Below, one piece after another: positions 1 to 64,000 of a stretch of 64,000 bases of DNA. Origin of the DNA: an uncultured Opitutia bacterium (GTDB taxonomy: Bacteria; Verrucomicrobiota; Verrucomicrobiia; Opitutales; Opitutaceae); NCBI GenBank assembly GCA_903896015.1, contig CAITWF010000069.1, forward strand, positions 1 to 64,000, written 5' to 3'. A program made the translations under genes and the position numbers. How positions within the stretch are numbered: position 1 is the stretch's first letter; each line of letters begins with the position of its first letter. The notes beneath the pieces were generated by a model, which worked only from the letters and a program-made list of their open reading frames with translations, ran no database searches and was not told the origin of the DNA.

Positions 1-165
1 ACGAGGATCGGCGCCGCGCGGTCGGCGCTGTTTCACCCGACAGGCGAGGTTGTCCTTGGCGCGGGTTACAAAGAACTCAGGATCGACAATCAGGATCCCG
101 TCATGCGCCGCCTCGAACAGGCGGCGGTAACGCAGCTCCGAAGCAGATAGGGCCGTCAAAGTCAT
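1..165 (-). pseudogene. PAS-domain sensor stub fused to IS4-type transposase fragment, cut by window edge
   Basis: Reading leftward from an ATG at 165, the first ~30 codons give a typical PAS-domain opening (LRYRRLFEAAHDGILIVD), as seen at the start of many sensor kinases. After the codons for Asp-Pro-Glu the same frame continues as FFVTRAKDNLACRVKQRR, which resembles the FFVTRAK segment of IS4-family (DUF4372-type) transposases and not a PAS fold. The likely junction is near 75-82. I infer a kinase gene interrupted by, or recombined with, an IS4 element. The rest lies outside the window, so whether a full IS or kinase remainder follows is unknown. Confidence 0.5.
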
Positions 166-295
166 GCGGGTGGCGCGATGGGCATTCCGGTCGTGACGAT
201 ACGCCGCTTCGCGCGCTTCGGCTAGCGGGTGTCCAACCCATTGGCCTCTCTCACGGGCTACGAATTGGTCAGTCCGGACGCCCGCCGGTTTCCCA

Positions 296-334
296 AAATT
301 AAACCCGTATCAAGGCGTTCTTGATACGGGAAAA
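296..334 (-). terminator. Rho-independent terminator of tRNA-Ser
   Basis: An 11-bp perfect stem (304-314 with 320-330, loop GCGTT) is followed on the minus strand by TTTAATTTT. It begins directly after the CCA end of the tRNA gene, so it most likely ends the tRNA transcript. Confidence 0.8.
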
Positions 335-335
335 C

Positions 336-423
336 TGGCGGAGAGGAGAGGATTCGAACCTCCGGAACCTTGCGGTTCGCATCTTTAGCAAAGATGTGCT
401 TTAGACCACTCAGCCACCTCTCC
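336..423 (-). tRNA. tRNA-Ser (anticodon GCU)
   Basis: The minus strand folds as a class II tRNA. The 7-bp acceptor stem is GGAGAGG/CCTCTCC with discriminator G and an encoded CCA. The D arm begins GGCTGAGTGG, the anticodon loop TTGCTAA gives anticodon GCT, a long variable arm follows, and the T arm contains GGTTCGAATCC. It reads serine codons AGC and AGU. Confidence 0.95.
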
Positions 424-491
424 GAAGACAGAACCGCGAAAGAAAACGCCACGGCCGGCAAGTGCAAGGCGCATTTTCGCGCTCGTGCCGA

Positions 492-1169
492 TCAGTTCTC
501 GTCGTCGATCGGGCGATTAAGTTCGTCTCGGCACTCGGCGATCACGCGCAGCCAGATTTCACGGAGATCGAAGAGGCGCGGTTGGGCTTCGGCGTGCCAC
601 GCGACCAGCGCTTCGCGGCGCAGGGCCTCGTCGGAATTCAGCAGCGCCAACGAGCTGTTCAGCGAACTGAGCGCCCGTTTAAAAAGACTGACAGCCATCG
701 CGTAGTCGCCGAAATCGAGCGCGTGAATCGCCTGCGTGGCGTGCTCCTCGCTGCGGTGGAGTGACGCGAGAAACGCCACTGCAAACGGCTGCGGCACCTT
801 GGCTGAGTTCGTCGCCAGCGTTTCCCAGTCGCGCCGCAGGCCGAGCGCGATCGCCTTTGTCGCGATGAATATCGGGTTCTTGTGCAGCGTGTAGACATCG
901 TCCTCGGAAAAAGGCGATTCTTCGGCGTCGCGCGGGGTGGCGTCGTCGAGGGTGTCCTCGCTCCAGTCGTCTTGACCCCAGCCCATTTTTTCCGCGACGG
1001 CGTCGATGCGATCGGCACTGTCCTTGGCGGCGTCGTAGAAGCGGAGATAGCGGACCACCGCCTCGTCCTGTTCGCGGAGGTAGCGTTCCCAATCAAATTC
1101 GTTCCAGACAAGGTCACCGCGGTCTTCCCACTCACTCTCCGGGCTGCCGTCAGAATCGAAGTTGCTCAT
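492..1169 (-). CDS. Conserved hypothetical acidic protein
   Basis: A 225-residue protein that I do not recognise. It is strongly acidic in the first ~100 residues (runs of Glu/Asp, several Trp) and mostly helical afterwards, with Leu/Ala-rich segments suggesting a helical-bundle or TPR-like fold. There is no signal peptide or membrane segment, so it is probably cytoplasmic. It stands alone between the tRNA-Ser gene and the divergently transcribed acylphosphatase. ATG at 1169 is the only good start. Function unknown. Confidence 0.7.
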   Translation of the reverse strand: MSNFDSDGSPESEWEDRGDLVWNEFDWERYLREQDEAVVRYLRFYDAAKDSADRIDAVAEKMGWGQDDWSEDTLDDATPRDAEESPFSEDDVYTLHKNPIFIATKAIALGLRRDWETLATNSAKVPQPFAVAFLASLHRSEEHATQAIHALDFGDYAMAVSLFKRALSSLNSSLALLNSDEALRREALVAWHAEAQPRLFDLREIWLRVIAECRDELNRPIDDEN

Positions 1170-1288
1170 TCGTTGGGGCGAAACTCAGCGGGCGGCGTGC
1201 CGGAACGCAAATAAAATTCCTTGCGCGCCAAAATCCGTGCTTTTTGCGGGTTGAACCGCGTGCCGGGCCGCCGCTAGCGTCGCCGCGA

Positions 1289-1564
1289 ATGGCAGATGTG
1301 CATCATGCGACAGTTGTTTTCACCGGCCACGTGCAGGGCGTGGGCTTTCGCTATGCTGCGCTTCAGGTCGCCAAGGAATTCGAGGTCGCGGGATTTGTGA
1401 AGAATCTGCCCGACGGCCGCGTCCACCTCGAAGTGGAAGGCCGTCCGCGCGACGTCGAGGCGTTCATTGCCGCGATTGAGGAGCGGATGCACGGTCACGT
1501 GCGCAAGACGGAGCGCGCGACCGCGGCCCGGGCACCGCAGTTTTCCGGCTTCGCGATCAAATAA
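1289..1564 (+). CDS. acyP: Acylphosphatase
   Basis: A 91-residue protein of standard acylphosphatase length, hydrolysing carboxyl-phosphate bonds of small acyl phosphates in the cytoplasm. The signature GHVQGVGFRY carries the phosphate-binding loop and catalytic Arg, and VKNLPDGRVHLEVEG carries the catalytic Asn. ATG at 1289 was chosen because upstream in-frame TTG starts would add 15 residues with no family counterpart. It is followed 9 bp later by an ABC transporter ATPase gene and may be co-transcribed with it. Confidence 0.93.
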   Translation: MADVHHATVVFTGHVQGVGFRYAALQVAKEFEVAGFVKNLPDGRVHLEVEGRPRDVEAFIAAIEERMHGHVRKTERATAARAPQFSGFAIK

Positions 1565-1573
1565 CGCCGCCGC

Positions 1574-2446
1574 ATGGCCGAATCCCCGCACCTGTCTCCG
1601 TCCGGCGCCGTCCCCGCTATCGAACTGCGCGGGCTCGTGAAAGATTTTTCGATCGGGCTGCAGGGAATGAAGCTCCGCGCCGTCGATCAACTTGATCTGC
1701 GGGTCGAGGCGGGGCAGGTGTTCGGGCTGCTCGGGCCGAACGGCTCGGGCAAGAGCACGACGATCAAAATCGTGCTGGGCTTGCTGGCGCCGACCGCGGG
1801 CACGGCGACGATTTTTGGCGTGCCGAGCGGGCAGATCGCCGCGCGGCATGACGTGGGTTACCTGCCGGAGTCGCCGTATTTCTACCGGCATCTCACGGGG
1901 CGCGAACTCGTGGAGTTCTATGCCCGCATCTGCGGGCTCGCCGGTGCCACGCTGGCGCAACGGGTGGCCGACGTGATCGCACTCGTGGGCTTGCGGGACT
2001 CTGCCAATCGCCGTGTCGGCACTTACTCGAAAGGCATGCTGCAACGCATCGGTCTCGCGCAGGCGTTGGTGCACGATCCGAGGCTCGTCATTCTCGACGA
2101 GCCGACGGCGGGCGTCGATCCGGTCGGCGCGGCGGCGATCGCGGAAATTATTTTGCAGCTCAAGGCTCGCGGCAAAACTGTGCTCATCACCTCGCACCTG
2201 CTCGGCCAAATCGAGGACATCTGCGATCGCGTCGCGATCCTCGATCACGGGAAGCTTCTGCTCGAGGGCGCGGTGCGTGATCTCGTGGGCCGCGCCGATC
2301 GGCAGGCACTCGTGCTGGAAAAAATGCCGGAGACGGAACTCGCCGAGCTTCGCGCCTGGCTCGCCGCCCGCGGCCGCACGATCGAGGCGATCGAGCAGCC
2401 ACGGGAGCGGCTCGATCGAATCTTTCTGGAACGGGTGAAAAAATGA
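1574..2446 (+). CDS. ABC transporter ATP-binding protein (ABC-2 exporter type)
   Basis: A 290-residue nucleotide-binding subunit. Walker A is GPNGSGKST near residue 54, the signature-like segment is YSKGMLQRIGLAQAL, and Walker B is LVILDEPTAGVDP with an H-loop in ITSHLL. The order and the C-terminal ~70-residue extension match CcmA/NatA-type ATPases that pair with ABC-2 permeases. Its stop overlaps the start of the permease gene (ATGA at 2443-2446), which suggests translational coupling. The substrate cannot be told from sequence. Confidence 0.92.
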   Translation: MAESPHLSPSGAVPAIELRGLVKDFSIGLQGMKLRAVDQLDLRVEAGQVFGLLGPNGSGKSTTIKIVLGLLAPTAGTATIFGVPSGQIAARHDVGYLPESPYFYRHLTGRELVEFYARICGLAGATLAQRVADVIALVGLRDSANRRVGTYSKGMLQRIGLAQALVHDPRLVILDEPTAGVDPVGAAAIAEIILQLKARGKTVLITSHLLGQIEDICDRVAILDHGKLLLEGAVRDLVGRADRQALVLEKMPETELAELRAWLAARGRTIEAIEQPRERLDRIFLERVKK

Positions 2447-3279
2447 AAAGCGCGCCGATTTCACTCACCCGCCTCCGACTGATCGCGGGCAACACGCTGC
2501 TTGAGGCGGCGCGACAACGGCTGTTTCACTTCCTGCTTTTTTTCGCGGTGGCGCTCGTGGTTGGGGCGCGGTGGTTTCGCGATTTCAATTTCGGCGCGCC
2601 CGAGCTCAAATTTCTCTCCGACTTCGGCTTTGGGGCGATGGCGTTCTTCGGCGCGGCGCTGACGATCACCGCGACGGCGCAGCTTTTTTTCAGCGAGATT
2701 GAAAACCGGACGGTGCTCACCCTGCTCGCGAAGCCGGTGGGCCGGGCGGACTTTGTGCTCGGAAAATTTCTCGGCGTTGCGGCAGTGGCGGCGATTTTCT
2801 GCGCGCTGCTCAGCGGGATTCTCGCCGCCGTGCTGGCGACGCGCGAGTCGGCGCTGGCGCACGAGATGCCGGAGGCGTTCGCCCACGGCGGACGGATTCA
2901 TTTCGAGTCGATCGCGGCGGCGGGTCTCGTGCAGTGGAGCAAGCTGGCGGTGCTGGCGGCGTTTACCCTGTTGATCGCGAGCTTCGCTCAGTCGCAGCTC
3001 TTCACAGTGATCGCAGGGTTTTTTGTGCTCGTGATTTGTCATCTGCAGTATCTCGCGCAGGAAAGTTACGCGCGGGGCGGCTCGGCGGTGGCGCAATTCT
3101 TCGGCGTGCTCATCGGGCTGCTGTTTCCGAATTTCCAGTTGTTCAACCTCGGTGACGAACTCGGCCTCGGCGGCGCGCTTGACTGGGCGCGAGTGGCTCG
3201 CGTCGAACTCTACGCACTCGGCTATGTGGCCGCGGCGTGCGCGCTCGCGGTCTACAGTTTCCGGCAACGTGAAATCTGA
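2443..3279 (+). CDS. ABC-2 type transporter permease
   Basis: A 278-residue inner-membrane protein with about six hydrophobic segments. The cytoplasmic motif FFSEIENRTVLTLLAKPV is typical of ABC-2 permeases, with Glu and Arg before the LLAKPV turn. It overlaps the ATPase gene by 4 bp and is itself overlapped by the next gene, so the three form one operon. Substrate unknown; gliding or exopolymer export has been proposed for related systems, but nothing here decides it. Confidence 0.9.
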   Translation: MKSAPISLTRLRLIAGNTLLEAARQRLFHFLLFFAVALVVGARWFRDFNFGAPELKFLSDFGFGAMAFFGAALTITATAQLFFSEIENRTVLTLLAKPVGRADFVLGKFLGVAAVAAIFCALLSGILAAVLATRESALAHEMPEAFAHGGRIHFESIAAAGLVQWSKLAVLAAFTLLIASFAQSQLFTVIAGFFVLVICHLQYLAQESYARGGSAVAQFFGVLIGLLFPNFQLFNLGDELGLGGALDWARVARVELYALGYVAAACALAVYSFRQREI

Positions 3280-4048
3280 CCTGCTCAATGTCGCGGTGAT
3301 CGCGGGCGGACTTGCGTTCACGCATCTGGCGCTGCGGCCGATCGAGGCGCCGGTATGGATGGCGTTGCGCGCGGAGCAACCGGCGCTGCGGCTCGCAACC
3401 GCCGGTGCGATGGCAGGGCAGGGGCTCACGCTGGGCGTGCTCGGTGGCTTTCGCGCGATCGCGGCGGATTTTTGCTGGGTGCGCGTGTTCGTGATTTGGG
3501 AGCAGCGCGATCTGCCGGCGACGGAAACGCTGCTGCGCCTCGTGACCGCGATCGATCCGCGACCGGTTTATTTCTGGCTCAACGGGGCGCGCGTTGTCGC
3601 CTACGACATGACGGCGTGGCGGATCGCGGCGGCGGGCGGCTACGAGGCGACGACGAAGGAGGAGCAGGAGCGGCTGAGCGTGGAGCAGGCGCGGCTCGCG
3701 TTGCACCGGATCGAGGAGGCGATGGCGTTTCATCCCAACAACGCCGAGTTGTGGATCGAGCGCGGGAGCATCGAATTGAACCGGCTGCACGATCCGCTGG
3801 CGGCGGCGGAGAGCTATGGTCGCGCGTGGGCGCAGCCTGGCGCGCCGTATTACGCGGCGCGGCTGCGGGCGGAGATGCTGCGGCGGGCGGGCCGGAAGGC
3901 GGACGCGCTAGCCTGGCTCGTGCAGCTTCACCCGCAGTTGCGGCCGGGCGACGAGGCGGCGGGAGCGGACCTGGTGCTAGGCCGAATTCGCGATTTGGAG
4001 AAGGAGCTGGGCGTCCCGCTCGAGCGGGCGTATCGGCCGGAGCGGTGA
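3269..4048 (+). CDS. TPR-like protein linked to ABC exporter
   Basis: A 259-residue protein starting at GTG 3269, inside the last codons of the permease gene. An N-terminal hydrophobic stretch (residues 5-50) could be a membrane anchor. The rest contains helix pairs reading like degenerate TPRs (IEEAMAFHPNNAELWIERGSIELNRL and a following repeat). The longer reading frame upstream overlaps the permease and was rejected as a start. The overlap suggests an accessory factor of the ABC exporter. I know of no named family. Confidence 0.75.
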   Translation: MKSDLLNVAVIAGGLAFTHLALRPIEAPVWMALRAEQPALRLATAGAMAGQGLTLGVLGGFRAIAADFCWVRVFVIWEQRDLPATETLLRLVTAIDPRPVYFWLNGARVVAYDMTAWRIAAAGGYEATTKEEQERLSVEQARLALHRIEEAMAFHPNNAELWIERGSIELNRLHDPLAAAESYGRAWAQPGAPYYAARLRAEMLRRAGRKADALAWLVQLHPQLRPGDEAAGADLVLGRIRDLEKELGVPLERAYRPER

Positions 4049-4128
4049 CTCACGCAAGACTTCGGCAACTTGCGCGGATGAATCTTTGACACGCGCGGCG
4101 CCGCGCCGCTTGCTTACAAGCTGCCGCC

Positions 4129-4824
4129 ATGGTCATCAACCCTGCGTTTTTTCTCCTCGCCGTCGCCTTGTTGTGGTTTCCGCGACAGTGGATGCGACTC
4201 GGACGGGCGTTGGGAAAGCGCCGAAAACGTCGGGCCGATGTGGAGCGACGCGACGAGGAGCCGTGGAAAGCGGATGAGCCCGGTAGTTCGACGGTGAAGC
4301 TCGTCGCCGAGGCGAAAAAGCCGCGCAACTACGTCGATCTTCTGCGGGGGGCGGCGGGCAGTGTGGCCTTGATCGGCGGCTTTGAGCTTCAAGCCAGTGT
4401 GAGCGCGCCGGCGAACGCTCCGGTGCTTCTCAATTACGAGGTGCTGGGGTTGCAATTGGCCGTGCTGCTCGCGGGGTTGTTGATTCAAACGGTGCGCTAC
4501 GAACGCGGCCGGCTGCTATTTTTCGCGCCGATTTTCTTTCTGTGCGGGATGTCCATCGGGTTGTGCGGCTGGAAGGTGGCGCTGTTTGCGTTTGCGCTTA
4601 TTTGGGCGGTGAATCCGATGCTGAAAAACCCCCAGGGGGTTCTCACGATATACGCATTCACGCTGGCGGTGTTCGGCGTTTTGTTCCGTGGCGTCGGGGA
4701 CAAGCTCTCGATCGTGATCGCGGTGTTTTCCTTTCTGCCGGTGCTCTTGAGTTTGATGGCGCAACGGCCGTTGGTGCTGTTCACCCGCCGGGGCACGCGC
4801 GAGACGGTCGGCAGTGCGTCGTGA
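4129..4824 (+). CDS. Hypothetical membrane protein
   Basis: A 231-residue protein with an N-terminal hydrophobic helix, a charged linker (residues ~25-65) and about five further hydrophobic segments, so most likely an integral inner-membrane protein. It has no motif I recognise. Its stop overlaps the GTG start of menA (GTGA at 4821-4824), so it is probably translated together with menA. A link to quinone biosynthesis is possible but rests only on this overlap. Confidence 0.7.
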   Translation: MVINPAFFLLAVALLWFPRQWMRLGRALGKRRKRRADVERRDEEPWKADEPGSSTVKLVAEAKKPRNYVDLLRGAAGSVALIGGFELQASVSAPANAPVLLNYEVLGLQLAVLLAGLLIQTVRYERGRLLFFAPIFFLCGMSIGLCGWKVALFAFALIWAVNPMLKNPQGVLTIYAFTLAVFGVLFRGVGDKLSIVIAVFSFLPVLLSLMAQRPLVLFTRRGTRETVGSAS

Positions 4825-5705
4825 GCGCGGCGAGGTTAAAAATCTGGCTGGCGGCGGCGCGGCCGCGCACGCTGCCCGCGGCGATCGCGCCGGTGCTCGT
4901 GGGCTCGGCGCTCGCGTGGCGCGACGGAAAATTCGATGCCGGCGCGGCCGCGCTCTGCCTCGCGTTTGGGCTGCTCGTGCAGGTCGGCACCAACTTTGCC
5001 AACGACTACTATGACTTCGTGAACGGCGCGGACACGGCCGCGCGCGTCGGCCCGCAGCGCGCCGTGGCCGCCGGGCTGATCGCGCCGTCAACGATGCGCG
5101 CGGCGATGTGGACGGTGTTTGCCGTGGCGTTCGTGTGCGGGCTCGGGCTGATCGCGTGGGGCGGGCCGTGGCTTATCGTGCTTGGCGTGGCCAGTATCCT
5201 CTGCGGGATCGCTTACACTGGTGGGCCGTGGCCGCTCGGCTATCATGGGCTCGGGGATCTGTTCGTGTTTATTTTTTTCGGGCTCGTGGCGGTGGGAGCG
5301 ACTTACTTTGTGCAGGCGGGGCGAATCACGACGGACGTCTGGCTCGCGGCTGTGCCGATCGGTTTGCTTGCGGCGAATATTCTCGTGGTGAACAATTATC
5401 GCGACGTCGAGACCGACTTCGCCGCAGGCAAACGCACGCTCGTCGTGCGGTTCGGGCGCCGGTTCGCGCGGCTGCAGTTTATGTTCTCGCTCCAAATTGC
5501 GCTCACACTGCCGCTGGTCCTTTTCGTCCGCGGACACTGGGCCTGGTGGTGTCTGCTGCCGCTCGGGATCGAACCGCTGGCGCGAAGTCACGTGCGTCGG
5601 CTGCGTGACAGCAAAACGCCCAGCGAGCTCATCGAGCTCCTGGGCGATACGGGAAAGCTGCTGGCGATCTACGCGGTGCTGTTTTCGCTCGGCGAGGTGC
5701 TTTAG
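4821..5705 (+). CDS. menA: 1,4-dihydroxy-2-naphthoate polyprenyltransferase
   Basis: A 294-residue UbiA-family integral membrane enzyme that attaches the polyprenyl tail to 1,4-dihydroxy-2-naphthoate, making demethylmenaquinone. The first Asp-rich motif is NDYYDFVNGADTA (NDxxDxxxD type) and the second region is NNYRDVETDFAAGKRTL, both characteristic of MenA. Start GTG 4821 places the family N-terminus (WLAAARPRTLPAAIAPVLVG) correctly. The longer upstream frame runs through the previous gene and was rejected. menF, menD and menB lie at 44.8-51.6 kb. The 3' end overlaps convergent trxA by 4 bp. Confidence 0.93.
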   Translation: MSAARLKIWLAAARPRTLPAAIAPVLVGSALAWRDGKFDAGAAALCLAFGLLVQVGTNFANDYYDFVNGADTAARVGPQRAVAAGLIAPSTMRAAMWTVFAVAFVCGLGLIAWGGPWLIVLGVASILCGIAYTGGPWPLGYHGLGDLFVFIFFGLVAVGATYFVQAGRITTDVWLAAVPIGLLAANILVVNNYRDVETDFAAGKRTLVVRFGRRFARLQFMFSLQIALTLPLVLFVRGHWAWWCLLPLGIEPLARSHVRRLRDSKTPSELIELLGDTGKLLAIYAVLFSLGEVL

Positions 5706-6034
5706 GCGCCGACGTGTGCGGCGAGCTTCGCCTTGAGCGCGGCCTTAGGCATCATCCCGACGAGCGTTTCGGCGACCTGACCGCCCTTAAAGAGGATCAT
5801 CGTCGGGATTGCGCGGACGCCATATTCGACGGCGACGGCGTCGTTGTCGTCGATATTGACCTTCGCGATCGCGAGCTTGCCGTTCAGCTCGGTCGCGATC
5901 TCCTCAAGGATCGGGGCGATGGCCTTGCAGGGGCCACACCACGGGGCCCAGAAGTCAACGAGCACGGGCGTCGGGGAGGACGTGATCGCGGCTTTGAATG
6001 TATCGGTGGTGAGATTGGCTATTTTTTCGGACAT
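5702..6034 (-). CDS. trxA: Thioredoxin
   Basis: A 110-residue cytoplasmic thioredoxin of canonical size. The active site is FWAPWCGPCKAIAP, cis-proline is in VRAIPTMILF, and the C-terminal helix begins VGMMPKAALKAKL. It reduces protein disulfides using electrons from thioredoxin reductase. It is transcribed on its own, divergent from the next upstream gene by about 55 bp and converging on menA. Confidence 0.96.
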   Translation of the reverse strand: MSEKIANLTTDTFKAAITSSPTPVLVDFWAPWCGPCKAIAPILEEIATELNGKLAIAKVNIDDNDAVAVEYGVRAIPTMILFKGGQVAETLVGMMPKAALKAKLAAHVGA

Positions 6035-6089
6035 GTGGATGAAGGTTAACGGGAAGGGAGTGGAAATCGGCGAAGAAGCAACTCGCGCC

Positions 6090-6359
6090 TCAGCGCGGCG
6101 TGGATTTGTGCAGGATTTCGGCCAACTCCTGCGGCTCGACTGTGTGGAGGTGTTTGCGGCGCGACTTCAATTCCTCAAACGTCTTCACAACGGTCTCAGT
6201 CATGCGACCGTGGGTTTCCTCGGAGCCTCCCACGATCGCGAATTGTTCGCCGGTCGTGATGCGCTTGTGGCCGTCGTCGTTGTCCAGCCCGACGCCGAGC
6301 AACGCGGCCTTCGGCGTCTTGCGCGCGGCAGGAGACTTTTTCTTTTTCTTCGGAGTCAC
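6090..6359 (-). CDS. Small hypothetical protein downstream of scpA
   Basis: An 89-residue protein with a Lys-rich N-terminus (KKKKKSPAARKTPK) and a soluble remainder ending in a probable helix. Its ATG overlaps the stop of scpA (ATGA at 6356-6359), which suggests coupled translation. No family recognised. The basic tail could bind nucleic acid, and association with the ScpA condensin kleisin is possible from gene order only. Confidence 0.65.
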   Translation of the reverse strand: MTPKKKKKSPAARKTPKAALLGVGLDNDDGHKRITTGEQFAIVGGSEETHGRMTETVVKTFEELKSRRKHLHTVEPQELAEILHKSTPR

Positions 6360-7132
6360 GTCGAGACCGTGGCCACCTCGGCCGGAGTTTCAAGTGGGTT
6401 TTCCGTCACCGTCTCGCAGACAATATCGGAAAAAGCTTCGTTTTGCCGCAGGCGGAATTTGCTCAGGCGGGTCAGCTCCAGCATCGCGAGAAACGTCGCC
6501 ACGAGCCGGCGCAGCGTGACGCCCTCCGGAAACAGTGCGGAGAAAACAAACGATCGTTCCTCCCGCGTCCGCGCGAGCAGCCACTCCATCTGATCGGCGA
6601 CGGTGACGACTTCGTCGTGAATTTCCCCGACGACAAGTTTTTCGGCGAGCCGGCGGAGGACGAGGTTGAACGCGTTCCACAGCTCAATGCGATCGACGTT
6701 TTTCAACGGGCGGTCGGCGTGGTCACTGAGGGCGGAGACGTAGCGCTCCATGAGATTCTGGCGCGTTTCGGCGAGTTCGCCGAGCTTGGCGGCGGCTTCC
6801 TTGAATTTCTTATATTGGAGTAGTTGGTGAATCAGATCCCAGCGTGGGTCCATTTCATCCTCGGTCGCATTGGGGTCGATCGCGGCGAGGCCGCGCGGGA
6901 GGAGCATGCGACTCTTGATTTCCATCAAGGTCGCCGCCATCACGAAAAACTCGCCCGCGAGATCGAGATCGAGCTGTTGCATTGCGCGGAGCGCGTCGAG
7001 GTATTGCCGCGTGACCGACTCGATCGGGATATCGTAAATGTCGAGTTCGTGCTTGCGAAGGAGGAACAGCAGGAGATCGAGCGGGCCTTCGAAGACCTGG
7101 AGTTTGATGCGATAGTCGGAGTCGGGAACCAC
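6356..7132 (-). CDS. scpA: Segregation and condensation protein A
   Basis: A 258-residue kleisin subunit of the SMC-ScpAB condensin, which links SMC heads during chromosome segregation. The N-terminal YRIKLQVFEGPLDLLLFLLRKHELDIYDIPI is diagnostic of ScpA. A middle region with AGEFFVMAATLMEIKSRMLLP follows, then a C-terminal winged-helix-like segment (VTLRRLVATFLAMLELTRL). The start is GTG at 7132. scpB is not adjacent. A coupled small gene follows. Confidence 0.93.
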   Translation of the reverse strand: MVPDSDYRIKLQVFEGPLDLLLFLLRKHELDIYDIPIESVTRQYLDALRAMQQLDLDLAGEFFVMAATLMEIKSRMLLPRGLAAIDPNATEDEMDPRWDLIHQLLQYKKFKEAAAKLGELAETRQNLMERYVSALSDHADRPLKNVDRIELWNAFNLVLRRLAEKLVVGEIHDEVVTVADQMEWLLARTREERSFVFSALFPEGVTLRRLVATFLAMLELTRLSKFRLRQNEAFSDIVCETVTENPLETPAEVATVST

Positions 7133-7176
7133 GTTGGTCGGAATGGTTGGGGCCGGGTGGGGCGCGGCAACGAAAA

Positions 7177-8346
7177 TTATTTCCGTCGAAACGCGGTGAC
7201 GAAGAAACCGTCAGTGTTGTGCTCGGCGGGAAGGATGGTGCGGGGCGCGCCGTCGGCGGTGAATTCGGCGTGCGCCGCGAGAAACGCGGTGGCGACTTCG
7301 TCGTTTTCGAGCCGGCTGAGCGAGCACGTCGCGTAGATCAAACGACCACCGGGGCGGACTCGCGCGGAAAACTCGTGCAGCAGGGAGCGCTGGCGCTCGG
7401 CGGCTTTCGCGACATCGCCCGCGCCGGTGGTCCACTTGAGATGCGGCGCGCGGCGCCAGGTGCCGGTGCCGCTGCACGGCGCGTCCACGAGCACGCCGTC
7501 GTAGGTGCCTGTGGCGGGTGCGGAGAGAACGGTAATGTTGTTCAGGCGGGCGCGCGCGGCGCGAAGCTCAAGCTCGCGCAGCGCTTCGGGGCGAATGTCA
7601 TGCGCATCAATGTGGCCGCTCGCGCCGAGCAAGGCCGCGAGTTGAAGCGTCTTGCCGCCGGCACCGGCGCACGCGTCGAGCCAGCGTTCGCCAGGCGTGA
7701 CGCGCGCTTGGCCAAGGATAAGTTGCGAGCCGAGATCTTGAATTTCAACGAGGCCGTCGCGCCAAGCTGCGGTCTTGGTGACGTCGGCTTCGGCGAGGAC
7801 TTCGAGCGCGCCGGCCAGCACATCGCGCGCGCGCGTGGGCCAGCTGAGACTCGCGAACTCCTCCGTAACGGCGGAAGCGTTGGACGTTTGGAGCCGAAGC
7901 CAGAGTGGCGCACGGGTGTGCAGCGCATCGAGGTTCGGCGGCACCGCGGCCTCAGGACAATGCCGCGCGAACCAATCGGGCAGCAGCGTCTCTGCGCTCG
8001 CACCGAGGTGCGTGGCCTTGGCCGCGACCGTGGGTGGGCAGGGTGGCCAGTCGCCGCACAGAGCGGCGCGAAACGAGCGCGTCGCCGGCAAATCCGCAGC
8101 AAGCCAAGCCACCGATTTCACGGCGCGCTCCGGTTCGGAATCGAGCAACGGCTCGATCCAGGGGAGAAAGCGCAGGGTGGTGTAGATGAGTTCGCGGTAG
8201 AGCTTGCGGTCGCGCGAGCCAAAGGCGCGGTTGGCGGCGAAGAGGGCTCCGACCCGTGAGGGAAAATTATGATCGCGCCGGACATGCGGCCGGAGCGTGG
8301 CGAAGAGACGGAGGAAAACTTTTTGCTGGCTCCCGGCGAGGCTCAT
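7177..8346 (-). CDS. RsmB/NOP2-family RNA m5C methyltransferase
   Basis: A 389-residue SAM-dependent methyltransferase. An N-terminal NusB-like helical region (residues 1-130) precedes a Rossmann fold with CAGAGGKTLQLAALLG (SAM loop), VDAPCSGTGTWRR (catalytic/release Cys) and YATCSLSRLEND (second conserved Cys). These match 16S rRNA cytosine-5 methyltransferases of the RsmB/RsmF group. ATG 8346 was preferred to longer starts running into lptD. It follows lptD by 4 bp on the same strand. The exact RNA target is not certain. Confidence 0.88.
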   Translation of the reverse strand: MSLAGSQQKVFLRLFATLRPHVRRDHNFPSRVGALFAANRAFGSRDRKLYRELIYTTLRFLPWIEPLLDSEPERAVKSVAWLAADLPATRSFRAALCGDWPPCPPTVAAKATHLGASAETLLPDWFARHCPEAAVPPNLDALHTRAPLWLRLQTSNASAVTEEFASLSWPTRARDVLAGALEVLAEADVTKTAAWRDGLVEIQDLGSQLILGQARVTPGERWLDACAGAGGKTLQLAALLGASGHIDAHDIRPEALRELELRAARARLNNITVLSAPATGTYDGVLVDAPCSGTGTWRRAPHLKWTTGAGDVAKAAERQRSLLHEFSARVRPGGRLIYATCSLSRLENDEVATAFLAAHAEFTADGAPRTILPAEHNTDGFFVTAFRRK

Positions 8347-8350
8347 GCGC

Positions 8351-10426
8351 TCAGAAGCTGATCGCCTCGACCTGGACGTTGAAGCCGAAGTGGCTTTCGC
8401 GGCGCGGGCCCGAGTAAAGGCTGACGACGTAGGAAATCCGCCACGTGCGATCGAGGTCCTGCACGACGCCGTAGGCCTGCTCATTGAAGCGCCGCGTGCG
8501 GGCATCGTAGCGTAGCCGGGTAAGCGCAGAGAAGCTGTCATTCACGCGGAGGCGACCGTCGAACTGGTAGTCTTGGATCTGGTGGCGGAGAAAATTATTT
8601 GAAACGCGCGCGGACCACGCTGCGCCGTCGTGGATTTTGAGCCCGGAGTTGAATTCCTGCAGCGTGCCGGTCTGCGGGGTGAGGCGCGAGTAGGCGTCGA
8701 CGCTTAACCAGCGTGCCGGGGCAAACGCGACGTCGGTATGCAGGTCGGTGAGTGGGCGCTGGCCGGGCGCACGCTTGAAGCGAAAATCGCTCGCGATGTT
8801 CAGCGAAAAAAGATCGCGGGAACCGTAAGTGCCGTCGCGGGTTTGGATCGTGTTGTCGAGGCCGAGACGAAGGGTGTTGGTCGCGTGAAGCGCGTCGAGG
8901 TTGCGCGTGTCGCCGAGCCCGAGCGGCGGCAGATAGGTCGAGAACGTTTCCCGATCGATCTGAGGAATTTGCGCGCTGCCCTTGTCGGCTTCAGGGATGT
9001 AGCGGTAGCTGAGGCGCGGAGTGACGAGGTGACGGAGACCGTCGATGCCCCAGACGGTGTTTTTGTAGTCGAAGGTGCCTGCGGCGCGCAGTGCGGTGTC
9101 GAAACCGACCTCGCCGAGCGTGCGGGTGTAATTGCCAGCGCGGATGGCGCCAAGGGTGTCGGCGTAGTGCGTGACGCGCGCGCCGACGATCGGGGTAAAC
9201 GCGAACCACTCGGTTGGCGCGATGGGGCGTTCGAGGGCGTAGTAGGCGTCGAGCCTGGTGCTTTGCAGGCGGGGGCCGCCGAGCGGCTCGGTCTCGCGGA
9301 GGACGGCGGCGCTGGCGTTGAAGAGTTCATAGATGCCCGCGGCGACGGGGAGCGGCATCAGATCGAAACGGATTTCGGGTAGTCGCTCCTGCGCGACATC
9401 GAAGTTGTTCGGCTGCGCACGGGTGAACGCGGAGACGAAAAAGTTTTTCCCGGCGTACGTCGCTTCGGCAAACGTGTCAGGCTCCTGCACGGGGAAGAAT
9501 TCACGCGGACGAAAATCACGGAGCACCTCGGAGTCTTTCCACCAGTTGAGTTCGGCGGTGAGGGAAAGGTTATCGGTGATTTTCTGCGCGTGCTGCCACT
9601 CGATGTAAGCGCGGTTGTCGGGCACGGGGCGGCCGAGCACATCGACACCCTTGTTGCCGCGATCGTTGATGTAGCCGGTGCGGAAGAAACCGTTCGCATC
9701 GGCGCCTTCCGCTCCCCGCGAATAGCCTCCGCCCGGCCCGATCATTACGCCGCGGTTGCTGTAGAGCGCGGTGTCGAGGCCGAGGAGCACGCCGGCGGTC
9801 GTGGGCAGATGAATGTCGACGGAAGCGTAGGCGCCGAGTTTGCTGTCGAAGCCACCGTCGCCCGCGAGGTGCATCGAAAATGAATCGTGGATATCCTGGG
9901 TGAGTTTCGGCAGCGGAATAAAACGCATGGGGCCGATGCCAAGGACGGAGTTTTCGGTGCGGAGACGCTGGTTAGGCGCGTAGATGATTTTCTCCGCCGT
10001 CATCGCCGGTTGCCATGGCCCGGGCTCGCCGTAAGTCAGGGTCGCGTGCGTGATCGTGATCTCTGCGACCGTTCCGGAGGCGGAATCACCGGAGACATAG
10101 TAGGGATCAACGCCGAGCCGGACGTGATCGGCGGTGAACGTGCCGTCGGTGCGGTGGTACGTGAGGTGCTCGGCGAGCAAACGCGTGGCGCCGCGGGTCG
10201 CGACAACGTGCCCGATGGCGGTGACCAGCGTGCGGGTTTTGCTATCGAGGTGGATTTCGTCGGCCGTGACGAGGATCGAGCCGTCGGCAATGCGCGCGTG
10301 GCCGATCAGGCGGGTTTCGGTGTCGTTGGCGTCTAGCGAGTCCGAACTAAAGACAAGTTCGCCCGGCTGGGCGCGCAGGACGACAGCGGCGCACACTGAA
10401 AAGAGGAGGAATAAACGGCGAAACAC
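8351..10426 (-). CDS. lptD: LptD/OstA-type outer-membrane assembly protein
   Basis: A 691-residue protein with a signal peptide (MFRRLFLLFSVCAAVVLRAQ). An N-terminal OstA-like beta-jellyroll follows (residues ~25-150; repeats of the type LIGHARIADGSILVTADEIHLD), then a long beta-barrel region to the C-terminus. LptD inserts lipopolysaccharide into the outer leaflet. The size is in the usual 650-800 range. It is divergent from ppc, and the rRNA methyltransferase gene follows 4 bp downstream. Its presence is strong evidence of an LPS-type outer membrane. Confidence 0.87.
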   Translation of the reverse strand: MFRRLFLLFSVCAAVVLRAQPGELVFSSDSLDANDTETRLIGHARIADGSILVTADEIHLDSKTRTLVTAIGHVVATRGATRLLAEHLTYHRTDGTFTADHVRLGVDPYYVSGDSASGTVAEITITHATLTYGEPGPWQPAMTAEKIIYAPNQRLRTENSVLGIGPMRFIPLPKLTQDIHDSFSMHLAGDGGFDSKLGAYASVDIHLPTTAGVLLGLDTALYSNRGVMIGPGGGYSRGAEGADANGFFRTGYINDRGNKGVDVLGRPVPDNRAYIEWQHAQKITDNLSLTAELNWWKDSEVLRDFRPREFFPVQEPDTFAEATYAGKNFFVSAFTRAQPNNFDVAQERLPEIRFDLMPLPVAAGIYELFNASAAVLRETEPLGGPRLQSTRLDAYYALERPIAPTEWFAFTPIVGARVTHYADTLGAIRAGNYTRTLGEVGFDTALRAAGTFDYKNTVWGIDGLRHLVTPRLSYRYIPEADKGSAQIPQIDRETFSTYLPPLGLGDTRNLDALHATNTLRLGLDNTIQTRDGTYGSRDLFSLNIASDFRFKRAPGQRPLTDLHTDVAFAPARWLSVDAYSRLTPQTGTLQEFNSGLKIHDGAAWSARVSNNFLRHQIQDYQFDGRLRVNDSFSALTRLRYDARTRRFNEQAYGVVQDLDRTWRISYVVSLYSGPRRESHFGFNVQVEAISF

Positions 10427-10533
10427 GCGCGGAGCAAAGAAGGCGCGTCCGGCGCAAGCAAGCCTGCGCGAGCGCGAATATGGCGCGATTTCGGCTTTTG
10501 CTTCGCGCGCCTCCGCGCATCGTTACTCCCGCC

Positions 10534-13299
10534 ATGCCTGCTTCCCGCTCCTCCACAGCGCTCAAAGAACTCTCCGCCCTCCGCGCCGAAGTGCGGGCGC
10601 TCGGCAGTGCGTTGGGGCGCGTGATTACGCGGCTGGAGGGCCCGGAGGCGTTTGAAACGGTGGAGGCTCTACGCCGACTCGCTAAGGCACGGCGAGCGGG
10701 CGATGCGAAATCCGCGGGGCAACTTGCCGCAGTCGTCGCCGGGCTCGCACCGGAGACCGCATTTAACCAGGCGATGGCGTTCACACTCTATTTCGAGCTC
10801 GTGAACCTCGCGGAAGAAAATTTCCGCATCATGCTTTTGCGGCGCCGACGCGCCGCCCGCCTCGGTGGAGCAACGGCTGTGGCCGCGCAGCCGATGAGGG
10901 AAAGCATCGAGGCGGGGGTGGCGGAACTGAAGCGCGAGGGCGTGGACACGGAGGCGATGCAGACGCTGGTCGATCGGCTCGCGATCGAGTTGGTGTTCAC
11001 GGCGCATCCTACCGAGTCGAAGCGCCGCACCGTGCTGGCGAAGCTACGCCGTCTCGGCGAAATCCTGCGCGCGCGGGCGCATCCTGAACTAACCGCCGAT
11101 CCGGCGGTGCTGGAGCCGGAGTGCGTCGAGCGCGAGATTGCGTCGTTGTGGCTCACGGACCGGAGCCGTTCCGCGCGACCGGAGGTGACCGACGAGGCGC
11201 GCACGGGCCTGTGGTATTTCGATACGACGCTATTTGAAACGCTGCCGCGTCTGCACGACGATCTCTCGCGTGCGCTCGCGCAGCATTTTCCGGGTGTGCG
11301 GGCGCCTGAGCGGTGGCTGACCTTCGGCTCTTGGATCGGTGGCGATCGCGACGGCAACCCCAACGTCACGGCCGCCGTCACCGCCGAGGTGCTTTTGCTC
11401 AACCGGCGACTCGCGATCGAGAAGGCCCGGCTCGCGGCCCGCGAACTCGCCCGCACGCTGACCGTGAGCGATCGGCGCGACTCGGTTGTGCCGGCGCTCA
11501 GCCGCGCGCTGCGCGAAAATCTCCATCTTTCCAAACACATCGAGGAGCTGAGCCGGCGCTACCCGCACGAGCCCTATCGGCTGTTGTTGGGCGTTCTGCG
11601 CGAGCGGCTCGCGCAGGCGGTCGGTGAAGTACGCGATGGGCGCGTGCTCGCCGCCGAATCTGTCATCGGCACGTGCCTCGGCGAGGAGACGGTGAAGGAA
11701 ACGCTCGCGACCATCCGCGAAAGTCTCGCGGCTGGCCGCGGCGCGTTGCTGGTCGAAGGAGAATTGCGGCGGGCGCTCCAGCAGCTCGCGGTCTTCGGTC
11801 TGCATACGGCGCGTTTGGATTTGCGGCAGCATTCCTCGCAGCATGAGGCCGCGGTGGCGGAGGTGTTGGCACGGCCAGACTACGCAAGACTTAGTGAGCA
11901 GGAAAAACGTGCGCTGCTGCTCGCGAAGATTCCCGTCGCGGGTCCGCTCGGAAACGCTGAGCTGGCGGCACTGTCCGCGGCGACCCGTCACGTCGTCGAG
12001 CCGCTCGCGCTCGCGGCGCGCGTGACGGCGAAGTTCGGCCCCTCGGCGCTCGGCATTTACGTCGTAAGCATGACCGACGACGTGTCGGACGTGCTGGAGG
12101 TTGAGTTGCTACAAGCGCTCACCGGCGCCGCGCTGCCGATCGCGCCGCTATTTGAGACGCTCGATGACTTGCAACGAGCGCCGGAGATTTTGACGGCGTT
12201 GTTCACGCTGCCAGGCCGGGTCGCACCGGCGCATCAGCACGTGATGCTGGGCTATTCGGACTCGAACAAAGACTGCGGCTACCTCACCGCCAACTGGGCG
12301 CTCTACGCCGCCCAAGACGAGATCGCGCGTGTCGGCGTGGAGCACGGTGTGAAGCTCACGCTCTTTCACGGTCGCGGCGGCAGTGTCGCGCGCGGCGGCG
12401 GCCCCGCGGCCAAAGCGATCCTCGCGCAACCGGCGGGGCTGCGCGACGGCGGCATCCGCGTGACGGAGCAGGGGGAGGTCCTCTCCACGCGCTACCACGA
12501 TCCTGATTTGGCGCACCGCATCCTCGAGCAGATGGCCTACGGCGTCATGCTCGGCACGCACGCCGCGACGCAGGCGCCGGCCGTGCCCGACAAATGGCGC
12601 GACGCGATGACAACGATGAGCGCGGCGGGTTTCGCGGCCTACAAGACCCTGGTGCACGACGATCCCGATTTTCTGTTGTTCTGGAAACAGGCCACGCCGA
12701 TCGACGAAATCTCGAATCTCAAATTCGGTTCGCGCCCGACGTTTCGGCGCAACACGACTAGCGTCGAGGACCTGCGTGCGATCCCGTGGGTGTTCTCGTG
12801 GATGCAGAGCCGGTTTAATTTTCCCGGCTGGTTCGGACTCGGCAGCGGCCTCGACGCCGTGCTTCGCACCCGCCCGCGCGGACGGCGCCTACTGCGGGAG
12901 ATGCACGCGAATTGGCCGTTTTTCCAGACGCTCATCGACAACGCCCAGCTCACGATGCGCAAGGCGGACATGGGCATTGCCGGCATCTACGCCTCGCTGG
13001 TGGAAGACGAAAAAATCCGCCGTCGCATTCTCGCTTTGCTTGAGGCCGAGTTTGCGCGCACCGAAGCCGCCATCCTCGCGATTACCGGCCAGCGGCAGTT
13101 GCTCGCGCGCGAGCCGGTGCTGCGCCAGTCCGTCGAGCTGCGCAATCCTTACATCGATCCGCTCAACTATCTCCAAGTGGAAATGCTCCGACGATTGCGC
13201 TCGCGCCGGGCCTCCAACGCCGCCGCGGAGGAGTCGATCCGCGCGGTGGTCGAGCTCACGATCAATGGCATCTCGGCTGGGTTGAAAAATACGGGCTAG
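10534..13299 (+). CDS. ppc: Phosphoenolpyruvate carboxylase
   Basis: A 921-residue PEP carboxylase, which fixes bicarbonate onto PEP to replenish oxaloacetate. Diagnostic sites are FTAHPTESKRRT (catalytic His), GSWIGGDRDGNPNVT, GYSDSNKDCGYL and FHGRGGSVARGGGP, plus a C-terminal RNPYIDPLNYLQVEMLRRLR. ATG 10534 is taken as the start; an in-frame upstream ATG would add 18 basic residues. It is divergent from lptD, separated by about 107 bp that should hold both promoters. Confidence 0.96.
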   Translation: MPASRSSTALKELSALRAEVRALGSALGRVITRLEGPEAFETVEALRRLAKARRAGDAKSAGQLAAVVAGLAPETAFNQAMAFTLYFELVNLAEENFRIMLLRRRRAARLGGATAVAAQPMRESIEAGVAELKREGVDTEAMQTLVDRLAIELVFTAHPTESKRRTVLAKLRRLGEILRARAHPELTADPAVLEPECVEREIASLWLTDRSRSARPEVTDEARTGLWYFDTTLFETLPRLHDDLSRALAQHFPGVRAPERWLTFGSWIGGDRDGNPNVTAAVTAEVLLLNRRLAIEKARLAARELARTLTVSDRRDSVVPALSRALRENLHLSKHIEELSRRYPHEPYRLLLGVLRERLAQAVGEVRDGRVLAAESVIGTCLGEETVKETLATIRESLAAGRGALLVEGELRRALQQLAVFGLHTARLDLRQHSSQHEAAVAEVLARPDYARLSEQEKRALLLAKIPVAGPLGNAELAALSAATRHVVEPLALAARVTAKFGPSALGIYVVSMTDDVSDVLEVELLQALTGAALPIAPLFETLDDLQRAPEILTALFTLPGRVAPAHQHVMLGYSDSNKDCGYLTANWALYAAQDEIARVGVEHGVKLTLFHGRGGSVARGGGPAAKAILAQPAGLRDGGIRVTEQGEVLSTRYHDPDLAHRILEQMAYGVMLGTHAATQAPAVPDKWRDAMTTMSAAGFAAYKTLVHDDPDFLLFWKQATPIDEISNLKFGSRPTFRRNTTSVEDLRAIPWVFSWMQSRFNFPGWFGLGSGLDAVLRTRPRGRRLLREMHANWPFFQTLIDNAQLTMRKADMGIAGIYASLVEDEKIRRRILALLEAEFARTEAAILAITGQRQLLAREPVLRQSVELRNPYIDPLNYLQVEMLRRLRSRRASNAAAEESIRAVVELTINGISAGLKNTG

Positions 13300-13346
13300 A
13301 CCGCCGCGCGTGCGTGGGGCACGTTGAACGCAACCCAACCCCGCGC

Positions 13347-15552
<2,206 letters not shown>

Positions 15553-15563
<11 letters not shown>

Positions 15564-16242
15564 ACGGTGGCGGGATCGCTTTGCCGACGCGCTCGTAGTC
15601 GGAAAACGTCACGGTCATGTCGGCGTCGAGCGACTTGAAGAAAAACGCGCGCCCGCGCACGTGGGTCGTGACCGCTTGCGGCAAACTCGGCCGGCCCTCG
15701 CTGGGTGCAGAGTAGGTAAGCGCCGTTTTCATCTCGGCGATTTTCACGCCGAGAGTGGGGCTGAACTCGCCCGTGCTCGCTAGTTCGATTTCGGCGATCG
15801 TTGCGGTCGGTTTGTGCACGACAATCGTCACGCGCAGAAATGCCGCGGTCCGATCGTCGGCTTCGCCGGGTTTCATTTTCAGCCGAAAGGTGGTGCGCTC
15901 GGGGGTGTCGGCCGCGACCTCGGCGCTCGGCAGATCGAACTGATCGGTGAGCTTGGGCGCGGTGCCGCCACGCGAACGGCGCGAGCGGATTTCGCCGTAG
16001 TCCCGCGCTTCGTCTGCGGTGGGGGCACGGCCGTCTTTTTGGATGAGCGTCCAGCGATCGAATTCGGGCTTGTCGGCGGCGCAGTGTTCGACGGTGGATT
16101 TGCCCTCGGCGGCGGTGGTCTGATTAAACGCCCAGCCGATCGGCGCATCGGCGCGAAATTTCTCCACCGCGGCGGTGAGTAACGGCGGCGGCGCGGCGAG
16201 CGCGGACGAGGCAAAGGCGAGAAACACAACGGGCAGACGCAT
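15553..16242 (-). CDS. Secreted hypothetical protein
   Basis: A 229-residue protein with a clear signal peptide (MRLPVVFLAFASSALAAPP), so probably periplasmic. The body is rich in beta-type segments and contains one Cys. No family recognised. ATG 16242 was preferred to an upstream start because it puts the signal peptide at the N-terminus. It converges on and overlaps glgB by 11 bp. Confidence 0.7.
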
Positions 16243-16339
16243 CGCGCCGTGAAAGCGGAACGCCCGCCGTGAAGCAACGCGCATTGTTTCGATCTAAGAA
16301 ACGGCACGGAGTCGCGTGATCTCAATGAACCCACAACCC

Positions 16340-16345
16340 GGAGGA
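16340..16345 (+). promoter_or_regulatory. Strong Shine-Dalgarno of TonB-like gene
   Basis: GGAGGA is placed 7 bp before ATG 16353. It is one of few textbook ribosome binding sites in this window and fixes the start of the TonB-like gene. Confidence 0.8.
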
Positions 16346-16352
16346 AATAATT

Positions 16353-17021
16353 ATGGAACGCCACTTCATCCTGCCCGCCACAATTGCGGCCGCGCTGCAC
16401 GCGGGGCTGCTGTTCGGAATTCGCTCTCACACTGACGATCTACCGCCGACGATCGGGAAAATTATTCAAAGGTGGCCGACGGAACCTCTGCCGCCGGAAC
16501 TGACACCGCCACCCGAGGCGCACGACGAGGAGCCGGCCGCAACGAAAGGAACTGCGGGCGACCCACCGCCAATGCAACCGGAGCGTCCTGAGCCGTCACG
16601 GCCGACTGATTTCACCTTCGATCCGCCGCAGAGCGAGAGGACCGTGAACATTGATGTGAAATCGGCGATTCCCGGACCGCGCGGCGATCCGTTCGGAGAT
16701 GACGTTGGCGACAAAGCGGGGCCGGGAGTTCTTCGGATCATCGATCTGGATGGCGCACCACGGGCGCGGTTGCAAGCGACGCCGAATTATCCGTTTGAGG
16801 CAAAGAGCCGCGGGCTCTCAGGCGAGGTGCTGGTGGAATTTTTAGTCGATGAAAGTGGCGCCGTCTTCGAACTGCGCGTCCTGCGGTCGAGCGATCGGAT
16901 GTTTGAGGAGGCGGCGTTGCGGGCGGTGGCACGGTGGAAATTTGAGCCGGGCCGGCGCGACGGACGGATTGTGCGGTTCAAGATGTCGGTGCCGATTGTG
17001 TTTCGGCTCGACGAAAATTAA
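16353..17021 (+). CDS. TonB family energy transducer
   Basis: A 222-residue TonB-like protein. The N-terminal hydrophobic anchor is HFILPATIAAALHAGLLFGI, followed by a Pro/Glu-rich periplasmic linker (residues ~35-100) and a C-terminal TonB domain (~140-222) with ATPNYPFEAKSRGLSGEVLVEF and AVARWKFEPGRR. It should couple inner-membrane proton motive force to TonB receptors such as the one at 53.7 kb. No ExbB/ExbD genes are adjacent. The 2.5-kb insertion element starts 16 bp after its stop codon. Confidence 0.88.
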   Translation: MERHFILPATIAAALHAGLLFGIRSHTDDLPPTIGKIIQRWPTEPLPPELTPPPEAHDEEPAATKGTAGDPPPMQPERPEPSRPTDFTFDPPQSERTVNIDVKSAIPGPRGDPFGDDVGDKAGPGVLRIIDLDGAPRARLQATPNYPFEAKSRGLSGEVLVEFLVDESGAVFELRVLRSSDRMFEEAALRAVARWKFEPGRRDGRIVRFKMSVPIVFRLDEN

Positions 17022-17029
17022 GCGACATA

Positions 17030-17037
17030 GCTCAGGC
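17030..17037. repeat. Left target-site duplication of the 17.0-19.5 kb element
   Basis: GCTCAGGC directly abuts the left inverted repeat and recurs exactly next to the right inverted repeat at 19530-19537. The next base (G) is also shared, so the duplication is 8 or 9 bp. IS903-type elements are known to make 9-bp duplications. Confidence 0.85.
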
Positions 17038-17056
17038 GGCTCTGTTGCATAAATCG
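17038..17056 (+). repeat. Left terminal inverted repeat
   Basis: GGCTCTGTTGCATAAATCG resembles the GGCTTTGTTGAATAAA terminal repeats of the IS5 family, IS903 group. It matches the complement of 19511-19529 at 14 of 19 positions. Confidence 0.85.
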
Positions 17057-17081
17057 TGTTCGTCCGCGGGAAGGCACCAGG

Positions 17082-18011
17082 TCAAGCCGCCGAGACGGTG
17101 GCTGGAGTGGGCCAACGGTTGAGAAGCTGAGCACGAAGCAGCGCTTCGTGCTCCTGATTGGGAGCACGGCGAGAACGAAGCCGCTGGCCGAAAGCAGCTT
17201 TGAGGCGGTGCATGGCGGACTCAGCGAGGGAGCGGCGATGGTAATTGACCGCGAGTTTCCAACCTTTGCGGCCGAGGAACCGTGCCTCTTCGACGGCGCG
17301 GTTGCGTTCGCGCCAGTCGGCGTCGGGGTGCAGCACAGCCCGATTGCCCGGTGGCGAAAGCAAGTGGGCGCGATGCCGTCTAGCCGCAGCGTAGCACATG
17401 CGCCGGCCATAGGCGCCGTCGCCAGTGACGACGGTGCCGTGGCCGGGCTGTGCGGCCGCGAGCACATCGCCGAGTACCTGCGAGTCGTGTAACTGACAGG
17501 AGGTGACGACGCCGGCGACCCCGAGCGAGGTTGTCGGATCAACGCCGAGGTGGATTTTGCGATCCGTCCGACGCTGGAAGCCATGCACCGTGGTGAGCCA
17601 GGTGCCGGGGCCGCGGATCTGGAGCCCAGTGGAATCAACCACGATACATCCGCCAGCCTTGGTCCAAGGCGGCAACGTCACGGCCGTGCGCCGGCGGCAG
17701 AGCGTGGACGGGTCAGGCACCGACAATGCGTGCAACCCGGCGAGCTCGAGCACCGAGCGGAGCAAGCCGACAGTCTGCCGCAGCGGAAGCCGATCGACCT
17801 GTTGGAGCACCAACCCGAGCATGATCACAGCTTCCGGATACACGGGCGGACGGCCGCGCTTGCCGGTGGCAACCGGCTGGCCCCACTGGCGCTCGAGGTC
17901 GTTCCCGAGATAAACGGTGAGGCTGCCGCGTTGGCGGAGCGCCCGATTATAGGCGGACCAGTGCGGAACATGCTTGCAGGGTGGGCGTCCTAGGCGAGTG
18001 TTCAGCTGCAC
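17082..18011 (-). CDS. IS5-family (IS903-like) DDE transposase
   Basis: A 309-residue full-length transposase. The N-terminal WSAYNRALRQRGSLT is the IS903-type start region. The catalytic triad appears as IVVDSTGL (Asp), VTGDGAYG (Asp) and RRSLAESAMHRLKAAFG (Glu in the R-x2-E-x-R/K-type helix). The stop lies 44 bp from the left inverted repeat, as expected. The start is GTG 18011, only 2 bp from the tnpB ATG on the other strand, so its promoter must lie within or beyond tnpB's 5' end. It looks intact and potentially active. Confidence 0.93.
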   Translation of the reverse strand: MQLNTRLGRPPCKHVPHWSAYNRALRQRGSLTVYLGNDLERQWGQPVATGKRGRPPVYPEAVIMLGLVLQQVDRLPLRQTVGLLRSVLELAGLHALSVPDPSTLCRRRTAVTLPPWTKAGGCIVVDSTGLQIRGPGTWLTTVHGFQRRTDRKIHLGVDPTTSLGVAGVVTSCQLHDSQVLGDVLAAAQPGHGTVVTGDGAYGRRMCYAAARRHRAHLLSPPGNRAVLHPDADWRERNRAVEEARFLGRKGWKLAVNYHRRSLAESAMHRLKAAFGQRLRSRRAPNQEHEALLRAQLLNRWPTPATVSAA

Positions 18012-18013
18012 AC

Positions 18014-19492
18014 ATGCGGAGCGCTAACCCAAAAGTTGAGGACGACCTTCCGCAGGAGGAGTTCCTGCCACCACAGACGCTGCGCCGTCGCGTGCGAGCA
18101 TCGGGGGCTGTGCTGATGGCGCAGGAAGCTGCCGCCCAGATCCGCAACGACGTGTACGCCGAGCTGCGCACGGCGCACCGCGCCCGCACAAAGCCGCCGT
18201 CGAAGATCGACCTCAAGAAAACGCTCAAGCATGCGCCGTCCGCCGTTGCCTTGGGTCGGGCGAAGCAGGTGCAATACGCAGTCGACGATGCCTGCGCGAT
18301 GTTCGCGTCCTATCGGAGCAACTTTTTCGAGTGGGCGAAGGATCCTGCTTCGCGACCTGGCCAACCGAAGCCGCCGAACTTCCATCGCCGAGGACAGCGT
18401 GCCCGGGTGCGGCTCGACTCCCAAGACTTCACGGTGAGTGACGACCGCCTGTATCTGCCCGAGTCACTCGGACTCGGGGTCATGGCATTGGTTGATCGCG
18501 ACGGCGAATCGCTCCTTCGCCCCGGCGACCGGCTCGTGGAAGTGCGAATTGAGCCGTGCCGTTCGCGCCAGTGGGTGCACGTCGACTTGGTGATCCGATG
18601 CAAACCCGCGCGGCTGACACCTCGCCTGCTGCTGCGCGGCACGCTCTTAGCGGATCTCGGCGTGGCCCGACTCATCACCTGTCTCGATGACGAGAACCTG
18701 CTGGCGTTCTTCGTGGATGGCGGCGTCGCCAAGGCGATCCTGCAACGGGGCGCCAAGTGGCACGCGCAGCTCCGGAGCGAGTCGAAACTGGACCTCCGTC
18801 ACGGCGAACGCCGGGCCGGGCAACTGGCGTCTCGCAGCGCCCGTCAGATGGATGACTTGATGAAGAAAGTGGCGCTGCTGGTGGTGACCTACGCGCAGGC
18901 CAAGCATCTCGCCCGGTTAGTCGTGGGCCGCAACGTGGACTGGAAGGGGGTGGAGATGGGAAAGCGCCAGAACCAACTCTTCACGTTCATCCCGCACGCG
19001 AAGCTGATCGCGGCCCTGCGCACGAAGTGCCAGCGGGCCGGCATTGAATTTATCGAGACCGAGGAGTCGTACACGTCCAAGACGGACCCTCTCGCCCAAG
19101 AGGCGATGGGGCCGAAACCGGAGGGTTACCGCTGGCTGGGATCACGCTGCACTCGTGGCAGCTTTCGTTCCAGCATGGGGTATGTCCTGCAGGCGGACGT
19201 GAATGGCTGCATCGGACTCGGTCGAAAAGTAGGAGGTGAGGAGTGGCTGGCGGTCTTCCGTCAAAAACTCGGAGCCTCTCCGGGCACAAGGCTCGTGCCC
19301 CGGAAAGTCCACGTGAATGGAGTCGGACCGGAATCAAGCCCGGCCGCCGGGATCAGGCATCCTCGCCTGTCGTCCCCCAGAGCGTGGATGAGTACGCAAG
19401 TTGCGCTGGTCAAGGCCGGGCTGCTGCCCGACCTCCAGTTGGTCGCTGTCGCGACTCATAAACCCACTCAGGAACTCCCCATGGCGGCCTAA
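18014..19492 (+). CDS. tnpB: TnpB-family RNA-guided nuclease with variant RuvC site
   Basis: A 492-residue protein of the IS200/IS605 OrfB (TnpB) family, ancestral to Cas12. The RuvC-I Asp is in LADLGVARLITC (D214), the central helices include KLDLRHGERRAGQLASRSAR, and the RuvC-III Asp is in QADVNG (D395). The usual RuvC-II Glu (xVIEDL type) is replaced by VVGRNVDWK, while TEESYTSK (E350/E351) holds acidic residues in a motif typical of one TnpB subgroup. The four-Cys zinc ribbon is absent. ATG 18014 is preferred to GTG 17981. The C-terminal ~90 residues are Pro/Gly-rich and may mainly reflect overlapping guide-RNA sequence. Nuclease activity is not proven; the frame is fully open. Confidence 0.85.
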   Translation: MRSANPKVEDDLPQEEFLPPQTLRRRVRASGAVLMAQEAAAQIRNDVYAELRTAHRARTKPPSKIDLKKTLKHAPSAVALGRAKQVQYAVDDACAMFASYRSNFFEWAKDPASRPGQPKPPNFHRRGQRARVRLDSQDFTVSDDRLYLPESLGLGVMALVDRDGESLLRPGDRLVEVRIEPCRSRQWVHVDLVIRCKPARLTPRLLLRGTLLADLGVARLITCLDDENLLAFFVDGGVAKAILQRGAKWHAQLRSESKLDLRHGERRAGQLASRSARQMDDLMKKVALLVVTYAQAKHLARLVVGRNVDWKGVEMGKRQNQLFTFIPHAKLIAALRTKCQRAGIEFIETEESYTSKTDPLAQEAMGPKPEGYRWLGSRCTRGSFRSSMGYVLQADVNGCIGLGRKVGGEEWLAVFRQKLGASPGTRLVPRKVHVNGVGPESSPAAGIRHPRLSSPRAWMSTQVALVKAGLLPDLQLVAVATHKPTQELPMAA

Positions 19493-19529
19493 CCGCCTCG
19501 GGTCTCATCCTGGATTATTCAACAAAGCC
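19275..19529 (+). ncRNA. Candidate omega-RNA (reRNA) overlapping the tnpB 3' end
   Basis: The last 220 bp of tnpB plus the 37 bp up to the element border hold a run of hairpins: 19279-19304 (TCCGGGCAC / GTGCCCCGGA with a bulge), 19339-19351 (CCCGG / CCGGG), 19354-19369 (CAGGC / GCCTG) and 19483-19497 (GGCGG / CCGCC across the stop codon). TnpB guide RNAs usually occupy exactly this position and read into the flank for their guide. The right inverted repeat contains TTCAAC (19517-19522), similar to the scaffold end reported for several TnpB RNAs. This is inference from position and structure. Confidence 0.4.
19511..19529 (-). repeat. Right terminal inverted repeat
   Basis: The complement reads GGCTTTGTTGAATAATCCA, closer to the classical IS903 repeat than the left end is. 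It lies 18 bp beyond the tnpB stop codon. Confidence 0.85.
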
Positions 19530-19537
19530 GCTCAGGC
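19530..19537. repeat. Right target-site duplication
   Basis: GCTCAGGC, identical to 17030-17037. It contains the stop codon region of the GreA-like gene (stop at 19532-19534), so the duplication left that gene's end intact. Confidence 0.85.
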
Positions 19538-20011
19538 GATGGACACGATGCGCTGGGCCGCCTGCGTGTTGCGGCCGGGCGTCGTTACCGAGTCGCCAAC
19601 GCGGCGGCCGACGAGTTGGCGGCCGAGCGGCGAGTGCGGTGTAACGACTAGCACCGGGCGGTCGTTGAATTTGAGTTCCATCCCGCCGGCGCGGGGGCCG
19701 AGGAAATACCACGCGTTTTGCTTGTCGCCGCCGACTCCGATGAGCGCGCCGAGCGCGATGGCGTCAGTCGCAGAAAAGGCGGGCAGCGGCAGCGTCGTGT
19801 AAAGCGCGAGGCTGGTTTCGATTTCCGCGGCCTGGCGAGCCTGACCCTCGGCGAGGTAGGCGGCTTCCTGACTGTGGGTATCGTATTTGTTTTCAGCGCG
19901 GCTCTCCTCGCTGATCGCCTCATCGCGGGCGAGGAGCGCGGCGTTGGTCTGGAGCGCGAGTTCGGCGCGAAGTTGCGCGAGGATGGCGTCGCGGAGGGCG
20001 GATTTGTTCAC
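19532..20011 (-). CDS. GreA/GreB C-terminal-domain protein
   Basis: A 159-residue protein. The N-terminal half is helical and charged, possibly a coiled coil. The C-terminal half resembles the GreA/GreB FKBP-like domain: VVTPHSPLGRQLVGRRVGDSV matches the SPLGRALIGKKVGD signature. Classical GreA is a similar length, so this may be a divergent transcript-cleavage factor or a Gre-like RNA polymerase binder. The acidic tip residues of GreA are not clearly conserved. The start is GTG 20011. It is divergent from the ParA gene. Confidence 0.7.
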   Translation of the reverse strand: MNKSALRDAILAQLRAELALQTNAALLARDEAISEESRAENKYDTHSQEAAYLAEGQARQAAEIETSLALYTTLPLPAFSATDAIALGALIGVGGDKQNAWYFLGPRAGGMELKFNDRPVLVVTPHSPLGRQLVGRRVGDSVTTPGRNTQAAQRIVSIA

Positions 20012-20119
20012 GCGTTGAAAAAAAGGTTAATTGAACTGCGGGCGTTTTTGACTCGCGGATGCGGAGCGCGGGCGGCATCTTCGGCGTCGCATTGTCCGTG
20101 TTGTCAACGGACTTCCCGC

Positions 20120-21019
20120 ATGGCGCGAAAAATCTGTTTCATCAATTACAAGGGAGGCGTCGGCAAGACCTCCCTCATCGTCAACACCGCCGCGGCGCTC
20201 GCGAAGATGGGGCAGCGCGTGCTGCTTTGCGACTTCGACACGCAGTCCAACGCGAGCATCTGGCTCATGAAGCTGGAGCGCTGGAACAAGGTTAACGCCG
20301 AGGGCGTCGGTTCGGTCTACTCAATCTTCGATCCGGGCCGGGCGCGCGTGCGCGAGCTCGTGGTGAAGGATGTCGTTGAGGGTAAGGCGGGCGAAAAACT
20401 GCTCCCTGGCCTCGATCTAATTCCGACGACGTTTAACCTCGTCGACCTCGAGAACGAATACAATGGCGACCCGAAGCGGCCGCACTAACTCGTATTTTAC
20501 GAGCAGCTCGCGGCCATCGAGGCCAGCTACGATTTCATTCTGTTTGATTGCCCACCGAATATTCTGCGCGCGTCGCAATGCGGTGTGTTTGCCTCGAACG
20601 AAATCTACGTCCCGGTCAACCCCGACGCGCTCAGTCTGATCGGTTTCACGCTGCTGGTGGAAAAGCTCACGAAGTTTCACCAGCTCTCGGCGAGTTTTCG
20701 CACCGCGGCCATGGGCGTGCCGGCGCAGGTGCAGGGCCTGATTTTCAACTCGATCAAAGCAGGCGTGGACATCGAGGTGCCGAAGATGCGGCTGCAGCTC
20801 CGGCTTAACCAGTTCAAAACCGCGAAACGCGCGGCACCGGCGGCAAAGATTTTCACGATGCAGATTCGCGACGCGATGGTCGTGCGCCGCGCGGTGGCGC
20901 TCGGTCTGCCTGTCGCGCTCGTCGGGGCCGACGCCGAGGCGGGACCCAATGCGGGCGACAACGTCGTCAACGACTACAAGAAACTCGCGGGTGAGATCGT
21001 GCAGCACGTGTCCGCCTGA
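20120..21019 (+). pseudogene. ParA/MinD-type ATPase gene with in-frame stop
   Basis: From ATG 20120 the frame encodes a ParA-family ATPase with deviant Walker A (NYKGGVGKTSL) and the switch region VLLCDFDTQSNAS. A TAA at 20486-20488 stops it after 122 residues. The same frame continues at once with LVFYEQLAAIEASYDFILFDCPPNI (Walker B) and a normal C-terminus to 21019. The total would be about 299 residues, the usual length, so one nonsense change (perhaps TAC to TAA) is the simplest reading. A GTG at 20585 could restart translation but would lack Walker A. Alternatives are sequencing error or readthrough. It heads a three-gene run. Confidence 0.75.
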
Positions 21020-21031
21020 CTTTTTCACCTC

Positions 21032-21874
21032 ATGCCAATGAAATTCACCGCCAAGGATTGGGATGACGTGCGCGCCGCGTTTGCCACGTCGATCATGGTC
21101 GACACTGCGCTCACGAGCCTCGCGCAGAATCTCGACGCGCCAGACTGGCCGATCAAAGGCAAGGACGAGACCCCGGCCAAATACATCGATCTGAATTTTG
21201 AGGAAGTCTCGGAGATGCTCCAGCTCAAGGGCCAGAAGCCTGAACGGCTCGATCAGCTCGTGAGCATCCTGAAGGAAACGTTGGCCTTCGACAGCCCGTT
21301 CGGTGAGATGGTCACGCAGACCGAGGCGGCGTCCGCGCGCGACAATCCCTTGCTCAAGAATCTCGCCAAGCTCGGCATCCCGGAAAATTTCCCGATGAAG
21401 CTCACGGCGCTCGACGCCGGCACGCTGGAGTTTTGCGAATTGGAAAAGCTCGCGACGCTCGCGGAATTCGCGGTGTTCGCGCAGGGTATGGCGCAAAATG
21501 TGATCGTCGGCGGCGATTTTCGGAAACTGCTCAACGCGCTTTCGAATGTCGACGAGGCGGCGCTGGCGGAGTTGCTCCCGTTCCGTCGCGGTGCGAAGGG
21601 CCTGCACCTCGTAGAGTCGATCGCGCAGGCGGCGAAGGCGAAGGACGCCGCGGCGCGCGCGGATCGTGCGGCGTCGTGGTTCCGCGACGAACTCGCCGCG
21701 ATCGAACAGGATCTGGCGGGCGGCGGCGCGTTGACGCGGCACTTCATCCGATTGGGCGATCCGGCGCTGGAGGGGAGGGCGGCCGAATTGCTGCGGCCGC
21801 ATCTGCGGAACGCGACGGGGGCCGCCACGGAGAAGAAAAAGGGTGGATTCTTCGGCCGGCTCTTCAAAAAGTAG
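21032..21874 (+). CDS. Uncharacterised protein downstream of ParA
   Basis: A 280-residue soluble, mainly helical protein that I do not recognise. An Ala/Glu/Leu-rich C-terminal half (residues ~175-255) may form coiled coils. It ends in a Lys/Gly/Phe-rich tail (KKKGGFFGRLFKK) that could act as a short amphipathic membrane-binding helix. It starts 12 bp after the ParA frame, so the two are likely co-expressed. It may be the partner or cargo of the ParA-type ATPase, by gene order only. Confidence 0.7.
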   Translation: MPMKFTAKDWDDVRAAFATSIMVDTALTSLAQNLDAPDWPIKGKDETPAKYIDLNFEEVSEMLQLKGQKPERLDQLVSILKETLAFDSPFGEMVTQTEAASARDNPLLKNLAKLGIPENFPMKLTALDAGTLEFCELEKLATLAEFAVFAQGMAQNVIVGGDFRKLLNALSNVDEAALAELLPFRRGAKGLHLVESIAQAAKAKDAAARADRAASWFRDELAAIEQDLAGGGALTRHFIRLGDPALEGRAAELLRPHLRNATGAATEKKKGGFFGRLFKK

Positions 21875-21892
21875 CGTTCTTCACGAACCCCG

Positions 21893-22519
21893 ATGGGCGA
21901 ACCCGAGTCAGGTCAAATCAGGTTTCCCGCGCCGCGTGGCGCAGGTGGAGCGGTGCCGGCGCTGACGCTCCGGCGACGGCCGATCGCTTCGCAGTCACCC
22001 TTTGCCGTTTCCGAAAGATCGGCGGCTGCGCGGGAATCGATCAAGGCGGTCGTGTCGGCGACGCGTTCGCCGTTTGGTGGCGGCACGCAGGCCGCCGAAC
22101 TGGAGCGGACATTGCGCCAGCTCGAACTCACACTCGCCGAGCGCGAGCGCTTCCTGGAGGAGAACGAGGCCCGCCTCGCCGATCGTGAGCGTGATTTGGC
22201 GGAGGCGGAGGCGTTGCTGTTCGCACGCGAAAAGCTCGCGGCGGCGGCGCGTAAGCCGGTGCCGGCTCAAGCCGTGGTATCACCCGAGGAAAAGACCGCG
22301 CTCGAGCAACTCCGGGCCGAACTCGAGCGACAGGAAGCGAGCCTGAAAGAGGGGAAGCAGGCGCTCCGCGAGCGCGAACAATTTCTTGAGGAGAGCGAGG
22401 AGAAGCTCTTCGAAAAAGTGCAGGCGCAGCAGGAAAAGGAGATTGAGCTCGAGCAGCGCGCCGAGGATTTGACAGCACGGGAGCAGCGTTTGGGCGCGGC
22501 ACCGGCGACCGGGGCCTGA
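21893..22519 (+). CDS. Coiled-coil protein of the ParA cluster
   Basis: A 208-residue protein. The first ~65 residues are Pro/Arg/Ser-rich and probably disordered. Residues ~65-200 form long, highly charged heptad-type helices with repeated (R/K)ER-x-FLEE units (ERERFLEENEARL and REREQFLEESEEKL), suggesting an internally duplicated coiled coil. It starts 18 bp after the preceding gene. No family recognised. It could be a scaffold or adaptor in a ParA-based positioning system; this is inference. Confidence 0.7.
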   Translation: MGEPESGQIRFPAPRGAGGAVPALTLRRRPIASQSPFAVSERSAAARESIKAVVSATRSPFGGGTQAAELERTLRQLELTLAERERFLEENEARLADRERDLAEAEALLFAREKLAAAARKPVPAQAVVSPEEKTALEQLRAELERQEASLKEGKQALREREQFLEESEEKLFEKVQAQQEKEIELEQRAEDLTAREQRLGAAPATGA

Positions 22520-22630
22520 GGGCCCCCGTCCGAGAGAATTATTGCGCGTTGACGCCTGCCCCGCGGGGCCATGAAGTTTTTGCAACATTTCCTCTTTCCC
22601 GCCGTCAAAGGCCACGCCTCCACACCCTGC

Positions 22631-23881
22631 ATGAAACATTTTCGCCTCGCCCTCGTGATCTTCGTCTCGGCCCTCGGCCTCGCCCGTGCCCAGGACGAAC
22701 AGAGCCGCCAGCCCCCGACGGAAATCCCCGACTTCAGCAATCTCGACGAATATATCTACGAGCCGAAGAGCACGCTGATTGTAGGGTTTCGGTTCCTCAG
22801 CGGTGCCAAGACCCAGTTCTCCGGCCACGGCTCCCTGGCTGCGCCCGAGGCCGCGTTCGACGCGACGACGGCGAACCTCTCGCGCGTTTACCATGACGGC
22901 ACCGTTTCGCCAGACGCCCGCACTGCCGGTCGCGTCGATTCCAGCGGCAATCCCATCATCGATTCCGTTAGCGGTGTGCAGGTATTCGACCCGATTGCCT
23001 CGGACGGCAAAACCAACACGTGGAGCTATCAGAACGCCACGCAGGCGCTGCCCGACAGTTACCTCGCGTTTCACACCTACTCGGCCGCCATCATTGACAA
23101 CTCGATCCAGCGCACGGACGCCTCCTCCGCCGCAGGGGTCGACGTCTCCGTATCGCGCGACATGGGAAAACTTTTCGGCAGCCGCGTTTCGTGGAGTCTC
23201 ATCGCGGGCGTCAGTATGAACGACATCACCGCGAAGACCACCGCCAACGTGCAGGCCCGGCTCACGACGATTACGGACATTTATTCGCTCGACGGTCAGG
23301 TGCTGCCGGTGGCGCCGTATTCCGCGCCCAGCTCCACCAGCGCCACGGTGGTCGACTCCGCCGGCAACGCGGTTCTCAACGCCGACGGCTCGACCCAAAC
23401 GGCCACCACCGACACCTCGGTGCTCCTGAATAACGCGCCGCTAAACCGGCAGACCCAGACCGCAGTGGACTCGACGAGCGTCACCGCGCGCTGGGAGGTC
23501 AAGGGCGCCTACTATACCTTCCGCGCCGGACCCGCCCTCTGGATTCCCGTCACCTCGCGCTTCCGCGCCACCGTCAGTGCCGGCCCGGCGGTCATCTACG
23601 CTGGCAGCACCTACACGGTGACGCAGAGCTACCAGCCCGCGACCGGCGCCCTGATTACCGACACGAGCTTCGACACATCGAGCCACATCCTGCCCGGCTA
23701 CTTCGCCGACGCCTCCCTGCAATTCGATTTGACCGAGCACACCGGTTTCTACGCCGGCGCGGTTTTTCAGTCGGCCGGCAGCTATAACCAGTCGCTGGAC
23801 ACGACAGCGGCGCACTATTCGACCAAGGTCGATTTCGCCAATCAGAACGGTCTGCGTGCGGGCATGACGGTCCGCTTCTGA
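22631..23881 (+). CDS. Outer-membrane beta-barrel-like secreted protein
   Basis: A 416-residue protein with a signal peptide (MKHFRLALVIFVSALGLARAQ). Many Ser/Thr-rich alternating hydrophobic strands follow, and the last residues are GMTVRF; a terminal Phe is typical of Bam-inserted barrels. Segments such as GPALWIPVTSRFRATVSAGPAV look like transmembrane strands. ATG 22631 is preferred because an upstream in-frame start would put 20 residues before the signal peptide. No named family. A strong terminator follows 20 bp after the stop. Confidence 0.72.
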   Translation: MKHFRLALVIFVSALGLARAQDEQSRQPPTEIPDFSNLDEYIYEPKSTLIVGFRFLSGAKTQFSGHGSLAAPEAAFDATTANLSRVYHDGTVSPDARTAGRVDSSGNPIIDSVSGVQVFDPIASDGKTNTWSYQNATQALPDSYLAFHTYSAAIIDNSIQRTDASSAAGVDVSVSRDMGKLFGSRVSWSLIAGVSMNDITAKTTANVQARLTTITDIYSLDGQVLPVAPYSAPSSTSATVVDSAGNAVLNADGSTQTATTDTSVLLNNAPLNRQTQTAVDSTSVTARWEVKGAYYTFRAGPALWIPVTSRFRATVSAGPAVIYAGSTYTVTQSYQPATGALITDTSFDTSSHILPGYFADASLQFDLTEHTGFYAGAVFQSAGSYNQSLDTTAAHYSTKVDFANQNGLRAGMTVRF

Positions 23882-23901
23882 AAATTTCTTCCGCACTCCC
23901 C

Positions 23902-23929
23902 GGCCGGACGCAACCGCGTCCGGCCTTTT
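23902..23929 (+). terminator. Rho-independent terminator after the outer-membrane protein gene
   Basis: A perfect 10-bp stem GGCCGGACGC / GCGTCCGGCC with loop AACC, followed by TTTT. It ends the 22.6-23.9 kb transcript. Confidence 0.9.
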
Positions 23930-23974
23930 GGGTATGCCCAGCATACTTTATCACTATGAGAATGAAAGTTTCTC

Positions 23975-24630
23975 TCCCAGCCTGATCAGGGCGAAGGGTA
24001 GTGAAGCGCAAGGGCGACACCGCGAGGTGTCCGTCTGAAAGAAGCGTTTAGCGAAGTCGCGGGTTGATGACTAAGAACCGGCTAATGAGGCGCCAAGGGA
24101 GGAGGAGCGGGCCAAAGATCGCGAACTCCACGTCGATCAAGACCCGAAGGCGTAAAGCCGGCGATCGTGCGACGAAAGCGATAAGGCTTATCTGGGGAGA
24201 TCTCGTCGCAGCTGGTGCGCAAGCGCCAGCTGAGTCCGCCGCGAGGCGGGCTGAACTGCGGCGAAAAGTCAGCAGCGCGCGTAGTAGCGATGAAGGGGTG
24301 GAAACACTCTGGAGCGAAGGCGCAAACGGTGCGGCTGCTTGCAGCCGGGTGAAAGGCGACGGGCAAGTAAGACCCGCCTAGCCGTGGAAGCGAAACGACA
24401 GGACGGACCCGTATTGGGTGTGCGCCCCCGGGAGGGACTGGTGAAGCCGGTTCTAACCTGCAAGGGAAGGTCGTGCCGACACGAGAGGAGGCGAAGCCAG
24501 AAAGCCCAAGAACAACGGACGGGTTGATACGTGACGCGGCACACCCTCGGTAGCTGGCCGGTCGCGCGCAGGCCGGATGCGGACTCGCATGTCCGGTGGT
24601 GTAACAGGGACAGCCGATAACGGCCTATGT
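23975..24630 (+). ncRNA. ORF-less group II intron-like RNA
   Basis: A 650-bp region with no credible gene but dense RNA-like features. At 24011-24032 is GACACCGCGAGGTGTC. At 24170-24215 GAAAGCGATAAGG is followed by TCTGGGGAGATC. At 24570-24600 there is a domain V-like hairpin: CCGGA-TGCG-loop-CGCA-TG-TCCGG with the two-base TG bulge in the expected place. A short domain VI-like hairpin follows to about 24628. The catalytic AGC triad of domain V appears as GGC, and no reverse transcriptase/maturase is encoded, so it is probably a degenerate or trans-dependent intron. Both ends are approximate. Confidence 0.55.
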
Positions 24631-24667
24631 TTATTGTTTTCCACTTTGCAAACGAAGGCCCGCCCGT

Positions 24668-25933
24668 TTGGCTCGCGACACGTTGAGCACCTTCAACCAG
24701 AAAAAGCCCCTCTGGCCCGTCGCTTCGCTCGCCGTGCTCACCGGGCTCAACCTGCTCGATTACCTCGATCGGCAGTTGCTGGCCGCGGTGCTGCCGCCGC
24801 TCCAGCAGGAACTCGGCCTGCACGACGAACAGGCCGGAACCATCGCGACCGCGTTCATGCTCGGGTATTTTCTGACGTCGCCGATCTTTGGCTATCTCGG
24901 TGACCGACTCCCGCGGCGCTGGCTGATCGCGGCGGGCGTGTTTGTCTGGAGTCTGGGCACGCTCCTCTCGGGGCACGCGCACGGGTTATCGTCGCTGATC
25001 TGCTTTCGCGTGCTCGTCGGTTTCGGTGAGGCTAGCTTCGGCACCATCAGCCCGGGTTGGATCGCGGACCTTTTTCCGGTGGCGCGGCGCAACAACGCCA
25101 TCTCGTGGTTCTACCTCGCGATCCCGGTCGGATCGGCGCTCGGCTACATTCTCGGCGGTTTGATCGCCACGCACTACGGTTGGCGTGCCACCTTTCTCTT
25201 CGCCGGTTACCCCGGGTTGCTGCTGGCCTTTTTGCTTTTCCTGCTGCGCGAGCCCGCGCGGGGCGCAGCCGAAGTCAACGGCACCGACCAGCCGGTGCCC
25301 GCCGCCCCCGCCGGCTGGCGAGCCTACCTGCAATTACTCACGTTTCCACGCTACCTGCTCGTGATTGTTGGCTACGTGGCTCAGACCTTCGCCATGGGTG
25401 GCTTTTCCTTTTGGGCGCCGACGTTTCTGGTGCGCGTGCACCACATGGAACTCGCCGCTGCCGGTGGATTTTTTGGACAGTCGCTGGTGCTCACGGGCCT
25501 CGTCGCCACGATCGGCGGCGGCTATCTCGCGACGGCGTGGCAGCGTCGCACGGGCACGGGTTACGCTTGGATGCTGGCGCTGAGTTCGATCAGCGCGGCG
25601 CCGGCGGCGTTTGCGGCCTTCACGCTGCACGATCTCGCGCTGGCCAAGGTCGCGCTCACTGCCTCGATGTTTCTGCTGTTCGTCTGCACGGGACCGGTGA
25701 ACACGCTGATTCTCGAAACCGTGCCCGCCACGATGCGCGCCAGTGCCGTGGCCTTTTCGATCTTCGCGATTCATCTCTTTGGCGATCTGTGGTCGCCGAA
25801 ATTTGTCGGCTACCTTTCTGATCGCTGGGGCGATTTGCAACGCGCCGTGCTGTGGGCGCTGCCGGGCGCACTCGTCGTCAGCGCGGTGTTCTGGTGCTGG
25901 CTCGTCGCGAACGAGCGGCGCAATGTTAGGTGA
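24668..25933 (+). CDS. MFS transporter
   Basis: A 421-residue major facilitator with about 12 hydrophobic helices. The cytoplasmic motif A between helices 2 and 3 is GYLGDRLPRRWLIAAG, and LNLLDYLDRQ is in helix 1. The pattern resembles the spinster-like branch. The start is probably TTG 24668, with GAAGG about 10 bp upstream; no ATG is available near the N-terminus. It lies just after the intron-like RNA and converges on ispH with an 8-bp overlap. Substrate unknown. Confidence 0.88.
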   Translation: MARDTLSTFNQKKPLWPVASLAVLTGLNLLDYLDRQLLAAVLPPLQQELGLHDEQAGTIATAFMLGYFLTSPIFGYLGDRLPRRWLIAAGVFVWSLGTLLSGHAHGLSSLICFRVLVGFGEASFGTISPGWIADLFPVARRNNAISWFYLAIPVGSALGYILGGLIATHYGWRATFLFAGYPGLLLAFLLFLLREPARGAAEVNGTDQPVPAAPAGWRAYLQLLTFPRYLLVIVGYVAQTFAMGGFSFWAPTFLVRVHHMELAAAGGFFGQSLVLTGLVATIGGGYLATAWQRRTGTGYAWMLALSSISAAPAAFAAFTLHDLALAKVALTASMFLLFVCTGPVNTLILETVPATMRASAVAFSIFAIHLFGDLWSPKFVGYLSDRWGDLQRAVLWALPGALVVSAVFWCWLVANERRNVR

Positions 25934-27629
25934 TCGGGGCGAGATCGCTCACGACCGCGTTGCAACTGCGCAGCGCTTCGGCCGGGAAAAACGAATTTAT
26001 GCGCGTGATGACCTGCTGGATGATTCCGTCCGGGCAACTCGCCCCGCCAGTCACGAGGACACGTCGTGGCGCGGCGCTGAAATCCGGCCAGAGCGGCCGC
26101 GGCTCGGTGCGCCCGGAACCACCGCCGACGTAGAGGTAGTGCTCGACCGACTCTCTCGAAACGATGCTCGCTTCGCTTTGAATAAAGAAGGCCTTCGCCC
26201 CGAGCTTTTGCTCGCAGAGTCGAAAGAGCTGGTAGGTATTCGAGGAATTTTTTCCGCCGATCACAAACGCCGCATCGAGCGGCTCGGCAAGCGCACGGCT
26301 GAGGGCATCCTGATTTACCTGTGTGGCATAACAGAGCGTGTCGCGCCGGCTGCTACCGCCGACGCGCGTATCGTCATGAAATTTCCGCCGGTAGACCTCG
26401 CGCAGATGATCGATGATGCCGATCGTTTCGTTCATCAGCAGGGTCGTCTGGTTCACTACCGCGACGCGATCGAGGTGACGGGTGACGTCGAAGTCAGGCG
26501 TGTGGCGGCCGGCGAACATGTCGTAGAATTTCGCGCGCACCGCCGGATCGTCGCTGGCGATCAGTTCGCCGAGCCGGCGGGTTTCGTCGAGGTTGCGCAC
26601 GATTACCGCCGGCGCGTAGCGGCGGGTATTGGAAAACGTGGCCTTCGTCTCTTCGTGCTCGTGCTTGCCGTGAATGACGATCGTGTAGCCTTCGCGCCCG
26701 TAGCTGCGCGCCGCTTTCCAGACTTTTTCCACGAGCATGCAGGTGGCGTCGTAGTGGCACACGGCGATGCCTTTGCGCACGAGCCGGCGCTTGTCGTCAT
26801 CAGTCGCGCCGAACGCCGGAATGATCACGATGTCGTCGGGCGTGAGCGTGTCCCAGAGCTGCGGCGAGGTCGAGGTGCCGTCGACGGTGTAGGGCAGACC
26901 CTTGTCGGTTTGGAGATAACGCAGCCCGCGACGCAAGAGGTCTTCGTTCACGAACGAATTATGAATCAGCTCGGACAGCATAAACACCCGCCGTCCGGGA
27001 TTTTCGGCGAGGGTTTCGTAGGCACGCTCGATGGCATTTTTTACGCCGAGGCAGAAGCCGAAGTGGCTTGGGATCGCATAACGCACCGCGCCGAAATCGA
27101 GCGCGACCGGAGCGGCGGCACTGCGTTCGTGGGTGCGGGCGAGCGCCTTGATCGCGGTGCAAAGCTGCGACTGGTAGAGCGCGCGCGAGGCGTCGTCCTG
27201 TGCGTAGATGGCCGTGTTGCGCTCCTGCGCCGGCCGAAACTTGTAGATGAAATCGTTTTCGCCCAGGTGCAGGTAGGGAATCTCGACGAGGTGCGGTTCA
27301 AGCCGATCGACGAGGGTGGCGAGCGACGGGGCGAGGGTAGTGCGATCGGCGGTGAGCTTTTCGATCGACCAGAATTCGATTTCGGCATCGGCGGGCGCGC
27401 CGGTGACCTGCGCGAAATGGACGCCATAGCCACGGCCGCCGGCAATCGCGGAAAAATACTCGCGTGGTCCGGTGTGGGTGCGAAATGCCGATTCAAGTCG
27501 TTCGGTCGCCATCGCAAGATCGGTGCCGGTGAACGCGAGGCCGGCCTTCGACCCGAGCTTGCGCACGGCGAGGCGGTTGCTCGCATCGAACGCAAACACG
27601 CAGGCAAGTTCAGGAGGTGTCGCAGTCAT
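25926..27629 (-). CDS. ispH: 4-hydroxy-3-methylbut-2-enyl diphosphate reductase with long N-terminal extension
   Basis: A 567-residue protein whose C-terminal ~375 residues are IspH, the last enzyme of the MEP isoprenoid pathway. Three Cys ligands for the Fe-S cluster are in HFGFCLGVKNA (C193), DATCMLVEKVW and GGASCPDG. IIPAFGATDDD and VIHGKHEHEET match the plant/cyanobacterial type, in which the usual AHG motif is PAFG. About 190 residues precede the first Cys, far more than the ~10 of typical bacterial IspH. This extension has no family I know. ATG 27629 lies 4 bp after the preceding stop. Confidence 0.92.
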   Translation of the reverse strand: MTATPPELACVFAFDASNRLAVRKLGSKAGLAFTGTDLAMATERLESAFRTHTGPREYFSAIAGGRGYGVHFAQVTGAPADAEIEFWSIEKLTADRTTLAPSLATLVDRLEPHLVEIPYLHLGENDFIYKFRPAQERNTAIYAQDDASRALYQSQLCTAIKALARTHERSAAAPVALDFGAVRYAIPSHFGFCLGVKNAIERAYETLAENPGRRVFMLSELIHNSFVNEDLLRRGLRYLQTDKGLPYTVDGTSTSPQLWDTLTPDDIVIIPAFGATDDDKRRLVRKGIAVCHYDATCMLVEKVWKAARSYGREGYTIVIHGKHEHEETKATFSNTRRYAPAVIVRNLDETRRLGELIASDDPAVRAKFYDMFAGRHTPDFDVTRHLDRVAVVNQTTLLMNETIGIIDHLREVYRRKFHDDTRVGGSSRRDTLCYATQVNQDALSRALAEPLDAAFVIGGKNSSNTYQLFRLCEQKLGAKAFFIQSEASIVSRESVEHYLYVGGGSGRTEPRPLWPDFSAAPRRVLVTGGASCPDGIIQQVITRINSFFPAEALRSCNAVVSDLAPIT

Positions 27630-27633
27630 CGGC

Positions 27634-27882
27634 TCACTCGTCGGACTCCTTCTCGTCGTCCGCAAACGGATCGCCGACAAATTCAGTCGAGAAAAAATCC
27701 TCGGCTTCGAGGGTCTTCATCACTCCATCCGTGACCAGCTTGCGCGCGGCCGCATCAAGCTCCGGATGCTCCAGCGTGATGAATTCCTCAATGCCCGCCC
27801 GCCCGAGTTTCCGATCGGTCGCGCCGCCCAGGAATTCCTCGGCCTGACTCGCGATTTCATCGATCAGCACGGAGCGGTTCAT
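27634..27882 (-). CDS. Small acidic hypothetical protein upstream of ispH
   Basis: An 82-residue, mostly helical and acidic protein ending in DDEKESDE. It has no motif. It lies between hemJ (6 bp) and ispH (4 bp) in a tight same-strand run and is probably translated with both. Function unknown. Confidence 0.7.
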   Translation of the reverse strand: MNRSVLIDEIASQAEEFLGGATDRKLGRAGIEEFITLEHPELDAAARKLVTDGVMKTLEAEDFFSTEFVGDPFADDEKESDE

Positions 27883-27888
27883 GGGCGG

Positions 27889-28416
27889 TCAGGATTTGCC
27901 CTGAAGCTTCTTGCGCATGAACATCACAAGCACCACGAAAAGCAAACCGCAGCCGGCGAGCGCCCACAACGCGGTCGAAATCGTTTTGCTCACCGCGGCG
28001 AATACGATGCCCACGAGGAGAAACGTGGCGACCTCGTTGTAGGCGCGGAGCTGGCGCGACGTGAAAGGCCGCACTCCCGCAGCGAGTTTTTTTCGAATCC
28101 AGCCGCAGTGAAAATGATAAGCAAAGAGAAGTGCGAGCAGCGTAAATTTGAGGTGCAGCCACGGACTGTGCGCGATGTCCTGAAAGGTGAGCAGCCAGCC
28201 GCCCGTCGCGGTGGTGATTACCATCGACGGAACCGTGATGCCGAGCCAGAGCCGTCGCGCCATCAGCGTAAACTGTGCGGTAAGGATGGCGCGTTTCGGC
28301 TGAAGTTCATCGTTCGCCTCCGTGTGGTAGATAAACAATCGGACGATGTAGAACAGTCCGGCAAACCAGCACACGAGACCGATTACGTGGAGCGATTTGA
28401 CAATGAGATAGCTCAT
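27889..28416 (-). CDS. hemJ: HemJ-type protoporphyrinogen IX oxidase
   Basis: A 175-residue integral membrane protein with four to five helices. The HemJ (UPF0093) signature begins KSLHVIGLVCWFAGLFYIVRLF and continues with HSPWLHLKFTLLALLFAYH, containing the conserved heme-ligand His and the Lys. HemJ oxidises protoporphyrinogen IX to protoporphyrin IX, passing electrons to the respiratory chain. It follows alaS by 39 bp on the same strand. Neither hemG nor hemY occurs in the window. Confidence 0.9.
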   Translation of the reverse strand: MSYLIVKSLHVIGLVCWFAGLFYIVRLFIYHTEANDELQPKRAILTAQFTLMARRLWLGITVPSMVITTATGGWLLTFQDIAHSPWLHLKFTLLALLFAYHFHCGWIRKKLAAGVRPFTSRQLRAYNEVATFLLVGIVFAAVSKTISTALWALAGCGLLFVVLVMFMRKKLQGKS

Positions 28417-28455
28417 GCGCGGATAATGCGCGATGGTCGCGCGGTAAGGTGAAGA

Positions 28456-31149
28456 CTACTTCAACACGTCGGCCAGTTTGCTCACGTCCTTGCCACCACC
28501 CATCGCGAAGTCGGGTTTGCCGCCACCTTTGCCGCCGATCTGCACGCTGAGGGTCTGGATAATTTTTCCGGCCTGATGCCCGGCCTTGATTGCGGCAGGT
28601 GAACAGAAGGCAACAAGCCCCGCTTTGTCGCCGAACACGGCGCCGAGTTGCACGACTCCGTCGCCGAGCTTGGCGAGCACCTGCGAGCCGACGCTGCGGA
28701 GCATTTCCTGATCACCGACCGAGACGACCGAGGAAACAAATTTCAGGCCGTCACGTGTCGCGGCTTTCGCGGCGAGTTCGTCAGCGAGACCGGCGAGCGC
28801 TTTCTGCTGAAAGGCCTTCAACTGCTTCTCAGTTTCTTTCTGATGGGCGAGGAGCGCCTCGAGTTTCTTGACGACGTCGCTAGCGCCGCCACCGAGGTGC
28901 GCGCTGACCGCGGCGAGCGCAGCTTCCTTTTGCGCGATGAATTCAAACGCGGACTGACCCGCGACCGCCTCGATGCGGCGCGTGCCGGCGGCAATGGCCA
29001 TTTCGGCGACGATCTTGATCACGCCGATTTCGCCGGTCGTGGCGACATGGGTGCCGCCGCAGAGTTCGCGGCTGTAGCCGCCCATGTCGACGACGCGAAC
29101 GACCTTGCCGTATTTGTCGCCGAAGAAGGCGAGCGTGCCCTCGGGTTTCTTGTCGAAATCGGTCTCGTAGCTCTCGACCTTGGCGTTGTCGATCACGCGC
29201 TCGTTGACGAGCTGCTCGACCTCGAGGAGCTGCGCGTGCGTGACCGCTTCGAAGTGCGAGAAATCAAAGCGCATCCGCTCGGGCGTCTTTGAGGTGCCAG
29301 CCTGACGGACGTGCGTGCCCAGAACTTTCCGCAGCGCCCAGTGAATCAAGTGCGCCGCCGAGTGGTGGCGCGAAATCGCGCGCCGGCGAACAACATCAAC
29401 CGCGAGTTCGGCGTGAACTCCCGGCTGGTGAGCGAACGTAGCGTCCGCCGCGACCTTGTGAAGGAAACGGCCGGACTTGTCCTTCACGCAGTCAACAATG
29501 TGGACGAGCTTGCCTTCAACGAGGGCCGTTCCCGTGTCGCCAGCCTGACCGCCCATTTCTCCGTAGAACGGCGTCTGATCGAAGACGAGGAATGTGTCTT
29601 TGTCGGCGCGCACGACATCGATGAGTTTCGCATGGGCGAAGTGCTGCGTGTAGCCGAGGAACTTTGTCGGCTTGTGATCGACGACTGCATCGCCCTCGGT
29701 GGCGGCGACTACGATTTCTTTCTTCTGCGCCGCGCGACCGCGTTCGCGCTGCTTTTCCATTTCGGTTTCAAAACCGGCTGCATCGACCGTGAGTCCGCGC
29801 TCCGTCGCTAGGAGCTGCGTCATGTCGAGCGGGAAGCCGTAAGTGTCGTAGAGCTCGAACGCGGCTGCGCCATTGATGGCGCCGGCCGACGCCGATTTTG
29901 TGAAGATTTGCAGTCCGCGATCCAGCGTGCGCCCAAATGACTCCTCTTCGCTTTTGATCACGCGCTCGATCATGCCCTGCTGCTGCTTCAGCTCCGGGAA
30001 CACGCCGCCGAGTGACTCGACGACTGCGGCGACGAGCTGCGAGAAATCGCCGACCTTCAGGCCAATCTTTTTTCCGTAGAGGATGCCACGGCGGAGAATG
30101 CGGCGGATGACGTAGTTGCGGCCTTCGTTGCCCGGGAGGATTCCGTCGGCGATCGCGCAGCTCACGCAGCGCGCGTGGTCCGCGAGCACGCGAAAAGCGA
30201 CGTCGGTGTTTTCCTGCTCGGTCAGGCCTTCGCGTTTCGTCGGGACGGTCGCGGTGTAGGTTTTGTCGGAGAGCGCAGCGATTTTCGTGAAGAGCGGCGC
30301 GAAGACATCGGCGGCGTAGTTCGACGGATCCTTGGTGAAGTCCTTGAAGCCGTTCGTCGTCGCGTAGATTCCCGCGACGCGCTCGAAGCCCATACCGGTG
30401 TCGACGTGCTTAGCGGCGAGCGGCGCGAAGGTGCCGTCGGCGTTCGCATTGAATTGGATGAAAACGTGATTCCAGATTTCGATGCAGCGCGGGCTGCTCG
30501 CGTTCACCAATTTCCGGCCTTCCGCTTCGTTGTCACTCGGGAGCAGGTTGAAATGGATTTCGGAGCAAGGGCCGCAGGGGCCGGTGTCACCCATCATCCA
30601 GAAATTATCCTTCTTGTTGCCGTTGACGATGTGGACGGCGGGATCGAGGCCTTCTTTTCGAAAGATTGCGGCCCAGATGGCGTAGGCTTCTTGGTCGAAG
30701 TCGGAGGGATCGTTTTTGGATTTGTCGGGGGAGTAGACGGTCGCGAAGAGGCGCTTCGGCGGGATGCCCCAGATTTTTGTGATGAGTTCCCAGCCCCAAT
30801 TGATCGACTCTTTCTTGAAGTAGTCTCCGAACGACCAGTTGCCGAGCATCTCGAAGAGCGTGTGGTGATAGGTGTCGAAGCCGACATCCTCGAGGTCGTT
30901 GTGCTTGCCGCCGGCGCGGATGCATTTCTGGGTGTCGGCGGCGCGGGTGTCCTTCGAGGGCCGGACGCCGGCCCATTTCGAAACGTCGGGCGCGCGATCG
31001 CCGAGGAAGATCGGCACGAACTGGTTCATGCCGGCGTTCGTGAAGAGGAGTCCAGGCGAATCCGGCAGGAGCGACGACGACGGGACGATCGTGTGGCCCT
31101 GCGAGGCGAAGAAATCGAGGAACGACTGGCGGATTTCGGCGGAGGTCAT
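28456..31149 (-). CDS. alaS: Alanyl-tRNA synthetase
   Basis: An 897-residue enzyme of standard length. The class II catalytic core begins TSAEIRQSFLDFFASQGH, with motif 2-like RPSKDTRAADTQKCIRAGGKHNDLE. The editing domain has HSAAHLIHWALR and CGGTHVATTGEIG (Zn-binding HxxxH...CxxxH), and the C-terminal oligomerisation domain has GGKGGGKPDFAMGG. ATG 31149 was chosen; the ORF can extend upstream but without homology. It is divergent from the XRE-REC gene. Confidence 0.96.
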   Translation of the reverse strand: MTSAEIRQSFLDFFASQGHTIVPSSSLLPDSPGLLFTNAGMNQFVPIFLGDRAPDVSKWAGVRPSKDTRAADTQKCIRAGGKHNDLEDVGFDTYHHTLFEMLGNWSFGDYFKKESINWGWELITKIWGIPPKRLFATVYSPDKSKNDPSDFDQEAYAIWAAIFRKEGLDPAVHIVNGNKKDNFWMMGDTGPCGPCSEIHFNLLPSDNEAEGRKLVNASSPRCIEIWNHVFIQFNANADGTFAPLAAKHVDTGMGFERVAGIYATTNGFKDFTKDPSNYAADVFAPLFTKIAALSDKTYTATVPTKREGLTEQENTDVAFRVLADHARCVSCAIADGILPGNEGRNYVIRRILRRGILYGKKIGLKVGDFSQLVAAVVESLGGVFPELKQQQGMIERVIKSEEESFGRTLDRGLQIFTKSASAGAINGAAAFELYDTYGFPLDMTQLLATERGLTVDAAGFETEMEKQRERGRAAQKKEIVVAATEGDAVVDHKPTKFLGYTQHFAHAKLIDVVRADKDTFLVFDQTPFYGEMGGQAGDTGTALVEGKLVHIVDCVKDKSGRFLHKVAADATFAHQPGVHAELAVDVVRRRAISRHHSAAHLIHWALRKVLGTHVRQAGTSKTPERMRFDFSHFEAVTHAQLLEVEQLVNERVIDNAKVESYETDFDKKPEGTLAFFGDKYGKVVRVVDMGGYSRELCGGTHVATTGEIGVIKIVAEMAIAAGTRRIEAVAGQSAFEFIAQKEAALAAVSAHLGGGASDVVKKLEALLAHQKETEKQLKAFQQKALAGLADELAAKAATRDGLKFVSSVVSVGDQEMLRSVGSQVLAKLGDGVVQLGAVFGDKAGLVAFCSPAAIKAGHQAGKIIQTLSVQIGGKGGGKPDFAMGGGKDVSKLADVLK

Positions 31150-31358
31150 TTCAGAGTAGGAAGGCGAGAGAACAGAGCGGGGCGCGGAGGGTGGCAAGAG
31201 GGGAATTGGTGCGGTGGGAAGTTCCCCGCGGCGCTGCCGACAACGGCATTTCGGGGCGGGCGACGTGCGTATGCTGCCCGCTTTCCTAGGGTAGGCGGAC
31301 ACCCCTCTAGCAGGGCCATCATTTGTCGCTGATAGTCTGTGGAAGAAAATTCCTGAAC

Positions 31359-31367
31359 TGTTACAAT
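31359..31367 (+). promoter_or_regulatory. Extended -10 promoter of the first XRE-REC gene
   Basis: TGTTACAAT matches the extended -10 form TGnTAnAAT, with no -35 visible. The same nine bases occur before the second XRE-REC gene (32402-32410). AAGGA at 31371 is a fitting ribosome site for ATG 31385. Confidence 0.5.
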
Positions 31368-31384
31368 CTCAAGGACACCCACAC

Positions 31385-32002
31385 ATGGTAAAACGACCTC
31401 TCGCCTCGAAAAAGAACCCAGAATTGCAAATCCACCTTGGCACCGTGGTCCGGAAATGCCGGACCGAAATGGGACTGACCCAAGAGGAATTGGCCTCGCG
31501 CGCGGACCTGCACCGGACCTACCTCGCCGACATCGAGCGCGGAGCCCGCAATGTCACGCTGCGCATTCTCGCGAAACTCGCCAAGACGCTTCATATCTCC
31601 CTTGCCGACCTGTTTCTTGGATCGGCTGGAATCGTCCACCCGGAAATTGGTGCCGGTGACGATGACGCGCTCACGGCCGGTCGGGATATTCTGCTCGTGG
31701 AAGGCAACGCCGCCGATGCCGCCGCTACGGCGCGTGCCTTGAAGCTCGCCCGCGTGGTCAACCCCATCCAGATTGTTCGGAGCGGCGAAGCTGCCTTGGA
31801 TTACTTGGGTGGAGCCGGGCGCTTTTCGGTCCGAAAACCGCAGCGCCCGCAACTTATCGTGGTTGATCTCAACCTGCCCAAGATGTCGGGATTGGAATTT
31901 CTTCGCCGCCTGAAAGCGGGGACGACCACGCGCGACATTCCGGTGCTCGTCTTATCAGAAAACGTCGCCTCGCCTGTCGCTACCAAGCGGCGCGCGAGCT
32001 AG
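31385..32002 (+). CDS. XRE-REC fusion regulator, 3' end frameshifted
   Basis: A 205-residue product. An N-terminal XRE-type helix-turn-helix (~18-75; MGLTQEELASRADLHRTYLADIERG) is followed by a receiver domain (~100-205) of the Rcp1-like kind with Asp161 in VVDLNLPKMSG. The first acidic pocket reads LVEGN where family members have LVEDN. The protein ends just after VLVLSENVASPVATKR. Shifting frame at ~31987 gives ARELGPN, the expected next receiver helix, but the Lys-containing KP segment is still missing. The gene looks recently frameshifted and shortened; DNA binding may persist. Confidence 0.82.
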   Translation: MVKRPLASKKNPELQIHLGTVVRKCRTEMGLTQEELASRADLHRTYLADIERGARNVTLRILAKLAKTLHISLADLFLGSAGIVHPEIGAGDDDALTAGRDILLVEGNAADAAATARALKLARVVNPIQIVRSGEAALDYLGGAGRFSVRKPQRPQLIVVDLNLPKMSGLEFLRRLKAGTTTRDIPVLVLSENVASPVATKRRAS

Positions 32003-32401
32003 GGCCAAATACGATGATCGCGAGCCGCCGAACACGTCTCTCGATCAGCCGCAACGTCAGCGCAACGGGTCAGTCCGCTGCGTTAGAATCGGTTTGCGCC
32101 TTCGAACCATCGAGGGCATCATCGCTTGCTTCCGTTGAGAGCTGGCTGAGTTCAGATATGAACTTTCCACCAAATATTCCGACGCCCAGTGGCAGCCGTC
32201 CTGCTCGGTCGAAGAAAAGAGGACTTGATCAGGGCAAAGTCGGCACACCTGCTCCAAGTTCGCCGTCTGAAGTCTCTGCTCTTGAGGCTCAGGCTGCCTC
32301 GCTCTCCGCCCAAATAGGAGCGATCCGTCCAATCCATGGGCCGAAACCGCCGGGCGGATTGGGGCGAGGCGTGAATGTTACTCCTAGTCTATTGAGCCCC
32401 T
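32003..32401. other. Gap between the two XRE-REC genes
   Basis: About 400 bp. The open frame here is continuous with the downstream gene but its translation is low-complexity and does not resemble a domain; the first ~15 codons look like residue of the upstream receiver domain. I see no RNA gene or clear hairpin terminator. It is probably decayed sequence plus the promoter region of the second XRE-REC gene. Confidence 0.5.
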
Positions 32402-32410
32402 TGTTACAAT
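32402..32410 (+). promoter_or_regulatory. Extended -10 promoter of the second XRE-REC gene
   Basis: TGTTACAAT, identical to the element before the first XRE-REC gene. It ends 8 bp before GTG 32419, so the transcript would start at or next to the start codon (leaderless). This favours GTG 32419 as the gene start. Confidence 0.5.
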
Positions 32411-32418
32411 CCGGGATA

Positions 32419-33114
32419 GTGCGAAATAAGAAACCTGCCCGGATCAGTCGATCCAGTGAAACCCAGCTGGGCAATGTGGTGCGGATATGCCGCGCCGAGC
32501 TGGGAATCACGCAAGAAGAGCTGGCTTGGCGGGCAAACATGCACCGCAGCTACATTGCCGACATCGAGCGGGGAGGACGCAATATCACCCTCCGTAGCAT
32601 TACGGCTCTCGCGAAGGCGCTGCAGATCCCGGTGGAACGACTGCTCGCCAATTCCCGGAGCGGAATCGAGCTGGGTGAGATTTTGATGGTGGAGGACAAT
32701 GCGGCCGATGCGGAACTCGTGCAGCGATCCTTTCGGCGGGCGCACGTGGCCAATCCCCTGCGTGTGGCGCGCGATGGCAACGAAGCGCTGGATATTCTCT
32801 TCGGCACCGGGCGGTTCGCGAAATCGAAGCCGCCGCTGCCCCAAATCATCCTTCTTGAGCTCAAGTTGCCCACTCTCTCCGGAGTGGAGGTGCTCCGGCA
32901 GATCAAGGCGGATGCCCGCACGCGTCAAATCCCGGTCGTGGTGCTGACCGTCTCGCGCCAGGATGCCGCCATCATCGAGTGCGGTCGGTTGGGCGCGGAA
33001 AACTACATCCTCAAGCCCGTCAATTTCGAAAACCTCAGCAAGCTCACCCCTGTCCTAAAACTTCGCTGGGCGCTCATCCGCCCGGCGGAGACTCCCGCGG
33101 AGCCGCCTCGCTAG
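32419..33114 (+). CDS. XRE-REC fusion regulator with Glu at the phosphorylation site
   Basis: A 231-residue paralogue of the gene upstream: XRE helix-turn-helix (~18-75; [25 protein letters not shown]) then an Rcp1-like receiver (~92-220). The acidic pair (MVEDN), switch Thr (VVVLTVS) and Lys (YILKPV) are present, but the phosphoacceptor position reads LLELKLP, Glu147 in place of Asp (codon GAG). That may mimic constitutive phosphorylation. The N-terminus from GTG 32419 aligns with the first copy, so the 135-codon upstream extension was rejected. The hybrid kinase gene starts 13 bp later. Confidence 0.88.
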
Positions 33115-33127
33115 CCGCCCCCCCGAC

Positions 33128-36100
33128 ATGCTCGCCAAACAGCGGCTCCAAGTATCCCAGAAAGAGACCGGCGACCTCAAGGCCGCCCTCGACGAGCACG
33201 CCATCGTCGCGATTACTGATCCGGGCGGTCGCATCACCTACGCAAACGATAAGTTCTGCGCGATTTCGAAATACACCCGCGAGGAACTGGTCGGGCAGGA
33301 CCACCGGTTGATCAACTCCGGCCACCACCCGAAGGAATTTTTCCGCCAGCTGTGGGCCACGATCGGGCGCGGGAAGGTGTGGCGCGGCGAAGTGAAGAAC
33401 CAGGCGAAGGACGGATCGTTTTACTGGGTCGACACGACGATCGTGCCGTTTCTCCACGCCGACGGCAAACCCCGGCAATACGTCGCCATTCGCACCGATA
33501 TCACCCAACGAAAACTCGCCGAGGCGGAGGTGGTGGCATCCGAGCGTCACTATCGGCTATTGTTCGAGAGCAATCCCGCGCCGATGTGGGTTTTCGACCT
33601 CGAGACGTTGCGCTTTCTTGGCGTCAACAGCGCCGCGGTGCGTTATTACGGTTATTCCCGCGACGAATTTCTCGCGATGACGATCAAGGATATCCGTCCG
33701 CCTGAAACGCTGGCCCAATTGGAGGCGCATCTGGATGCCGTGCGAACCGAGCCCTCCGGTCCCTCCGTCTGGCAGCATCAGAAAAAAGACGGGGCGGTAA
33801 TCGACGTCGAAATCTCCGCCAGCAACCTTCAGTTTTCCGGGCGCCCCGCACGGTTGGTCTTGGCGAGCGATGTGACTGACCGGCAGCGTGCGGAACATGA
33901 GTTGAGCTGGAAGACCGCTTTTCTCGAAGCCCAAGTGACCTCGTCGCTCGACGGAATTCTCGTCGTAAATGGGCAGGGACAAAAGGTGCTGCAAAACCAG
34001 CGTTTCAACGATCTGCTTAAAATTCCCCAGGACATCGTCGATAATACCGACGACTGGCCACAGCTAGAGTGGGTCACGGCACAAACCAAGAATCCCGCGC
34101 AGTTCGCCGGGAGGGTTGCTTATCTGATTAAGCATCGCGATGAAGTCAGTCGCGAGGAAATCGAACTCGTCGACGGGACGCTGCTGGACCGCTATTCGGC
34201 GCCCGTAGTCGGGGAAAACGGCACCTATTATGGCCGCATCTGGACCTTTCGTGATGTGACGGAACGCGTGAGCGCCGAGCGGACGCTGCGCGAAAGTGAG
34301 GCACGCTATCGCTCGCTGGTCGACAGTCTGCCAGCGGCCGCCTTTCGCAAGGATGCCGCCGGGCGCTACGAATTCGTCAACTACCTCATGTGCCAGAATG
34401 AAGGGCGGTCGGCGGAATCTTTCTTGGGCCGGACGGCGCATCAAGTTGCAGCCGAGCGAATCGCCGAAGCGGCCCCCGCCAACCATAGTTGGAGTGACAC
34501 CATCGCGCAGACCTTCGGTAGCACCGATCATCATAGCGTCATCATGCGGACCGGCCGGACTATCGAATTGGACGAAGAATGGGTCGGCACCGACGGCCGG
34601 CGGAGATTTTTCCATGCGGTGAAGACTCCGGTGCGCGGCGCGGATGGCGCGATCATTGGGAGTCAAGGTGTGTTGTTTGAAATCACTGCCCGCAAAGAAG
34701 CGGAAGCGGCGTTGAGCGAAAGCGAGGAGCGCTTTCGCCGGCTGATCGAAAATGCCTCCGACGTCATCACTGTGCTGGATGACGCGGGCCGCGTCGAGTT
34801 TCAGAGCCCCTCGGCGGAGCGTGTCCTCGGCTATCCACCGGCGGAGACGCTGGGCCTGCCCGTGCTCAACTTCATCCATCCGGAGGACCGAGCCAAGGTA
34901 ACTGGTGGTATTGCGCGCGCCCGCGGCCAAATCCTGCCGGCGATTCCCGTCGAATATCGCATCCGCCACCGCGACGGCTCGTGGCGCATTTTCGAGTCGG
35001 TCGGAAAATTTATGTCCGACCCCTCCGGTCCGCCGCTCGTGGTCGTGAATTCCCGCGATATCACGGAGGCGCGCCAGCTCCAAGAACAGTTCCTGCGGGC
35101 GCAGCGACTGGAGGCGGTCGGCACGCTGGCGAGCGGCATCGCGCACGATCTCAACAATATCCTGACGCCGATGCGCATGATTGTGCTGTTGCTGCGCGAA
35201 AGGTTGCCGAGCGAATCCGATCGCGAGATGCTCGCAATGATCGATACGGGGGCGCAGCGCGGCGCGAACATCATCCGGCAGCTGCTGACCTTCAGCCGCG
35301 GCATCGAGGGCGAACGCGGGCCGGTGCAGTTGCGGCACCTCCTGCAGGAAATGGCCGTCATGATGCAAGAGACGTTCCCCCGCGAAATCAGCGTGGTCAA
35401 AATTTTGCCGGCCGATCTCTGGCCCGTACTCGCGGACGCGACGCAACTGCACCAAGTGTTGATGAATCTTTGCGTCAACGCCCGCGACGCGATGCCCACG
35501 GGCGGGCAGCTCACGCTGTCCGCACAGAATATCGTGCTGGGGCCCGCCGACGTCGCGCGCCACCCGCAGGCGAAGCCCGGCCGCCACCTGATGCTGACTG
35601 TAAGCGACACGGGCACCGGCATCCCCGCGGCCATCATCGATCGGATTTTCGAACCGTTTTTCACGACGAAGGGAATTGGGAAAGGGACTGGGCTCGGGTT
35701 GTCCACCGTGATCGGCATCGTAAAAAGCCACGATGGCTTCGTGACGGTTGTCAGCGAGCTGGGCCAGGGCACAGCCTTCAAAGTCCATCTTCCAGCCGAC
35801 CCAAGTTTGGCGGGGTCGATCGTGCCCGAGGCTCCGACGGTGGTGCGCGGATGTGGGCAACTCGTCCTCGTGGTCGACGACGAGGAAGCGATTCGCACGT
35901 CTTTGCGCCGCGTGCTGGAGGACCACGGCTATCGGGTGATGCTCGCAGCGCACGGAGAGGAAGCGCTGAAGGTGTTCGCGCAGCATCGGGCCGAAGTGCG
36001 AGTGCTGCTGACCGATTTGATGATGCCCGGAGTGAGCGGCTATGAATTGTCCCAGGCGGTGCGCGCGATCGACGCGGACGTGCCAATCGTCGTCATGAGC

Positions 36101-36226
36101 GGCCTGCAGGATCGGGAGCGGTCCGATGAACTCGCCGCACAGCGCGTCACGGAAAGCATCGCGAAGCCATGCTCCGTTGAGGAAGTGCTGCGCGTGCTCG
36201 AGAAAATCCTGCCGGCGGCGGACTGA
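33128..36226 (+). CDS. Five-PAS hybrid sensor histidine kinase/response regulator
   Basis: A 1032-residue cytoplasmic hybrid kinase. Five PAS-type domains can be read at roughly 13-135, 138-255, 265-390, 395-535 and 540-655. Next come HisKA with [10 protein letters not shown] (H673), an HATPase_c with N- and G-box ([38 protein letters not shown]), and a C-terminal receiver with LLTDLMMPG (D963) and SIAKPC. No membrane segment, so it senses internal signals. The 13-bp spacing suggests it works with the adjacent XRE-REC proteins. PAS ligands cannot be inferred. Confidence 0.92.
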
Positions 36227-36238
36227 GCCCGCACCGGA

Positions 36239-37339
36239 TCACAAGTGCGCGATAATGGCATCCGCCATCGCTCGCGTACCGACGGACGGCTTGCCAAACG
36301 CGATGTCGCCCGTGCGCGTGCCGCCAGTGACGGCTTTTTTCACCGCCGCTTCGATCCGCGTCGCAATCGCCTCGAGGCCGAAGCTGTAGCGGAGCATGAG
36401 GGCGACGGAGAGAATCTGCGCGCAGGGATTCGCGATGCCCTTGCCGGCGATATCGGGCGCGGTGCCGCCGGCGGGCTCGTAGAGCCCGAAGGGCAGGCCG
36501 AGGGAATTCTTCCCGGCGCCGAGCGACGCGGACGAGAGCATGCCCAGCGATCCGCAGATCACGGCCATCTCATCGGAGAGGATATCGCCGAACATGTTTT
36601 CGGTCACGAACACGTCGAACTGATTGGGATCGCGCGCGAGCTGCATCGCGGCGTTGTCGACATACATGTGGCTGAGCGCGAGGTCGGGCGCGTGCTTCTC
36701 GATATACTCCGTGGCTGTCTTGCGCCACAGGACGGAGGTTTCCAGCACGTTGGCCTTGTCGACGGAACAGAGCTTTTTCTTTCGCGCACGCGCAGTGGCG
36801 ATCGCCGTGTCGAGGATGCGTTCGATCTCGGATTTTTTGTAGATCATCGTGTCGACGGCCTGCACATCGCCGTCGGCGAGTGTGGTCGTTTCCTTGGGCT
36901 TCCCGAAGTAGAGACCGCCGGTGAGTTCGCGAATGCACACGATATCGATGCCGTTGGGGATACGCTCCGTCTTCAGTGGCGAGGCGTCGGTGAGTTCGCG
37001 GTAGAGGAGGCCGGGGCGAATGTTCGCGAAGAGCGTGAAATGCTTGCGGAGCGGCAACAACGCGGCCCGCTCGGGCTGTTCCTTGGGCGGAAGTTTTTCC
37101 CACTTTGGCCCGCCGACGGAGCCGAAGAGGATCGCATCGGACTGTTCGCAGAGTTTGAGCGTGGAGTCGGGGAGGGCCTTGCCGTGGTTGTCGATGCCGG
37201 CGCCGCCGACGTCGGCCTTCGTGTAGGCGAGCGTGAGGTTTTCCTGCTTCGCGACGTGTTCGAACACGCGCAGGGCTTCGGCCATAACTTCGGGCCCGAT
37301 GTAGTCTCCAGCGAGGACGGCAAACTTGAGTGTCGGCAT
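36239..37339 (-). CDS. leuB: 3-isopropylmalate dehydrogenase
   Basis: A 366-residue NAD-dependent decarboxylating dehydrogenase of leucine synthesis. It shows FAVLAGDYIGPEV, FGSVGGPKWEKLPPKEQPE (substrate loop), RELTGGLYFGKPKE (catalytic Tyr), DKANVLETSVLWR (catalytic Lys), FVTENMFGDILSDE (metal Asp residues) and EPAGGTAPDIAGKG. ATG 37339 gives the family N-terminus. It converges on the hybrid kinase (12-bp gap). No other leu genes are nearby. A 15-bp direct repeat lies just upstream. Confidence 0.95.
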   Translation of the reverse strand: MPTLKFAVLAGDYIGPEVMAEALRVFEHVAKQENLTLAYTKADVGGAGIDNHGKALPDSTLKLCEQSDAILFGSVGGPKWEKLPPKEQPERAALLPLRKHFTLFANIRPGLLYRELTDASPLKTERIPNGIDIVCIRELTGGLYFGKPKETTTLADGDVQAVDTMIYKKSEIERILDTAIATARARKKKLCSVDKANVLETSVLWRKTATEYIEKHAPDLALSHMYVDNAAMQLARDPNQFDVFVTENMFGDILSDEMAVICGSLGMLSSASLGAGKNSLGLPFGLYEPAGGTAPDIAGKGIANPCAQILSVALMLRYSFGLEAIATRIEAAVKKAVTGGTRTGDIAFGKPSVGTRAMADAIIAHL

Positions 37340-37347
37340 GGGAAAAC

Positions 37348-37382
37348 GCCGAGCGTGGCAAGTGCGGGCCGAGCGTGGCAAG
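37348..37382. repeat. Tandem 15-bp direct repeat upstream of leuB
   Basis: GCCGAGCGTGGCAAG occurs twice with a 20-bp period (37348-37362 and 37368-37382), 9-43 bp upstream of the leuB start codon. The near-two-turn spacing would suit a pair of protein-binding sites or may be a simple duplication. Confidence 0.6.
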
Positions 37383-37406
37383 CCGCGTTTGCGGTTCGGG
37401 CGATTC

Positions 37407-38837
37407 TCAGTGGAGCGGGCGCGTCGCCCCATTGGCTTTCGCCGCGGTGGCGCGCACGCGGAGCGCGGTAATGCGTGTTGCGACCTCGTTCTCCAGTTTA
37501 GCGGCGTCAAGCCCGATCACGTGTCCCGCCTCGACTACCTTGCGCCCACCGACGTAAACGGCGGCGACATTACGGCTGCTGCACGCGAAAACGATCGTCG
37601 CCGGCACATCCCAGATCGCGCCGGTGCCCGGCTCGCCGGGATCGACGACGAGGAAATCCGCGAATTTGCCCGGCTCCAAGCTTCCGATCCAGCGCTGCAC
37701 GCCGAAAACTTCCGCCGTCTTGAGCGTGTGCAGCCGCAAGACATCGATCGGCTGGAGGCCGCCGGCGTTTTCGCGACGGATGCGCAGCGCGTAGAGTCCG
37801 AAGCGCACGTTTTCGAACGGATCGGAAATGTCGGCGCTGGCCTGGCCGTCTTCACCCATCCCGACCCGCAATCCGGCCGCGAGATATTTTTCGATCGGTG
37901 CGAGACCTGACCCGAGCCGTCCGTTAGAGAGAGGATTCCAGATCATCGCGGCACCGACGGCCGCCGCTTCTCGCACGATCGTGTCGTCGGTGTGGATGAA
38001 ATGCGCGAAGGAAATTCCGGGGTAGACGGCACCGGCCTCCTTGAACCGCACCCATGATGCCCGATCGGATTCCTGACTCACGGATGCTTCGAGGAAGTGA
38101 ACCTGGGTGCCGAGTTTCAGCTCCTTCGCCAGCGCGAGTTCGCGCGTCAGGTAGCCCGGTTCGCGAAAGATTCCGATCGCATTGATCGCCACGCCGAGGA
38201 GCGCGTGATCGGCGCGTGGTTCGACCTGCGCGAGCACGGGCTTCAGGCGCGCGCGCCAAGTCGCGTCATCGGCCGAGGGGTCGTTGACCCACGAGAAGAT
38301 GAAACGCTGCGGCACCGTCAGTTCGGCGGTGAGTTGCTCCTGGTAGTTCTCGAAACTGCGACCGATGAAATGTGAGTGATTGTAGGTCGTCGTCACGCCA
38401 TGGCGGAGTTGGTCGTAGGCGCCGTGCCGGGTGAAGGCGCCGAAATCGCCGGGCCCGAAAAATCCGCCGTAGGTGTAGTGCAGTGCGTCGAGCCAAGCGG
38501 GCAACTCAGAGCCGGGTGTGATGCCGCGAAACGCGCTTTGCCAGAGGTGACTGTGGCCGGAAACAAATCCCGGCATCACGATCTTTCCTTGCAGGTCGAT
38601 GGTCGCGAAGCCGGGGGATTTTTGTGCTGCGACCACCGCAGGGGAAGCGTCGCCGCCGCCAGCCCCCAGCGCCGCGATCGTGCCGTCGTCGGCCACGAGC
38701 ATAAAGCCGTCCGCGATCGCGGTGTCGGCACCCGCGGCCAGCGTCAATAGCGTGGCGTGTTGATACAGCGTGGCCGCAGGCAATGGCGCGGCGCCAAAAA
38801 CCAAGGCGAGGCAGGCACGGCGAAAAACAGAATGCAT
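37407..38837 (-). CDS. Secreted amidohydrolase-family protein
   Basis: A 476-residue metal-dependent hydrolase of the TrzN/AtzA (cytosine deaminase-like) group. A signal peptide (MHSVFRRACLALVFGAAPLPAA) precedes the fold. Metal motif GFVSGHSHLWQS (HxH), a later His in GTQVHFLEAS, His in SFAHFIHTDD and Asp in GMGEDGQASAD are visible, and the C-terminal GSLEPGKFADFLVVDP closes the beta-sandwich. ATG 38837 was chosen to start at the signal peptide. Export is uncommon for this family. The natural substrate is unknown. Confidence 0.85.
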   Translation of the reverse strand: MHSVFRRACLALVFGAAPLPAATLYQHATLLTLAAGADTAIADGFMLVADDGTIAALGAGGGDASPAVVAAQKSPGFATIDLQGKIVMPGFVSGHSHLWQSAFRGITPGSELPAWLDALHYTYGGFFGPGDFGAFTRHGAYDQLRHGVTTTYNHSHFIGRSFENYQEQLTAELTVPQRFIFSWVNDPSADDATWRARLKPVLAQVEPRADHALLGVAINAIGIFREPGYLTRELALAKELKLGTQVHFLEASVSQESDRASWVRFKEAGAVYPGISFAHFIHTDDTIVREAAAVGAAMIWNPLSNGRLGSGLAPIEKYLAAGLRVGMGEDGQASADISDPFENVRFGLYALRIRRENAGGLQPIDVLRLHTLKTAEVFGVQRWIGSLEPGKFADFLVVDPGEPGTGAIWDVPATIVFACSSRNVAAVYVGGRKVVEAGHVIGLDAAKLENEVATRITALRVRATAAKANGATRPLH

Positions 38838-38934
38838 GCTCGGCTCATAGCAGGACACATACCGCGGGACCGGTCGGGATGCGCGAGGAAAACTTCGCTG
38901 TTGCGCGGCGCGGGAAACCCCGTGGATTGACGCT

Positions 38935-39570
38935 GTGAATTTGCACGTGGTGCCGGCGGGCCCGATCCAAACCAACGCTTATCTTCTTTGTGAACCCGCG
39001 CGCGGCGAGGCCGTGCTGATTGACGCGCCCGGCGGCGTCTGGCCCGAGATCGAGGCTATTCTTGCGAGCGAAAAATGCCGGCTCGTCGAGCTCTGGCTGA
39101 CGCACGGGCACTGGGATCACATGCAAGGCGCGGCGCAGGTGGTGCGGGCTACGGGGGCGAAGACGCGCGGCCATGCGGCGGACCGACCGATGTTTGAGAC
39201 GCCGGAGATGATGGAGCGCTTCATGGGCGAACACCTCGGCCTCAAGCCCGTGAAGATCGATGGCTGGCTTAGCCAAGGTGAGCGTCTCGCGGTGTTGGGC
39301 ACGGAGTTCGAAGTGCGGCATGTGCCGGGTCATTGTCCCGGCAACGTGCTCTTTTATCTCCTGGCGGCGAAAAGCGCGTTTGTCGGCGACGCGCTGTTTC
39401 GCCGCGGGATCGGCCGCACGGATCTTCCCGGTGGAGATTTCGAAGAACTGGAACGCTCCATCCGCACCCAAATCTACTCCTTGCCCGGCACGACGATTGT
39501 CTACCCCGGTCACGGTCAGTCCACGACGGTCGCGGAAGAGATCGGCGAAAATCCTTATGTCAGCGGTTAA
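38935..39570 (+). CDS. MBL-fold metallo-hydrolase (glyoxalase II-like)
   Basis: A 211-residue metallo-beta-lactamase-fold protein. LTHGHWDHMQGA is the HxHxDH zinc motif, and further ligands are His in VRHVPGHCPGN, Asp in FVGDALFRRGIGRTDLPGGD and His in VYPGHGQST. The FRRGIGRTDLPGG segment is typical of the YcbL/GloB2-like thiolesterase branch. The start is GTG 38935. It is divergent from the amidohydrolase and followed by a small inverted-repeat element. Confidence 0.88.
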   Translation: MNLHVVPAGPIQTNAYLLCEPARGEAVLIDAPGGVWPEIEAILASEKCRLVELWLTHGHWDHMQGAAQVVRATGAKTRGHAADRPMFETPEMMERFMGEHLGLKPVKIDGWLSQGERLAVLGTEFEVRHVPGHCPGNVLFYLLAAKSAFVGDALFRRGIGRTDLPGGDFEELERSIRTQIYSLPGTTIVYPGHGQSTTVAEEIGENPYVSG

Positions 39571-39574
39571 TGGT

Positions 39575-39657
39575 TTGTCATTCTGAGCGACGAAAAGAAT
39601 CCATGCTCGCGCCGGTCGTCGGAAAGAGGAATTCTTCCCTTGCACGGAATGACAAAT
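39575..39657. repeat. Short palindromic MITE-like repeat
   Basis: About 83 bp with terminal inverted repeats TTTGTCATTC and GAATGACAAA and internal AGAATCC / GGAATTCTTCC segments. TGTCATTC-GAG-type repeats are common dispersed elements in environmental bacteria. Its right end supplies the ATG used as ribD start (39649). No second copy was seen in this window. Confidence 0.6.
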
Positions 39658-40812
39658 AACGCGGAACACGAAACCTTCATGCGGCGCGCGCTCGAATTGG
39701 CGCGCTCGGTCTGGGGTGCAACGCATCCTAATCCGATGGTTGGCGCATTAATCGTCGAGGACGGGCATGTCGTGGGCGAAGGTGCGACGGCGCCCGATGG
39801 TGGTCCGCACGCGGAGCGGCTGGCCTTGCTCGCGCGCGGCAAAGTCCCGCGTCCCGGCGCCACACTTTACGTCACGCTGGAGCCGTGCTCGACCCATGGC
39901 CGCACGGGCGCGTGCACCGAGGCGATCATCGCGGCGGGTATCAAGCGCGTGGTCGTGGGCGCGACTGATCCGAATCCCGCACACGGGGGGCGAGGCTTTG
40001 AAGTTCTGCGCGCCGCGGGCGTCGAAGTGATCACGGGCGTGCTCGAGCGCGAGTGCCACGATCTCAACCTGATCTTCAACCACTGGATCACCACGAACGG
40101 GCCGCTGCTCGCGGCGAAGGTGGCGTCCACGCTCGATGGCAAGATCGCCTGCCGCACTGGTGAGTCGCGCTGGATCACCAACGAGGCGTCGCGGGCCGAC
40201 GTGCACCGCTGGCGCCGGCTGTTTCCGGGCATTGCAGCCGGCGCGATGACGATTCTGAAGGACAACCCGCGACTCACCGCGCGACGGGAAGGCGAGCCGG
40301 AGTGGTCGCCGCTGCGATTCGTGTTCGATGGTTTGCTGCGGACAGTGGTCGACAAGAACTTGCCGCGGGTCTTCACGGACGAATTTCGCGAACGAACCAT
40401 CGTGGTGACGACGCCGCACGGCGGCATGGGCTACGTGCGGAAGCTGCGTGAACTCGGGATCAAAGTGTGGCTGTTTGAGTCGGGCACGCAGCGGGTGCCG
40501 TTTGCGGATTTTCGCCGGCGCTGCGCGGAGGAGCGAATATCGGGAGTGTTTTTTGAGGGTGGGGCGCAGCTCGTGAGCGAATTGATCCGGGCGCGGCAGC
40601 TCGACTACGTGTTTGCCTATCACGCACCGGTGTTGTTCGCCGACGAAAAGGCGAAGAGTATCTTCAACGGCCTCCGTCCCGAGCGTCTCGATCAGGCGGT
40701 TCGCTTGACCGATGTGCGGCATGAAGTGTTTGCGGACGACATCCTGACGCATGGTCGCGTGACTTATCCGGAGAAGATGTTGATCGATGAAACTGTTTTT
40801 AGCCTCCGGTAA
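39649..40812 (+). CDS. ribD: Riboflavin biosynthesis deaminase/reductase
   Basis: A 387-residue bifunctional enzyme. The N-terminal deaminase (1-150) has HPNPMVGALIVEDG, GGPHAERLAL (HAE zinc site) and EPCSTHGRTGACTEA (PCxxxGxxxxC). The C-terminal reductase (155-387) has VASTLDGKIACRTGESRWIT and FFEGGAQLVSELI. It converts the GTP-derived pyrimidine to the ribitylamino intermediate. ATG 39649 lies in the palindromic repeat; the next in-frame ATG (39679) would lose the first family residues. It overlaps rdgB. Confidence 0.95.
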   Translation: MTNNAEHETFMRRALELARSVWGATHPNPMVGALIVEDGHVVGEGATAPDGGPHAERLALLARGKVPRPGATLYVTLEPCSTHGRTGACTEAIIAAGIKRVVVGATDPNPAHGGRGFEVLRAAGVEVITGVLERECHDLNLIFNHWITTNGPLLAAKVASTLDGKIACRTGESRWITNEASRADVHRWRRLFPGIAAGAMTILKDNPRLTARREGEPEWSPLRFVFDGLLRTVVDKNLPRVFTDEFRERTIVVTTPHGGMGYVRKLRELGIKVWLFESGTQRVPFADFRRRCAEERISGVFFEGGAQLVSELIRARQLDYVFAYHAPVLFADEKAKSIFNGLRPERLDQAVRLTDVRHEVFADDILTHGRVTYPEKMLIDETVFSLR

Positions 40813-41395
40813 CGCGCACAAGGTGGCGGAACTGCAAGAGCTGGCCAACGCGGCCTCACTGCCGATCGAAATCGTGTCGGCGAAGGCGGTTGGCGGAATG
40901 CCGGAGGTCGCGGAGGACACGGGGACGTTTGTCGGCAATGCGCGCAAAAAGGCGCTCGCATTGCGCGCGAAGCTTCCGGCCGAGGCGTGGGTGCTGGCGG
41001 ACGACAGCGGGGTATGTGTCGACGCGCTCGGTGGCGCTCCGGGCGTGGAGTCGGCTTACTATGCCGGGCCGCAGCACGACAGTGCGGCGAATCTCGCGAA
41101 ACTGACCGCCGTGATGCGCGACGTGCCGAAGGGAATGCGCGGCGCGCAATTTGTGTGTGTGTTGGTCGTGGCGGGGCCCGCTGGGGCGGAAGAGATCTTC
41201 GAGGGCGCGTGCGGCGGGGAACTGCTGGGCGAGCCGCGCGGCGGAGCGGGTTTTGGTTACGATCCGCTGTTTGTGCCGACGGGATTCGCGCAGAGCTATG
41301 CAGAGCTTGGCGAAGAGGTGAAATCCACGATCAGCCACCGCGCGCGGGCGTGGGCGAAGCTCGCGGAGTGGATCAAGGCGCGGGATACGCGCTGA
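40787..41395 (+). CDS. rdgB: Non-canonical purine NTP pyrophosphatase (RdgB/HAM1)
   Basis: A 202-residue enzyme hydrolysing ITP, XTP and dITP to monophosphates, cleaning the nucleotide pool. It shows LFLASGNAHKVAEL (SGN-x-K), ADDSGVCVDALGGAPGVESAYYAG and GGAGFGYDPLFVP followed by ISHRARA (SHR). The ATG overlaps the last 26 bp of ribD in another frame, indicating coupling. It converges on the response-regulator gene. Confidence 0.95.
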   Translation: MKLFLASGNAHKVAELQELANAASLPIEIVSAKAVGGMPEVAEDTGTFVGNARKKALALRAKLPAEAWVLADDSGVCVDALGGAPGVESAYYAGPQHDSAANLAKLTAVMRDVPKGMRGAQFVCVLVVAGPAGAEEIFEGACGGELLGEPRGGAGFGYDPLFVPTGFAQSYAELGEEVKSTISHRARAWAKLAEWIKARDTR

Positions 41396-41401
41396 GCGGC
41401 G

Positions 41402-42055
41402 TCACTTTTTTTGCTGCGCGTAGATGACGGCGGCCTCGGCGCGGCGCGAGACGTGAAGCTTCTCGAAGACCGTGCTCAGATAATTCTTCACCGTCTTCTC
41501 GCTGAGGTTGAGTCTTACGGCGACTTCTTTGTTGGTGCAGCCCTCCGCGATGTGCGCGAGGACGCGCTTCTCCTGCGGCGAGAGCAGCGCGATCGCGTCG
41601 GCGGCGGGTCCGCCACTTTTCATAAACTGCATGACACGCGCCGTGACCGCCGGATCGAGGATCGATTTTCCGGCGGCGACATCGCGAATCGCTTGGACGA
41701 GTCCGCGGCCATCGATCTCTTTCAAAAGGTAGCCATGAGCGCCGGCGCGGATCGCGTCGTCGACGAGCGTGTCGTCGGCGACCGAGGTAAGGATGAGCAC
41801 GCGCGTCGCGGGGGAACGCTGCAAAATCTGGCGACATGCGTCGAAGCCGGTGCCATCGGGCAGACGGATGTCGAGGAGGACAACGTCAGGCGTGAGGCGG
41901 GCAACGAGCTCAACGCCGGCTGCGACGGTGCCGGCCTCACCGACGATTTCGAGCGAGCGATCGGCGCCGAGCAGGGCGCGAAGCCCTAAGCGGACGACTT
42001 CGCTGTCGTCAACGAGTGCGATGCGGAGGCGGTGATTCTCGAAGACGGATTTCAT
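41402..42055 (-). CDS. NarL/LuxR-family response regulator
   Basis: A 217-residue regulator. The receiver domain (residues ~11-125) has ALVDDSE and phosphoacceptor Asp in VVLLDIRLPDG, with Lys in GYLLKEID. The LuxR-type helix-turn-helix (~150-215) has LSPQEKRVLAHIAEGCTNKEVA and LNLSEKTVKNYLSTVFEKL. Its start overlaps the stop of the partner kinase (ATGA at 42052-42055 region), so the two are one two-component system. Target genes unknown. Confidence 0.93.
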   Translation of the reverse strand: MKSVFENHRLRIALVDDSEVVRLGLRALLGADRSLEIVGEAGTVAAGVELVARLTPDVVLLDIRLPDGTGFDACRQILQRSPATRVLILTSVADDTLVDDAIRAGAHGYLLKEIDGRGLVQAIRDVAAGKSILDPAVTARVMQFMKSGGPAADAIALLSPQEKRVLAHIAEGCTNKEVAVRLNLSEKTVKNYLSTVFEKLHVSRRAEAAVIYAQQKK

Positions 42056-43128
42056 CAAAGGGCGGCGGATTGAAGAATGGGAATATTCACGAGGACGCGC
42101 GTGCCTTCGGCGGGACGGCTCACGATGCGGATCGCGGCGCCGAGTTGCGCGGCGCGCGCCTCCATATTTCCGAGACCGTGACCGCCGGCCGGGCCGGCGA
42201 CGGCATCGAAACCGATGCCATTGTCCTGCACGAGCAGGCACACCTCGCGATCACCTTGGTGGAGGCGGACCGTGACGATCGTTGCAGCGCCATGGCGGAG
42301 CGCATTGCTCACGGCTTCGCGCGCGATCTGGAGTGCCTCAAGCGACTGATCGCCGGTGAGGAGCGCGGTCGCATTTTCGTCAATCTTGAGTTCGAAGTGC
42401 GTCTCTCTTCCGGCGCGTAGGTCCTCAAGGAGAGGATGGAGGGCGTGGGCGAACCCGGTTCGGCGAAGGTTTTCCGGCGCGAGCCCGATGATATAGGAGC
42501 GCGCGTCGCGAATCGCAGTGTTGAGCGCGGTGCGGCACTGCTCCAGCCGCCGATCGGCCTCAGCGGGGTCATCCCGGAGGAGATGGCGCACGGATTCGAT
42601 GGTGAGGCCTACGGCGTAGAGCGACTGAATGATCCCATCATGCAAATCGCGGCCGAGACGAATTTTTTCCTCGAGGGACTGGGCGAGGAGCCTCTGCTTC
42701 AGTTGGACATCCTCTTCCGCCCGACGGCGGACGTCGCGTTCGCGGGTGAGTTCGTCGTGTTGCGCGGCGGAGGTCTCGGCGAGTCGTGAGAGCGCACCGA
42801 CTTCAGTCCGCGTGGCCGCGAAAGGCGAGTGGGTTTCGGGCCGTCGGGCGGGGCGGAGCGTGAGACTCACCATGAGTGCCGCGGCGAGTGCGGTGCCCGC
42901 GAGAGCGAGTATGAGTTCGAGGCGAGACGTCAGTTGGGCGAGCTTGTTGGTGGCCGAAGGAGAGTTCGTCGCGGAACTTGGCGCCGTGTTTCCAGTGCCG
43001 TAGGTGGAGGCCACGGCGTGGGAGAGATCGCGTTGCCAAGCCCGCCATGCGGAGGTGATCAGCAGGGCTGCCAACGCCGCGAGAACGACGAAAAGTCCGG
43101 TGGCAAGCAGGCGGGGCAGCGGATTCAT
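42055..43128 (-). CDS. NarX/DesK-type sensor histidine kinase
   Basis: A 357-residue membrane kinase with two hydrophobic helices (~5-27 and ~65-90) around a short, Ser/Asn-rich periplasmic loop. A coiled linker and HisKA_3 with LGRDLHDGIIQSLYA (phospho-His) follow, then an HATPase with REAVSNALRHG and DNGIGFD plus GGHGLGNMEARA. ATG 43128 is preferred; longer frames run toward metG. With such a small sensor loop it may sense membrane or quinone state. It is coupled to the NarL-type regulator. Confidence 0.9.
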   Translation of the reverse strand: MNPLPRLLATGLFVVLAALAALLITSAWRAWQRDLSHAVASTYGTGNTAPSSATNSPSATNKLAQLTSRLELILALAGTALAAALMVSLTLRPARRPETHSPFAATRTEVGALSRLAETSAAQHDELTRERDVRRRAEEDVQLKQRLLAQSLEEKIRLGRDLHDGIIQSLYAVGLTIESVRHLLRDDPAEADRRLEQCRTALNTAIRDARSYIIGLAPENLRRTGFAHALHPLLEDLRAGRETHFELKIDENATALLTGDQSLEALQIAREAVSNALRHGAATIVTVRLHQGDREVCLLVQDNGIGFDAVAGPAGGHGLGNMEARAAQLGAAIRIVSRPAEGTRVLVNIPILQSAAL

Positions 43129-43216
43129 GCGGTTCGCGCAGAGGCTGCCGGGCAACGCCGGGCGCGTCAAAACTTTCGACATTTTGTCCCCGCCGCGTTT
43201 TATTGGCCGGCTCAGC

Positions 43217-44761
43217 ATGAAGTCCTTCTACATCACGACCGCCATCGACTACGTGAACGGATCACCGCACCTCGGCCACGCCTATGAAAAGGTGCTGACC
43301 GACGTCATCGCGCGTTTTCGGAGGCAGATGGGCGACAAGGTGCATTTCCTGACGGGCGTCGACGAACACGGCCAAAAAGTGCAGGCGAGCGCAAAGAAGA
43401 GGGGCATACCGCCCCAACAATTTTGCGACGAAGTGAGCGCGGAATTTCGTGCGCTCCTGCCGAAACTGAACATCTCGAACGACGATTTCATCCGCACGAC
43501 CGATGAGCGGCACAAGAAGGTCGTGCGGCAGGTGCTCCAGCAACTCTTCGAGAAAGGTGAGATCTACAAGGCCGAATACCGCGGCTTCTACTCCACACGC
43601 CAGGAGCAGTTTCTGCAGGAGAAGGACCGCAACCCCGACGGCACCTGGCCGGAGCTTTTCGGCGAGGTCACCGAGATCGTGGAGGCCAACTACTTCTTCA
43701 AGCTGAAGCAGTATCAGGAATGGCTCGTCGAGTTCCTGACGAAGAACGAAAATTTCATCTTCCCGGCGTTCCGTCAGAAGCAGGTCGTGGAGTTTCTGAA
43801 AGAGCCACTCAATGATCTCTGCATCTCGCGGCCGCGCGAACGACTGGAGTGGGGCATCCCGCTGCCGTTCGACGACGGTTACGTGACCTACGTGTGGTTC
43901 GATGCGCTGCTCAATTACTACTCGGCCGTCGCCGATCTGCCGGGGGTCTGGCCCGCCACCTATCATGTGATCGGCAAGGACATCCTCGTGCCGCCCCACG
44001 CGGTTTATTGGCCGATCATGTTGCATGCCGCGAATATTCCGCTGCCGCAGGGCATCATTGCGCATGGCTGGTGGCTGCAGCGCGGAGCGAAAATGTCCAA
44101 GAGCACCGGCAACGCACTTAACCCGCTCGACCTCGTTACGGAATTCGGCGCGGACGCGTTTCGGTATTTTCTGATCCGCGAGATGAACGTCGGGCAGGAC
44201 AGCGACTTCACGCGCGACCAGTTTCTCGTCCGCTACAACAGCGAACTCGCCAACAATCTTGGCAATCTCGTCAACCGCACGCTCAACATGACCACGCGCT
44301 TTGCCGCTGGCATCGTGCCCGCGGCTGAAGCGATCGAGGATGCCGAGCGCGAGGTGCAGACGCAGTGGGCAAAGACCCGCGACGAAGTTATCGTCCTGAA
44401 CGAGGGCTTTCAGTTCCACGCTGCGCTTGAGCGCACGATGCAGTTCGTCACGGCGACGAACGCCTACATCGAAAGGCGCGCGCCCTGGAAGCTCGGCAAA
44501 TCCACTGAAGCAAACGATCAGGCGCTGCTGCGCACCTCCCTCGCGACGATGGCAGAGGCACTGCGTCTGGCCGTAGCGCTGATGCAGCATGTGATCCCGT
44601 CGACCACCACGAAAATCAACGCCGTGCTGGGCTACACCCCCGGCGCCGACTGGCGCGCTGAACTTGACTGGAGTGCGAAGCTCTCCGGTGCGAAGGTCGC
44701 CGAAGCGCTCGTGCTGTTCCCGCGCCCGGCGCCGCCCGAGAAGGCCCTGGCCAAAGTCTAG
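43217..44761 (+). CDS. metG: Methionyl-tRNA synthetase
   Basis: A 514-residue class I synthetase. It shows ITTAIDYVNGSPHLGHAYEKV (HIGH-type site HLGH), WFDALLNYYSA, and KMSKSTGNALNP (KMSKS loop), then the anticodon-binding helical domain. It lacks the C-terminal EMAP-like tRNA-binding domain, and the Zn knuckle region is of the short Thermus/Bacillus type. ATG 43217 lies 88 bp from the divergent kinase gene. menF starts 11 bp after it. Confidence 0.95.
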   Translation: MKSFYITTAIDYVNGSPHLGHAYEKVLTDVIARFRRQMGDKVHFLTGVDEHGQKVQASAKKRGIPPQQFCDEVSAEFRALLPKLNISNDDFIRTTDERHKKVVRQVLQQLFEKGEIYKAEYRGFYSTRQEQFLQEKDRNPDGTWPELFGEVTEIVEANYFFKLKQYQEWLVEFLTKNENFIFPAFRQKQVVEFLKEPLNDLCISRPRERLEWGIPLPFDDGYVTYVWFDALLNYYSAVADLPGVWPATYHVIGKDILVPPHAVYWPIMLHAANIPLPQGIIAHGWWLQRGAKMSKSTGNALNPLDLVTEFGADAFRYFLIREMNVGQDSDFTRDQFLVRYNSELANNLGNLVNRTLNMTTRFAAGIVPAAEAIEDAEREVQTQWAKTRDEVIVLNEGFQFHAALERTMQFVTATNAYIERRAPWKLGKSTEANDQALLRTSLATMAEALRLAVALMQHVIPSTTTKINAVLGYTPGADWRAELDWSAKLSGAKVAEALVLFPRPAPPEKALAKV

Positions 44762-44772
44762 AGCTTCCGGCC

Positions 44773-46191
44773 GTGACGATTCTCCCGATCAATCCGGCCG
44801 AGAATGCCACGCCGGTCGCATTGCGTGCGTTTCTCGTGCAGTGTCGCGACGCCGCCGCGCGTGCCGGCCGGCCGAAACTGGTCAGCATCTCGCTGGCGGT
44901 GGATGCGCTCGATCCACTCGCCGTGCTCGAATCGATCTTCGAGCCGGCCGAACCCCATTTTTATGCGGAGCGCCCCGTCATCGAGAGCGCCATCGCCGGC
45001 GCAGAAATCGCCGTGGTGCATGAGGCTAGCGGCCGTGATCGGTTTACTAGGGTGCAGCGCTTCATCGACGAAACACTGACCGACACGATTGCGGTGGGCG
45101 ATGTGGCGGCGCCCTTTGGCGGTCCGCACTTCTTTGCGAGTTTCGCGTTCGCTGACCAAACGGAGCCGGGTGAGGCGTTTCCCCCTGCGCGGGTATTTGT
45201 GCCACGCTGGCAGGTCGCCCGCGCCGGATCGACCACGACCGCGGTCGCCAATCTGCTCGTAACTGCCGACTCGGATCTCGCCGCATTGACCGAGCGGGTC
45301 TGGCGCGCGCACGGAAAATTTGGGCGATTTCGGTATCGCGAGATACCGGCCGACGCTCAGGACCAGAGTGCACCGAGGTTTACTTTAAAGGAGGCCGGCG
45401 ACTACCGCGCGGCAGTTGGGCGCGGTCTCGAGCGCATCGCGGCGGGCGAGTTTAGGAAAATCGTGCTCGCGCGCGCGATCGAGTTGAGGGCAGGTGTGCC
45501 GCTCCATCCGTTGCGGATTCTGAACGGCCTCCGCCAGCGGTTTCCCGACTGCTATTCCTTCTCCTGTGCGAATGGTCGGGGCCAGAGTTTCATCGGTGCC
45601 AGCCCGGAACGGCTGGTGCGCGCGAGCAAAGGCGTGCTCGAAACCGAGGCACTTGCCGGATCGATGCGCCGCGGCGCGACGGCCAGCGAAGATGCCACGC
45701 TTGCCGCGGCGCTGCTTTCCAGTGAAAAAGATCTGCGTGAGCAACGGGAGGTGCTCGACGACATCGTGGCTCGGCTCTTGCCGCTGGGTCTCGCGCTTGA
45801 TGTGCCGGCGAAACCGGATGTGCGCCGGCTCGCAAACGTCCAGCACCTTTGCACACCCGTGCGCGCGGCCCTGCCAGAGTCGGTGCGGCTGCTTGATGTG
45901 CTGGCCGCACTGCATCCAACGCCCGCCGTCGGCGGCAGTCCCCGCGATCCGGCTGTCGCCTGCATTCGCGAACTGGAGAGTTTTCCGCGCGGGCTCTACG
46001 CCGGCACGCTCGGTTGGCTCAACGCCCGCGGCGGCGGCGAGTTTTTCGTTGGCATCCGCTCAGCGCTGGTCGACGGCGCGTGCGCGCGGGTTTACGCGGG
46101 TGCGGGCATTGTTGCGGGGTCGACTCCTGAGAAGGAGTTTGCCGAAACAGAGTTGAAGTTTAGAGCAATGCTCGACGCCTTGACCGCTTGA
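44773..46191 (+). CDS. menF: Isochorismate synthase
   Basis: A 472-residue chorismate-binding enzyme that makes isochorismate for menaquinone. The C-terminal catalytic half has FRKIVLARAIEL, SFSCANGRGQSFIGASPERLVR, ETEALAGSMRRG and HPTPAVGGSPRDPA, and ends GAGIVAGSTPEKEFAETELKF. The Lys/Glu pair of the isochorismate synthase mechanism is consistent with this. The start is GTG 44773. It heads a menF-(DUF1573/cytochrome)-menD run. Confidence 0.93.
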   Translation: MTILPINPAENATPVALRAFLVQCRDAAARAGRPKLVSISLAVDALDPLAVLESIFEPAEPHFYAERPVIESAIAGAEIAVVHEASGRDRFTRVQRFIDETLTDTIAVGDVAAPFGGPHFFASFAFADQTEPGEAFPPARVFVPRWQVARAGSTTTAVANLLVTADSDLAALTERVWRAHGKFGRFRYREIPADAQDQSAPRFTLKEAGDYRAAVGRGLERIAAGEFRKIVLARAIELRAGVPLHPLRILNGLRQRFPDCYSFSCANGRGQSFIGASPERLVRASKGVLETEALAGSMRRGATASEDATLAAALLSSEKDLREQREVLDDIVARLLPLGLALDVPAKPDVRRLANVQHLCTPVRAALPESVRLLDVLAALHPTPAVGGSPRDPAVACIRELESFPRGLYAGTLGWLNARGGGEFFVGIRSALVDGACARVYAGAGIVAGSTPEKEFAETELKFRAMLDALTA

Positions 46192-46200
46192 TTCCCACTG

Positions 46201-46956
46201 ATGAACCCGCTTCGCGCATTGCTGCTTTCGTTCATGCTGATGCTCACCGCGGGCGCAGCGGAACCCGCCCTAACTACGACGCGTCACGCGATCGTATGGG
46301 ATGCGTTGGAGAAGACGGTGGCCGCAAAGCCGGGCGACGGAGCGGCAGATTTTGAATTTAAAGCGACAAATACCTCCACTCATACTGTGACGATCACTGC
46401 TGCTCGCCCCTCGTGCGGCTGCACCGTCGTCGAATTGCCGGCGACCCCGTGGGACCTTGGACCCGGGGCGAGCGGCGTGCTCAAGGCGACCATCGATTTC
46501 GCGGGTAAACAGGGCTTCCTCGTCAAATCGATCGCGATCGAATCATCGGAAGGCGTGCAAACACTGATCTTACGCGTGGACATTCCGCCGGCCGACGAGA
46601 CGGAGCGACTGCGCAACCGTGAACTCGCCAGCAAAAACCGGCAGGCGGTATTTCGTGGTGGCTGTGCCTCCTGCCATGTCGTTCCGGGCATCGAAAAGCA
46701 GGGTGAGGCGCTGTTCGTCGGCGTGTGCGGCGTTTGCCACATTTCATCGCGTCGCGGCAGCATGGTGCCCGATCTCTTTACCGCGCGCGAACATCGCGAC
46801 GCTGCCTGGTGGCGCGCATGGATCACAGACGGAAAGGACGGCACCTTGATGCCGGGCTTTGCGGAAAGCCACGGCGGCCCTCTCTCGTCCGCGCAAATCG
46901 ACTCGCTCGTAGAATTCGCCCTCGCGGAACTGCCCACCGAGCCGCGAAAAAACTAA
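46201..46956 (+). CDS. Exported DUF1573-dihaem cytochrome c protein
   Basis: A 251-residue protein. A signal peptide (LLLSFMLMLTAGAAEPA) is followed by a DUF1573 beta-sandwich (~30-130) with the typical SCGCTVVEL, then two haem c sites, GCASCHVV and GVCHISS (CxxCH), in a C-terminal domain (~145-250). A Met near the C-terminus (GTLMPGFA) could be an axial ligand. It is probably periplasmic and involved in electron transfer. It sits 9 bp after menF and 14 bp before menD. This exact fusion between men genes is unusual. Confidence 0.82.
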   Translation: MNPLRALLLSFMLMLTAGAAEPALTTTRHAIVWDALEKTVAAKPGDGAADFEFKATNTSTHTVTITAARPSCGCTVVELPATPWDLGPGASGVLKATIDFAGKQGFLVKSIAIESSEGVQTLILRVDIPPADETERLRNRELASKNRQAVFRGGCASCHVVPGIEKQGEALFVGVCGVCHISSRRGSMVPDLFTAREHRDAAWWRAWITDGKDGTLMPGFAESHGGPLSSAQIDSLVEFALAELPTEPRKN

Positions 46957-46970
46957 CGCCTTCCGCACTC

Positions 46971-48713
46971 ATGCCCTCCGCTCCTCCACACTTTGATCTT
47001 CGCAACGTGAATTCCCTCTGGGGCAGCGTGCTCGTCGAGACGTTCGTGCGTGTAGGTTTGCGGCAAGCGGTGATTTCGCCTGGTTCGCGTTCGACTCCGC
47101 TGACGTTTGCGTGTGTGCGCCATCCGCGAATCGAGGCGATTTCGGTGCTCGACGAGCGGTCCTCGGCGTTTTTCGCGCTCGGTCTCGCGAAGCAGACCAT
47201 GCAGCCGGTCGTGCTCGTTTGCACGAGTGGCACCGCCGCCGCGAATTTTTTTCCGGCGATTATTGAGGCGCAGGAAGGGGGCGTGCCGCTGGTCGTCATC
47301 ACCGCTGATCGTCCGCCGGAGATGAGGGACTGCGCCTCGGGTCAGACGATCGATCAGCAGAAACTCTTCGGTGCTCACGTGAATTTCTATCACGAACTCG
47401 CTCTACCCGAGGCTAATGCGGAACGCCTCGCCTATTTGCGTCAGACGATCGCGCATGCCCACGCGCGGACGCTGCGCCCTGACGCGGGACCGGTGCACAT
47501 CAACGCCCCGTTTCGCGATCCGTTGCCGCCGATTGCGGATGGCAGCACGGAAAAATTCGGTGCGACGATCGATTGGGAAATGTTCTTCAACCACCTCGCG
47601 CCCGCACCCATTGAGATCGTGCAGGCGGCGGCGCCCGAAATCGCGACGGCGGTGCACGGCGTGATTGTGGCAGGACCGGCACAACCGGAAGATCCCGCGG
47701 CTTATGCTGATGCTGTTGGCGCGCTGGCCCGTCGTCTCGGATGGCCGGTGCTCGCGGACGGGCTCTCGCCGTTGCGCAACTATGCGACGCGCGTGCCCGG
47801 GCTGGTGACGACTTATGCGGGCATCCTGCGCAACGCTGCCGCAGCCGAGCGACTGAAACCGGAGCGCGTGATTTGCCTCGACGCCTGGCCGACGAGCAAG
47901 GTGATGCGGAGTTGGCTCGAGGCTGCAGCCGCGCCGACGCTCCTCGTCACGACGCGGGTGGGCAACCGCGATGCGTTGCATGGGCGCACGCAGACGCTGC
48001 GTTGCTCGCTCGACGCGTTCGTGGCGCAACTACCGCAGGCTGAAGACCTGAATGGCTATGAGCGCATGTGGGCGGGCATGGAAGCGCGCGCGCGCGCGAC
48101 GCTTGATGCGCGGCTCGAAGCGGCAGCGGAACTCTTCGAAATGAAGGCCTGCGCGCTGCTCGCACGGCATCTGCCTGCCGGCACTACGTTGAGCATCGCA
48201 AACTCGATGCCCGTTCGCGACGTGGAGTTCGCTTGGCCGGCCAACGACCGGCGTGTGCGACCGGTTTTCAATCGGGGCGCCAACGGCATCGATGGCACGT
48301 TGTCGACCGCGCTCGGAGCCGCTCACGGCGGCGTGCCAGCCGTTCTGCTCACGGGTGACCTCGCGCTGCTGCACGACACGAATGGATTTCTCCTCCGGCC
48401 GAAATTTCACGGCTCGCTGACGGTCGTTTTGATCAACAATCGCGGCGGCGGAATTTTTGAACACCTGCCGGTGGCGCAGTTCGATCCGCCGTTCGAGGAG
48501 TTTTTCGCGACGCCGCAGGAGGCGGACTTTGCCAAACTCGTTTCGGCTTACGGTGTCGCGCACACGCTCGTGCGTGACTGGCCGCACTTCGTGGAACTGA
48601 TCTCAATCCTGCCGTTCCACGGCATCCGCGTGCTCGAGGTGTGCACTGATCGGAAGCGTGACGCACACTTGCGGAAGGCGTTGTTTGCCGAGGTGGCGGC
48701 TGCGCTCACCTGA
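46971..48713 (+). CDS. menD: SEPHCHC synthase (MenD)
   Basis: A 580-residue ThDP enzyme that joins 2-oxoglutarate-derived succinyl semialdehyde to isochorismate in menaquinone synthesis. It shows VISPGSRSTPLTFA, VLDERSSAFFALGLAK (catalytic Glu region), CTSGTAAANFFPAIIEA, ITADRPPEMRDCASGQTIDQ, and the ThDP-binding LTGDLALLHDTNGFL. ATG 46971 starts just before the conserved N-terminus. It converges on kup. Confidence 0.95.
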   Translation: MPSAPPHFDLRNVNSLWGSVLVETFVRVGLRQAVISPGSRSTPLTFACVRHPRIEAISVLDERSSAFFALGLAKQTMQPVVLVCTSGTAAANFFPAIIEAQEGGVPLVVITADRPPEMRDCASGQTIDQQKLFGAHVNFYHELALPEANAERLAYLRQTIAHAHARTLRPDAGPVHINAPFRDPLPPIADGSTEKFGATIDWEMFFNHLAPAPIEIVQAAAPEIATAVHGVIVAGPAQPEDPAAYADAVGALARRLGWPVLADGLSPLRNYATRVPGLVTTYAGILRNAAAAERLKPERVICLDAWPTSKVMRSWLEAAAAPTLLVTTRVGNRDALHGRTQTLRCSLDAFVAQLPQAEDLNGYERMWAGMEARARATLDARLEAAAELFEMKACALLARHLPAGTTLSIANSMPVRDVEFAWPANDRRVRPVFNRGANGIDGTLSTALGAAHGGVPAVLLTGDLALLHDTNGFLLRPKFHGSLTVVLINNRGGGIFEHLPVAQFDPPFEEFFATPQEADFAKLVSAYGVAHTLVRDWPHFVELISILPFHGIRVLEVCTDRKRDAHLRKALFAEVAAALT

Positions 48714-48721
48714 GTCAACCG

Positions 48722-50620
48722 CTACAGCTGGATCGGCAGGCCGATCTCGATGATCTGCGACGGCGTGATGTGGTAATAATCTTTTGCCGGGCGGGCGTTG
48801 CGGCTGAGGAGCGCGTAGAGTGCCTTCTGCCACTCCCACATCGCCGCGCCGCCCCCGGTGATGATCATCTCGCGGTTGAAAAAATAGATCGCGCCCTGCG
48901 GGTTAATGGGCACGCCGTGCTTGCGGATTTCCTCCATCAGCGCGCTGACGTCGGGCGACTGCATGTAGCCATAGCGGCCGACGGCCCTCCAGATGCCTTC
49001 GCCGAGCTCGAACACCATGAGCTGCTCGGTCGGATGGATCGTCGGCACTTCCTCGGTCAGGATGCTGAGCAAAACGACAACCTTGTGGAGGCAACGGTTC
49101 GCCTTCACGTGGTGCAGCAGTGCGATGGGCGTGCCCTTGGGTGATCCGACCATGAAAACCGCGGCGCCGTTGACGCGCGTCACGTATTTGCTGCGGGCGA
49201 TGCTCGTAAGCTCGCCCTCGGTAACTTGATTGCCATAAACGCGGAGGAAAATCTCCTGTCGGCCGACTTTCCACGTGTGCATGATCGCGAGCACGAAGGC
49301 TCCGATTGCCAGCGGAAACCACCCGCCCTCGGCGATCTTGTGGGCGTTGGCCGTAAAGAACGAGAGATCGACGGCGAGAAATACTGCGCAGATCGGCGCG
49401 GCTAACCAGCGGGCGCGTTTCCACGTGCGTTGGGTCACGAGATAGTAGGCAATGGTCGTGATCGCCATCGTGCCGGTAACGGCAATGCCGTAAGCCGCCG
49501 CCAGGTGATCGGTCGACTGGAAAAGCGCGACGGTGATGATGCAACCGATCGCGAGCAGCCAGTTGACGAAGGGCACGTAGATTTGACCCGAGTGCTCGGC
49601 GTTGGTGTAGCTGATCATCAGCCGGGGAAAGTAGCCAAGCTGAATGGCCTGCCGCGTGAGCGAATAGGCGCCGGAGATCAGCGCCTGGCTTGCAATCACC
49701 GCCGCCCCGATCGACAGGCCGGTGAGCAGTGCGCGGCCGGCCCCGGCGGGCGCCATGGCGAAGAACGGGTTGTCCGTCGCAGCCGGGTGGGCGAGAATGT
49801 AGGCGCCCTGCCCGAAGTAGTTCAACGCGAGTCCGGGGAAGGCGACGCCATACCACGCGAGTGCGATGTATTTGCGGCCGAAGTGTCCCATGTCGGCGTA
49901 GAGCGCCTCGGCACCCGTGATCGCGAGCACGACCGCACCGAGCAGCGCCGAGATTTCGACCGGGCTGTGCTTGAGCAACGCGAAGCCCCAGCGCGGATCG
50001 AGCGCGCGCAGGACGGAGAGATTGCCGCTGATGTGCCAGACACCGAGCACCGCGAGCGCCGTGAACCACACGAGCATAACCGGACCGAACACGCCGCCGA
50101 TTTGCTTGGTGCCCTTATGCTGAAACCAAAACAGTCCGGCGAGCACGACGCACGCGATCCAGGCGACGATCGTCGGCGTGAAACTCGGACTGATCGCGGT
50201 GAAACCTTCCGCAGCGCCAAGCACGGAAATCGCGGGCGTGATAATGCCGTCACCGTAGAGCAGGGCGGCACCGACGAGAATCATGATGACGGCCGGGCCG
50301 AGACCGCGTTTACCGGTGGCGTCTTTGCTGGTCGAGAGCAGCGCGAGCAGCGCGAAGATGCCGCCTTCGCCCTGATTGTCGGCACTCATGACATACCATA
50401 AATACTTCACACTCACGACGAGCATGAGCGACCAGAAGATTAACGAGAGCACGCCGAGGACGCCCGCCTCCTGTGTGACGCCGGTGGGTAGGTGCGTGAT
50501 GCACTCCTTCATGGTATAGAGCGGACTCGTGCCGATGTCGCCAAAGACGACCCCGAGGGCACCAAGGCAGAATCCGGCTTGTGCGCCGGTTTTGAGGGAG
50601 GTCGTGGACGGGCCGCTCAT
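48722..50620 (-). CDS. kup: Kup-type potassium uptake protein
   Basis: A 632-residue K+/H+ symporter of the KUP/HAK family. About 12 hydrophobic helices occupy residues ~15-440, with ALGVVFGDIGTSPLYTMKEC (signature), YGDGIITPAISVLGAAEG and the C-terminal cytoplasmic domain from ~450. Size and motifs are typical. It is transcribed alone, divergent from menB across about 125 bp. Confidence 0.95.
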   Translation of the reverse strand: MSGPSTTSLKTGAQAGFCLGALGVVFGDIGTSPLYTMKECITHLPTGVTQEAGVLGVLSLIFWSLMLVVSVKYLWYVMSADNQGEGGIFALLALLSTSKDATGKRGLGPAVIMILVGAALLYGDGIITPAISVLGAAEGFTAISPSFTPTIVAWIACVVLAGLFWFQHKGTKQIGGVFGPVMLVWFTALAVLGVWHISGNLSVLRALDPRWGFALLKHSPVEISALLGAVVLAITGAEALYADMGHFGRKYIALAWYGVAFPGLALNYFGQGAYILAHPAATDNPFFAMAPAGAGRALLTGLSIGAAVIASQALISGAYSLTRQAIQLGYFPRLMISYTNAEHSGQIYVPFVNWLLAIGCIITVALFQSTDHLAAAYGIAVTGTMAITTIAYYLVTQRTWKRARWLAAPICAVFLAVDLSFFTANAHKIAEGGWFPLAIGAFVLAIMHTWKVGRQEIFLRVYGNQVTEGELTSIARSKYVTRVNGAAVFMVGSPKGTPIALLHHVKANRCLHKVVVLLSILTEEVPTIHPTEQLMVFELGEGIWRAVGRYGYMQSPDVSALMEEIRKHGVPINPQGAIYFFNREMIITGGGAAMWEWQKALYALLSRNARPAKDYYHITPSQIIEIGLPIQL

Positions 50621-50745
50621 GAAAAGCGCGGAGTGTCGGGCATGGGTGTCGTCGCTCCAAGCAGTTTCGCGGCCGGACCGAAATCAGCTTGCATTCGATT
50701 GCACCACCAGTGGACAACGCTGCAAAAACTCCCCACGTTTCCTCC

Positions 50746-51579
50746 ATGACTCCCGCCTGGAAGGTCGCCAAGACCTACTCCGACATTCTCTATCACAAGT
50801 CCGACGGTATCGCGAAAATCACGATCAACCGGCCGGCGAAGCGCAACGCGTTCCGGCCCGAGACGGTCGCGCAAATGTTCGATGCCTTCAGCGATGCGCG
50901 CGACGACGCCGCGATTGGCGTCGTTCTGCTCACGGGCGCGGGGCCCCACACGGACGGAAAATATGCCTTCTGCGCTGGCGGCGACCAGAGCGTGCGCGGC
51001 CACGCGGGCTACATCGGCGACGACGGTGTGCCGCGGCTCAACGTCCTTGATCTCCAGAAATTGATCCGCTCGATGCCGAAAGTCGTGATCGCGCTCGTCG
51101 CCGGCTACGCGATCGGCGGCGGCCACGTGCTCCACGTCGTGTGCGATCTCAGCATCGCGGCGGATAATGCGATTTTCGGCCAAGTGGGGCCTAAGATGGG
51201 GAGCTTTGATGCGGGCTTTGGATCGAGTTATCTCGCGCGGGTCGTGGGCCAGAAGAAGGCGCGGGAGATTTGGTTTCTTTGCCGGCAATACAACGGGGAG
51301 CAGGCGCTCGCGATGGGCCTCGTCAACGCCGTCGTGCCGGTCGCCGACCTAGAGGCTGAGGGCGTAAGGTGGGCGGGCGAGATCATGGAGAAAAGTCCGC
51401 TCGCGATCCGGCTGCTCAAGAGCGGCTTCAACGCCGAGCTCGATGGCCAGTCGGGCATCCAGGAACTCGCCGGCAATGCGACCCTGCTCTATTATATGAG
51501 CGAAGAGGCGAAAGAGTTTCACTTGGCCCAGCGCGAGAAGCGCAAACCCAACGCCCGAAAATATCCGTGGCTGCCGTGA
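50746..51579 (+). CDS. menB: 1,4-dihydroxy-2-naphthoyl-CoA synthase
   Basis: A 277-residue crotonase-fold enzyme that closes the naphthoate ring in menaquinone synthesis. [32 protein letters not shown] (with the Asp/Gly of MenB), [48 protein letters not shown] and the C-terminal ARKYPWLP are diagnostic. ATG 50746 was chosen over an in-frame start 19 codons earlier. It is distant from the menF-menD run. Confidence 0.95.
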
Positions 51580-51585
51580 ATAGGG

Positions 51586-52113
51586 TCAGGCGACGATCGC
51601 CTGAATCTGACGGGCGGCGGTGATCGGTGGAGTGATTGCAGTGTCGATCCGCAATCGCGTGCCGGGGACGACAGGGGAGGAAAACGCGCCGGCCTCGCGC
51701 AGGCGGCGGTAGAGATCGACATCCACAAGTTTGCCCTCGCGGTGGCGGGAGGCATGCCCGATGCGGCGCTCAATTTCGATTTCGCTCGCCGTGAGTTCGA
51801 CCGGGATGACTTCGCCACCGCGCTGGGAAATTTCAGCGAACAGCTCATCGATGAAGCGCTGCGGCACGGTATTCTCCGGACTGAACGTGAAGATCAGCAC
51901 GGGAATTTTTTTCGCAAGGGCGTGCCGGAATGACGCGAGCCAAACTTGTTCACGCAGCGCGATGAAGCCGGGTGTGCCGAAATCGTGCAGGGCGAGCGCG
52001 AGATTCACCGTGAGGTGATTGTGGAAGAGGCGCCAGCCGGTGAGCGCGGCGAGTTCACGTGCGACCGTGAGCTTGCCGGCGGCGGGAGGGCCGTAAAGGA
52101 AGACGAGCTTCAT
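51586..52113 (-). CDS. Small P-loop kinase-like protein
   Basis: A 175-residue P-loop NTPase. Walker A GPPAAGKLTVARELA is at residue 8, TGWRLFHNHLTVNLA is the nucleotide/substrate helix, and VLIFTFSPENTVP is the second strand. This resembles shikimate/gluconate kinase-like or AAA_33 proteins, often annotated as phosphotransferases of small molecules. No lid motif names a substrate. It converges on menB and follows the protease gene on the same strand by 15 bp. Confidence 0.75.
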   Translation of the reverse strand: MKLVFLYGPPAAGKLTVARELAALTGWRLFHNHLTVNLALALHDFGTPGFIALREQVWLASFRHALAKKIPVLIFTFSPENTVPQRFIDELFAEISQRGGEVIPVELTASEIEIERRIGHASRHREGKLVDVDLYRRLREAGAFSSPVVPGTRLRIDTAITPPITAARQIQAIVA

Positions 52114-52128
52114 GGCGATAAGAGCGAG

Positions 52129-53379
52129 TCAGCGTGCAGCGCGCGGAGCGGGCACGGCGGGTTCAACTTCGAGCACGGCGGCGTCCTGAAGGTTGTTGAA
52201 AAGATAGGCATAAGTGGCGTTGCCAAAACCGCCGATCCCCCAGTGCAAGCCCCACGAGTTTTTGAAAATGAAAACGGTATCTGCGATTGCGCCGGTTTTG
52301 TTTTCGTAGCCGACTATCGTGACGGCGTGGCCGCCGCTGGGCAGCGGGCGCTGCGCGCTGAGAAAACCGTTGCGCACGGTCGGCGCGGCGGGCCACGCGA
52401 GGCCGACTGCCACCGGCACGCCCTCGTTGAGCGCGTGGAGCAAATTGTCCAGCCGCGCCTTCTGATCACGGCCGGGCAGACCGAAGACGGACACGCGCCG
52501 GTGGCCGCGCGCCTCCTCAATCACGTCGGCCGGCGGGTCGGAGACTTTGTTGTCGCGGCCAAACGTGTAAGGCAGCCGTGCCTGCAGCGGGATGCCATAC
52601 GCGCGCAGCGCGGTGACAACTTCGGACAGCGCGAAACCTTCGTCGGCCACTTCGACGTTATCAGGGCTGTTGACGTCGATGCTCGCGGCGGCATCCGCAG
52701 AAATGCGCGGTCCGCGATTGAGCGTCTTGCAGGTCGCCCAGATGAGATACTCCTCGGAAAACTTCTGCGGCTGTCCGGTCAGTTCGGCATTTTGAAACTC
52801 CAGCGCGCTCACGATCGCGAAAACGGCGCAGCTCGGGCGCGCGCCCTGATTTTTTACGGTGAGTCCGAGATCGAGGTACTTCGCGCGCAGGTCGACGCTC
52901 GCATGGAGTTCGGGCGGCACGCCGAATTTTTGCACGAGATGATCGATCTGCGTGGCGGCGGCGGTGGGTTTCTTCGCCTCCGTTTCGGCGCGGGCCTGGG
53001 CCTCTTTCACCCGCGCGTCGCTCGCCCGGACCTGCGCCTCCGCAAGCGCGGAGTTTGCCGCGGCCTCGCTGCCCGGATCGTATCCGAAGGCAGCCTGCAA
53101 TTCCGGCGACAGGTCGCGCAGACGCACAGAAGCGAGGCCGCCAGCATGCGCGAGCATTAGCGTACGCGCATTGACCGAGCGCACTTGCACTTGCCGATAG
53201 ACGGTCGTTCCGACCTGCAACGTGTCGAAGCTCGCACCGGGACCGAGACGCGCGACGGAACCGGCGTTCGACTGCGCCCACGCAACGGCTTCGAACTCTC
53301 CGGCGCCGAGCGTAAGCGCGGCGAGCGCGCACAGCACGCTAACGGTTCGCGGCGACACAGGTTTCGGGTGTGGAAACAC
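52129..53379 (-). CDS. Secreted papain-like (C1) cysteine protease
   Basis: A 416-residue protein with an N-terminal export signal (residues ~10-36), a small beta/SH3-like region (~45-95), an Ala/Glu-rich helical linker (~105-145) and a C1 protease domain (~150-400). Active-site Cys is in VKNQGARPSCAVFA, His in SGGHAVTIVGYE and Asn in FKNSWGLHWG. The usual QGxCGSCWAF oxyanion segment is altered to QGARPSCAVFA. It is probably periplasmic or extracellular. Bacterial C1 proteases of this form are uncommon but known. Confidence 0.85.
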   Translation of the reverse strand: MFPHPKPVSPRTVSVLCALAALTLGAGEFEAVAWAQSNAGSVARLGPGASFDTLQVGTTVYRQVQVRSVNARTLMLAHAGGLASVRLRDLSPELQAAFGYDPGSEAAANSALAEAQVRASDARVKEAQARAETEAKKPTAAATQIDHLVQKFGVPPELHASVDLRAKYLDLGLTVKNQGARPSCAVFAIVSALEFQNAELTGQPQKFSEEYLIWATCKTLNRGPRISADAAASIDVNSPDNVEVADEGFALSEVVTALRAYGIPLQARLPYTFGRDNKVSDPPADVIEEARGHRRVSVFGLPGRDQKARLDNLLHALNEGVPVAVGLAWPAAPTVRNGFLSAQRPLPSGGHAVTIVGYENKTGAIADTVFIFKNSWGLHWGIGGFGNATYAYLFNNLQDAAVLEVEPAVPAPRAAR

Positions 53380-53516
53380 GCCGGATGGGAAACAGATTTC
53401 CTGTGGGCTTCAAGCGGTGAACCACGAAAGCGCCGGCAGGAATTTATCGATGAGGCGCGTTGCTGCGACCCTGGGGCGCCACGCAACTTTTGCATAGCAT
53501 GAGCACGCAAGCGGCG

Positions 53517-53532
53517 TGGCACCGTTTTTGCT
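53517..53532 (+). promoter_or_regulatory. Sigma-54 promoter of the TonB receptor
   Basis: TGGCACCGTTTTTGCT fits the sigma-54 consensus TGGCACG-N4-TTGCW with the GG and GC at exact spacing (only C for G at one weak position). It lies 137 bp upstream of ATG 53669. An activator of the NtrC type would be required; none is encoded nearby. Confidence 0.75.
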
Positions 53533-53668
53533 TAGGCGGGTTTGCGTTCGCTTCTGGCGAACCCATTCCCGACCGCCTTGGCGGGATTTGGCGGCGAAAC
53601 CTAAAGCTCAGTCTAACCAACCCGGCGCTACTGCGTGCCGTCTCCCACCACCTGTGAAACATACCTCC

Positions 53669-56600
53669 ATGTACCTCGCGACCAACGTAGGCAAAGCCCT
53701 GCTTTGCGCTCTGGCTCTCCTATCGACCCGGTCACTGCGCGCGCAGGCCGCCGCAACAGACACGCCACAGGAAAATCAAAAGGTGGTCCAACTGGAGGCT
53801 GTTTCCGTGACCGGCTCGAACATCAAGCGGCTCGATGTAGAAAAAGTCTTGCCAGTCACCGTGATCAGCGCCGATGCAATGGAACTCCGCAGCGCGATTA
53901 CGCCGGTGGATCTACTCACTGCGCTTCCACAGGTGACGAGCGTTCCGCTCAACGAAACCACCCAAGGCAGCGCGGGCGCGCGCGGTGACGTCGGTTCGGT
54001 GAATCTTCGCGGCATCGGCACGAGCAACACGCTCGTCCTCCTTAACGGCCGGCGCCTCGTGGCGCACCCGACGAGTGGTGCGGTGAACTACACCTCCAAC
54101 GTGAACCAGCTTCCCACGCAGGGGATCGCCCAAGTCGAGGTACTGCGCGACAGCGCGTCCTCGATCTACGGCTCCGATGCGGTTGCGGGCGTGGTGAATT
54201 ACGTCATGCGCCGCGATTTTCGCGGCACTGAACTCAAGGTGCGCTACGGGTATCCCGAACATCCGGGCGGTCAGAGCGTGCAAACGACGCTGACTTTCGG
54301 CACCGATTTTGCAGGGGGCCGCGGCCGCTTTTTGGTGACCGCAGATTTTCTTTATCGCGACGCGATTTACCTGAGCGACCGCAGTTTCACGGCCAATGCC
54401 GATCATTCCGCGGCGGCACCACCGCCCTTCAACGCCCCGACCAGTACGTTTAATGGCACAAGCCTGACGAGTTTCTGGCCGCAAGTTCGCGTCGGCACGG
54501 CGACGGCGACGACGTATTTTCGCCCGGTCAACGGTGTGCCGACCTTCACCAACGTTGCGCCCGTGCGCGGCGTGAACAACGACGCCTTCATCAACATCAA
54601 TCAGTTTTTCATCGGCTCCCCGCGCAGCGCCCGCGACAATCTCTTCAGTGCGGTCGAGTATGATCTCAAGAACGGCATCACGGCATTTGGCGACGTGTCG
54701 TTTTACCATGCGAAGTCCTACACGCAGCGCACGCCGATCAGTCTGAATGCGCCGACCACGAACAAACTCGCGCCGCTCGCGATCGACAATCCGTTCAATC
54801 CCTTCGGCTCGCGGTTCTATAGTCCGACGGGCGCGCCCAACACCGACGGCACGCCACGCCTCACCGGCACGCCGCAGCAGACGGTCCTCGCGGTCACGCT
54901 CATCAACAACCTGCTGCCCGATCAGACCAACGTCACTTCCAACCTCTACCGCGTGGTCGCCGGCCTGCGAGGCAAGTTCGGTCGCTGGAGTTGGGAGTCC
55001 GCTGCCCTCGACAGCCGCTCGCAGGTGGTGGACAAGTCGCCGAATTATGTGCGTGAAAGCCTGCTCGACGCCGCGCTGCTACGCACGGACGCGACCGCCT
55101 TCAATCCCTTCGGCTACACGTTCAAGGTGCAGGGCAACGCCGTCGTCGCGGATCAGCCCTACGTGAATCCGAAGTCGGTCATGAACACCTTCACTTGGCC
55201 GTTCCGGCGCGATGGTCGCAGCGCGCTCTCCAGCGCCGACGCGCGCACTTCGGGTCCGATTTATTCCGAGTGGGCCGGCGATATCTCGCTCGCTCTGGGC
55301 GCCGAATACCGGAAAGAGAAATTCAGCGACCTCCGCCCATATTACATAAGCATTAATCCGCCGAACTCTGGCCTCGACCCGACGACTAACGATGTTCTGC
55401 AATTTCCTCCCGCACCGGACAGTGCAGGCAAGCGCTCCGTCACCAGTTTCTACACCGAGACTGTTGTGCCCCTCGCGGCGCCGCGGAACAACTGGCCGTT
55501 GCTGAAATCCGTCGAACTCTCCGCCTCGGCGCGCTACGAGCGCTACAGCGACTTCGGCAATACGACCAAGCCGAAGGTTGGCCTGAATTGGAAACCGCTC
55601 GCGAATGTCATGCTGCGCGCTTCCTACAGCGAGGGTTTCACGGCGCCCAGCCTTCCGATGCTCTACGCCCCGTTCCAATACAACACCAGTTCGCTTCCCG
55701 GCATCACCGACTCCTATCGCAGCCCTGCGATCGCCGAGGGCCCCTACGTCATACGCACTTATTCGTTCGGCAATCCTGCGCTCAAGCCCACCATTTCGCG
55801 CGGCAAGAGTGCGGGTATCGTGCTCGATGTGCCCTACGTAAAAGGTGTGAGCCTCTCGGCCGACTATTGGGAAATCGGCCAGTCGGATGTCATCGGCCAG
55901 CGTTCGTCGCAGTTGATTTTCGACACCGACGCGTTGCTCCTCAAGGCGGCGACCGCCGCCCAACTCGCCGCCGGCAAAACGCTCGCCCAAGTCGATCTCG
56001 GCAGCGGCACCGCGGCCTACAAGGGCGATCCCGCTGTCGTCCGCTTCGCCGTCACTCCGCAGGACGTCACGGACTTCAGTCGGGCGAGCAACACAAGCAA
56101 CGGCACGGTCGGCCGGATCTTCTCGATCTCGGCGCCCTATTTGAACCTCTCGAAGGGCTACGCTTCCGGCTGGGATTTCGGCCTGAACTATGCCTCGCCG
56201 AAACTCGCGATTGGCCGCATCGACTTCAACAGCGACTGGGCTTATTTGCGAAAGTCATTCACGAATCAAGCCGCCGCGAACGGCTCCCCGATTGTTACGG
56301 AGCGCGTCAATGTGGGCGGCTCCTCGCGCTGGCGCGGAACCTCGACAGTCTCGTGGCGCCGCGGTCAGTGGGGCGCGGGCATCAGCGCTTACTACATCGG
56401 CTCGTTCTACGACACGGGCGCGACGACCACGCAGGCCGTCTACGATTCGCTCGGTCATCCCAACTATCTCGCCCGCCAGTTCACAACCGGCAATTTCTTC
56501 TATTACTACCGCGTCCACGACAGCCTCACTTATAACCTCTTCACGTCGTTCCGCGCCGGACCACAAGCGCCGAAGTGGTTCAGGGGATCGTCGGTGCGCC

Positions 56601-56728
56601 TCGGAGTCGTCAATCTGCTGGACACGCCTCCGCCACTCACCTCCGGCGCGACGGGCTACTCGACATCGGTTAATCAAAATCTCCTCGCCGGCCGCACGTG
56701 GACGATGGAGCTCTCGAAACAATTCTAA
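53669..56728 (+). CDS. TonB-dependent outer-membrane receptor
   Basis: A 1019-residue receptor. A signal peptide (GKALLCALALLSTRSLRAQ) and TonB-box-like region (VVQLEAVSVTGSNIKR) precede the plug (~45-170) with VNLRGIGTSNTLVLLNGRR and VEVLRDSASSIYGSDAVAGVVN. A 22-strand-type barrel runs to the C-terminal ...LSKQF. The size and the GSNIKR motif match the large receptors used for oligosaccharide or peptide uptake. ATG 53669 starts at the signal peptide. The Tat amidase follows after 56 bp and probably shares the sigma-54 transcript. Confidence 0.92.
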   Translation: MYLATNVGKALLCALALLSTRSLRAQAAATDTPQENQKVVQLEAVSVTGSNIKRLDVEKVLPVTVISADAMELRSAITPVDLLTALPQVTSVPLNETTQGSAGARGDVGSVNLRGIGTSNTLVLLNGRRLVAHPTSGAVNYTSNVNQLPTQGIAQVEVLRDSASSIYGSDAVAGVVNYVMRRDFRGTELKVRYGYPEHPGGQSVQTTLTFGTDFAGGRGRFLVTADFLYRDAIYLSDRSFTANADHSAAAPPPFNAPTSTFNGTSLTSFWPQVRVGTATATTYFRPVNGVPTFTNVAPVRGVNNDAFININQFFIGSPRSARDNLFSAVEYDLKNGITAFGDVSFYHAKSYTQRTPISLNAPTTNKLAPLAIDNPFNPFGSRFYSPTGAPNTDGTPRLTGTPQQTVLAVTLINNLLPDQTNVTSNLYRVVAGLRGKFGRWSWESAALDSRSQVVDKSPNYVRESLLDAALLRTDATAFNPFGYTFKVQGNAVVADQPYVNPKSVMNTFTWPFRRDGRSALSSADARTSGPIYSEWAGDISLALGAEYRKEKFSDLRPYYISINPPNSGLDPTTNDVLQFPPAPDSAGKRSVTSFYTETVVPLAAPRNNWPLLKSVELSASARYERYSDFGNTTKPKVGLNWKPLANVMLRASYSEGFTAPSLPMLYAPFQYNTSSLPGITDSYRSPAIAEGPYVIRTYSFGNPALKPTISRGKSAGIVLDVPYVKGVSLSADYWEIGQSDVIGQRSSQLIFDTDALLLKAATAAQLAAGKTLAQVDLGSGTAAYKGDPAVVRFAVTPQDVTDFSRASNTSNGTVGRIFSISAPYLNLSKGYASGWDFGLNYASPKLAIGRIDFNSDWAYLRKSFTNQAAANGSPIVTERVNVGGSSRWRGTSTVSWRRGQWGAGISAYYIGSFYDTGATTTQAVYDSLGHPNYLARQFTTGNFFYYYRVHDSLTYNLFTSFRAGPQAPKWFRGSSVRLGVVNLLDTPPPLTSGATGYSTSVNQNLLAGRTWTMELSKQF

Positions 56729-56784
56729 TTCACCGTCACTCGCCCACGCGTCTCTCCCATGCGCGGTCCAATTTTTTCTGGCCG

Positions 56785-58578
56785 ATGAAAACAAAATCCC
56801 TCCCTGCTACCCGCCGCCGCTTCCTCGCCAGCCTCACCGCGATCGGATTCGGCTCGACCCTGCTGCCCGGCGTCCTTTGGGCGCAGATCGAGGAGAAGAA
56901 GGAAAAAGCTCCTGACGCCAAAATCACGATCGAGATGCTCAAGACAGCCGCGTCGGTCTCAGGCCTCGTGCTCACGGAAGACGACTACGAGCAGATTTTG
57001 ACCGCGGTGAATCAAAACCTCACGCGCACGATCGCACTTCGGAAAATTCCGATTCCGAACAACGTCGCGCCGCCGCTCTATTTCAATCCGCTCGTCCCGG
57101 GTATAAGCGTGAACCGAAAGCACGAGCCGTTCGTTTTGAGCGCGCCACCCACGGTAACACGCCCGGCGAATCTTGAGGACGCGGCGTTTTGGCCGATCAC
57201 GCAGCTCGCCCAATTGATTAAGACGCGCGCCGTCTCCTCGAGTGAGTTGACCGAGATGTATCTTGGACGACTGCACCGGCTCAATCCGAAGCTCAACTGC
57301 GTCGTGACGTTTCTTGATGACGTCGCCCGGGTGCAGGCAAGGAAGGCGGACGAAGAAATCGCCGCAGGAAAATATAAGGGACCGCTACACGGCATTCCGT
57401 GGGGCGCGAAAGACATTATCGCCGTCAAAGGCTACAAAACCACGTGGGGCTCCGGGGCGTTTCAGGAGCAAACGATCGACGAGGATGCGAGCGTCGTGGA
57501 AATCTTGCGCGAGGCCGGTGCGGTGTTAATCGCAAAAGTCTCGACCGGCGAACTCGCCGGCGGCGACGTTTGGTTCGGCGGTCAGACAAAGAATCCCTGG
57601 AAACTCGATCAAGGTTCGAGTGGTTCGTCGGCCGGGCCGTGCTCGGCGACCGCGGCCGGTTGCATCGCGTTTGGCATCGGCTCGGAGACGAGCGGATCGA
57701 TTCTCGGGCCGTCGGCGCGTTGCGGGGTCACCGGCTTGCGGCCGACATTTGGACGCAGCAGTCGATATGGCGTCATGGTGCTTTCCTGGGCGCAGGATCG
57801 TCTTGGGCCGCTCTGCCGCTCGGTGGAGGACACCGCGATCGTGATGCAAGCGATCGCCAAGCCTGATGGGCGCGATATGAGCGTGATGGACATACCATTC
57901 AACTGGAACGCTACCCTCGATGTGAAGAAGCTCCGTGTTGGCTACTTGAAGGATGCGTTCGAGGAGACGAAGGGTCGCAGCCCCGAGGCATTGAAGAATG
58001 AGCAAGCTACGCTGGAAAAGCTTTCGGCGCTCGGGATGAAACTCATTCCGATCGCGGCCCCCGACGACCGCTTTGGCGACACGATGGCCTTGGGCGAAAC
58101 GCGGGTTGAAGCCGCAGCGTTTTTCGACGACCTGATTCGATCGGGCCGAAACAAGCTGCTGACAACGAAAACGCGCACCGTACAATTCGGCGCCGCGCGC
58201 TTCATCCCCGGTGTGGAATTTCTGCAATCGCAGCGCGTGCGAACGATGATGATGCAGGCGCTCGCCGAGGCGACGGCGGGCGTGGATGTTTATCTCGCTC
58301 CCGCTGGCGGTGGCGGACCGGCAGGAGGCGGCGGTCGAGGCGGCGCGGCTGCTGGTGGCCCGCCACCCGATCAGCCGCGAACGGCATCATCGCGTCACAC
58401 GCAAATGGCCAATCTTGCGTGCTATCCCGCGCTCGCGCTGCCCAACGGCTTTGCTGCCGACGGCACGCCTACAAGCGTCACGTTTCTAGCGCGGCCCTTC
58501 GGCGAGCGAGAGTTGCTCGCAGTCGCAAAGGCTTATCAGGACGCGACGGACTTCCATTTAAAGCACCCCGTGCTGTAG
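56785..58578 (+). CDS. Tat-exported amidase-signature hydrolase
   Basis: A 597-residue protein. A twin-arginine signal (TRRRFLASLTAIGFGSTLLPG) is followed by an amidase-signature domain. The catalytic Ser-cisSer-Lys triad is seen in IPWGAKDIIAVKG (Lys) and QGSSGSSAGPCSATAAG (Ser residues), with GSETSGSILGPSARCGVTGLRPTFG (nucleophile Ser). A Gly/Ala/Pro-rich insert lies near residue 520. The N-terminal ~120-residue helical extension is longer than in GatA. It probably hydrolyses an amide brought in by the receptor upstream. Confidence 0.88.
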   Translation: MKTKSLPATRRRFLASLTAIGFGSTLLPGVLWAQIEEKKEKAPDAKITIEMLKTAASVSGLVLTEDDYEQILTAVNQNLTRTIALRKIPIPNNVAPPLYFNPLVPGISVNRKHEPFVLSAPPTVTRPANLEDAAFWPITQLAQLIKTRAVSSSELTEMYLGRLHRLNPKLNCVVTFLDDVARVQARKADEEIAAGKYKGPLHGIPWGAKDIIAVKGYKTTWGSGAFQEQTIDEDASVVEILREAGAVLIAKVSTGELAGGDVWFGGQTKNPWKLDQGSSGSSAGPCSATAAGCIAFGIGSETSGSILGPSARCGVTGLRPTFGRSSRYGVMVLSWAQDRLGPLCRSVEDTAIVMQAIAKPDGRDMSVMDIPFNWNATLDVKKLRVGYLKDAFEETKGRSPEALKNEQATLEKLSALGMKLIPIAAPDDRFGDTMALGETRVEAAAFFDDLIRSGRNKLLTTKTRTVQFGAARFIPGVEFLQSQRVRTMMMQALAEATAGVDVYLAPAGGGGPAGGGGRGGAAAGGPPPDQPRTASSRHTQMANLACYPALALPNGFAADGTPTSVTFLARPFGERELLAVAKAYQDATDFHLKHPVL

Positions 58579-58695
58579 GCGGGCGGTTGATGTATAGCGG
58601 CTGACGGACCCACGTGCGGCGTCTACAGTCAGACAATCTCAGACCATCTTGAAACATCGCTGCGTGCCCACCCGCTGGGGTGCCTCCGAGACGCG

Positions 58696-58735
58696 CAAAC
58701 AAAAACGGGAGTCAGCATAGTGCTGACCCCCGTGG
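58696..58735 (-). terminator. Rho-independent terminator of fba
   Basis: On the minus strand ACGGGGGTCAGCA-loop-TGCTGACTCCCGT is followed by TTTTGTTTG, 25 bp after the fba stop. The plus strand has no T-run, so it acts for fba. Confidence 0.85.
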
Positions 58736-58759
58736 AAAACGTGAGCCAAAGCAGCGTGC

Positions 58760-59710
58760 TTACTTGCCGAGCGACTTGCGCAGATCGGTGAGCTGGTTTT
58801 CGGAACCGAGATACTTGTTCCGGCTCGCGATGAACTTCGCGTACTCCTCGATGAAGATCTTCCCCGGCGGGCGGAAGTCGAACTCGGCTGGCTTGTCGCG
58901 GAAGAACTCGCGGTGCACGCGCGTCCACACGAGTCGGCCGTCAGTGTCGATGTTCACCTTGGTCACGCCAAGCTTGGCGGCCGGTAGATATTCATTCGGA
59001 TCGACTCCCATTGATCCGGCAATCGTGCCGCCGGCGGCGTTGATGCGATCAACTTCGTCTTTCGGGACGGAGGAGGAGCCGTGCATCACCAGCGGGAAGC
59101 CGGGGAGGCGGGCCTTGATTTTTTCCAAGACATCGAAGTGGAGCGACTGCTTGCCCTTGAACTTGAAGGCGCCGTGGCTCGTGCCGATCGCGCAGGCGAG
59201 GGAATCGCAGCCGGTCTTGGCCACGAAGTCCTTCGCTTCGTCGGGATTCGTGAGCATCGCGTGACCTTCCTCGACCTTGATGTCTTCTTCGACGCCGCCG
59301 AGCATGCCGAGTTCGGCCTCGACGGAGAGGCCCTTTTTATGGGCCGCGTCGGTCACGCGCTTGGTGATCGCGACGTTCTGATCGAACGGATCGTGCGAGG
59401 CGTCGATCATCACCGAGCTGTAGAAGCCGGAGTTGATGCAGTCGTAGCAGGTTTCTTCATCGCCGTGATCGAGGTGCACGGCGAAGATTGCCTCGGGAAA
59501 AATGGTGTCGGCGGCTCGGATGATGGCCTCAAGCATGCGCTTGTCGGTGTATTTGCGCGCACCTTTGGAAATCTGAATGATAAACGGCGCCTGCGAGGTG
59601 ATACAGCCCTTGAAGAGGCCCATCGCCTGCTCGGCGTTGTTGATGTTGTAGGCGCCGACGGCGTATTTTCCGTAGGCGTGTTTGAACAGCTGCGCGGTTG
59701 TAACGATCAT
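58760..59710 (-). CDS. fba: Class II fructose-bisphosphate aldolase
   Basis: A 316-residue zinc aldolase of glycolysis/gluconeogenesis. It shows VGAYNINNAEQA, FAVHLDHGDEETC (catalytic Asp and zinc His), SVMIDASHDPFDQN, VEAELGMLGG, IGTSHGAFKFKG (zinc His), MHGSSSVP (zinc His) and KVNIDTDGRLVWT. ATG 59710 has GGAGG within the preceding 10 bp. A strong terminator follows. Confidence 0.95.
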   Translation of the reverse strand: MIVTTAQLFKHAYGKYAVGAYNINNAEQAMGLFKGCITSQAPFIIQISKGARKYTDKRMLEAIIRAADTIFPEAIFAVHLDHGDEETCYDCINSGFYSSVMIDASHDPFDQNVAITKRVTDAAHKKGLSVEAELGMLGGVEEDIKVEEGHAMLTNPDEAKDFVAKTGCDSLACAIGTSHGAFKFKGKQSLHFDVLEKIKARLPGFPLVMHGSSSVPKDEVDRINAAGGTIAGSMGVDPNEYLPAAKLGVTKVNIDTDGRLVWTRVHREFFRDKPAEFDFRPPGKIFIEEYAKFIASRNKYLGSENQLTDLRKSLGK

Positions 59711-59822
59711 GGGAGGAAGAGTGAGACGGCAGTGTCCGGGTCCGCAGAATTTCCGGCAAGGGTTTTCTCTAGGCTAAATCTCCGCACCTCTGCGCATCCT
59801 TTGCCACGCCGAGCAGTGCGGC

Positions 59823-60950
59823 TCAGTCGCCGCCCTTTTTTTGGGGGCTGCCGCCGGAGGCTCCGTTAGGCGGCGTGCCGCTGCCGGTTTGCAGCTGACC
59901 GGCCATTGTATCGCGGATAATTTGTGCGAGTTGCTGCTGCGCCTGCTGCTGTTGCTGGAGTTGCTGCAGCGCGGAAAGCTGCGGTGCGGCGAGCACACTT
60001 GAGGCCTGGCTGACGGCGGAAGTGGTGATGGTGGCAGTCGGACCGCCGACGCCGCCGACGGGGCCACCACCTCCCAAGACGGCGCCAATCACGCCGCCCA
60101 CGTCAGGCGGTGGGCCGCCGCCGAGGAACGCAAGATTACCGCCCGGCCCGCCGCGGCCTTGGGCCGCTGTGCCGTCGGGGCTGGCGCGCGTAGGTTGGGG
60201 TGCAGGATTCTGTGCAAGCACCTGCACGAGTTGATCGGCTTGGGCTGAGGTGAGGGGCGTGTCTGTCGTGCTAAGCAGCGATTGAAGCTGGGTGACGACG
60301 TTTCGCTGCGGCATCGTTTGTTCGTAGGTCTGGAGCTGACCGAAACCACTATCACCGAGAACTGACTTGAGGCCGGTGTTGATGTCGCCTTGAGCATCGC
60401 TCATGAGCGTGCGGATTTCCGCGGGATCTCGGACACCTTGCTCCCGGGCGGCGTTCATCACGTCCTGCATCGTGGTCTGGCGATCGGCGAGCAGGCTTTT
60501 TACCTTGTCCGCCTGATCGGGCGTAAGGCTGAGCGATTTAAACAATGCCGCGTAGCGCGCCTCAATCGCCGCCTTCTGCTGCACGTTGATTAGCGCCTGC
60601 ACTTCGGGCTTGGCCATGAGATCGCGCATCGCGTTCATCATCTGCTGAGGGTTGCCGCCGCGCCCGCGGGCGCCACGTCCACCCGGAAAATCTCCTCCGG
60701 GTCCGCCTTCCGCGGGGTTGTCGGCGGTGTCGCGGCCGCCACCGCCGCGCTGGGCAAGGAGTCGGCCGTTTAGCTCGCGGTTTTGGCGCTCAAGATCCCA
60801 TACGCGTTTTTGCAACGCTGCGCGTTCATCCTTGTTCATCGCCGCACCGCGCAACTCGACAATTTCCTGATATTGCCGCCAGGCGAAGAAGGCCCCGCCG
60901 ATCGTGGTCAGCGCGAACAGGAGGATGACGAGGGTTTTGGAGGGTCTCAC
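59823..60950 (-). CDS. Hypothetical single-pass protein with LTxxQ-like region and low-complexity tail
   Basis: A 375-residue protein from GTG 60950. An N-terminal membrane anchor (TLVILLFALTTIGGAFFAW) is followed by a coiled segment (~25-55), a Gly/Arg-rich spacer (~58-95), a helical region with LSLTPDQADKVKSLLADRQ (resembling Spy/CpxP LTxxQ proteins), and a long Gly/Pro/Gln-rich tail including a run of Gln. It is probably anchored in the inner membrane facing the periplasm. It sits 62 bp after topB on the same strand. The start is uncertain. Confidence 0.6.
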   Translation of the reverse strand: MRPSKTLVILLFALTTIGGAFFAWRQYQEIVELRGAAMNKDERAALQKRVWDLERQNRELNGRLLAQRGGGGRDTADNPAEGGPGGDFPGGRGARGRGGNPQQMMNAMRDLMAKPEVQALINVQQKAAIEARYAALFKSLSLTPDQADKVKSLLADRQTTMQDVMNAAREQGVRDPAEIRTLMSDAQGDINTGLKSVLGDSGFGQLQTYEQTMPQRNVVTQLQSLLSTTDTPLTSAQADQLVQVLAQNPAPQPTRASPDGTAAQGRGGPGGNLAFLGGGPPPDVGGVIGAVLGGGGPVGGVGGPTATITTSAVSQASSVLAAPQLSALQQLQQQQQAQQQLAQIIRDTMAGQLQTGSGTPPNGASGGSPQKKGGD

Positions 60951-61012
60951 GGCGGGGGCGACGCAGGTCTCGGGCGAAAGTTTCCCGAACCTGCGCGTGC
61001 ATCCGCGTGGCG

Positions 61013-63814
61013 TCAACGCGGCGGAAACTCAAATTCCGCCTTCACGCCCGTCTTTGACAGCACGAGATAGGCAGCGAACGGCAGCATGCGCTTCGACATG
61101 AAACCCTGAATCAACTCGGAGCGCCCCGTTTCGAGCAGCCGCACGACTTCTTCTGGCGGAATTTCCTTGGCGCACAGGTGGCGTTTCAGCGTGAAGACGA
61201 TCCGGTTGTCCTGATCCGGGCGTCGCACATAATATGACTCCGGCGTCATTAGAATTTCGCCGTCTTTGTGGGACTTGCTCTTGCCGATAACCTCCGCCTT
61301 CGCGAGATCGGGAGGGGTCTTCGCCTTGCGGGCGATCGGGTTGCCGTCCTTGTCGAGTTTCGGTGCGCGCGGCGGAAATTCCCACGAGAACTTCGCGCCT
61401 TCGCGCTTGAGAAACGCATCGAACGGCCGGCCTTTCTTCGAGATGAACGCCTTGATCAACTCGGTCTTCCCGTCGCGCACGAGTTGGATCGCCATCTCGC
61501 GCGTGATCGGTTTCTGGCACATCAAGCGGCCGATGCGGAACGTTTGCTTCCAGCCTTCGCCGTCGCGCTCGCGGAGCACGTGGCTGGAGCCGACTTCGCA
61601 CAAACCGGCGCCGGTTTTCTCGTCGAGGAACCAGTAGGGCTCGACCGTTCCGAGATCGACCTTGTCGCCGAAATCATACTGCGCCTGCCATTTTCCCTTC
61701 TCGGGATCTTTGACGAGCTTCAGCAGCGCCGAGAATCGCGCCCGCGTCTTGGCGGAAATAAAACCGTCGAGCGGGCCGACCTGGCCCTTGGCGACGAGGT
61801 CGGCGACTTCGCTCTCCTCCATTTTGCGTCCGCCGATGACCTTGTAGATCATGAACTCGCCGTCCTGCGACTTGAAGCCGCGCAACGTTTCGCGGAGTGG
61901 TTTGCCGTCGGTGGGCGAGAGAATTTCCGTCACGCGCGCGATCGAGTCGTCCTCCTCGAACCCTTTCACGCGCTCGACGATGCCCTTCGTCTGCTCGATG
62001 ACCTCGTCCATGAACTGCGCGCGCGGGAATTTGTTGTGCTCCATCTGGCGGAGTTTGAACTCCCACTCGCCGGTCATCGCCGGTTGCGTTAGCGCATCGG
62101 CCTTTACCGCGCCGAGAAACTGGATCAACTGCTCGGCCTTCGCGGTCGGGATGAGTTCGCGCAGCGGCCGATCAATATACTTCTGGTTGATCAGGCCGTC
62201 GATCGTGTCGGCACGGGTGGCGGGCGTACCGAGGCCACGTTCCTTCATCGCATCAGCGTGTTCATCATCATCGACCAGCTTACCCGCGGTTTCCATCGCG
62301 GAGAGCAACGTCGCTTCCGTATAACGTGGCGGCGGCTTCGTGGCTTCGGCGTGTAGTACCGGATCGAGCGTCTTTGCTTTTGTCGGCGAGCCGTCTTCCT
62401 GACTGAGCGCAGGCAGGGCCTTCGAGTCGGGCGAATCGTCGTCGACGGTGTTCTTGCCGTAAACCGCGAGCCAGCCGGGGAACGTCAGCACCTTGCCCTC
62501 GGTTTTGAAATCGTGGCCGGTCGCAACTGTGCTCGTGCGCGTGGTGACATCGAACTCCGCCGCCGGATAAAACGCCGCGACGAAGCGTCTCGCGATCATG
62601 TCGAAGACCTTGGCCTCCATCTCATCAAGGTTTTTGGCCTCATGCGCGGTGGGGATGATCGCGAAGTGATCGGAGATTTGCTCGTTGTTGAAGATTTTTT
62701 TATTGGGCCGCAGCCAACCGGCTTCCAGCACCTGTTTCGCATGCCCGCCGAGATCGCCGGAAAGATTGTTGAGCGTCTCACGGCAGGTCGGAATGTAATC
62801 CTCCGGCAGCGCGCGAGAGTCGGTGCGGGGATACGTGATCATCTTGTGGCGCTCGTAGAGCGCCTGCGCGATCTGGAGCGTGCGGCGGGCGGGCAATCCG
62901 TAACGGTTGTTCGCCTCGCGCTGGAGCGTCGTCAGATCGTAGAGGCGCGGCGCGGCCTGCGTGCTGCCCTTCTTTTCCTCGGTGACGCTCGCAAGCGGCT
63001 GTCCCACGCACGCGGCGAGAATCGCCTCGGCCATCGCCCGATCCCATATCCGATCCACGCGATCGTGTTCGTCGTTCTCGGCTTTTTTGAAATTCGCGCG
63101 CTGGTAGACACCCTCATATTTGCCCTTCGCGACCTCGAAGGTCGCCGTCACGCGCCAGTAGTTGCGTGGCTTGAAATTTCGAATCTCAAGCTCGCGCGCA
63201 TAAACGATCGCGAGGGTCGGCGTTTGCACGCGGCCGACCGAGGCAACGTTGCCTGCGCGGGAGCCAAACATCCGCTTCGTCAGCGCGCGGGTGCCATTGA
63301 TACCGATCAACCAATCGCTTTCGCTACGGCAGCGCGCGGCGTCGGCAAGGCCGGCCATCTGCTTGCCGTCGCGGAGATTTTTGAACGCATCCTGGATGCC
63401 GCCCGTCGTCATGGTCTGCATCCACGCGCGCTTCACCGGCAGTTTGCACTTCGTAAGCTGGTAAAGATATGCGAAGATCAACTCGCCCTCGCGCCCGGCA
63501 TCGCAGGCGTTGACGACTTCGGAAACGTCTTTGCGCGAAAGCAGTTTTTTGAGCTCGTTGAAGCGCTCCTTCGATTCCGGCACGGGCTTGAGGCCGAATT
63601 TCTCGGGAATGATCGGGAGGGTCTCGAGCCGCCAGAAGCCGTATTTTTTCTTGTCGATGTCCTCCGGCATCTCGAGTTCGACCACATGGCCGAGCGCATA
63701 CGAGATGACGTGCGTGTCGTTCTCGTAGTGGTCCCCCTTCTTCGGAATTTTTCCGAGCGAACGGGCAAGATCGGCCGCGACCGACGGCTTCTCGGCGATG
63801 ATCAGTGACTTCAT
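61013..63814 (-). CDS. topB: Type IA DNA topoisomerase III
   Basis: A 933-residue topoisomerase. The Toprim domain has MKSLIIAEKPSVAADLARSLG and VVNACDAGREGELIFAYLYQL; later come WLIGINGTRALTKR, GRVQTPTLAIVY and MITYPRTDSRALP with the catalytic Tyr. It is longer than E. coli TopB (~650): the C-terminal ~280 residues hold repeated small modules (FISKKGRPFDAFL and FMSKRMLPFAAYL types) resembling C-terminal topoisomerase repeats without cysteines. ATG 63814 was chosen at the Toprim start. It decatenates or relaxes DNA with SSB/RecQ-like partners. Confidence 0.93.
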   Translation of the reverse strand: MKSLIIAEKPSVAADLARSLGKIPKKGDHYENDTHVISYALGHVVELEMPEDIDKKKYGFWRLETLPIIPEKFGLKPVPESKERFNELKKLLSRKDVSEVVNACDAGREGELIFAYLYQLTKCKLPVKRAWMQTMTTGGIQDAFKNLRDGKQMAGLADAARCRSESDWLIGINGTRALTKRMFGSRAGNVASVGRVQTPTLAIVYARELEIRNFKPRNYWRVTATFEVAKGKYEGVYQRANFKKAENDEHDRVDRIWDRAMAEAILAACVGQPLASVTEEKKGSTQAAPRLYDLTTLQREANNRYGLPARRTLQIAQALYERHKMITYPRTDSRALPEDYIPTCRETLNNLSGDLGGHAKQVLEAGWLRPNKKIFNNEQISDHFAIIPTAHEAKNLDEMEAKVFDMIARRFVAAFYPAAEFDVTTRTSTVATGHDFKTEGKVLTFPGWLAVYGKNTVDDDSPDSKALPALSQEDGSPTKAKTLDPVLHAEATKPPPRYTEATLLSAMETAGKLVDDDEHADAMKERGLGTPATRADTIDGLINQKYIDRPLRELIPTAKAEQLIQFLGAVKADALTQPAMTGEWEFKLRQMEHNKFPRAQFMDEVIEQTKGIVERVKGFEEDDSIARVTEILSPTDGKPLRETLRGFKSQDGEFMIYKVIGGRKMEESEVADLVAKGQVGPLDGFISAKTRARFSALLKLVKDPEKGKWQAQYDFGDKVDLGTVEPYWFLDEKTGAGLCEVGSSHVLRERDGEGWKQTFRIGRLMCQKPITREMAIQLVRDGKTELIKAFISKKGRPFDAFLKREGAKFSWEFPPRAPKLDKDGNPIARKAKTPPDLAKAEVIGKSKSHKDGEILMTPESYYVRRPDQDNRIVFTLKRHLCAKEIPPEEVVRLLETGRSELIQGFMSKRMLPFAAYLVLSKTGVKAEFEFPPR

Positions 63815-63878
63815 GTGGTCGCGAGCCGTTACCGGCGCGCGAGCGAAGTGCAAGAAATAGTTTTACCCGCGCGACCGA

Positions 63879-64000
63879 TCAGCGATCGAGCAGCACGATT
63901 TTTTTGCCGCCGTTTTCCTGCGGCAGCACGAGTAAGGGACGATCGCGCAACGTGGCCAGCAATTCGTCGTCGGAAATTATTTCGTAGGCCGGTTTCGCGA
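63879..64000 (-). CDS. C-terminus of an unidentified protein, cut by window edge
   Basis: The last 40 codons of a minus-strand frame (AYEIISDDELLATLRDRP, then LLVLPQENGGKKIVLLDR and stop). The composition and short strands look like a real protein end, lying 64 bp upstream of topB on the same strand. Too little is visible to name it. Confidence 0.5.
   Translation of the reverse strand, partial: AKPAYEIISDDELLATLRDRPLLVLPQENGGKKIVLLDR

What the first reader, a model, noticed from the sequence alone, without database searches (positions are those of the whole stretch)
18014..19492. TnpB with relocated or missing RuvC-II glutamate and no zinc ribbon
RuvC-I Asp (D214) and RuvC-III Asp (D395) are kept, but the canonical RuvC-II Glu position reads VVGRNVDWK. 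The acidic pair E350/E351 in TEESYTSK is the best candidate replacement, and the usual CxxC...CxxC ribbon is absent. Rearranged catalytic sites have been described for some TnpB/Cas12 groups. This copy is a chance to test whether such a site cuts or only binds, since nuclease-dead TnpB relatives act as repressors.
Basis: partly seen in the sequence, partly recalled or inferred. Interest (0 to 1): 0.6.

Follow-up and report, generated by a model that had tools for sequence, protein, structure and literature searches.

The report
RNA-guided nuclease inside an IS5 transposon
The gene is a TnpB-type RNA-guided nuclease with a known alternative active site, but it rides inside a cut-and-paste IS5 transposon instead of its usual carriers, and the insertion sites of that transposon look matched to it, which suggests how such nucleases change hosts.

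Summary
In detail: the RuvC-II glutamate position is glycine (G305), the acidic pair is E350/E351, and there is no zinc ribbon. This is not peculiar to this copy: the EE motif is in 23 of 23 aligned proteins (window included), none with a ribbon. It fits the published 'Ealt' TnpB/Fanzor site; the published spacing points to E351. Nothing suggests a dead nuclease (dN/dS 0.15-0.22 over residues 1-434).

What is unusual is the carrier: a 2,492-bp IS5-family DDE element (17038-19529) with a divergent IS5 transposase, terminal repeats and an 8-bp target duplication. The pair is conserved in two other Opitutae genomes. The last ~260 nt encode a covarying structured RNA, a likely omegaRNA overlapping the ORF tail. 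In 16 of 16 readable left flanks TAG stands at a fixed place (TA outside the duplication, G its first base); the mirrored motif is at 1 of 15 right ends. An empty site would therefore read (A)TA-G-guide. Best reading: an active Ealt TnpB captured by an IS5 transposon, using the fixed insertion motif as TAM. No RNA or cleavage data exist. Whether transposase or TnpB sets the motif is open.

The parts
17028..17030 (+). TAG motif at the left flank (T and A outside the target duplication, G its first base); proposed TAM together with the preceding A
   Evidence: present at this offset in 16 of 16 readable left flanks; ATAG in 14 of 16
17030..17037 (+). left copy of the target duplication GCTCAGGC
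   Evidence: identical to 19530-19537
17038..17054 (+). left terminal inverted repeat GGCTCTGTTGCATAAAT
   Evidence: resembles the right end and the ends of sister copies
17082..18011 (-). IS5-family DDE transposase with Y-R-E-K signature
   Evidence: NCBIfam transpos_IS5_2 E 9.7e-68; Pfam DDE_Tnp_1_5 E 1.9e-24; signature at residue 257
18014..19492 (+). TnpB, Ealt type: D214, E351 (E350), D395, no zinc ribbon; residues 435-492 are read through the RNA region
19270..19529 (+). predicted omegaRNA scaffold (5' boundary not known), running to the right end of the element
   Evidence: 95.0% of cells paired, 14 of 71 pairs with a change on both sides, 0 of 500 shuffles as high on four of five measures, 7 of 500 on the fifth
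19513..19529 (-). right terminal inverted repeat (GGCTTTGTTGAATAATC on the - strand); also the 3' end of the predicted RNA scaffold
19530..19537 (+). right copy of the target duplication; start of the predicted guide
   Evidence: first base after the right end is G in 17 of 17 right ends
19530..19549 (+). predicted guide region (length of about 20 nt assumed, as in known TnpBs, recalled)
   Evidence: inference from position; no RNA data

Best explanation
A 2.5-kb IS5-family transposon carries an active, Ealt-type TnpB and its omegaRNA. Shown from sequence: the IS5 transposase, terminal repeats, target duplications, conserved tnp-TnpB pairing, a covarying structure at the right end, conserved catalytic residues, and a fixed (A)TAG motif on the left side of every readable insertion. 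Inferred: the RNA reaches past the right end, so that the flanking DNA, beginning with the target duplication, is the guide. When the element leaves a site, or meets a sister chromosome without it, the empty site reads (A)TA-G-guide; TnpB uses (A)TA(G) as TAM and cuts it, and repair from the occupied copy restores the element. The occupied site is spared: the right flank has no TAM before it, and the left flank matches the guide only over the duplication (8 nt, 9 in the window copy). E351 replaces the canonical RuvC-II glutamate at the metal site.
For: IS5 transposase and TnpB families. Terminal repeats and ten paired target duplications, eight of them perfect, five of the ten within one contig. 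The same divergent pair at 78-81% TnpB identity in L009, L010 and L011, from two other Opitutae genomes. TAG in 16 of 16 left flanks against 0.35% of window positions, mirrored motif in 1 of 15 right flanks. IS5 elements without TnpB (39-41% identity): TAG at left in 1 and mirrored at right in 1 of 12 rows. RNA covariation. dN/dS 0.15-0.22 for TnpB residues 1-434, 0.45-0.92 in the tail over the RNA (10 pairs). Catalytic residues. Foldseek matches to Cas12f, TnpB and Fanzor2. Homologous gene junction without the insertion in relatives, readable in 2 of 4 looked at.
Against: No RNA, cleavage or excision data exist. Truncated or decayed copies (C55, C27, C59, C99) also carry the TAG, so the motif is probably set at insertion and need not be due to TnpB. 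Mirrored TA (without the inner base) occurs at 3 of 15 right ends, so some symmetry is possible. The IS5-only controls are distant, and 18 of 30 loci gave no clear ends. RNAalifold's covariation term is small (-1.31 of -87.49), the structure was derived from the same 8 rows, and the window RNA folds only moderately better than shuffles (z -2.55, 3 of 200 as good). Foldseek TM-scores are low (about 0.3) and the distance of E351 to D214/D395 was not measured. The window copy has one unpaired cell in helix 7. That IS5 excision occurs and that TnpB affects retention are untested.
Confidence: 0.62

Rival explanations
1. TnpB is a tolerated passenger: the IS5 transposase alone sets the TAG insertion motif, and TnpB adds little or now does something else.
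For: Truncated or decayed copies on C55, C27, C59 and C99 still have TAG at the left end; the 337-bp derivative on C66 has no TnpB gene and has TAG too, on both sides.
Against: TnpB dN/dS of 0.15-0.22 is like that of the transposase, 0.12-0.19, and the RNA covaries, so both seem maintained. A transposase acting on two similar terminal repeats would not be expected to orient an asymmetric motif (inference); distant IS5 elements show none.
Confidence: 0.22
2. [quoted passage not shown]
For: Canonical RuvC-II Glu replaced by Gly; no zinc ribbon.
Against: The EE motif is in 23 of 23 rows, D214 in 18 of 19 and D395 in 19 of 19; the gene sits in an intact mobile element beside its transposase. TldRs come from RuvC inactivation (passages).
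Confidence: 0.06
3. Chance neighbour: an IS5 element inserted beside an unrelated TnpB element.
For: Some distant relatives of this TnpB sit with IS200/IS605 or IS607 transposases.
Against: The terminal repeats and target duplication enclose both genes; the same 2-bp junction recurs in L009, L010 and L011.
Confidence: 0.02

Closest known systems
Ealt (alternative glutamate) TnpBs and Fanzors (Yoon et al. 2023, PMC10711439, passages)
   Same: RuvC-II glutamate moved to just before the zinc-finger position; the window has the hydrophobic RuvC-I form (DLG).
   Different: No zinc ribbon; carried by IS5, not by IS607 or IS200/605.
Eukaryotic Fanzor1 and Fanzor2* in cut-and-paste transposons, including the IS4-type element ESvi-1B with 8-bp duplications (Bao & Jurka 2013, PMC3627910, passages; Yoon 2023, passages)
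   Same: A TnpB homologue captured by a cut-and-paste transposon with terminal repeats and target duplications; the terminal repeat is predicted to be part of the RNA scaffold.
   Different: Bacterial host and an IS5 carrier. There the duplication is predicted to be part of the scaffold; here the only strictly conserved motif lies at and outside the outer edge of the duplication, so the duplication is more likely part of the guide.
IS200/IS605 and IS607 TnpB elements (ISDra2, ISXfa1; partly recalled)
   Same: omegaRNA at the right end overlapping the tnpB tail; TAM at the left flank coinciding with the insertion motif (recalled for IS200/IS605).
   Different: DDE transposase, inverted repeats, 8-9-bp duplications. 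A survey of six species sorts TnpB elements into IS605, IS607 and IS1341 only and notes that the IS605 and IS607 transposases lack a DDE domain (PMC9956272, passages).
IS5 family, NF033579 subgroup (IS903-like ends, recalled)
   Same: Transposase, ends, 8-9-bp duplications.
   Different: Carries an RNA-guided nuclease and has an oriented insertion motif.

Membership tests
TnpB / OMEGA nucleases | RuvC D-E-D triad | tested here: met
   D214, E351 (alternative site) and D395 conserved
TnpB / OMEGA nucleases | TnpB/Cas12f fold | tested here: met
   Foldseek E 7.0e-14 to AsCas12f (8j3r), 6.1e-12 to TnpB (8h1j), 4.1e-10 to ISDra2 TnpB (8exa), 3.8e-10 to mimivirus Fanzor2 (9b0l); TM-scores only about 0.3, from a model of pLDDT 67
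TnpB / OMEGA nucleases | structured omegaRNA at the right end | tested here: met
   covariation above shuffles and slid controls; prediction only, no RNA data
TnpB / OMEGA nucleases | guide-dependent cleavage next to a TAM | not testable with these tools
   needs a TAM assay
Ealt TnpBs | glutamate seven positions before the first zinc-finger Cys, canonical Glu lost | tested here: met
   E351 to D358 spacing (D358 stands where the Cys would be); G305 at the old site
Ealt TnpBs | CxxC zinc finger (part of the published search motif) | tested here: not met
   absent here and in the 22 other aligned proteins; a group without a ribbon
Fanzor / pro-Fanzor | DPG at RuvC-I with Ealt | tested here: not met
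   window has DLG; DPG in L022, L027 and L029 only, of 23
IS200/IS605 or IS607 element | Y1 or serine transposase partner | tested here: not met
   the partner is an IS5 DDE transposase
IS5 family element | DDE transposase with Y-R-E-K, terminal repeats, target duplication | tested here: met
TldR repressor | lost RuvC catalytic residues | tested here: not met

The most novel reading that the evidence does not exclude
TnpB with its RNA takes part in choosing or orienting the insertion: TAM recognition by TnpB licenses the IS5 transposase, so the element only enters next to (A)TAG and only in one orientation. That would be a DDE transposon whose target choice depends on the TAM reading of an RNA-guided nuclease, outside CRISPR-associated transposons.
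Probability: 0.1. Interest if true: 0.88.

Novelty: new variant of a known kind. Interest (0 to 1): 0.6.

Why it matters
It appears to be a bacterial case of what is known from eukaryotic Fanzors: an RNA-guided nuclease that changed to a DDE transposon, here with a matching insertion motif. It gives a small, testable system for how TnpB adapts to a carrier that makes target duplications, and for whether such nucleases keep cut-and-paste elements from being lost. The listings of my searches showed no bacterial TnpB in a DDE insertion sequence; I read listings and passages, not all the papers listed, and key papers such as the PNAS 2023 TnpB survey are not held, so priority is not established.

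Tried and rejected
Rfam scan of 16900-19700: no match up to E 1. Sigma-70 scan of 16950-19650: none found. phmmer of the single protein against the PDB found nothing relevant; a profile reached AsCas12f weakly (E 0.019). In a class sample of 384 genomes the TnpB (E up to 1e-30) and the transposase (E up to 1e-40) were found only in the window's own genome; in a family sample of 252 the TnpB (E up to 1e-20) was in 4, the own genome included. Viral contigs: 2 distant loci of one contig, none with the IS5-clade alignment. Plasmids (72 records, 30 listed) and phages (32 records, 8 listed): every best match is under 60% identity. In 38 related loci the tblastn of the window transposase (E up to 0.01) found nothing, but some loci have short flanks. 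I rejected 'duplication in the scaffold' as the main reading because no strictly conserved base appears inside the duplication after its first G.

Rows dropped: the left flank of C20 (2 nt left on the contig); right flanks of C20 (2 nt) and of G385 C45 (6 nt; probably the same insertion as C7) from the count of 15, though both begin with G and are in the 17. Six of the 16 left flanks have no right partner, so their duplication is not seen. Five of the ten pairs join ends on different contigs and are inferred; two of ten are imperfect (G384 C13 7 of 8, C66 8 of 9). In one search two of 12 rows (L139, L145) have ends unlike IS5 repeats; without them TAG is 1 of 10 at left and 1 of 10 at right. 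Of 22 loci I tested 10 upstream ORFs. Many pairs of the RNA model never vary and say nothing. Of the four relatives whose empty site I aligned, L153 and L155 align well at the junction (there GGCGCTCAG, without the TAG), L156 and L157 poorly. The tree program warned of long branches.

Full report
WHAT IS THERE. The ORF at 18014-19492 (+) encodes a 492-residue TnpB.

THE ACTIVE SITE IS A KNOWN ALTERNATIVE. I aligned 19 proteins and 8 proteins, 23 distinct in all, the window's included. The EExx[TS]S motif is in 23 of 23. D395 is in 19 of 19, G305 in 19 of 19 and D214 in 18 of 19 (L015 has Gly). Yoon et al. 2023 (PMC10711439; passages read, not the whole text) describe canonical and alternative RuvC-II glutamates, the latter with six residues between it and the first Cys of the zinc finger. 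Counting back from D358, which stands where that Cys would be, gives E351. In the AlphaFold model (pLDDT 67, pTM 0.49; block 351-360 only 44) G305 ends one strand (299-305) and E350/E351 directly follow another (345-349), as expected if the two positions are alternatives, but distances could not be measured. Foldseek finds AsCas12f (E 7.0e-14), TnpB 8h1j (6.1e-12), ISDra2 TnpB 8exa (4.1e-10) and mimivirus Fanzor2 (3.8e-10), with low TM-scores of about 0.3.

THE CARRIER IS AN IS5 TRANSPOSON. On the other strand, starting 2 bp away, is an IS5-family DDE transposase (17082-18011) with the Y-R-E-K signature. Both genes lie between terminal repeats GGCTCTGTTGCATAAAT (17038) and GGCTTTGTTGAATAATC (reverse strand, outer end at 19529), flanked by GCTCAGGC on both sides. 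The element is 2,492 bp and sits between convergent TonB-like and GreA-like genes (the GreA match is just below its cut-off). A search with the joined flanks found the gene junction without an insertion in relatives at about 65% identity; of four aligned, two are clear at the junction. Sister elements with the same layout are in two other Opitutae genomes at 78-81% TnpB identity. A related TnpB part with a right end is in a fourth genome, whose contig stops on the side where a transposase would be. The window's own genome has 8 places for TnpB and 16 rows, some overlapping, for the transposase, many of them fragments or at contig ends. In a tree of 23 proteins the four IS5-borne TnpBs form one clade on a long branch (support 100/100). 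Distant relatives are beside IS200/IS605 transposases (Vibrio; Sphaerospermopsis; 4 of 10 upstream ORFs tested) or IS607 (Campylobacter; Segatella), and one has no transposase annotated nearby (Pseudomonas).

THE RIGHT END ENCODES A STRUCTURED RNA. In 8 copies the last 260 nt share a predicted structure: 95.0% of cells paired and 14 of 71 pairs with changes on both sides. Of 500 shuffles none is as high on four of five measures and 7 on the fifth; with slid partners at most 4 pairs have such changes. Limits: the structure comes from the same 8 rows, one of them partial and near-identical to the window, and RNAalifold's covariation term is small. One hairpin reads GTCGC...GCGAC in 6 copies and GTTAC...GTAAC in L009 and L010. 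The window sequence alone folds moderately better than shuffles (z -2.55). The RNA lies over codons 419-492 and ends in the terminal repeat. dN/dS, by a script of mine, is 0.15-0.22 for residues 1-434 and 0.45-0.92 for residues 435-492 (10 pairs each), and 0.12-0.19 for the transposase (6 pairs). So the ORF tail seems shaped by the RNA and the body by protein function.

THE INSERTION MOTIF. In 16 of 16 left flanks that can be read, TAG lies 10 (13 flanks) or 11 (3 flanks) bases before the repeat; the base before is A in 14 and G in 2. In the ten insertions with both ends, TA is just outside the duplication and G is its first base. TAG makes up 0.35% of window positions. On the right side the first base is G in 17 of 17, the full mirrored motif occurs in 1 of 15 and mirrored TA in 3 of 15. 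Among IS5 elements without TnpB it is 1 of 12 at the left and 1 of 12 at the right. The motif is thus oriented relative to the element. This is what a TnpB needs: guide taken from the right flank, TAM on the left. In eukaryotic Fanzors of such transposons the duplication is predicted to belong to the RNA scaffold; here the duplication varies after its first base, so I place it in the guide.

WHAT IS NOT SETTLED. Truncated and decayed copies carry the same TAG, which points to a choice made at insertion. The transposase could make it alone, with TnpB adapted to it, as in IS200/IS605 (recalled). The bolder reading is that TnpB takes part. The controls are too distant to decide.

VERDICT. A real and probably active Ealt TnpB. 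The active site is known; the bacterial IS5 carrier with a matched TAM-like motif is the finding. The listings of the paper searches showed no such case in the library held, which lacks most subscription papers.

Noticed in passing
18011-18014: The divergent starts of the IS5 transposase and TnpB are 2 bp apart, also in L009-L011, so any promoter must lie inside the opposite gene; the sigma-70 scan found none.
   Followed up: partly
L047 1484-1820 (own genome contig C66): A 337-bp deletion derivative of the element with an imperfect 9-bp duplication and TAG on both sides.
   Followed up: partly
L022, L027, L029: Cyanobacterial relatives that combine DPG at RuvC-I with the alternative glutamate but have no zinc ribbon; of interest for the origin of Fanzors.
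   Followed up: no
20120-20485: ParA-like ATPase ORF of only 122 aa that stops early; another ORF starts at 20585. Possibly a frameshift or an assembly error.
   Followed up: no
G384 contig C38 (L076, L086): A decayed sister copy still flanked by a perfect 8-bp duplication GCTCCTGA.
   Followed up: partly
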